The position numbers and the translations under genes were made by a program. A stretch of DNA of 26,604 bases from a virus. The stretch's first letter is position 1, and each line of letters opens with the position of its first letter. The DNA is taken from the IMG/VR virus record IMGVR_UViG_3300044655_001469, positions 1 through 26,604 of that record; one strand, given 5' to 3'. The notes under the pieces are model-generated. The model was not told the origin of the DNA. It did not search any database and saw nothing but the letters and a program-made list of their open reading frames with translations. Positions 1 through 26,604 of this stretch are shown one piece after another.

Positions 1-14
1 TCAGAGTAAGTATT

Positions 15-3000
15 ATGGCTAATCTCGGTCCGTTATATCAGAACCAAACATACAGCAACCTATTACAGATTGATGGGGGGCTAAGCGCTGACCTGAAGAA
101 AGTGCTGGATGGTGATGGTAACGAATCCGGGTTATCCCTGAGCTTTACAGCAGCCAGTATCACGGGTCTAGTATCAGAATCAGCTAATAACCTATACGGG
201 GGAGCTGCTGGTACCATCCCTTATCAGTCATCCTCTAATAACACGGCGTTTACTACGGCTGGCCCTGTTGGTTATGTACTGTCTTCTAACGGTACTCTCC
301 CGCCGACATGGGTCAATACTATCCCATTTTCCTCATTTGCGGCACAGGCGACCAACATCGGCGGCGGTGGCTTAGGTCAGCTTCCATATCAGGCTGATCT
401 CAATAGCACCTCTTTTGTACCTGCTGGTACTCCTGGACAGGTACTAGTCTCTGGTGGCCTATCTGCTCCTTTTTGGAGCAATTCAGTCCCGGCTGCTGGG
501 ACAGCCGGTACTGCTAACGCTGTCTTAGGCGGGGTAGCTGGCAACCTCCTGTATCAGTCAGGCGTTAATACTACCAGCTATGTCACCAATGGCCTGAATG
601 GGCAATATCTGCGCTCTCAGGGCGCTCTAGCGCCTATCTGGGACACTCTAACAGCGGGTGACGTGGGTGCTGTTGCAGCGGATGGCAGTATCGCCATGAC
701 CGGCGCACTGAATTTAGGCTCTAACCGCATTCTTAATGTTGCACCCCCCGCCATAGGCACTGATGGCGCTAACAAGGACTATGTGGACGCGGCTGCTACA
801 GGCCTGAAGATCAAGACGGCGTGTCGAGCGGCTACAACGGCTAACATCACCCTTTCCGGCCTACAAACGGTTGACGGTGTGGCGCTTAACAACCTTGATC
901 GAGTGCTAGTCAAAGAGCAGGGCGCACCTGCAACTAACGGCATCTACTTGGCCGTTTCTGGTGGTCCGTGGACCAGAACAGCCGACGCTGACACATGGAG
1001 CGAACTGTACGGCGCAACGGTATTCATCACCAACGGTACCGTCAACGCTAATAGCACATGGGCGGCTACAATCCCTTCTAGCGGTGTGTTAGGCGTAGAT
1101 GAGATAAGATTCGCGCTATTTGGTGCGTCCGCGTCATATACTGCCGGTACAGGTCTGAATCTCATAGGCTCTCAATTCTCACTTGCAACCCCTGTCACTG
1201 TCTCGAATGGCGGCATAGGCGTAAGCACGATTACAGGCATCCTCAAGGGTAATGGTACCAGTGCTATATCGACGGCCACAGCCGCCGATATAGTCGGGGC
1301 TATTGGTGCTACTACGGTACAGAACGCGACAACCGCAGCTACCTGTACAGGGAATGCCGGATCAGCCACGGTCTTAGCAACCGCTCGAACCATTAACGGC
1401 GTGGCGTTTAATGGATCAGCCAATATAAGTATTGAGTCTGGAACCCCTAATACGCTGTCCTTTAGCGCGAGTGGCACTGGTATAAGCCCCGGTGGGTCAT
1501 GGCGCGGGCTAACTGACGTAACCGTTTCTTATAACTCGATTGGCGCTGCTGCGCGTGACGGCTCAAATGTAACCAGTGTTACCCCTTGGAATATTGACAT
1601 TGGCGGTAGAGCTATTGGACTGGCATCCGGTATTATTCTTCCAGCCACACAAGGCGGCACAGGGTACGGTACAAGCTCTCCATACACGGCGGGAAGCCTC
1701 CTGTATGCGTCAACACCGACCAATATAGGACAGATCAACCCATTAGCGACAAATAACAGGGTACTGCTTAGTGGCCCAACTCCCGCGTGGGGGCGCGTGG
1801 CTCTTGCAACCGACATGGTGGACGGTGTGTTGCCTGTAATTCGCGGAGGAACGGGAAACAATGTCACGTATCTCGGGAATGCGGCTATCTATACCAATCC
1901 CACCGGAGACACTTTAATTTCTGGGAACCTGCCGGTAGCCTCTGGTGGGACCGGCGCTAATAATGCGGCACAAGCTAGGTTTAATCTGGGCAGCACGATT
2001 TTGGGCGGCAATCTCTTTACCATCCCGAATCAGGCCGCAATTACTTTCCCAAGATTCAACGCCGATAATACTGTTTCAGCGTTAAGCGCTCCTGACTTTA
2101 GAGCGGCTATTGGTGTGGGGACTGGAACTGGTACAGTCACCTCAGTGGGATTATCTGCACCTATTGGCTTAACCGTGTCTGGCTCTCCTATTACGGGAGC
2201 AGGTACATTAGCCCTGACATATACCGCTGGATACTCTATCCCAACAACAGCAAAACAGGCTGAATGGGATGCTGCTTTTACTCAGAGATTGCAATGGGAT
2301 GGTGGAGCCACTAATTTAGTCGCTGCAACAGGCCGAGCATCCTTGGGATTAGGCAATATTGCTACGATTAACACCACAGGCTCAACCACTAACTTCCTGC
2401 GTGCTGATGGGACTTGGCAAGCACCAACCGCAGCCTCTACAGGATGGACTTTAAGCGGTACAAATACATATACGAATAATGCCATTTTGCAAGGGCTTAC
2501 AGCCCCGGTTGCTAATGATGTTTTCCAGTATATTTCTTGTCAGCTTGCGGGGAAAGCCGGTGATGTTGGCGGCAATTTAGGCTTAATACAATATTCAAAT
2601 GACGCTAGTTGTTCATTTTTGACATTTGGTAAAAGTCGTTCCACTATAAAAGGGGAAAACTTTACTCGAACCATTGATGGGGACGATTTAGGGGAGATCA
2701 GGTTTTCAGGAACGACTGGATCAGGGTTTAGCTCAGGTGGGTTTACCACGTCCATTGTTGAAAACATGGACACTGATGCAAAAATTTGCATGACCTACAA
2801 TATATGGACAAGAAGTAGATCATTTGCCAACTACCAGATCAATACAGCTAATGCCACAGACGGGCATTTTATAGTCAATCCTAGTGATTTTGCGCCACAG
2901 CGCACAGTGCCACCATCGACTGACCCCAATCAAGTTATTGCATTTGTAAACCCCAATAATGGTCGGTTTATGCTTGGAACCAAGCAGATTCCGACTTTTA

Positions 3001-3782
3001 CCATGTGCGCGGCTATTCATCCCGCTTACCAAAACAGAAGCGTACCGTGTCAAGCAGCAACAACGGCAAACATTACCCTATCGGGTGTGCAAACTATTGA
3101 TGGGGTTGCGCTTGGGGTCAATGGGATTGTTTTGGTTAAAAACCAAATAACGTCATCGCAAAACGGAATATATCGCGTTCAGAGTGGCGCATGGACTAGA
3201 TACAACGAAACAAACGGGACTGGCAATTATACTGTTTGGACTGGATTTTATTCAGGGGGAAGATCGGCTAGATTCCACGTCTATTTTGGAACAACAAACA
3301 AGCAACAAGATTTCGTATTCTCAGGCGCAACAACCGGAACGGTAGGCAGCACAGCCATCACGTTTGCGAACGCTGATAGATGGGATTTTGGACCCGACAC
3401 AAACCATGATTTTTTGGCCACATACTGGGACGGCAGCGCGTTTGCAGGTCAAAAAATACAACGGACTAGTCCAGCATCAGGGTGGGTGAACTATTCTGAT
3501 GAACGAGTTAAAACCATAGTTTCTGACATTGAGAATGCAACTGCAAAGGTGTCTGGCTTGCGCAGCGTCATCGGGTACATGAATAATGACTCAAAACAGG
3601 TAAATATACCTATGCTGATTGCCCAAGACGTGCAACAAGTGTTACCGCAGGCAGTATTTGAAGACCATGATGAAGATAAAACTTTGTTGTTGAGCTATCA
3701 ATCCGTCATCCCGCTACTGGTTGCAGCCATTAAAGAGCTATCAGCAAAGGTTGAAGCACTGGAGAATGCTAACAATGGCTAA
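15..3782 (+). CDS. Tail fibre with C-terminal S74 intramolecular chaperone
   Basis: A 1255-residue receptor-binding tail fibre. The N-terminus (MANLGPLYQNQTYSNLLQID) resembles the virion-attachment ends of many phage fibres. The long body is rich in Gly, Thr, Ser and Asn with recurring GGTG and GNLPVASGG-like motifs, as in repetitive beta-structured shafts. A domain of about 110 residues occurs twice, near residues 263-374 and 1008-1120, each with the signature ATTANITLSG(L/V)QT(V/I)DGVAL. Residues 1161-1255 form a Peptidase_S74 (endosialidase-type) chaperone: it starts with SDERVK, holds the AQDVQQVLPQAV motif and ends in a coiled coil. In this family the chaperone trimerises the fibre and then cuts itself off just before the Ser, here S1161. 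The stop overlaps the next start by 8 bases. The part after about base 2460 looks more A/T-rich by eye, suggesting a swapped tip. Only 14 bases upstream are visible, so the start is the first ATG. Confidence 0.9.
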   Translation: MANLGPLYQNQTYSNLLQIDGGLSADLKKVLDGDGNESGLSLSFTAASITGLVSESANNLYGGAAGTIPYQSSSNNTAFTTAGPVGYVLSSNGTLPPTWVNTIPFSSFAAQATNIGGGGLGQLPYQADLNSTSFVPAGTPGQVLVSGGLSAPFWSNSVPAAGTAGTANAVLGGVAGNLLYQSGVNTTSYVTNGLNGQYLRSQGALAPIWDTLTAGDVGAVAADGSIAMTGALNLGSNRILNVAPPAIGTDGANKDYVDAAATGLKIKTACRAATTANITLSGLQTVDGVALNNLDRVLVKEQGAPATNGIYLAVSGGPWTRTADADTWSELYGATVFITNGTVNANSTWAATIPSSGVLGVDEIRFALFGASASYTAGTGLNLIGSQFSLATPVTVSNGGIGVSTITGILKGNGTSAISTATAADIVGAIGATTVQNATTAATCTGNAGSATVLATARTINGVAFNGSANISIESGTPNTLSFSASGTGISPGGSWRGLTDVTVSYNSIGAAARDGSNVTSVTPWNIDIGGRAIGLASGIILPATQGGTGYGTSSPYTAGSLLYASTPTNIGQINPLATNNRVLLSGPTPAWGRVALATDMVDGVLPVIRGGTGNNVTYLGNAAIYTNPTGDTLISGNLPVASGGTGANNAAQARFNLGSTILGGNLFTIPNQAAITFPRFNADNTVSALSAPDFRAAIGVGTGTGTVTSVGLSAPIGLTVSGSPITGAGTLALTYTAGYSIPTTAKQAEWDAAFTQRLQWDGGATNLVAATGRASLGLGNIATINTTGSTTNFLRADGTWQAPTAASTGWTLSGTNTYTNNAILQGLTAPVANDVFQYISCQLAGKAGDVGGNLGLIQYSNDASCSFLTFGKSRSTIKGENFTRTIDGDDLGEIRFSGTTGSGFSSGGFTTSIVENMDTDAKICMTYNIWTRSRSFANYQINTANATDGHFIVNPSDFAPQRTVPPSTDPNQVIAFVNPNNGRFMLGTKQIPTFTMCAAIHPAYQNRSVPCQAATTANITLSGVQTIDGVALGVNGIVLVKNQITSSQNGIYRVQSGAWTRYNETNGTGNYTVWTGFYSGGRSARFHVYFGTTNKQQDFVFSGATTGTVGSTAITFANADRWDFGPDTNHDFLATYWDGSAFAGQKIQRTSPASGWVNYSDERVKTIVSDIENATAKVSGLRSVIGYMNNDSKQVNIPMLIAQDVQQVLPQAVFEDHDEDKTLLLSYQSVIPLLVAAIKELSAKVEALENANNG

Positions 3783-4893
3783 GTATTACACCATTGACCT
3801 GCTGACCCCTCCCGGTAGCCAGCTAGGGTCTTGTGTCTATCAGGTATTCATCGAGAATACCAAGACACTGACCACGATCTATTCTGACGCTGCGTGTACT
3901 ACTGAGATACCGCAACCAGCGGCTGTAGTCGATAACAACATCGCGTTTTATGTAGTCGATAACTCCATAAGCTACGATATCGTTATCGGTGGCGGCAATC
4001 TTTGCCAGAATGCGTGGATATACAATATCAAGGACCTTCCCGGCACCGTCTGGGAAATGGCCGACACGCTATGGCAGAATAATACGTCTGCATGGGCGGC
4101 TGCTAACCCCGTAGGCATCCTCCCATCGTCAACCAGTAATGTCGGCCAGCTATACACGGGTTTGGACCTTGTACGGGCTGCTATGCGGTTAATTCAGGTG
4201 TCCGCCGTTGATACTGACCTGACCGCAGCGGAACTCGCTGACGGCATCCAATCACTGAACAGAATGCTGGATCAGTGGGGCGTCGAGGAACTGATGCTGT
4301 ATCAGGTCAAGCGTGAAGCCTTTCAGCTAAACGCTAACCAGAACCCGTACACAATCGGCCTAGGTGGGACATGGAATACCATTAGGCCTATTAGAATCAT
4401 TGATGCTTATCTGACGCTAAACAATGGGAGCATTCCTGTTGATTACCCCATGCAGGTGCTCAACTATGATGACTATAACGCTATCAGGCTGAAAACACTC
4501 AGCACTAACTTTCCCGGCTATCTTTACTATCAGCCGTCGTTCCCTATTGGTGAGGTGTACATCTACCCGCTGTACGCACCTAACGACCCGTCTACACAAG
4601 GCCCAGCACTGATTACGCTGACCTCATGGACCCCATTACCGCTGATTACTGATCCGACGTGTTATATTGAGTTACCTCCGGGTTATTGGGCTGCATTGGT
4701 TTATAACCTTGCTGTTGCGCTGGCAATGGAGTATCAATTCGACTTGCGCCCAGACGTAATCGCTATGGGGCAAAATGCGTTACGCATTATTAAGAGAATG
4801 AACCAGCGTACAGTTACCTTGCAAACTGATACCGCGCTAATGTCAAGTAGGTTCTTGCGCTATAATATTTACTCGGATAGCACTGGAAGATAA
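3775..4893 (+). CDS. P22 gp4-like head-tail adaptor with extra N-terminal domain
   Basis: A 372-residue protein. Residues from about 128 on match the phage gp4-like adaptor family: DLVRAAMRLIQV, then LNRMLDQWGVEELMLYQVKR, YTIGLGGTWNTIRPIRI, and a late LPPGYWAALVYNLAVALA helix. In P22, gp4 sits under the portal, closes the DNA channel and receives gp10. Here the adaptor is preceded by about 125 residues that P22 gp4 lacks. They resemble the small beta domain found at the N-terminus of phage fibres (TIYSDAACT, Pro-rich turn, YDIVIGG), and a related domain opens the protein at 13880. The start is the ATG overlapping the fibre stop by 8 bases; an upstream in-frame ATG lies inside the fibre gene and is less likely. 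The TAATG overlap with the gp10-like gene implies translational coupling. Confidence 0.8.
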   Translation: MAKYYTIDLLTPPGSQLGSCVYQVFIENTKTLTTIYSDAACTTEIPQPAAVVDNNIAFYVVDNSISYDIVIGGGNLCQNAWIYNIKDLPGTVWEMADTLWQNNTSAWAAANPVGILPSSTSNVGQLYTGLDLVRAAMRLIQVSAVDTDLTAAELADGIQSLNRMLDQWGVEELMLYQVKREAFQLNANQNPYTIGLGGTWNTIRPIRIIDAYLTLNNGSIPVDYPMQVLNYDDYNAIRLKTLSTNFPGYLYYQPSFPIGEVYIYPLYAPNDPSTQGPALITLTSWTPLPLITDPTCYIELPPGYWAALVYNLAVALAMEYQFDLRPDVIAMGQNALRIIKRMNQRTVTLQTDTALMSSRFLRYNIYSDSTGR

Positions 4894-6797
4894 TGCCAAC
4901 AACCACTGAACTCGCAATACTTGGACCGGGCATCTCAGGCCGGTCCAAGGCTATTTCAGCACAAAAACGGCTTAACCTTTACATGGAGGTCAGGCGCGAT
5001 AATGATAAATCCGATCTTGTCGCTTACGGTACGCCGGGACTCTCTCCTTTTGTTGATTTCGGTAATCAGCCAGCTAGGGGCATGTGGTGGTTTGAAGCAA
5101 TCAACACCCTGTTTATCGTTGCTTATGACCAATTGCTTGAGGTCCGTGGTGATGGCAGCTATATCGAGCGAGGAACGCTAGAGACAACGGCTGGCAACGT
5201 CAGTATGGCCGACAACGGCTTGCAGCTAATGATTGTGGATGGGGTAACTGGTTACATCTACACTCCGACAACAGGCGACCTTGCATACAGCCGCACAGGT
5301 ACGCTAGTCACGGTTACTGAGACGCTACACACTCGCAAGGAGAATGAGATTGTAAACATCGAGGGTGATGCTAACATCCCATCCGGTGCTTACATTGTCT
5401 TCAATCCTCCATTTGTCATTGGGACTAATGCCCTCGTTATCGGTACTGAGTACGTCATCACGGTCCCCGGTACAGCTAACTGGGTGGGATTGGGTGCTGA
5501 TTCAACCGCTTACGGTACGGTCTTTACTGCAACCAATACCACCACCACAGGTATCGGTACGTGTGTACCGGCTAATACATGGACCTTTTACACTGCCGTA
5601 TCAGGTGCGGCTACGGGTGACATTCGAGTCGTTAACACCTTCCGCAAAATTACTAATGCTTACACTGGTATTGATTTTCCTGTTGCTAATACCGTAGCGT
5701 TCATTGACAGTTATTTTGTCGTCAACGTAACTGGCACCAAACAATTCTGGCTATCGGGTAATTACGATGGGCTCTACTGGGACCCCTTACAGTATGCTAG
5801 CAAAGAGGCGTACACTGACAACCTTGAGGCGGTTACAGTCGATAACGGCAATATCGTTCTTTTAGGCACTATTTCACAAGAGTATTGGCAAAATAATGGC
5901 GGCTTTCCGTTCCCGTTCGCAAGGATATCAGGATCACCGACCGACGTCGGTGTTGTTGCTCGCTGGTCTATGGCTCGCTGTGGTGGGATGCTTTTCTATC
6001 TTGGTCGCACCCGCCGTGGCAGCTTATCGGTTTTCAGCGTACAGAATTACGCCCCTACTGTCGTTTCTACCCCGGATTTAGATTACCTCTTTAGCCAGTA
6101 TCAGAATCCCGGCGATGCTGTTGCGTTTGGGTATCGTCAAAACGGGCATGAGTTCTATCAGATTAGCTTCCAGACTGAGGGGAAGACATGGCTATATGAT
6201 GCAAGCACTCAGGCATGGTCCGAACTATCATCCAATGGTGGCCGTCACTACGCTCAATGGGGAGCGCAGTTCAAGAATGAGATTGTAGTTAGTGATTATC
6301 GAACTGGTAAACTGTATAAACTGGACGCTAACATTTATACTGATGCTGGCGATACTATTGTTAGAGAGCTGATTACACCACACACATTCTCTACCAGCAC
6401 GTTCAACAGACTTCACATCTACCGCCTACGGCTCGATATGGAGCAGGGTGTAGGTCTACCCCTATCCGAGTATCAATCATCTCAAGACGCGCTCGCTACT
6501 AACTTCGATCAAGCGCTGCTAACAGAGGATAATGCTATCATTCTCCTTGAATCTGATAGCACTGTTATCAGAGAGCGAACCAATCCTCAGATTATGCTAC
6601 AGGTCAGCCGTGATGGTGGTTATACCTACGGAACAGAAATGTGGATCAGGATGGGTGCAATCGGTCAGTACCTCCGCAGAGCAGAATGGAGACGGTTAGG
6701 TGTCTCTCGGTCTTATGTGTTCAAGTTCCGTATTACTGACCCGATAAAGGTCGTTATCATCGGAGCAGCGGCTTACATTGCACAGGCGGCGAAGTAA
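4893..6797 (+). CDS. P22 gp10-like DNA-stabilisation / tail hub protein
   Basis: A 634-residue homologue of the P22 packaged-DNA stabilisation protein gp10, the hub ring under gp4. Family features are the opening LNLYMEV and a GTPGL motif, then blades with IDSYFVVN, FWLSGNYDGLYWDPL, TISQEYWQNNG and AYNPLDLDYLFS-like stretches (here APTVVSTPDLDYLFSQY). The C-terminus ends in beta repeats (EMWIRMGAIGQYLRRAEWRRLG). It is longer than P22 gp10 (472 residues). Part of the excess is an inserted module near residues 178-225 (VIGTEYVITVPG, then YGTVFTATNTTTTGIGT). This is a Thr/Gly-rich motif seen in many phage virion proteins. It follows the gp4-like gene by TAATG and precedes the ADP-ribosyltransferase-like gene by TAATG. 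Family call is confident; the exact fold of the insert is inference. Confidence 0.85.
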   Translation: MPTTTELAILGPGISGRSKAISAQKRLNLYMEVRRDNDKSDLVAYGTPGLSPFVDFGNQPARGMWWFEAINTLFIVAYDQLLEVRGDGSYIERGTLETTAGNVSMADNGLQLMIVDGVTGYIYTPTTGDLAYSRTGTLVTVTETLHTRKENEIVNIEGDANIPSGAYIVFNPPFVIGTNALVIGTEYVITVPGTANWVGLGADSTAYGTVFTATNTTTTGIGTCVPANTWTFYTAVSGAATGDIRVVNTFRKITNAYTGIDFPVANTVAFIDSYFVVNVTGTKQFWLSGNYDGLYWDPLQYASKEAYTDNLEAVTVDNGNIVLLGTISQEYWQNNGGFPFPFARISGSPTDVGVVARWSMARCGGMLFYLGRTRRGSLSVFSVQNYAPTVVSTPDLDYLFSQYQNPGDAVAFGYRQNGHEFYQISFQTEGKTWLYDASTQAWSELSSNGGRHYAQWGAQFKNEIVVSDYRTGKLYKLDANIYTDAGDTIVRELITPHTFSTSTFNRLHIYRLRLDMEQGVGLPLSEYQSSQDALATNFDQALLTEDNAIILLESDSTVIRERTNPQIMLQVSRDGGYTYGTEMWIRMGAIGQYLRRAEWRRLGVSRSYVFKFRITDPIKVVIIGAAAYIAQAAK

Positions 6798-8632
6798 TGG
6801 CAACACTTGCAGAACTGTTGAAAAATCTTATCCCCGAGCAACAGCATTATATTGCTAGATTGGTTGCTTCTTTGCCTGAAACTGAGGGGGGGTTAAACCT
6901 TCCGTTATCTAATACAGCGATGGATCGCGCAAAAGCAATGGGTGGAATTGACGTGTATCATGGAACTGCCCATGATATACGCAACATTGATCCTAAATTG
7001 TTTGGTTCTAGCACGGGCGCTGAAAGCGCAAAAAAGGCATTTTGGACAGTTAGCGATCCAAATACAGCTAGAGGATATGCTGAATATGCCGCAAGGGACG
7101 TGCCTATTAAAAAATTACTTGCTTTAGCTGAAAAAGCAGAAAAAAAAGGCGATTGGGACTTATATGACGATTATATTCGTCAAGCAGAAGAATATGAAGC
7201 GGCAATGGCAAAAGAGCCATTAGCTGGACAGAATATTATGCCATTAGTTCAATTAGGACCCAAAAAACTTACTAAAGATTTAGGTGGTGCTGAATTTACA
7301 GACGTACAGTCAGAGATTAATCAATACTTAAATAAAGCAAAATCATCGGGGGCAAGTGAAGCGGTATTACAAAACCTTGCCGATGACGTGTATTTTTCAG
7401 GTAGGCCAGCAACCCATTACGCTACATTTAAACCCGAATCATTACGTTCTCGCTTTGCTGCATTCAATCCTTGGCGCAAGCATGAGGCTGATCTTCTAGC
7501 ATCACATCCACTAGCCTCTGCTGGTGCTGCGTTAGCTGCTACAGGCGGTCTATCTGGAATGGCGCGAGATTACTTGGGTCAACCGCATGACCCCGGCAAC
7601 CTTTATGCCCAATATGGGATGGATGCTCCCATGACTCGCGGAGAGGCTCTGAAAGGCGCTGTAAGCGCTATTCCCGGCATAGGTGAGGTGTTATCAGGGG
7701 TAGAGGGATTACAAGCCGCTACAGAAGGGAAATGGGGTGAAGCAGGGTTAGGTGCATTAGGCGCTGCTGGGCTAGTGCCTATGGGCGGTCTTGGAGGAAT
7801 GATTCGTGCTTCACACGGATCACCTCATGCGTTTGATAAATTTCAAACCAGCAAGATCGGCACAGGTGAAGGAGCGCAAGCGTATTCGCATGGGCTGTAT
7901 TTTGGTGAGGGTTTTGATAGTCCTGTAGCTCAAGAATATAAAAAGCAATTAGCAGGAGACGTGTTTAATGTTGCTGGTAATGTTTTTGATCCATCATCGC
8001 TACAGCACTTAAATGTAAGATCGCTTACTAATAAAGGAAATTTAGAGGGAGCAATCAATAAAGCAAAAGAAATTGCCTCAAGTGATTCGCCTGTTGCTGG
8101 GCTTGCTAAAAACGATTTATCTATTCTTTTAGATATTCAAGCAAAAGGTGGATTAACTCCAGCACAAGGCTATTTATATAACACGGAGCTGAAATGGCCT
8201 AGCGCAGCAAAAGAAGCCTCTGACCCATTGAGTCCAGAACATTTTATGGTGTGGGATGCGCCATATCAACAGCAAACACAAAACATTCAAGACCTGCTCA
8301 AGCAAGAGTATGAAGACGTGTTTAACAAGCGCTCTGGTATCCGTAAGAGCTTACAAGAACGGTTTGCAGCACAAGGCAAAGCGTCTCCTATGCGGTCAGA
8401 AATGTCACCGATTACAGGTCAACAATTGTATGAACATTTGGCTGCTAAATTTAACTCTCCTGCACAGGCCAGCCAATACCTAAGCTCAATCGGTATTCCT
8501 GGCATGAGATATTTAGATCAAAGCTCAAGACTGGCTGGTAAAGGCACACAGAACTATGTTGTGTATGATGAAAACATTCCTGAAATTGTCACCAGAAACA
8601 ATATGAGCTTGTCTGGTTTGCTACGCAAATGA
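6797..8632 (+). CDS. Polyvalent protein with two ADP-ribosyltransferase-like domains
   Basis: A 611-residue protein with two domains of the ART type found in phage 'polyvalent' proteins. Domain 1 starts at IDVYHGTAHD (His55), continues through FWTVSDPNTARGYAEYA (83-97) and closes with THYATFKPESLRS (206-218). Domain 2 starts at RASHGSPHAFDKF (His340), has IGTGEGAQAYSHGLYF (354-369) and closes with RYLD and NYVVYDENIPEIV (586-598). Between them (about 236-335) lies a Gly/Ala-rich hydrophobic stretch. In the family these domains are thought to move ADP-ribose from NAD+ onto targets. Its place among virion and ejection genes suggests it is packaged and delivered with the DNA; this is inference. 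It may instead be structural or catalytically dead. Parts of the gene, such as 6930-7400, look richer in A/T than neighbours, hinting at separate origin. Coupled on both sides by TAATG and ATGA. Confidence 0.75.
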   Translation: MATLAELLKNLIPEQQHYIARLVASLPETEGGLNLPLSNTAMDRAKAMGGIDVYHGTAHDIRNIDPKLFGSSTGAESAKKAFWTVSDPNTARGYAEYAARDVPIKKLLALAEKAEKKGDWDLYDDYIRQAEEYEAAMAKEPLAGQNIMPLVQLGPKKLTKDLGGAEFTDVQSEINQYLNKAKSSGASEAVLQNLADDVYFSGRPATHYATFKPESLRSRFAAFNPWRKHEADLLASHPLASAGAALAATGGLSGMARDYLGQPHDPGNLYAQYGMDAPMTRGEALKGAVSAIPGIGEVLSGVEGLQAATEGKWGEAGLGALGAAGLVPMGGLGGMIRASHGSPHAFDKFQTSKIGTGEGAQAYSHGLYFGEGFDSPVAQEYKKQLAGDVFNVAGNVFDPSSLQHLNVRSLTNKGNLEGAINKAKEIASSDSPVAGLAKNDLSILLDIQAKGGLTPAQGYLYNTELKWPSAAKEASDPLSPEHFMVWDAPYQQQTQNIQDLLKQEYEDVFNKRSGIRKSLQERFAAQGKASPMRSEMSPITGQQLYEHLAAKFNSPAQASQYLSSIGIPGMRYLDQSSRLAGKGTQNYVVYDENIPEIVTRNNMSLSGLLRK

Positions 8633-9324
8633 ACTTCCCCAACGCGCCGTTCCAATCAATCATCACAGAGGCTAGCGGTAAGCTAGCGTCTGTGTGGTCG
8701 CAATGGTTTAGTCGTTTAGAGTACGTTATCAAGACGTTAACAATGGCCGGGAGCACGTCTGAGAGGCCCACCAGTCAGCTTTGGATAGGTCAACGCTACT
8801 GGGATAGTACCCTGAACCAATTAGTCGTCTGGAACGGCTCTCAGTGGGTGAGTAGTGCTGTGGGGGCTTATGGGTCTTTCTATGATACTACCGATCAAGC
8901 AGCCACAAGCCCAACAGTCGCTTATGCTGTAAGATGTAATAATACAGCAGAATCAAACGGTATCACGCTAGCAGACAGCAACAAGATCACGTTTCTGTAC
9001 CCCGGTACCTATAACATTCAGTTTAGCTTTCAGTTCGTCAATACTGCTTCAGCCGAGCATGAGGTGGATATCTGGTTTCGCTTTAATGGAGCCAACATTG
9101 ATAACAGCAACAGCCGATTTACTGTCCCGAGCAAGCATGGGTCTATCAACGGACACCTGATTACAGCGCTTAACTTCATCGTGTCCACAACAGCAAACAA
9201 TCAGTATGTTCAGATTATGTGGTGTACAGATAGCACAACTGTTTCAATAGAAACGCTTCCCTCAGACGTTGCACCGATTCGCCCAGCTACACCCAGCGTC
9301 ATCATTACCGCTCAACAAATATAA
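8629..9324 (+). CDS. Tail tip/knob protein (needle position)
   Basis: A 231-residue protein starting with FPNAPFQSIITEASGKLASVWSQW, split here as a short helical opener common to phage tail-tip and fibre proteins, followed by a RYWDSTLNQLVVWNG beta motif. From about residue 80 to the end the alternating polar/hydrophobic pattern (FLYPGTYNIQFSFQF, VDIWFRFNG, YVQIMWCTD, PSVIITAQQI) is that of a C1q/TNF-like jelly-roll knob. It occupies the position of the P22 tail needle gene 26, whose relatives can carry such knobs, but the long needle coiled coil is absent. The role as a channel plug or secondary receptor-binding knob is therefore inference. ATGA overlap with the gene before and TAATG with the cupin after. 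Confidence 0.6.
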   Translation: MNFPNAPFQSIITEASGKLASVWSQWFSRLEYVIKTLTMAGSTSERPTSQLWIGQRYWDSTLNQLVVWNGSQWVSSAVGAYGSFYDTTDQAATSPTVAYAVRCNNTAESNGITLADSNKITFLYPGTYNIQFSFQFVNTASAEHEVDIWFRFNGANIDNSNSRFTVPSKHGSINGHLITALNFIVSTTANNQYVQIMWCTDSTTVSIETLPSDVAPIRPATPSVIITAQQI

Positions 9325-9767
9325 TGCAAGACATAACCAGCCCAGCAATCCAACAAATATACGCTCTCAAGGGCGCTATGGAAGATCGTTTCGCAGACGG
9401 TAGCATGAAAGAGGTTGATCCTCCGCTAGATCATCATTTTGCTAAGGGCTTGTATGGTCGCAGAATCTACTGCCCAGCCGGTACAACTGTGGTGACTAAA
9501 ACCCACATGTCACAACACGTCTCCGTTGCTTTGCGCGGTACATGCACAGTTTTTGATCATCACGGCAACAAGTCTAGCGTCACTGCGCCCGGTGTCTGGG
9601 TGACTGATGCCGGTACTGTCAGGGCTATTTACTGTCATGATGATGTTGAATGGTTAACCGTTCATTCTACCGATAAAGACAATGTAGAAGACGTGGAACA
9701 AGAGATTTTCGCAGATACTTATCAACAGTATTTGCAGCGTGTAACTTTGTTGGAGAATAAATCATGA
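9324..9767 (+). CDS. Small cupin-like virion-cluster protein
   Basis: A 147-residue protein with a cupin pattern: LYGRRIYCPAGTTVVTKTH, then HVSVALRGTCTVF, then APGVWVTDAGTVRAIYCHDDVEWLTVH. The His and Gly spacing fits a single double-stranded beta-helix. An acidic C-terminal helix (DNVEDVEQEIFADTYQQYL) follows. Such cupins are common among late genes of phages. It sits where P22 has gene 14, a 152-residue assembly protein, but similarity to gp14 was not tested, so only position and size agree. It may be an assembly factor or a minor virion part; no catalytic activity can be claimed. Coupled by TAATG upstream and ATGA downstream. Confidence 0.65.
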   Translation: MQDITSPAIQQIYALKGAMEDRFADGSMKEVDPPLDHHFAKGLYGRRIYCPAGTTVVTKTHMSQHVSVALRGTCTVFDHHGNKSSVTAPGVWVTDAGTVRAIYCHDDVEWLTVHSTDKDNVEDVEQEIFADTYQQYLQRVTLLENKS

Positions 9768-10672
9768 CTGGTGTAGCTCTTGCTGGCGCAGCAATCGGCG
9801 CTGTAGGGTCTGGTGTATCGGCTGGGATGGGTGCGTCTGCGAGTAGCAAGGCCACAAAAGCGCAGAAAGAAATTGCAGAAATGCAGCTTAGAAACTTGCG
9901 TGAAATGTATGGATTGACGCAGACGCAAGCCCAGCAATACTACAATCAGTACAATCAGTCCATGCAGCCCTACATGAAACAGGGTGCGTATGGCGCAAAG
10001 CGTGAACGCGCCATGGCTGATATGTATGCTCAGAACCTGCCAGCATGGATGAAACCATACGGCATGGCAGAGTATGAGCAGTCTCCGTTGTATACGCCGA
10101 TGGTGCGTAATCTGGCTGAATTGCAAGCTACGCCTGGTTATCAGTTTGAGCTACAACAGGGACAACAAGCATTGGCTCAAACAGCGGCTGCTAGAGGTGG
10201 TTTGTTATCCGGTGCTCAACAACGGGCTGCTGGTAACTATGCACAGAAACAGGCCGCTACAGGCTTCCAAAATGCTTGGCAGAGAGCACAGCAAGCCTAT
10301 CAGTCTGCCTTTGCTCAGAATCAAGCTCAGAACGCACAACAAGCTGGTTTAGTATCAGGTGCTGCTGGCTTGTACGGCAACATGGCTAACAGAGGTGCTG
10401 GGGCTGCTCAGGCGTTAGGCCAATCTGGTGTAAACATGGCGCTTGATTTAGGTCGGATTGGCGCTGGTATTGCAGGTGAACAGAATCAGGCCATGCAGGG
10501 CTATGGAGACGCTCGCTCTGCTAACGCTTACGGACAAGCTGGGGCTATCAATCAGGGCATTCAAGGATTACTTGGGGCGGGTATGTCTATCTATGGTCAA
10601 TATGGCGGTGGATCATCTGCTCCATACTCGATGAATGATGATTTACGCGCAAGAAGGGCGGCAGGAGTTTAA
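9764..10672 (+). CDS. Ejection (DNA transfer) protein, P22 gp7-like
   Basis: A 302-residue Ala/Gln/Gly-rich protein. Residues 1-22 are a hydrophobic small-residue segment (GVALAGAAIGAVGSGVSAG), followed by Gln-rich helices (QTQAQQYYNQYNQSMQPY). Residues about 124-153 hold the hallmark of phage gp7-type ejection proteins, TPGYQFELQQGQQAL followed by AARGGLLSGAQQRA. The C-terminus returns to Gly/Ala-rich sequence. In P22, gp7, gp20 and gp16 leave the capsid with the DNA and build a conduit across the cell envelope. It is followed three bases later by the gp20-like gene. It is longer than P22 gp7 (229 residues) but of the same type. Confidence 0.8.
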   Translation: MTGVALAGAAIGAVGSGVSAGMGASASSKATKAQKEIAEMQLRNLREMYGLTQTQAQQYYNQYNQSMQPYMKQGAYGAKRERAMADMYAQNLPAWMKPYGMAEYEQSPLYTPMVRNLAELQATPGYQFELQQGQQALAQTAAARGGLLSGAQQRAAGNYAQKQAATGFQNAWQRAQQAYQSAFAQNQAQNAQQAGLVSGAAGLYGNMANRGAGAAQALGQSGVNMALDLGRIGAGIAGEQNQAMQGYGDARSANAYGQAGAINQGIQGLLGAGMSIYGQYGGGSSAPYSMNDDLRARRAAGV

Positions 10673-10675
10673 TGT

Positions 10676-12178
10676 ATGGCTAGTTTAGCGGAATTTCTTC
10701 AAGCACAGCAGCAGTTTCAGAACCAGCCGAATGCGCTCGATTATTACAAGAACATCTCTCAAGCCCAAATGATGCCGATGGAGATGGACCTGAAGCGGTT
10801 AGAGGCGCGTAAAACCTTTGAGGATTATGAGAATACTCAAAGGCTGCGTGAACTGTTTGCACAGTCTCAGGGTATGCCTGACATCGCTTCTGTCGGGCAA
10901 TATAGCCCAGACATGGCGATTAAGCTACAGCAGGCCCAGCTTGAGAATCTGGCTAAACAAGCACAGATTCGTGAGTCAGGGATGCGTACCGGCAAGATCG
11001 GCCAAGAGATGCAGATGGAAAAGGGTAAAGCCTTTGCTAATGCGATTGGCCCTTATGGTGATCAGTATTACATGGATATTCAGGCTGGTATGCCGGAAGG
11101 ACAGGCGCTGAATAAATTCCGTATGTCTACTGGACAGGCTTTGCAACAGCTGGAACAACAAGGCTTGACCCCTGATGTACAGTTTGACATGAACGCTCTG
11201 ACTCCTGACGCGGCTTTGCGAGCCGCGTCAGGGCATGGATACCGATCTCAGCATCTTGAATCACAGCAAAAGATGGGTGAGATGGGATATGGATCACAGC
11301 TTGAAATGGGACGTGAGCAGTATAAGCGTCAGTTACCACCAGCACCATCAGCCGAGCAGTATTATGGTGGAGTACAGATGACTCCACAAGGACCCATGAG
11401 ACAGCCTCCCATTATGGGACCACAAGCTGCTCCGTTTGAAGTAGTTGGACCTGATGCAATGCAAGGTATGCAGCAAGCGCCTATGGGGGCTGCTGACATT
11501 GATAATCTGCGTACCATGTACCAACAGGCGCAGGGTCCAGAAAAAGAGCGTTTAGGCGCTATGTTGGCTGATGCTATCAAGCAGAGTATGCCGCGACGTG
11601 GTGGCTTTGTCACGCCTGAACAGCGTCAACAGATGGTGGTTGAGGAAAAGGCCGCAGAGACTAAAGCACAGGAAGAAGCTAAGGCACAGGTTGCACAGGC
11701 TGAAACACGCAAGCAAAAAGCTGAGGTGCTGTCCTCTTTGCCTAAAGTACCGGAACTGAACAAGCTGATTGATCAATCCATGTCGGGTCAGATTGAAGCA
11801 ATCAGCAAAGGTAAGCTGTTAGGTGAAATGGCTGGCGTATCTACTGAAGCGCTCAATGCTAGTAAACAGCTTGAGGTCGTAGCCGCCCAGATGAAGCAGA
11901 TCACCAAATCATTAGTAGGGGTCGGTGCTGTATCAGATTTTGAGCAACGTCAAATGGCAGAAGCAGCCGGTAATATCGCTGACGCATCGACCCCAGCCAA
12001 GACCCGCAAACGGCAATTAGAGATGTTCAACCGGATACTGCGTAAGTCTCTAATGAAAAGCCCTGAACTAGCTAAGGGATTGAACGCAGCAGAAGATGAT
12101 GATATTGATGCCTCATACAATGAGCCGGATGAAGATGAAGTCAATAGCGTGTATCAGAGATATAACATTAAACGATAA
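10676..12178 (+). CDS. Ejection protein, P22 gp20-like
   Basis: A 500-residue Gln/Met-rich, largely helical protein lying between gp7-like and gp16-like genes, matching P22 gp20 (471 residues) in place, size and composition. Visible parts are an N-terminal helical region (MASLAEFLQAQQQFQ), repeated QMEM/EQQG-type helices, a Pro/Met-rich linker near 225-270 and an Ala/Glu/Lys coiled coil near 320-355 (EKAAETKAQEEAKAQVAQAE). A last helical domain is followed by an acidic tail (EDDDIDASYNEPDEDE). No enzyme motif is seen. The start ATG at 10676 has a GGAG ribosome site 8 bases upstream; an overlapping ATG at 10672 is out of frame. Ends in TAATG with the next gene. Assignment rests mostly on context. 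Confidence 0.65.
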   Translation: MASLAEFLQAQQQFQNQPNALDYYKNISQAQMMPMEMDLKRLEARKTFEDYENTQRLRELFAQSQGMPDIASVGQYSPDMAIKLQQAQLENLAKQAQIRESGMRTGKIGQEMQMEKGKAFANAIGPYGDQYYMDIQAGMPEGQALNKFRMSTGQALQQLEQQGLTPDVQFDMNALTPDAALRAASGHGYRSQHLESQQKMGEMGYGSQLEMGREQYKRQLPPAPSAEQYYGGVQMTPQGPMRQPPIMGPQAAPFEVVGPDAMQGMQQAPMGAADIDNLRTMYQQAQGPEKERLGAMLADAIKQSMPRRGGFVTPEQRQQMVVEEKAAETKAQEEAKAQVAQAETRKQKAEVLSSLPKVPELNKLIDQSMSGQIEAISKGKLLGEMAGVSTEALNASKQLEVVAAQMKQITKSLVGVGAVSDFEQRQMAEAAGNIADASTPAKTRKRQLEMFNRILRKSLMKSPELAKGLNAAEDDDIDASYNEPDEDEVNSVYQRYNIKR

Positions 12179-13878
12179 TGGCTACACAAAGAGAATTACT
12201 TAACGCAATTAAGGCCGCTGAATCAGCCGGGGACACTTCCGGCGCGAGAATACTGGCTCAAGAGCTGGCTAAACTACGACCGCCCAGCATAGGTGAGCGG
12301 GATATGTCTGGCCTAAAGGCTGGCGCACCCAAGCCCGCTCCAGAATATAAGCCAAAACAACTTGAGGTCGGTATAGATATCTCTAGCGCCCGCTCTGATC
12401 CTTGGTATGAGCAGCTTGCTAAAGGTGCTGCTATCGGTTTACGCGGCATGGGGAAAGGTATCAAAGGCTTAGTGTCTGAGCTTGAACCGGCTGATATCGC
12501 GGAAATCGAGGCCATGAAGCGCTATCAGTCAGAGGCGGGCTGGCCAGCTACCGTGGGGCGCATAGCCGCTGAAGCGCCTGCTTATATGGCGGGTGCCGGG
12601 CTTGGTCCGGCCACAATGCTAGGACGTGCGGCTACAGCAGCCGGTACTGCTGCAACCATTAGCCCAGAAGATAGGCTTAGAAGCGCAGGAGAGGCTGCTC
12701 TAGGCTCATACGTGGGTGAGGGGCTAATAGGGGGGCTGGGTAAGATAATGCGCGGTCCTGTGGCTCAGAAGGGGGTTGCTGAATTGTTTAAGGAAGGTGT
12801 ACGGCCAACAGCCGCACAAGCTATCGGTGGCGCAGTGAAGACCGCCGAGGAAAAGCTGGAGTCTGTCCCGCTAGTTGGTGCCGCTATTACGAAAGCACAT
12901 CGCCGGGGAATGGAAACATTCAACACAGCGACGCTCAAGAAGGTCGTGGACGATCTAAACCGGGACATTGATGCTGTTGCATCTGGTTTACCAAGTGCCC
13001 CCGGTCAAGCACCTGTATCCCCCATGCAGCGTATTGAGGTCGGTGATATCCAGCCGGGGACCACTGGATTCCAGCAGGTAAAGAGTGCTGTTAAGGAAGC
13101 ATACGGGAGGCTGGTTGAAAATACGTCCGGCGAAATGACTCCCGAGTTACAGGCTGGCTTACAGGGTATTCGTGATTTAGCCGGGACGTTGCGTGGTTCT
13201 TACGCAAAACAGATTGATAACATTCTTAAAAACACGGTAGAAAGCCGATTCAAGCCGGGACAGCGTGTAGACGGTGTGACTATCAAAGAAATTGATTCGG
13301 AACTAACCAATCTAGCGGAGAATTACACTAAGTCTAGCATTGCTGACGAGCGCAGAATCGGGCAAGCGATTCAAGAGGCACAGCGTCAAATGCACTTGAT
13401 GATGGAGGGTCAGAATCCAGACTATGCAACAGCGCTTAGGAATGCGGATTCTGCATACTTCAAGTTGAAGCGCATTGAACAGGCCACCACGTCATCTGTT
13501 GCTAATGAACTCATGACCCCGGCACAGCTATTGCAATCATTACGTGGCCGCGATAGGACTGGCTTTGCTCAAGGCACCATGCCTATGCAGGAATGGGGGA
13601 GAGCAGCGCAAGAGGTGCTAGGTAACAAATACCCTGATTCCGGTACTGCTGGCAGATTGGGTTTAGGTGATTTGTTTGCTGCTGGTGTAGGTGGCTTACC
13701 GAAGGCTGCTGCTTTTTACTTTGGTGCTCAAGGCGCCTATTCCCCAGCCGTTCAGGATTTCTTGGTTCAACAAGCTCTGAAACAACCGGGACCTGCTAGA
13801 CAGGCCGCAGTACGGGGATTATCAGCTTTACGTCAACCAGCATCGGCTACGGGTGCTTCATTTGCTACAGGATACTAA
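12178..13878 (+). CDS. Ejection protein, P22 gp16-like
   Basis: A 566-residue protein that takes the third ejection-protein position. It begins with a short helical motif (RELLNAIKAAESAGDTSGA) of the kind seen at the N-terminus of many phage internal proteins. A Gly/Ala-rich hydrophobic region follows at about 80-200 (LAKGAAIGLRGMGKGIKG, PAYMAGAGLGPATMLG), which could insert in membrane, then long amphipathic helices from 200 to 460 and a Gly/Ala-rich end (LGDLFAAGVGGLPKAAAFYFG). P22 gp16 is 609 residues and enters the cell with the genome. No lytic transglycosylase or peptidase motif was found. The gene starts in the TAATG of its neighbour and is followed after one base by the fibre gene. 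Confidence 0.65.
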   Translation: MATQRELLNAIKAAESAGDTSGARILAQELAKLRPPSIGERDMSGLKAGAPKPAPEYKPKQLEVGIDISSARSDPWYEQLAKGAAIGLRGMGKGIKGLVSELEPADIAEIEAMKRYQSEAGWPATVGRIAAEAPAYMAGAGLGPATMLGRAATAAGTAATISPEDRLRSAGEAALGSYVGEGLIGGLGKIMRGPVAQKGVAELFKEGVRPTAAQAIGGAVKTAEEKLESVPLVGAAITKAHRRGMETFNTATLKKVVDDLNRDIDAVASGLPSAPGQAPVSPMQRIEVGDIQPGTTGFQQVKSAVKEAYGRLVENTSGEMTPELQAGLQGIRDLAGTLRGSYAKQIDNILKNTVESRFKPGQRVDGVTIKEIDSELTNLAENYTKSSIADERRIGQAIQEAQRQMHLMMEGQNPDYATALRNADSAYFKLKRIEQATTSSVANELMTPAQLLQSLRGRDRTGFAQGTMPMQEWGRAAQEVLGNKYPDSGTAGRLGLGDLFAAGVGGLPKAAAFYFGAQGAYSPAVQDFLVQQALKQPGPARQAAVRGLSALRQPASATGASFATGY

Positions 13879-13879
13879 C

Positions 13880-14905
13880 ATGACCTCACTTTGCCCAGTC
13901 TTTCAAGAGCCGCAGCTTACTGATAACAACGAGTTTTTAGCGGGTGGCTTGCTTTGGTTTTATGAGGCAGGAACCAGCACCCTGTCTATTTCCTACTCTG
14001 ATTCAGCCGGTACAGTCCCGTGGCCTAATCCCATTGTCCTGAATGCGCGGGGTGCTTGCGCTGGAACTATCTGGCTAAAGACGGGTGATCCTTACCGCAT
14101 TGTGCTGGAGGGTAGACCGATTTATGGCCAGACTCACGGTGTTGTTATCACTGAGCATGACAATATCACGGGCATTACTAGCAGTGATGCACCTGAAGAC
14201 TGGGTACCATTCCCTGCTGCGCCGACTTTCTTATCGACCACTAGCTTTACTGTAACAGGTGACTATCGGTCTATATTTATCCCCAATAGGAAGCTACGCA
14301 TTACTGATTCTGGTGGTGTATCTGTCCACAGCGTTATTAGTTCATCGTTTGCCTTGAACGTCACTACAGTGACCGTAACCGGCTTAATTGATTCGGGTAT
14401 ATCGCTAGTCGAGTATTCTTTCGTCACCCCCGCATCCTCTCCTGATCGTTTTGAAGATGTGGTTATTACTGACGACCTTACAGTAGGTGATGATGCTGTC
14501 ATTGACGGTGATCTTACTGTGTCCGGCGCGCTTACAATTAACTCTAACCCAGCATGGACTAACGCTAATAACACGTTTGGAACATCTGTCTCACCTAGTG
14601 CTGGATTTATTACTTCTGCCAATGGATTTCGTTTCTACCGTGAGGTTAAAGATATTACCTTCGTCTCGACGGGCTCTACTGTATTCCTAAGTTATACTGA
14701 CGCATTTTCTAGCGCGTTTCCAACAGCGTGTTTTCAAGTGCTGGCTACGCTGGGTGATTTTAGTGTGAGTATTGGTCAATATAGCCCGATGTTATCCGTC
14801 CACAATGTCACAGTAAACGGGTTTAATTATGATATTATTTGTAGGGCTGCAGTCCCTGCTGGCACATACAACCTCAAACTGACTTATCTGGCTCTGGGGT
14901 ACTAA
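13880..14905 (+). CDS. Second tail fibre/spike protein
   Basis: A 341-residue protein, read from ATG 13880 right after the preceding stop. Residues 1-95 form a virion-binding domain common in phage fibres: CPVFQEPQLTDNNE, GGLLWFYEAGTST, SYSDSAGT, YRIVLEGR. Next is a module with FTVTGDYRSIFIPNRKLRI and TTVTVTGL. After that comes a short repeat DDLTVGDDAVIDGDLTVSGAL like trimeric beta-helix turns. The C-terminal 100 residues (FSSAFPTACFQVLAT to LTYLALGY) resemble fibre tip domains that end in an A(I/L)GY sequence. It likely binds host surface sugars or protein. The first domain shares its YSD-A-x-T motif with the N-terminal extension of the gp4-like adaptor. Confidence 0.7.
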   Translation: MTSLCPVFQEPQLTDNNEFLAGGLLWFYEAGTSTLSISYSDSAGTVPWPNPIVLNARGACAGTIWLKTGDPYRIVLEGRPIYGQTHGVVITEHDNITGITSSDAPEDWVPFPAAPTFLSTTSFTVTGDYRSIFIPNRKLRITDSGGVSVHSVISSSFALNVTTVTVTGLIDSGISLVEYSFVTPASSPDRFEDVVITDDLTVGDDAVIDGDLTVSGALTINSNPAWTNANNTFGTSVSPSAGFITSANGFRFYREVKDITFVSTGSTVFLSYTDAFSSAFPTACFQVLATLGDFSVSIGQYSPMLSVHNVTVNGFNYDIICRAAVPAGTYNLKLTYLALGY

Positions 14906-14906
14906 C

Positions 14907-15290
14907 ATGACATACACATTGAGCGAGAAATCATTGCAGCGCCTTACGGGTGTACATCCTGATCTAGTCAAGGTGGTCAAAAAAGCCATTGAATTGACTC
15001 CCATTGACTTCAGGATCACCGAAGGATTACGCACTAGAGAGCGTCAAGCGTATCTAGTGAAGAAAGGTGCTAGCAGAACTATGCGTTCCCGTCATATCAC
15101 TGGACACGCGATTGACTTTGTAGCCTTATCTAACGGTGTTGTTAGCTGGGATTTTCCGTTGTATACAAGGATAGCCGATGCTTTTAAGAAAGCAGCATCT
15201 GAGCTAGGTGTACCGATTGTTTGGGGCGGGGATTGGAAGAGCTTTCGGGATGGTCCACATATAGAGTTGAATCGTAAACACTATCCGTAG
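14907..15290 (+). CDS. Endolysin, M15-family L,D/D,D-peptidase
   Basis: A 127-residue peptidoglycan peptidase of the VanY/M15_4 type used by many phages as endolysin. The zinc site is visible: SRHITGHAIDF gives His63 and Asp70, and GPHIEL gives His118. The family's WGGDW motif stands at 106-110. TEGLRT at 38-43 is the usual substrate-side motif. Length fits single-domain enzymes such as the T5 endolysin. There is no signal peptide, so release to the periplasm needs a holin, and a candidate follows directly. It starts one base after the fibre stop and is the first gene of the lysis cassette. Confidence 0.9.
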   Translation: MTYTLSEKSLQRLTGVHPDLVKVVKKAIELTPIDFRITEGLRTRERQAYLVKKGASRTMRSRHITGHAIDFVALSNGVVSWDFPLYTRIADAFKKAASELGVPIVWGGDWKSFRDGPHIELNRKHYP

Positions 15291-15299
15291 GAGTACATT

Positions 15300-15461
15300 A
15301 TGCATTGGGTAATCAATCAGCTTAAACAGCCGTCTACGTGGCGTGGTATCACGATGCTGGTTACGTCTATGGGCATTGCTATCAAACCTGCTCTTATGGA
15401 GCAGATTGTAGTAACAGGCACAGCGGTTGCTGGCCTCATTGGTGTGATATTTAAGGGATGA
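15300..15461 (+). CDS. Small membrane protein, holin candidate
   Basis: A 53-residue ORF (MHWVINQLKQPSTWRGITML through VIFKG). The ribosome site AGGAG lies 7 bases upstream of ATG 15300, overlapping the end of the endolysin gene. The start QPSTWRG is typical of small phage holins/membrane proteins, and two short hydrophobic segments can be seen (ITMLVTSMGIAI, about 17-28, and IVVTGTAVAGLIGVIF, about 36-51). With the endolysin before it and a membrane coiled-coil protein after it (4-base ATGA overlap), a pore-forming holin is the most likely role. The holin call is from size, topology and place, not from a tested family match. Confidence 0.7.
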   Translation: MHWVINQLKQPSTWRGITMLVTSMGIAIKPALMEQIVVTGTAVAGLIGVIFKG

Positions 15462-15703
15462 GCGAGTTAGTCAAAGCCATCATGGTGGCCGTTGGTATTG
15501 CGATTACTATGTACGTAACGCAACGTGAGCAGGTTTATCAGATCGAGGCTTTGGAAAAAAGCCTCGATCTGAGAGCAAAAGAAATGAATGAGGTGCGCAA
15601 AGATATCAATCTGATCCAGATAAGTCTTGCAAGGGTGTCGTCAAGGGAATGTCAGACGACTGCTCCCGGTAGGACGTGGGAGCAGAGCTTTCTGGTACAA
15701 TAA
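15458..15703 (+). CDS. Membrane-anchored coiled-coil lysis protein (i-spanin-like)
   Basis: An 81-residue protein with one N-terminal membrane segment (VKAIMVAVGIAITMYV, about 5-20). A charged coiled coil follows (QIEALEKSLDLRAKEMNEVRK, written here as one helix, to about residue 60), then a short tail with one Cys. This layout fits an inner-membrane spanin or a small holin partner, though it is short for an i-spanin. It overlaps the holin candidate by ATGA. Its last 98 bases overlap, on the other strand, the end of a secreted-protein gene. A perfect 15-bp hairpin lies inside the coding sequence. Confidence 0.6.
   Translation: MSELVKAIMVAVGIAITMYVTQREQVYQIEALEKSLDLRAKEMNEVRKDINLIQISLARVSSRECQTTAPGRTWEQSFLVQ
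15538..15572. repeat. Perfect 15-bp inverted repeat inside lysis gene
   Basis: TCAGATCGAGGCTTT and its exact complement are separated by GGAAA, giving a 15-bp stem with a 5-base loop. It lies within the coding sequence at 15458-15703 and just beyond the 3' end of the leftward gene that stops at 15606. No T-tract follows on either strand, so a standard intrinsic terminator is not supported. It may stop or stabilise leftward transcripts. Confidence 0.7.
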
Positions 15704-15884
15704 TGGTACTGCCTGTATCGTATTGGTATACAGTGGCTGATCCCTTTGGCGTAACGACTTGAGTCATGTTGTCGAATTTGTATATTGACACCTTATCACC
15801 ACAGCTAGTGATAGTACCGTACGTGTAACAGCTAATGCTGGCATTTGCGGTACTACACATTAACAGCAAAAATAAAACTTTCAT
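15606..15884 (-). CDS. Secreted small protein of unknown role
   Basis: A 92-residue protein beginning with a signal peptide (MKVLFLLLMCSTANA, likely cut before SIS). The mature part has Cys19 and Cys28 that could form a disulfide (CYTYGTITSC), then Tyr/Thr-rich beta strands (ATVYQYDTGSTIIVP) and an acidic polar end. There is no proper lipobox (LLMC), so it is not clearly an o-spanin. It is the last gene of the leftward operon, with a 4-base ATGA overlap to the gene before it, and its end overlaps the rightward lysis gene by 98 bases. A periplasmic role in lysis or exclusion is possible; not recognised beyond this. Confidence 0.6.
   Translation of the reverse strand: MKVLFLLLMCSTANASISCYTYGTITSCGDKVSIYKFDNMTQVVTPKGSATVYQYDTGSTIIVPESSAPTSYREQSSDIPLTTPLQDLSGSD
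15660..15685. repeat. 8-bp perfect hairpin in convergent overlap
   Basis: CTGCTCCC and GGGAGCAG flank a 10-base loop, within the stretch where the rightward membrane gene and the leftward secreted-protein gene overlap. No T-tract follows. It could slow polymerase or protect transcript ends from both directions, but may be incidental. Confidence 0.4.
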
Positions 15885-16087
15885 ACTGCGTCCTTTTTTA
15901 AGTCACGAGCTTTTTTCTTAGCGCCTTCAATATCCCAGCGCTCAAAGATTGTTCTTAGCTGATCGCCTGTAAAGCCAGCCATCTCAGCCATCCGGTTGAC
16001 GTTTCGTTTCTCTGTCTGCTCTAAGCGCCGGGGTGTTAGCCCCGCCTTTATAAAACTAATCGCTAGCTGTTGTTCTATATAGTTCAT
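15881..16087 (-). CDS. Small helical protein, unknown
   Basis: A 68-residue, basic, mostly helical protein (EQQLAISFIKAGLTPRRLEQ, then an ERWDIEGAKKKARDLKK tail). No known motif was recognised. An AGGATG ribosome site precedes ATG 16087. The start lies 32 bases inside the upstream gene and the stop overlaps the secreted-protein start as ATGA, so it reads as part of one coupled operon. Confidence 0.6.
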   Translation of the reverse strand: MNYIEQQLAISFIKAGLTPRRLEQTEKRNVNRMAEMAGFTGDQLRTIFERWDIEGAKKKARDLKKDAV

Positions 16088-16415
16088 AGTTCATCCTGAA
16101 GTTGTAGCGGTATCTGTTCTCCCTGCTGCGATCAAATGACGACATGCGGCAATCGTCGCAGCGTTTATGCTGCTCTTTGATTAGATTCTCCCTTAGCGCT
16201 TCCGGTTCAATCTCCAGCATCTCGCAATAGATGTTCAGCCTGTCAGAGCATAAAAAGTCTATCGCGTCTTCAGCGTTATTGCATATCTCAGCCTCTTGTC
16301 CCGGGCTATTGTAGTCCATAGGGGTCTGCCTAGCGTCATGCATGGCCTGCAATATAACCGCCGCTATGAGCCGCTTATACGGCCCATAATCTTCTATTAC
16401 AGAACCCTGGTTCAT
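16056..16415 (-). CDS. Phage hypothetical protein (AED-type helical family)
   Basis: A 119-residue protein. The first 80 residues (LIAAVILQAMHDARQ, AEDAIDFLCSDRLNIYCEML, PEALRENL) follow a pattern found in many small phage proteins of unknown function: a helix with Q-A-x-x-D, then A-x-x-FL-S-x-x, then a PEAL/DPDAVR-type helix. The remainder is rich in Arg and Tyr with paired Cys (CDDC). Its start shares ATGA with the stop of the preceding gene. No biochemical role can be given. Confidence 0.6.
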   Translation of the reverse strand: MNQGSVIEDYGPYKRLIAAVILQAMHDARQTPMDYNSPGQEAEICNNAEDAIDFLCSDRLNIYCEMLEIEPEALRENLIKEQHKRCDDCRMSSFDRSRENRYRYNFRMNYELYRTTASD

Positions 16416-16789
16416 AGATCATCAGCTGCTTTCAATAGCGCTCTGCTGATCTCTCTCAATAGCTGACGCATTACAATAACCGTCTTAGGATGCTCTATCG
16501 GTAGCTCTGGAAGTTTTTCCGGCAATCCATAATCAACCGATTGTGTTTTTATAGCATCCTCTTGATTAGCAAGGTTCCACCACAATATACCGTCTTCGTC
16601 ATTCCATGAAATCAACACTTTTCGTTTAGTTCGTAAATCAGCTAACGCTTTCCTGACCTTTTCACGTTTGGCTACTGGTGACAGTATGCCCATCGACTCA
16701 TGGTTTTTCATAGCGATGCATACGTCATTGCTACTGGCTGGAAGGTGCATGGATCGCACCTGTTGATAAACAATCTCTAAAAAGCTCAT
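16412..16789 (-). CDS. Winged-helix-like small protein, unknown
   Basis: A 125-residue protein. Residues 1-70 look like a winged helix: SFLEIVYQQV, then SNDVCIAMKN as a turn-helix, REKVRKALADLRTKRKVLIS as a recognition helix, and GILWWNLA as wing strands. The C-terminal half is a Pro-rich linker and a basic helix (VIVMRQLLREISRALLKAA). It may bind DNA, possibly as a regulator, but this is inferred from pattern alone. An AGGAAG ribosome site precedes ATG 16789. Confidence 0.55.
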   Translation of the reverse strand: MSFLEIVYQQVRSMHLPASSNDVCIAMKNHESMGILSPVAKREKVRKALADLRTKRKVLISWNDEDGILWWNLANQEDAIKTQSVDYGLPEKLPELPIEHPKTVIVMRQLLREISRALLKAADDL

Positions 16790-16790
16790 A

Positions 16791-16970
16791 TTATTGCTTC
16801 CTGCTCAATTCTATTTCTATCTCACACTTACGACGAACGCTTGTACCCAACCGAATAGACAGCGTGTCTATCTGTGCGTGTAGGTCGTCAATCTCTTGTC
16901 TAATGCGGTCATACTCCCGCACTAAGCTCCTATGCTCAATACTCTGTTTGATCTTTGCTAAAATAGTCAT
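16791..16970 (-). CDS. 59-residue coiled-coil protein
   Basis: A short ORF (MTILAKIKQSIEHRSLVREY to ELSRKQ) with a GGAG ribosome site 7 bases before the ATG. It is almost wholly a charged coiled coil (IRQEIDDLHAQIDTLSIRLG). It starts 35 bases inside the preceding gene and stops one base before the next start, consistent with a real operon member. Function unknown. Confidence 0.6.
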   Translation of the reverse strand: MTILAKIKQSIEHRSLVREYDRIRQEIDDLHAQIDTLSIRLGTSVRRKCEIEIELSRKQ

Positions 16971-17238
16971 AACATTGCTCCGTCAGTGACTGCATTTGCA
17001 CATGGGATAGCAGGTCGGTAATATCAACCATTACGTCATCAAACTTAATCCATTGACCATCTACTTTGACCAACCCGTCTGTGGTGTATGTCACTTGTTC
17101 TATGTCACCGATACCACCCTCTGCTGGATAACAGTTCTCTGGTGGTCCACCCGTGTAGGCGGGTGTATACGGCTCAACCTCAAGCGTACACTCAAGCTGC
17201 AAACCACTGAGTTCACAGGTTACGGTTTCCATACTCAT
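16936..17238 (-). CDS. Small acidic protein, unknown
   Basis: A 100-residue protein read from the ATG at 17238 (MSMETVTCELSGLQLECTLE), which overlaps the preceding microprotein stop as TAATG and has GGGGA upstream. A longer reading from 17268 would run through the microprotein gene and is less likely. It is beta-rich and acidic (EVTYTTDGLVKVDGQW-type strands, DDVMVDITDLLSHVQ). No family recognised. Confidence 0.6.
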   Translation of the reverse strand: MSMETVTCELSGLQLECTLEVEPYTPAYTGGPPENCYPAEGGIGDIEQVTYTTDGLVKVDGQWIKFDDVMVDITDLLSHVQMQSLTEQCYDYFSKDQTEY

Positions 17239-17315
17239 TAGATCATCCCCACTACAGCGTATGCCCACAACATAGCTATTACAAATACAGTTAAAAATGC
17301 GTATACAGTGTTCAT
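17238..17315 (-). CDS. 25-residue membrane microprotein
   Basis: An ORF of 25 codons, MNTVYAFLTVFVIAM continuing to GMI, nearly all hydrophobic and long enough for one membrane span. It has a strong ribosome site (AAGGAG, 8 bases before ATG 17315). Its stop and the next start share TAATG. It is the first gene after the leftward promoter, and the AAGGAG lies in the 3' arm of a perfect inverted repeat. Its function is unknown; a membrane peptide or a translational leader for the next gene are both possible. Confidence 0.55.
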   Translation of the reverse strand: MNTVYAFLTVFVIAMLWAYAVVGMI

Positions 17316-17323
17316 TGCCTTAT

Positions 17324-17357
17324 CTCCTTAACAGGGCTTGATTGCCCTGTTAAGGAG
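17324..17357 (-). promoter_or_regulatory. Perfect 14-bp dyad covering start of leftward operon
   Basis: CTCCTTAACAGGGC and its exact complement around TTGATT. On the leftward strand the 3' arm holds the AAGGAG ribosome site of the 25-residue ORF, and the expected transcript start lies near or inside the 5' arm. It can act as a repressor operator or, if transcribed in full, as an RNA stem that hides the ribosome site. Confidence 0.65.
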
Positions 17358-17358
17358 C

Positions 17359-17386
17359 ATTCTAAATCCGTAAATCGTAAAGTCAA
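17359..17386 (-). promoter_or_regulatory. Sigma70-like promoter for leftward operon
   Basis: Read leftward: -35 TTGACT (17381-17386), 16-base spacer, -10 TAGAAT (17359-17364). Each box differs from consensus at one position. It points into the operon at 17315-15606 and sits directly before the 14-bp dyad. Confidence 0.65.
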
Positions 17387-17395
17387 CAAATATTT

Positions 17396-18394
17396 TTAAC
17401 TAGCCTCAACGATTGTTGCATTGAATCGTGAGCGCAGCTCCTCTACAGTAGGATCAGCAGACGCACACAAGGCAGGATCAGCCAGTATCTCCCTAGAGCT
17501 GTACACTCCCGGCCCTGACGCACCGTTAGCGACTAGCTTACCGTCAATCCTGTACTGTGGTGGGCCATCATCATTGATCGTCATCGGCCACGGTACAAGG
17601 TCGCTATGAAGGACATGATTATCACAGCCTGATCGTTGCCAGTTATACGGGATATCAGCACCATGAACCATGCAGCGCCATGTGCTGTTTATTGTTGGAT
17701 CAGCATAAGCGCATGTCCTGCAATTCACGTTCTTAGTGCATTGCGTCTGGTGGCAGAACTCACTCATGGGGCACATTTTGCACACATAGTAGTCACCTGT
17801 CGCCGCTATCGGTTCAGGCATTCTACTGGTCATAGCGATACGCTGGCCACGCTCGATAGCGAAGACAGCCGCCTCCAGGTTATACATCACTATCTCTGTG
17901 TGTAGCCGGTCGTCATCTTTGCAAACAGCGTAGTACAGCGCACGATCCAGCTTTAGGCCATGCATGTACACCTGCATCTGTGTGTAATGAACGGGCTTAG
18001 CAAGCTGTACACCCTTTTTCTCTAGCTCATTAAACGATTTCTTATTGTGCGTCTTGATCTCCAACAGCACCTTCGCCAGCTCATGTCCCGGTAAGCCTGC
18101 AATGACCCCATCTACACTACCGGATACATGCTGACCAAAGTCAACAACCTGTTGCTGCTGTGTCACTTTTGCGCCGATCAGTCCTAGGTACCGGATAGCG
18201 GATGCTTCCTCGTCCTGGCCACGCTTAAACAGCCTTAGAAGCCTACCGGGGAATTTCTGAGTGACCGCCCAATGAAAGGCCAGCCACAAGTAACGGTCAC
18301 AGGGATGGCCGAGTATAGAGCAGCCCATGTGTGGTCTAGGCTGCTCTACCTGCTGTTCTAGCTTCTTATCTATTTGCTCTTGTATGTACATCAT
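17396..18394 (-). CDS. PD-(D/E)XK nuclease with two Cys clusters
   Basis: A RecB/Cas4-like phage exonuclease. Numbered from the upstream ATG at 18445 (349 residues), the site is GSVDGV (Asp112) and LLEIKTH (Glu129, Lys131), with Gln157 in HYTQMQVYMHG after it. HPCDRYLW gives Cys49, which with Cys222, Cys225 and Cys231 (YVCKMCPMSEFC) could hold an iron-sulfur cluster as in Cas4/AddB. A second set, Cys242, Cys245, Cys258 and Cys274, looks like a zinc site. The start chosen here is Met18 (18394), five bases after the preceding stop, because relatives begin shortly before this helix. The 18445 start would overlap the preceding gene by 47 bases. With the Sak4-like ATPase and ssDNA-binding-like protein it suggests end resection for recombination. 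Confidence 0.8.
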   Translation of the reverse strand: MMYIQEQIDKKLEQQVEQPRPHMGCSILGHPCDRYLWLAFHWAVTQKFPGRLLRLFKRGQDEEASAIRYLGLIGAKVTQQQQVVDFGQHVSGSVDGVIAGLPGHELAKVLLEIKTHNKKSFNELEKKGVQLAKPVHYTQMQVYMHGLKLDRALYYAVCKDDDRLHTEIVMYNLEAAVFAIERGQRIAMTSRMPEPIAATGDYYVCKMCPMSEFCHQTQCTKNVNCRTCAYADPTINSTWRCMVHGADIPYNWQRSGCDNHVLHSDLVPWPMTINDDGPPQYRIDGKLVANGASGPGVYSSREILADPALCASADPTVEELRSRFNATIVEAS

Positions 18395-18398
18395 TGTT

Positions 18399-18866
18399 TT
18401 AACAGGTAATTTCCCATAACACTCTTGCAACATTTCCATTTCCAATCTTATGTTTTTTTGATCTTAACTTAACAGAACTGTCTGCCCAGCTTTTTCGAGG
18501 GGCTAACTCCTTTACTCGCACCCATCCAGCTGCTCGTAATGATGCTCCGCATTCATCGGCTTGCGTGTAAGTAATGCACCTCTTGTAACCCATTGCTTTG
18601 GCTGCGCGCCAAACAGCGCCGTAAAGCATACTGTTAGCGTTCTTTGTGCCGTCTGTACATGTTCTGTTGATCTCCAATGTTAGGCCATTATCAAAGTGTC
18701 TGGCTATCGGTCTTCCCGCCGTAGCCACTCCCACCAAAGCAGAATCAGCCTGTACTCCAATTCCAAACTTCCAGCCTGTTGGTGGATGATTATGTCGGTG
18801 GTGTGTAGCAATAAACGATTTCGCTGTTTTTAACGTAATAGGTATTATGTGCATTTGCATGTCCAT
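18399..18866 (-). CDS. XF1762-family GNAT-like protein
   Basis: A 155-residue protein with the signature of the phage XF1762 family: FIATHHRHNHPPTGWKFGIG, then LVGVATAGRPIARHFDNGLT, LEINRTCTDGTKNANSMLYG and AMGYKRCITYTQ, each in the usual order. The layout is like a GNAT acyltransferase, but neither substrate nor donor is known. No Shine-Dalgarno is seen; the ATG at 18866 directly follows the T-tract of a terminator, so expression may depend on read-through or on a later in-frame ATG. Its neighbours are DNA recombination genes. Confidence 0.8.
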   Translation of the reverse strand: MDMQMHIIPITLKTAKSFIATHHRHNHPPTGWKFGIGVQADSALVGVATAGRPIARHFDNGLTLEINRTCTDGTKNANSMLYGAVWRAAKAMGYKRCITYTQADECGASLRAAGWVRVKELAPRKSWADSSVKLRSKKHKIGNGNVARVLWEITC

Positions 18867-18892
18867 AAAAAAAAGGGGGCCATAAGCCCCCT
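18867..18892 (-). terminator. Intrinsic terminator, leftward
   Basis: Leftward, AGGGGGC and GCCCCCT form a 7-bp stem around a 5-base loop (TTATG), followed by an unbroken run of eight T. It lies after the ssDNA-binding-like gene and touches the start codon of the XF1762-family gene. Confidence 0.85.
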
Positions 18893-18919
18893 AAAGGTCT
18901 CTACAGAGGAAGTGTAGAA

Positions 18920-19387
18920 CTATTTAGCCCACGGAGGAGTGTTACCAGATTTAGGCGCAGCAGAGCCTAGGGGAGATTGTGGGAGCGCTGAGGATGGTCT
19001 GCCCCATGATGCTACGTCGTTTGACTCGCCATACTGCTCAGACTTAGTAATCTTGATTTTGATACGCAAGGTACCGCCGATCAATTCGTCAGTGTCGGAA
19101 ATGCGCTTACCGAGTGCTGCCGCAATCAGCGCAAGCTGCTCTCTCCCGATCTCCGCTACCTTTGGGCTGGTCGGGTGAGCAATATTTACGCTACCGAAAA
19201 CCACGCGACCAGTATGCGTCGGCCCAGTAATATCATAGCGTATGTTGATCCTGTGACCACCATTCTTGGTGGGTAGGATTTCAGCCTTCTTAATCATTGC
19301 ATCATACCAACCAGCAGGTACATGACTATCGTCGTATGTATGCTCAACTGCGTCTTCTGGGCTAACTGAAAAACCTAAATTTGCCAT
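18920..19387 (-). CDS. DUF669-type ssDNA-binding-like protein
   Basis: A 155-residue protein of the DUF669 type found in phage recombination operons. Visible features are AGWYDAMIKKAEILPTKNGG, the beta strand RINIRYDITG, GRVVFGSVNIAHPTSP and IGREQLALIAAALG. A Ser/Pro-rich flexible tail ends in PPWAK. Family members are placed beside Sak/Sak4 annealing ATPases and probably coat single strands. Here it lies 12 bases after a 55-residue ORF and is followed by a strong terminator. An AAGGAG ribosome site stands 8 bases before the ATG. Confidence 0.75.
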   Translation of the reverse strand: MANLGFSVSPEDAVEHTYDDSHVPAGWYDAMIKKAEILPTKNGGHRINIRYDITGPTHTGRVVFGSVNIAHPTSPKVAEIGREQLALIAAALGKRISDTDELIGGTLRIKIKITKSEQYGESNDVASWGRPSSALPQSPLGSAAPKSGNTPPWAK

Positions 19388-19399
19388 GTTTATTGCTCC

Positions 19400-19567
19400 T
19401 TAGTGTGGTTTGTTAATCTTTCTTTCAAGGTCTTCTAGTCTGTTTTCTATATCATCTACAGAATCATTTATTGACTTTATGTATGCCACGACATACGCCA
19501 CAAATTCAGGCAGTGTTTTTGATTCTTTATCTGTAATAAAGATGACATCTTCAGCATTAACATTCAT
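19400..19567 (-). CDS. 55-residue coiled-coil protein
   Basis: A short ORF (MNVNAEDVIFITDKESKTLP to INKPH) whose ATG overlaps the ATPase stop as ATGA. The N-terminal half is mixed; the C-terminal half is a charged coiled coil (VDDIENRLEDLERKIN). It bridges the ATPase and the ssDNA-binding-like gene, so co-translation is likely. Function unknown. Confidence 0.65.
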   Translation of the reverse strand: MNVNAEDVIFITDKESKTLPEFVAYVVAYIKSINDSVDDIENRLEDLERKINKPH

Positions 19568-20232
19568 GCTATGATCCTCTGCATAATACCGGATAGGTCA
19601 GGCTCCATCCACTTGTCTAGCTTACCAGACCTATCTTTCGCCAGCCATGTGCCGTCACCTTCGCATTGTAACATGCGCACAGTCTGATTGGTGTCGTTAT
19701 GCTCTACACGTAGCGCTAGCACTTCATCCACATAGTACGGGAGTAGCTGGCCGGTTTTATTCCCCGGCATAGACGGCCCATATAGGATGCGTCCCATTTC
19801 ATCCTGTACCTTTTCTAGCTTTGCGCTAAAGTATACGTGCATACCGGACAAGTCTCTGAACTTGCGCACGTAGTCCTGTATTGTGTCTTGCATAACCCCG
19901 TATGCTGCGCGTGGGTCCTTGTTCTTTTTCTTCTCTGAGGCCAGCACCACTTCTGCAATCTCGCTGATGCTGTCAAGGCAAACAGTCTGGTACTGACTAG
20001 CTTCTTCAGATTCAGCCGCCCAATGGTAGGCTTCAGCCAGATCATCAATATTGCGGATTTCAATGTACGGAATATCGTAATCCCTCAGTGAAAGCAACCC
20101 AGCCTCCGCGCTTAATACGATAGGTGCAGGGGTTGTACTGACGAGCGTAGTTTTTCCGGCCCCTGCTTGGGCATATACGAGGATCTTGACTCCTGTGTGC
20201 TGTATATCTCTAGTGTTATTTATTTGTATCAT
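19564..20232 (-). CDS. AAA_24/Sak4-type RecA-like ATPase
   Basis: A 222-residue RecA-fold ATPase of the phage AAA_24 (Sak4-like) group. Walker A is AQAGAGKTTL (21-30) and Walker B is VCLDSIS (84-90). Further family marks are LSAEAGLLSL after the P-loop, a FRDLSGMHVYFSAK strand and PSMPGNKTGQLLPYYVDEV. Sak4 proteins anneal single strands together with an SSB, and a DUF669-type protein follows in the same operon. It overlaps the zinc-ribbon gene before it by 17 bases. Confidence 0.85.
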   Translation of the reverse strand: MIQINNTRDIQHTGVKILVYAQAGAGKTTLVSTTPAPIVLSAEAGLLSLRDYDIPYIEIRNIDDLAEAYHWAAESEEASQYQTVCLDSISEIAEVVLASEKKKNKDPRAAYGVMQDTIQDYVRKFRDLSGMHVYFSAKLEKVQDEMGRILYGPSMPGNKTGQLLPYYVDEVLALRVEHNDTNQTVRMLQCEGDGTWLAKDRSGKLDKWMEPDLSGIMQRIIA

Positions 20233-20380
20233 TGTTTATCTCTCTATTTGGGTTTCTACCTTTCCAGTCACATAGACGACATTCGTACTGTTGACTGGTC
20301 GCAATCCATATATCAGCTAGCTGTCCACAGTCCGGGCATGTGCCTGATGCTATGTTAGGTTGGTCAAAGTCGTCAATCAT
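20216..20380 (-). CDS. Zinc-ribbon small protein
   Basis: A 54-residue protein with a CPDC...CRLC pair (SGTCPDCGQLADIW, then YECRLCDWKG), a classic zinc ribbon. The start ATG at 20380 has GAGGG 7 bases upstream. A GTG at 20443 would add 21 residues (MLAEVRTIPIKPDDW...) and has a run of six G nearby, so the longer form remains possible. First gene of the leftward DNA-metabolism operon. It may bind DNA or a partner protein; no specific role is known. Confidence 0.65.
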   Translation of the reverse strand: MIDDFDQPNIASGTCPDCGQLADIWIATSQQYECRLCDWKGRNPNREINNDTNK

Positions 20381-20443
20381 GTGCTTTCCCTCTGTCAGCC
20401 AGTCATCTGGCTTGATGGGTATTGTACGCACCTCAGCAAGCAC

Positions 20444-20544
20444 GTCAACCCCCCTGAAGCAAAAAAGATGAAAATAATTTCTCTTGCTTGGTCAGCTACA
20501 AAGTGTAGTAGACTTGCACCCGTTTTTTCTTCAGAGGATAGAGC
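20444..20544. promoter_or_regulatory. Divergent intergenic control region
   Basis: About 100 bases separate the leftward zinc-ribbon/ATPase operon from the rightward primase-helicase gene, so promoters for both should lie here. Box matches are weak. CTACA-AAG-TGTAG (20496-20508) is a perfect 5-bp dyad and could be an operator. An AT-rich patch (20461-20480) lies beside it. Confidence 0.45.
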
Positions 20545-22131
20545 ATGAACTACGATAACATTCCTAATGAACTCAAGGACTTAGATAGATGGGTAGTGTG
20601 GCGAGAGGGTAAAATCCCTTACGACGCTAAGTACATAAACAGCCGTGCTAGCTCAACCAATCCCGACACATGGGCCAGCTTTGACCAAGCAACTACCGCT
20701 TATGAGGAGTGTGATCAGGCGCTAGGGATAGGCTTTGTACTGAATGGGGATGGGTTGTGCGGGATAGACATTGACCATTGCATCACTGATGACGTGATCG
20801 ACCCTGCTGCCATGCAATTGCTAGACCATCTGGGTGCGAGCTATGTCAGCATCAGCCCATCAGGGAAAGGCCTCAGAGCCTTTGGATACGCTACCCCATT
20901 GCTTCAAGGAGTCAAGGGAAGCTATGACGGACTGTCCATAGAGCTATACAGTAGCCAGCGTTATTTGACCATCACTGACAATATAGTGCGCACAGCTCCA
21001 GTGTGTCCGCTCCAGCACTTCGAGAGCCTTGCTCACTACATTAGGTCTAGTAGCCATGTAGATACCGCAACAGGGGAGATTGTAGATAGACAGCCACATG
21101 AGCGCCACGCAGAGCTCGTTAAGCGCATTCTTAAGGGCGACACATATCATGATAGTCTAAGAGACCTTGCCGCGTCTCTATGCGCCTCAGGAGCGCACAA
21201 CGGTGCTGTTGTGAATCATCTCAAGGCCTTAATGCAAGCCAGCGATGCAGAGCATGACCAGCGCTGGAAAGATCGCTATAAACAGATTCCTGCGTTAGTG
21301 CGTAGCGCTGCGCAGAAATATGTGACCTTCGATCCATTTGCACCTGCACCTGTGAGAGAGGACGAGGACCTGTTTGATTCTATTGGTGCTGTCTTTGCGA
21401 ATGAGATTTCAACAGACTTTAGCCCACCTGATGAACTGGTTGAGGACGTGCTGATTGCTAGAAACACAAGCATCTTATATGGGAACTCAAACTCAGGTAA
21501 GACCTTCTTTGCCCTGAACATGGCGGCTGCTGTTAGTCGCGGTACAGATTTTTTGGGGAAACGCACGCAGCAAGGCATGGTTGTATATATGGCGACTGAA
21601 AGCCCTGAGACCGTCAGAACGCGCTTGCAAGCGTACATGAAGTATCACAACTGCATTCTGGATAATCTGCTGCTCATTCAGAAGCCGGTCAACTTTTTCA
21701 CTGATGACCGCGACGTGGAACGAGTGATAGCAGCTATCAAGAAGGCGGAGGACATGAGAGGCTGCAAAGCAGCGCTAATCATCGGAGATACACTCGCTCG
21801 GATCAGTTCCGGTGCGAACGAGAATGCGGGTCAAGACATGGGGCCGGTTATGAACCGCATTGATTATCTTATGAACAGCACTGTGAGCTCAGTGATGATG
21901 ATTCACCACTCTGGGAAAATGCAAGCGTCTGGTGCTAGAGGATGGTCAGGTATACGTGCATTCGTAGACACTGAGATTGAGGTTACTGACGATGAGGGTG
22001 TTCGCAAGGCTGAGATAATGAAACAGAGAGCGCTAGGCAGCAAAGGTGATGCTCTATTCTTTGACCTCCACGTAATGCATATGGGTTTTAACCGCTGGGG
22101 TCGGCCTAGTAATACTTGTGTGATTGCTTAG
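20545..22131 (+). CDS. Primase-polymerase / RepA-type helicase fusion
   Basis: A 528-residue replication protein. The N-terminal 180 residues are a PrimPol-type domain: LDRWVVWREGKIPYDAK, TWASFDQA, GIGFVLNGDGLCGIDIDHC with catalytic-type Asp75 and Asp77, SISPSGKGLRAF, and IELYSSQRYLTIT. A linker follows. From about residue 300 there is an AAA_25/RepA-like hexameric helicase ATPase: Walker A GNSNSGKT (about 313-320), MATESPETVRTRL, Walker B region AALIIGDTLARIS, and MMIHHSGKMQASGARGWSG. It would lay primers and unwind DNA at the phage origin. The AGAGGA ribosome site stands before ATG 20545. It is divergent from the recombination operon and followed by hairpins. Confidence 0.85.
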   Translation: MNYDNIPNELKDLDRWVVWREGKIPYDAKYINSRASSTNPDTWASFDQATTAYEECDQALGIGFVLNGDGLCGIDIDHCITDDVIDPAAMQLLDHLGASYVSISPSGKGLRAFGYATPLLQGVKGSYDGLSIELYSSQRYLTITDNIVRTAPVCPLQHFESLAHYIRSSSHVDTATGEIVDRQPHERHAELVKRILKGDTYHDSLRDLAASLCASGAHNGAVVNHLKALMQASDAEHDQRWKDRYKQIPALVRSAAQKYVTFDPFAPAPVREDEDLFDSIGAVFANEISTDFSPPDELVEDVLIARNTSILYGNSNSGKTFFALNMAAAVSRGTDFLGKRTQQGMVVYMATESPETVRTRLQAYMKYHNCILDNLLLIQKPVNFFTDDRDVERVIAAIKKAEDMRGCKAALIIGDTLARISSGANENAGQDMGPVMNRIDYLMNSTVSSVMMIHHSGKMQASGARGWSGIRAFVDTEIEVTDDEGVRKAEIMKQRALGSKGDALFFDLHVMHMGFNRWGRPSNTCVIA

Positions 22132-22198
22132 GTAACATAGCTAATGTTACGAGAGAGTGGGGGGGGTCCCGCCCATCAGCGGGTACCCCACTCTCTCG
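22132..22198. repeat. Tandem hairpins between convergent genes
   Basis: First, GTAACAT-AGCTA-ATGTTAC (22132-22150), a perfect 7-bp stem. Then CGAGAGAGTGGGG (22150-22162) pairs perfectly with 22186-22198, with an inner 5-bp stem CCCGC/GCGGG around CCATCA. They lie directly after the primase-helicase stop and before the convergent HNH-type gene. No T-tract follows, so they may act as a bidirectional stop or processing site rather than a standard terminator. Confidence 0.7.
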
Positions 22199-22211
22199 CT
22201 AATGCACAGAG

Positions 22212-22682
22212 TTAGACAGTTACAGGTGGGCTTAGTCTGTCTTTTATACCCATAAACACGGACAGCGCCTCTTCATGAGAAGGGAACCTTCCAATCACAG
22301 CGTCATTACCGAATAGGCTGATTACAACCTCAAAGGTATTCAGCTTATCTATATATTCTATCCTTGGATTATATATCGGATGCTCATGATTGAGATAATA
22401 CTCATAAACAGATATATCTCGTAAATTCTCAATCCTATTATTCATTGGATCACCGTCAATATATGTCAGTGTACCAAGCGGTAGCCTGTTATTGTGATAT
22501 AGATATATCAAATCTTGTGACTTATAGGATATACTGTTAACAGTAATTATCCTGCAGTTCTTGTCCTTCTTACTGTAACCAGCTAATGAGCCTGCTGGTC
22601 TGCTTGCGCAGGTTTGTACGTTCCAATATAGCTCTCCTTCTTTATAAGTAAAGAGCGCTCTAGCTACTAATCCTGTAAGCAT
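22212..22682 (-). CDS. HNH-type homing endonuclease relative, motif histidines lost
   Basis: A 156-residue protein whose middle matches the phage HNH_3 pattern: DLIYLYHNNRLPLGTLTYID then GDPMNNRIENLR. Homing endonucleases of this type carry a His-Arg at the first helix and Asp/Asn-His before the IxGD turn. Here, in numbering from the first ATG at 22688, these are Gln58-Asp59 and Thr75-Tyr76. The late Asn residues and the NLR end are kept. The nuclease is therefore probably dead or works differently. The start is the second ATG (22682), which has AGGAG at 6 bases; the first ATG touches the AGGAG. It lies alone between palindrome-rich non-coding stretches, as free-standing homing genes often do. 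Confidence 0.7.
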   Translation of the reverse strand: MLTGLVARALFTYKEGELYWNVQTCASRPAGSLAGYSKKDKNCRIITVNSISYKSQDLIYLYHNNRLPLGTLTYIDGDPMNNRIENLRDISVYEYYLNHEHPIYNPRIEYIDKLNTFEVVISLFGNDAVIGRFPSHEEALSVFMGIKDRLSPPVTV

Positions 22683-22794
22683 AATCATCTCCTGTCAAAG
22701 AGTAGTCGTTGTGGGAGCGAGACTGCTGACTGACTAGATCAGCACCATGTCGACTGGTTGTCTCGCGGAAGAAGCGTATCACGTATATATATGA

Positions 22795-23045
22795 TCCGGC
22801 AAGCCCGCCGAAGGCATAGGGCTTGACGGGAGCCTGTATCAATAAGACTAATTGGTCTAAGTGTGTCCGTCCGTCCCGGGAAGTGGTTCCCGGTCCGGAC
22901 ACTTAGCCTTGTTAGCGCTTGCACTAATTGCTGGACTAAGCCTTGTTTAGAGCTTGCTCTTTCTCTTGCACATAGAGGTGTAAAAGCGTCCCCCCCTTGC
23001 GGCTTTTGAGAAAAGAGCAACAGGCTAGGACGCTGTGGAGCGTTG
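22795..23045. other. Candidate structured non-coding element
   Basis: No credible gene covers this stretch, but it folds on paper into several helices. CAAGCCC-GCC-GAA-GGC-ATA-GGGCTTG (22800-22825) is a nested hairpin. AGCCTGT (22831-22837) pairs with ACAGGCT (23020-23026). CTAAGTG...CACTTAG (22857-22906) has an inner perfect CCGGGAA/TTCCCGG stem. TTGCTCTTTCTC (22954-22965) pairs with GAGAAAAGAGCAA (23008-23020) with one bulge, enclosing TTGCAC/GTGTAA and AAGC/GCTT hairpins. ACGC/GCGT ends it (23030-23043). The set suggests an RNA or an origin-type element. Strand is unknown, and no known RNA family was recognised. Confidence 0.45.
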
Positions 23046-23317
23046 GTCACTGCTACTGAAACATTTAGAATGCTGCCTAAACCGTTATCGAGGACCGACC
23101 GACCCCGCGCGTCCCGTAGGAGCGAGTTTACGGATTGATTACCGAAGGGTACAGGATGATGGCGCTAAGGCCGATTAAAGAGCTATCCTGATCCTCTTGA
23201 TCGGGAGAGAGGTTTCCCGACTGCGTGCGAGCGTTACGCCGTATGCCTATGTTGGCTGGGGGTCAGTCCCAACCGTGTGCTATTCTAACACACACCTTCA
23301 ACAGCTTGTCAACCCCT
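23046..23317. other. Non-coding stretch with hairpins before rusA-type gene
   Basis: No convincing gene was found. It carries TCGGGA...TCCCGA (23201-23220), CCGTA...TACGG in the 23114-23133 area, and GTTGG-CTG-...-CAG-TC-CCAAC (23251-23273), the last shortly before the RusA-type gene. It is presumably the leader of the rightward gene chain; no convincing sigma70 boxes were seen. Confidence 0.4.
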
Positions 23318-23683
23318 ATGCAGCTAGTCCAACTACACCTCCCCTATCCACCATCCACAAACCGTTACTGGAGGACCTTCAGGGGCAGGACCGTACCCAG
23401 CAAGGAAGCAACCGCGTTCAAGAAGATCGTCAAGGAGGCTGGCCCAGATCAGGACTTGTACACGGGTGAAGTTAGTCTTACAATACAGCTACTCCCTAAG
23501 CTGACCGCTAAGGGACTGGCTAGCAAGGTGTGCATGGACCTGGACAACTGTCTCAAAGTGATAGGCGATTCTATCCAAGGTGTGTACATTGAAAATGACA
23601 AGCAGATCAGGTTGATTGTGGCCGAATACGGTGATCCAATACAAGACGGTGGAGTAATAGTGACTGTATGCAAGATGAAATGA
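23318..23683 (+). CDS. RusA-type Holliday junction resolvase
   Basis: A 121-residue RusA-family endonuclease, which cuts four-way DNA junctions. The opening LHLPYPPSTNRYWR is the family start motif. The catalytic acidic residues stand in VCMDLDNCLKVIGDSIQGVY and ENDKQIRLI, matching the D-x-D-N...D...ND pattern. The start at ATG 23318 gives the usual family length; an upstream ATG at 23225 would add 31 residues unlike the family. No clear ribosome site precedes it. It is the first gene of the rightward chain and ends in an ATGA overlap with the next. Confidence 0.85.
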   Translation: MQLVQLHLPYPPSTNRYWRTFRGRTVPSKEATAFKKIVKEAGPDQDLYTGEVSLTIQLLPKLTAKGLASKVCMDLDNCLKVIGDSIQGVYIENDKQIRLIVAEYGDPIQDGGVIVTVCKMK

Positions 23684-23877
23684 CGCATGTATCAGAGTAT
23701 AAACCCTACTGGCGACACGTAGAGGACGGTCCCTACCCCAAGAACGCTAAGTGCCTATGGAAGACCGACCTAGGTGCTGCTACTATCGGAGTCTGGTATC
23801 CAGACAGCCAGTGGGTGTGGTGGTGTCCCCTACCGTCCCATCACCCCAAGGATAGGGAGCGGAGGTTGCGTGGGTAA
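23680..23877 (+). CDS. Trp-rich small protein, unknown
   Basis: A 65-residue protein starting at the ATGA overlap with the resolvase stop. It is unusually rich in Trp and Pro (YKPYWRHVEDGPYPKNA, GVWYPDSQWVWWCPLPSHHP) with a basic end. It looks like a compact beta domain, but no family was recognised. An ATG four codons upstream is also possible. Confidence 0.55.
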   Translation: MTHVSEYKPYWRHVEDGPYPKNAKCLWKTDLGAATIGVWYPDSQWVWWCPLPSHHPKDRERRLRG

Positions 23878-23992
23878 GCGGCTAGAAGTGGAGGGTAAGG
23901 TGTATACACATTGGACCGTGATCGGGGAATCTGAGCCTGCTAAACACACGCCAGAAGACAAGGCGTGGATACTGAGTCAGTCCAATGCCTAA
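23870..23992 (+). CDS. Truncated paralogue of the zinc-ribbon gene at 24445
   Basis: A 40-residue ORF from GTG 23870, with GGAGG just upstream and overlapping the previous stop. It begins MGKRLEVEGKVYTHWTVIG, then ESEPAKHTPEDK. The first 23 residues match the 75-residue protein at 24445 (KRLEV-x-G...WTVIGESEP), and the DNA is also alike (GGACCGTGATCGG in both). The Cys-rich half of the full copy is missing. It may be a decayed duplicate or a short functional form. Confidence 0.5.
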   Translation: MGKRLEVEGKVYTHWTVIGESEPAKHTPEDKAWILSQSNA

Positions 23993-23999
23993 ACGACTA
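23984..23999 (+). repeat. 16-bp direct repeat, left copy
   Basis: AATGCCTAAACGACTA, identical to 24444-24459. In this copy it reads as the first codons of the zinc-ribbon gene (ATG-CCT-AAA-CGA-CTA) but meets TAA at once. It ends the truncated paralogue and precedes the 134-residue gene. Confidence 0.8.
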
Positions 24000-24015
24000 T
24001 AAATAGGAGAAAGCA

Positions 24016-24420
24016 ATGACACTCGCAATCTTGGGCAAATGGAAGTGTAAAGCACCGGCCATGAACCGGAAGGCGCTTAATCCATTCGAACACACGATAG
24101 GTGACGTTGCGAGCGGAGAAAGACTAGCGAAAGAGTTTGGATACACATATAACCCAGGCTCAAGGTTCTTATCATCTGCATGTTGGATATATTTGAAGTG
24201 GGGCGTTCCACCACATTCTGATTACGGAGGATTGTGCATGATCTACTTGCATAGAGGGGGTGGGTATCTGTGCGTTCATGAGAAGGGGAAATTGAAAGAC
24301 CTTTATGTGGAGGCAAGAGAGGTGGTGTTATTTAACGACAGGCAAACCCACTTATGGATTCCAGACAGTGCTTGCACTATGCTGGTTGTCAACGTGCGAG
24401 GGAAACCAAATGACCGATAA
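24016..24420 (+). CDS. Possible Fe(II) double-stranded beta-helix protein
   Basis: A 134-residue protein with a strong AGGAG ribosome site. Its centre reads WGVPPHSDYGGLCMIYLHRG, then GYLCVHEKG, then ARE-VVLFNDRQTHLWIP and LVVNVRG. The HSD pair and the later THLW His, with alternating beta strands, are like the metal-binding H-x-D...H of 2-oxoglutarate/Fe(II) oxygenases or a cupin, with Arg in NVRG as a possible acid-binding residue. Substrate unknown; DNA or nucleotide modification would be a phage-typical guess only. The gene sits exactly between two 16-bp direct repeats, so it may have been inserted as a cassette. Confidence 0.5.
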   Translation: MTLAILGKWKCKAPAMNRKALNPFEHTIGDVASGERLAKEFGYTYNPGSRFLSSACWIYLKWGVPPHSDYGGLCMIYLHRGGGYLCVHEKGKLKDLYVEAREVVLFNDRQTHLWIPDSACTMLVVNVRGKPNDR

Positions 24421-24443
24421 TGCGCGTCATGAGCGAGGAAGTG

Positions 24444-24459
24444 AATGCCTAAACGACTA
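24444..24459 (+). repeat. 16-bp direct repeat, right copy
   Basis: AATGCCTAAACGACTA, identical to 23984-23999. Here it covers the start codon and first codons of the intact 75-residue zinc-ribbon gene. Confidence 0.8.
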
Positions 24460-24672
24460 GAGGTAGCTGGTACGATGTTTGGAAGCTGGACCGTGATCGG
24501 AGAGTCTGAGCCTGTGGACTACATCAAGAAAGGGAGGCCGGTTCAAGCAAGGGCTGTTGTAGTCCGATGCGATTGTGGTACAATACGCTCCGTCCTGCTG
24601 CATAACCTATGCAGTCGGCGCAGTAAATCCTGTGGTTGCAGGGGTAAAACGACAACCAGAGTTTATGGGTGA
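24445..24672 (+). CDS. Small zinc-ribbon protein (CDCG...SCGC type)
   Basis: A 75-residue protein: MPKRLEVAGTMFGSWTVIG, a basic linker, then VRCDCGTIRSVL and SKSCGCRGK. The C-x-C-G...S-C-G-C pattern is common in small phage proteins and in the N-terminal parts of some HNH/AP2 proteins, where it is thought to bind zinc and DNA. Here it stands alone. GAGGAAG precedes the ATG. A truncated paralogue lies at 23870. The stop shares TGATG with a doubtful ORF after it. Confidence 0.65.
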   Translation: MPKRLEVAGTMFGSWTVIGESEPVDYIKKGRPVQARAVVVRCDCGTIRSVLLHNLCSRRSKSCGCRGKTTTRVYG

Positions 24673-24902
24673 TGGGCGGTCTTAAATCCATAGGGTTTAA
24701 CAAAACGAGCCGTACTGTCACCCGCCATACAATGGTCCCCGGTATCTACTTTTCATCCTTGGGTGGAAGTCGATCAAAAATCTACCGGGGACCAACTAAC
24801 CCCGTGCCAGACGGTATCTGGCCCCGCTTCAAGGGTTATGAAGATAGGAGTGGACGCCCGAAACAAACCGTCCTCGGCATTGTGCCGACACAACCGGCCT
24901 AA
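24672..24902 (+). CDS. Doubtful ORF in palindrome-rich stretch
   Basis: A 76-residue reading from ATG 24672 (MGGLKSIGFNKTSRTVTRHT to PTQPA), coupled as TGATG to the zinc-ribbon gene. It is basic and low in clear structure, and the DNA under it holds several perfect inverted repeats, so it may be non-coding. Kept because of the stop-start overlap. Confidence 0.3.
   Translation: MGGLKSIGFNKTSRTVTRHTMVPGIYFSSLGGSRSKIYRGPTNPVPDGIWPRFKGYEDRSGRPKQTVLGIVPTQPA
24733..24794. repeat. 12-bp perfect inverted repeat
   Basis: TGGTCCCCGGTA (24733-24744) pairs exactly with TACCGGGGACCA (24783-24794) across 38 bases. It opens a run of smaller stems: GCCAGA/TCTGGC (24806-24822), TCGGCA/TGCCGA (24874-24888) and CGGGT/ACCCG (24926-24941). 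TGTGGACAA near 24913, one base from a DnaA-box form (TGTGGATAA), lies nearby. The stretch ends before the gene at 25005. Confidence 0.6.
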
Positions 24903-25004
24903 CACATCGGCTTGTGGACAACAATCGGGTATGTGGACCCGTTAACCCCACCGCGCCGCAGCAACTGGTAATCGTGGGCGGCACTTAATTACAGGAGAAA
25001 AGCA

Positions 25005-25412
25005 ATGACCGAGCAAGACGATCCAGAACTCTGGAAGCAGACTCCTACTTACACCGAATACGGGGACACGGTAAAATTTTACCGCGATGGGAAGCTAATC
25101 ATGGAGCTAACCCCGGAGAAAGAGAAAGCAATGAGTAGTTTTACGCCCGGACCTTGGAGAGTTGGCGGTAATAGTTGGTTCGTAAACCAAATCCCAATCG
25201 AGCCAGCAATAGGTTGCGCGTATGGTGCGGGGTATGAAGTAAAAGCCAACGCCAGATTGATAGCCGCCGCGCCGGATTTGTTGGAGGCTTTGGGTCTTGT
25301 GCTTCCATTTCTGGAAGACAACGAAGTGTATAGACCCGAGGAAGCACGAGCTATAAAAAAAGCCTGCGCTGCAATAAGAAAAGCAACAGAGGAGGAATGT
25401 GATGGATTTTAA
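25005..25412 (+). CDS. TPGPW-type phage protein with N-terminal extension
   Basis: A 135-residue protein. From residue 43 on it is a widespread small phage protein type: SSFTPGPWRVGG, then ANARLIAAAPDLLEAL and a helical end (EEARAIKKACAAIRKATEEE). Function unknown. Relatives usually start just before TPGPW, and an in-frame ATG stands there (25131) with its own GGAGAAAGAGAAAGCA leader. The first 42 residues (YGDTVKFYRDGKLIMELTP) therefore look like a second small domain fused in front. The upstream start at 25005 also has a good AGGAG site, so both products may be made. Confidence 0.65.
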   Translation: MTEQDDPELWKQTPTYTEYGDTVKFYRDGKLIMELTPEKEKAMSSFTPGPWRVGGNSWFVNQIPIEPAIGCAYGAGYEVKANARLIAAAPDLLEALGLVLPFLEDNEVYRPEEARAIKKACAAIRKATEEECDGF

Positions 25413-25677
25413 CAAAACCTATGGCATGAATGGCCTGATGATTATCTCCGCAGTGCGGTATTGCGTGGGGAGGCGCACATACATAGTCGGAGAATGCGTT
25501 GATTGGATACTGGCTAATTGGCGCGACTGGCCAGAGAATGTAAAAACAATCATACAGCGCGACTTAGAGGGTGAGTTTGATAGGGACGCACAGGTTCCAA
25601 ATTGGAAGCCGCTCGGTCACGATTGCGATAAGCGGGAATGGGAGAAGGTGAGAGCGTTGTGGGAGAAAAAGCCGTGA
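25402..25677 (+). CDS. Conserved small phage protein (MNGLMI...RRTYIV type)
   Basis: A 91-residue protein starting at ATG 25402 with GGAGG at 6 bases and overlapping the previous stop by 11 bases. Residues 8-35 (GMNGLMIISAVRYCVGRRTY, then IVGECVDWI) match a pattern found in many phage accessory regions. The C-terminal half holds WPENVKTIIQRDLEGEF and a Trp-rich end. No role is known. Confidence 0.65.
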   Translation: MDFNKTYGMNGLMIISAVRYCVGRRTYIVGECVDWILANWRDWPENVKTIIQRDLEGEFDRDAQVPNWKPLGHDCDKREWEKVRALWEKKP

Positions 25678-25868
25678 ACTTTGAAACGTGGTGGGAAGAC
25701 GCTGAACTCGACATATACGCATTGCGTACAAAAGAAATAGCGTATGACGCATGGCAAGCCGCGCAAGAAGCGTGCAAGAAACAGCTAGACGACGAACTGA
25801 CTGCGGCGTTTATGATGGGATATCAAGCAGCAAAGAATGATTATGGGAGGAGTAAAGATGACGTTTGA
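25674..25868 (+). CDS. Small helical phage protein, tandem paralogue A
   Basis: A 64-residue protein from GTG 25674, overlapping the preceding TGA and preceded by GGGAGAAA. It opens with MNFETWWEDAELDIY, then AYDAWQAAQEACKKQLDD. The F-x-x-W...A-x-x-AW-x-AA-x-x-A pattern is common in phage small ORFs and recurs in the next gene, so the two are probably duplicates. An upstream ATG at 25638 is within the previous gene and is less likely. Function unknown. Confidence 0.55.
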   Translation: MNFETWWEDAELDIYALRTKEIAYDAWQAAQEACKKQLDDELTAAFMMGYQAAKNDYGRSKDDV

Positions 25869-26061
25869 TGATTGGTATGACGAGAATCTCCGCGCCCTAT
25901 TAAAGGGCAATTTACGGGGTGGTTTGCTGGCCGCGTGGGAAGCCGCGCAGCAGGCGGAGCGGGAGAGGACGACAGCAATCATGCTGAAGTACATACATGA
26001 CGATAACTACGCTCAGTGGAACGAAGCGGTAAAAACAGCAATGAGGGCTATCAATGATTGA
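25858..26061 (+). CDS. Small helical phage protein, tandem paralogue B
   Basis: A 67-residue protein starting at ATG 25858 after GGGAGGA, overlapping the previous gene by 11 bases. MTFDDWYDENLRALL, then GLLAAWEAAQQAERERTTAI, repeats the F-x-x-W and AAW-x-AA-x-x-A motifs of the gene before it. All helical; function unknown. Confidence 0.55.
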   Translation: MTFDDWYDENLRALLKGNLRGGLLAAWEAAQQAERERTTAIMLKYIHDDNYAQWNEAVKTAMRAIND

Positions 26062-26233
26062 CGGATTCACACGCGCCGAGCTAATGGATATGGTCGTGCG
26101 TCAGATGGGGACAATTGACTATCTCCAAACGCAGATAGACGAGGCGTTAAACGCCATCACCAACGAGGCACCGGATCTCGCGTGGCGGAAGTTACTGGAT
26201 GCACAGGAGCGGTTTCATGCGCCTACTGAATGA
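26054..26233 (+). CDS. 59-residue helical protein, unknown
   Basis: An ORF (MIDGFTRAELMDMVVRQMGT to HAPTE) beginning 8 bases inside the previous gene. It has two amphipathic helices joined by an NEAPDLAW turn. No family recognised; the overlaps on both sides and steady reading frame support it as real. Confidence 0.5.
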   Translation: MIDGFTRAELMDMVVRQMGTIDYLQTQIDEALNAITNEAPDLAWRKLLDAQERFHAPTE

Positions 26234-26414
26234 CCAGTCCCGCTGCCTTGGCTCACTGGAGGAGTCGGGGATATACCGGATTTGCGACCGCCGCCAAACC
26301 TGCGCCCGCTACGTCCAGCGCAACGCGGGCGGAGAGCGGACGCCGATCACCAACATGATTTGCCGGGATGGAATTGATTTGTATATACAGGAGGAGAACA
26401 ACGGTGAACGCTGA
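26217..26414 (+). CDS. Cys-containing small phage protein
   Basis: A 65-residue protein from ATG 26217, with GGAG upstream and 17 bases overlapping the previous gene. It reads MRLLNDQSRCLGSLEESGIY, then RICDRRQTCARYVQ and MICRDG. The four Cys (RC, IC, TC, IC) could bind a metal, a layout seen in short phage proteins of unknown role. Its end overlaps the next GTG start by 11 bases. Confidence 0.55.
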   Translation: MRLLNDQSRCLGSLEESGIYRICDRRQTCARYVQRNAGGERTPITNMICRDGIDLYIQEENNGER

Positions 26415-26604
26415 AACACTCGACACCAAAGGCGCGGCGGCACTGCTGCATGTCAGCGAGAAGTTTGCCGCCAAGATGGCCCGTGAGGGAGCGATTCCGG
26501 CCATCTGGCTGGCAGGCCAATGGCTGTTTTTACGAGACGAACTGATAAACTGGCTGGCAGAACGCGCCAGGGAAGAACAACGCGCCCGCCGTGAGATGGT
26601 TTTG
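26404..26604 (+). CDS. Excisionase/AlpA-like helix-turn-helix protein, partial
   Basis: 67 codons from GTG 26404 to the window end without a stop. AGGAGGAG precedes the start. MNAETLDTKGAAALLHVSEK, then FAAKMAREGAIPAIWLAGQW and FLRDELINWL, is the pattern of MerR-like excisionase (HTH_17) domains: helix, turn, recognition helix and a wing that ends in W-x-F/FLR. Such proteins direct excision or regulate phage genes. No integrase is in the window, so which role it has is open. Confidence 0.75.
   Translation, partial: MNAETLDTKGAAALLHVSEKFAAKMAREGAIPAIWLAGQWLFLRDELINWLAERAREEQRARREMVL

Follow-up and report, generated by a model that had tools for sequence, protein, structure and literature searches.

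An apparently undescribed three-way-junction leader RNA before phage homing-endonuclease genes, next to a strongly folded, variable and probably untranslated region

Results

In the window (the whole stretch of viral DNA analysed here, 26,604 nucleotides), no gene lies between the HNH-type gene on the minus strand (22212-22688) and rusA (23318 onwards). A preliminary description of the sequence took about 250 bases of this gap, hereafter the flagged stretch, for a structured non-coding RNA or a replication origin. The main features are listed below (L004 and L007 are related loci).

22212-22688, minus strand: ORF of an HNH-type homing endonuclease, likely start 22682 (MLTG...)
22795-23045, no strand assigned: flagged stretch, gene-free, with a strong minus-strand fold; 22795-22943 lineage-specific, 22944-23045 partly conserved
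22865-22905, no strand assigned: long GC-rich hairpin
23146-23289, minus strand: nearly invariant non-coding block, candidate 5' part of a leftward RNA
23282-23312, minus strand: promoter TTGACA-N19-TAGAAT (N18 in L004 and L007), single-copy in each of the seven records

The elements described for the flagged stretch could all be located: the nested GAA-loop hairpin (CAAGCCC-GCC-GAA-GGC-ATA-GGGCTTG), the bulged helix with two enclosed hairpins (about 22952-23023), the 7-pair helix AGCCTGT/ACAGGCT, the CTAAG/CTTAG copies and the near-repeats (22901-22913 versus 22935-22947, 92%). The stretch is overlapped by two short ORFs, 80 and 103 aa long, on the minus strand, but a PHROG search returned no match for either and neither has coding potential, in agreement with the view that no credible ORF covers it. 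A fold no better than that of shuffled sequence had been named as an argument against the proposal; on both strands the 251 nt do better than their dinucleotide shuffles (minus strand, MFE -98.3, z -4.9; plus strand, MFE -96.1, z -3.2; 0 of 200 shuffles equal in each case). Among same-length tiles across the whole window, the minus strand of the stretch ranks first of 106 (z -6.0) and the plus strand eleventh of 106 (z -2.8), and therefore the fold signal is real and the minus strand is indicated.

RusA relatives are encoded at seven IMG/VR loci, and six contigs belong to the same phage group: in this region, L002 and L003 hardly differ from the window, and L004/L005 and L006/L007 are two further lineages. 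A search of named phages and plasmids for DNA relatives gave nothing useful. Nucleotide matches to 22795-22943 are absent from both L004 and L007, while 22944-23045 is identical at 82 of 98 positions in L004 and at 59 of 99 in L007, the latter with 63 gap columns. The hairpin near 23026-23043 contains a compensatory pair between the window and L004, and in both L007 and L004 the place of the window's hairpin at 22865-22905, relative to GCTTGCTCT, is taken by a long hairpin of another sequence. Because relatives keep so little of the span, the idea of one conserved RNA or origin extending over the whole of 22795-23045 is unsupported; "structured non-coding sequence" holds for the neighbourhood, and not for the exact 250 bases as a conserved RNA. 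On our reading of the sequences, the conserved RNA is a 50-nt junction (22717-22766, minus strand) together with the block 23146-23289, and the flagged interval lies between them.

The primase-rusA gap (22131-22943 in the window, 4888-5560 in L007, 5428-5630 in L004) is an insertion hotspot: the window has an HNH gene there, L007 carries another HNH gene that is 31% identical to it, and L004 lacks an endonuclease gene at this place. At 22150-22200, 3' of the primase gene, the window has a very strong hairpin lacking a T tract (CGAGAGAGTGGGG...CCCCACTCTCTCG), and in its relatives this place is occupied by ordinary terminators with a T tail and another sequence. Elsewhere, the segments 23875-23939 and 24450-24514 give crosswise matches, about 75% identical, to the same places in relatives, which suggests a duplicated segment in the small downstream ORFs.

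The block 23146-23289 is identical at 144 of 144 positions in L004 and at 142 of 144 in L007 (each comparison having two single-base gap columns), the adjoining rusA being 92% and 77% identical, respectively. A search of GTDB genomes with a 21-mer from the block returned no match, and a 25-mer and a 19-mer occur, among viral contigs, in the same six contigs only. At its 5' end, the hairpin GGUUGGG-ACUGACC-CCCAGCC is fully paired only on the minus strand. Near-invariance, promoter and minus-only hairpin together make a leftward RNA the simplest reading of the block, but the near-invariance may also reflect strong DNA-level selection (an origin) or recent gene conversion. An N-terminal extension of RusA was considered and rejected, since single-base indels between lineages shift the frame. 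It is plausible that block and flagged stretch form one leftward-transcribed untranslated region; only position, strand and promoter consensus join them as one RNA.

Directly before the HNH start, 29 nt outside the flagged span and on the minus strand, lies the junction, with the following elements.

22773-22796, minus strand: position of the -10 box, weak in the window (TGATACGCT); TATAAT, TATGAT, TATACT or TAAAAT in other members
22717-22766, minus strand: three-way-junction leader RNA, with an independent covariance-model match and two-sided pair changes
22766-22760/22723-22717, minus strand: helix P1, followed by unpaired A22759
22758-22755/22747-22744, minus strand: helix P2, loop GUCGACA
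22743-22738/22730-22725, minus strand: helix P3, loop CUAGUCA (22737-22731), then A22724
22703-22707, minus strand: D1 (GACUA), complementary to the P3 loop, a candidate pseudoknot
22689-22702, minus strand: hairpin P4 (CUCUU-UGAC-AGGAG), whose 3' strand is the Shine-Dalgarno and whose loop UGAC is D2

The different HNH gene of L007 is preceded by the same architecture with different stems, and so is an HNH gene in a phage that is related only distantly (L042/L050). A covariance model (R1) built solely from the L007 and L042 leaders matches the window (E 1.1e-8), the leader of a GIY-YIG gene (1.7e-8) and another HNH leader (4.3e-7). Later iterated models hold 31 rows, or 17 distinct sequences, over which 13 of the 17 pairs show two-sided changes (12 of 17 in a five-sequence alignment) and 95.5% of cells are paired, values that none of 500 shuffles reached, with the caveat that the leader alignments were fitted to the model and that the main GIY-YIG group is closely related. 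When partners are slid by 1-3 columns, the covariation collapses. It is on covariation that the case for the leader is built, since the window's -10 box is weak and its 81-nt leader, folded by itself, is only modestly more stable than shuffled sequence (z -1.6). A -10-like box is present 4-8 nt upstream of P1 in most members, and therefore the leader would form the extreme 5' end of the message.

In every member examined, the apical loop of P3 is complementary to two stretches 3' of P1', D1 and D2, the second about 10 bases past the first and directly before or within the Shine-Dalgarno hairpin (in the window, in the P4 loop). The pairings are short (4-6 bp), and each loop's own pairings with D1 and D2 come out as the single best among 720 and among 5040 reassignments, the larger set covering seven loop classes scored by longest run and by site number. 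P4 pairs the Shine-Dalgarno in the window and in most members, and is weak in some (L007). Palindromic P2 loops (GUCGAC, UUCGAA, UUGCAA, AUGCAU) are missing in two junction classes (L050b/L238 and L016b), so that dimerisation is not general.

None of the 4227 families of Rfam 15 rises above its own gathering cut-off, with nothing relevant at E up to 10, and ARAGORN reports no tRNA or tmRNA; a known RNA, tRNA or tmRNA was rejected on this basis. The idea of a T-arm or permuted tRNA, which came from the GGUUCGAAACC loop, was dropped since P2 loops vary. A literature search found no description of such a leader, which is weak evidence, most subscription papers lying outside its coverage. The leader (22689-22766) appears to be new as well as, in terms of sequence comparison, well supported.

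The leader stands before homing-endonuclease genes of two families, HNH (PHROG 99, HNH_3) and GIY-YIG (PHROG 314), an arrangement present in some 25 contigs of phages as well as in Proteus phage ZX7. When 24 whole records were searched, 20 of them yielded a total of 25 matches, and the leader is carried by 21 of 30 GIY-YIG relatives, the nine others, more distant, lacking it. Phage ZX7, the one cultured carrier identified, is absent from every covariance model, and its leader was found by model search at E 4e-9 (L209 305-388, that is, vB_PmiM_ZX7, MZ424863.1, 4058-4141). The annotated start of its endonuclease, QXO10329.1, falls inside the leader RNA, and the true start is likely 84 nt downstream (MSNNFYVYLHK). 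All strong matches whose context was read lie 20-40 nt upstream of a homing-endonuclease start; the weak ones examined (E above 0.1) have no such gene behind them and look like chance. The leader is missing at the HNH or GIY-YIG genes of T5-like H8, Skate, Valrath, KpV52 and rhizobial phages, and a 20-mer of it was not found in GTDB genomes. A degenerate pattern scan returned, among the matches listed, mostly coding sequence (one conserved protein, for example) and only three new loci that passed the model. The first-pass genome search missed the window's own leader, which cmsearch found, so that its negatives are weak. In L193-L197, a sequence resembling the 3' part of a tRNA (GGGTTCAAGTCC...CCGGCTCCA) lies about 60-90 nt upstream of the leader, which suggests that this endonuclease cassette sits behind a tRNA gene.

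In the HNH protein of the window, QDL and TYIDGD replace the HRL and IDHIN of its relative, so that the HNH histidines are lost, and the protein scores just under the Pfam HNH_3 cut-off. The endonuclease is therefore probably inactive, a decayed protein behind a leader RNA that stays intact.

Discussion

We consider it probable, from comparison of these genomes, that, on the minus strand, the sequence between about 23312 and 22689 is a heavily folded untranslated region ahead of the homing-endonuclease gene, with a cassette-borne translation-control leader at its proximal end and the variable flagged stretch in its middle. The proximal part (22766-22689) would be the conserved leader RNA and would belong to the endonuclease cassette, whereas 22795-23045 would lie between this leader and the invariant block with its own leftward promoter, its hairpins being most likely part of the leftward transcript, or its end. 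Sequence comparison shows the predicted junction shortly downstream of a -10 box, complementarity of its P3 loop to D1 and D2, and a hairpin, P4, that hides the Shine-Dalgarno and has D2 in its loop. Transcription would start at P1, and the junction would present the P3 loop to D2 in the P4 loop, keeping the Shine-Dalgarno closed; the alternative partner would be D1, adjoining P4. By this choice, the leader could lower, set or switch translation of the endonuclease, and kissing of two transcripts through palindromic P2 loops may also occur. That the leader controls the amount of endonuclease made is probable; that it is a portable two-state expression switch (P3 loop on D1 versus D2), possibly tuned by P2 kissing and carried in the mobile cassettes of unrelated nuclease families, is a more tentative proposal.

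Other readings of the region deserve consideration. A free-standing leftward non-coding RNA of at least 400 nt (from about 23275 to 22865), of which the flagged span would be the 3' half, could be envisaged, and we regard it as possible without favouring it: the promoter is conserved and present once per genome, the 5' part hardly varies, the minus-strand fold is the strongest of all tiles and the compensatory pair with L004 falls within it, but only three lineages are available, much of the middle is replaced in L007 and an intrinsic terminator is not clear. The flagged hairpins might be merely terminators or insulators between convergent units, as three lineages having long GC-rich hairpins of different sequence at the same place would indicate; this is rather doubtful, however, since no T tract follows the hairpins and a terminator scan of the region returned none.

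An unlikely explanation, in our opinion, is that the primase-RusA intergenic space, including the invariant block, is a phage replication origin or control region whose hairpins are DNA elements. The location between the primase-helicase and RusA genes fits such a role, as do the 144 bp almost unchanged beside a RusA that is only 77-92% identical and the four GGGAATCGGTTAG repeats between primase and RusA in the distant relative L050. Against this, the window's region has no iterons, the GC skew shows no inflection at the flagged span, the flagged stretch itself is not conserved, a leftward promoter precedes the block and one of its hairpins is better paired in the minus-strand RNA. The hallmarks sought in the region (initiator repeats, a strand-switch signature) were not found, and the earlier suggestion of an origin at the flagged span thus finds no evidence, there being neither shared iterons nor a skew inflection. 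In L050, besides the four GGGAATCGGTTAG-type repeats, the stretch 6805-7025 contains a single inverted partner as well as TTTTTTGTCG repeats, and it looks iteron- or operator-like. As for the leader, passive inheritance with one ancestral endonuclease, rather than a functional RNA, seems to us highly improbable: the nearly identical leaders of the main GIY-YIG group add little, it is true, but thirteen pairs have two-sided changes, the loop-D1/D2 matches track each sequence and two different nuclease families lie downstream.

The untranslated region with its proximal leader, which we prefer, can be compared with known systems. The preQ1-II type riboswitches are likewise compact three-way-junction pseudoknots near a Shine-Dalgarno; the leader, however, has no Rfam match and its neighbours are nucleases, not queuosine genes. 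HEARO and the omega RNA of IscB-type systems are, like the leader, structured RNAs beside an HNH-type nuclease gene, but the leader has only 50 nt, matches no Rfam family, accompanies small homing nucleases and stands before GIY-YIG genes as well. Hairpins that sequester the ribosome-binding site are described for the phage homing-endonuclease genes I-TevI/II/III and segB of T4 and mobE of Aeh1 (PMC2988022). The likeness is clear, since a phage homing endonuclease lies downstream and its Shine-Dalgarno is paired in an RNA hairpin, here P4. What differs is that the 5' leader of the endonuclease itself contains a conserved three-way junction with loop-receptor pairing, and that HNH and GIY-YIG genes have this leader in common. 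In the T4 type, moreover, the hairpins form on long upstream transcripts, and the gene's own late promoter gives a transcript too short for the hairpin, so that its ribosome-binding site is free (PMC2988022), and because of this the leader is not a T4-type arrangement: judging from predicted start sites, the gene's own transcript would hold the entire leader because the -10 boxes lie upstream of it. The seg43 hairpin of Aeromonas phage 25 is another stable structure (PMC2988022), immediately upstream of a ribosome-binding site that it leaves uncovered; it differs in being a single hairpin in one phage, no downstream receptor site being described in PMC2988022.

Conclusions

How free-standing homing endonucleases are expressed without harm to the phage is mainly known from the single hairpins of T4-like phages. 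A covarying RNA element common to two nuclease families would indicate a common, transferable control device. The leader model is a search tool for such genes, and the regulation is directly testable with reporters.
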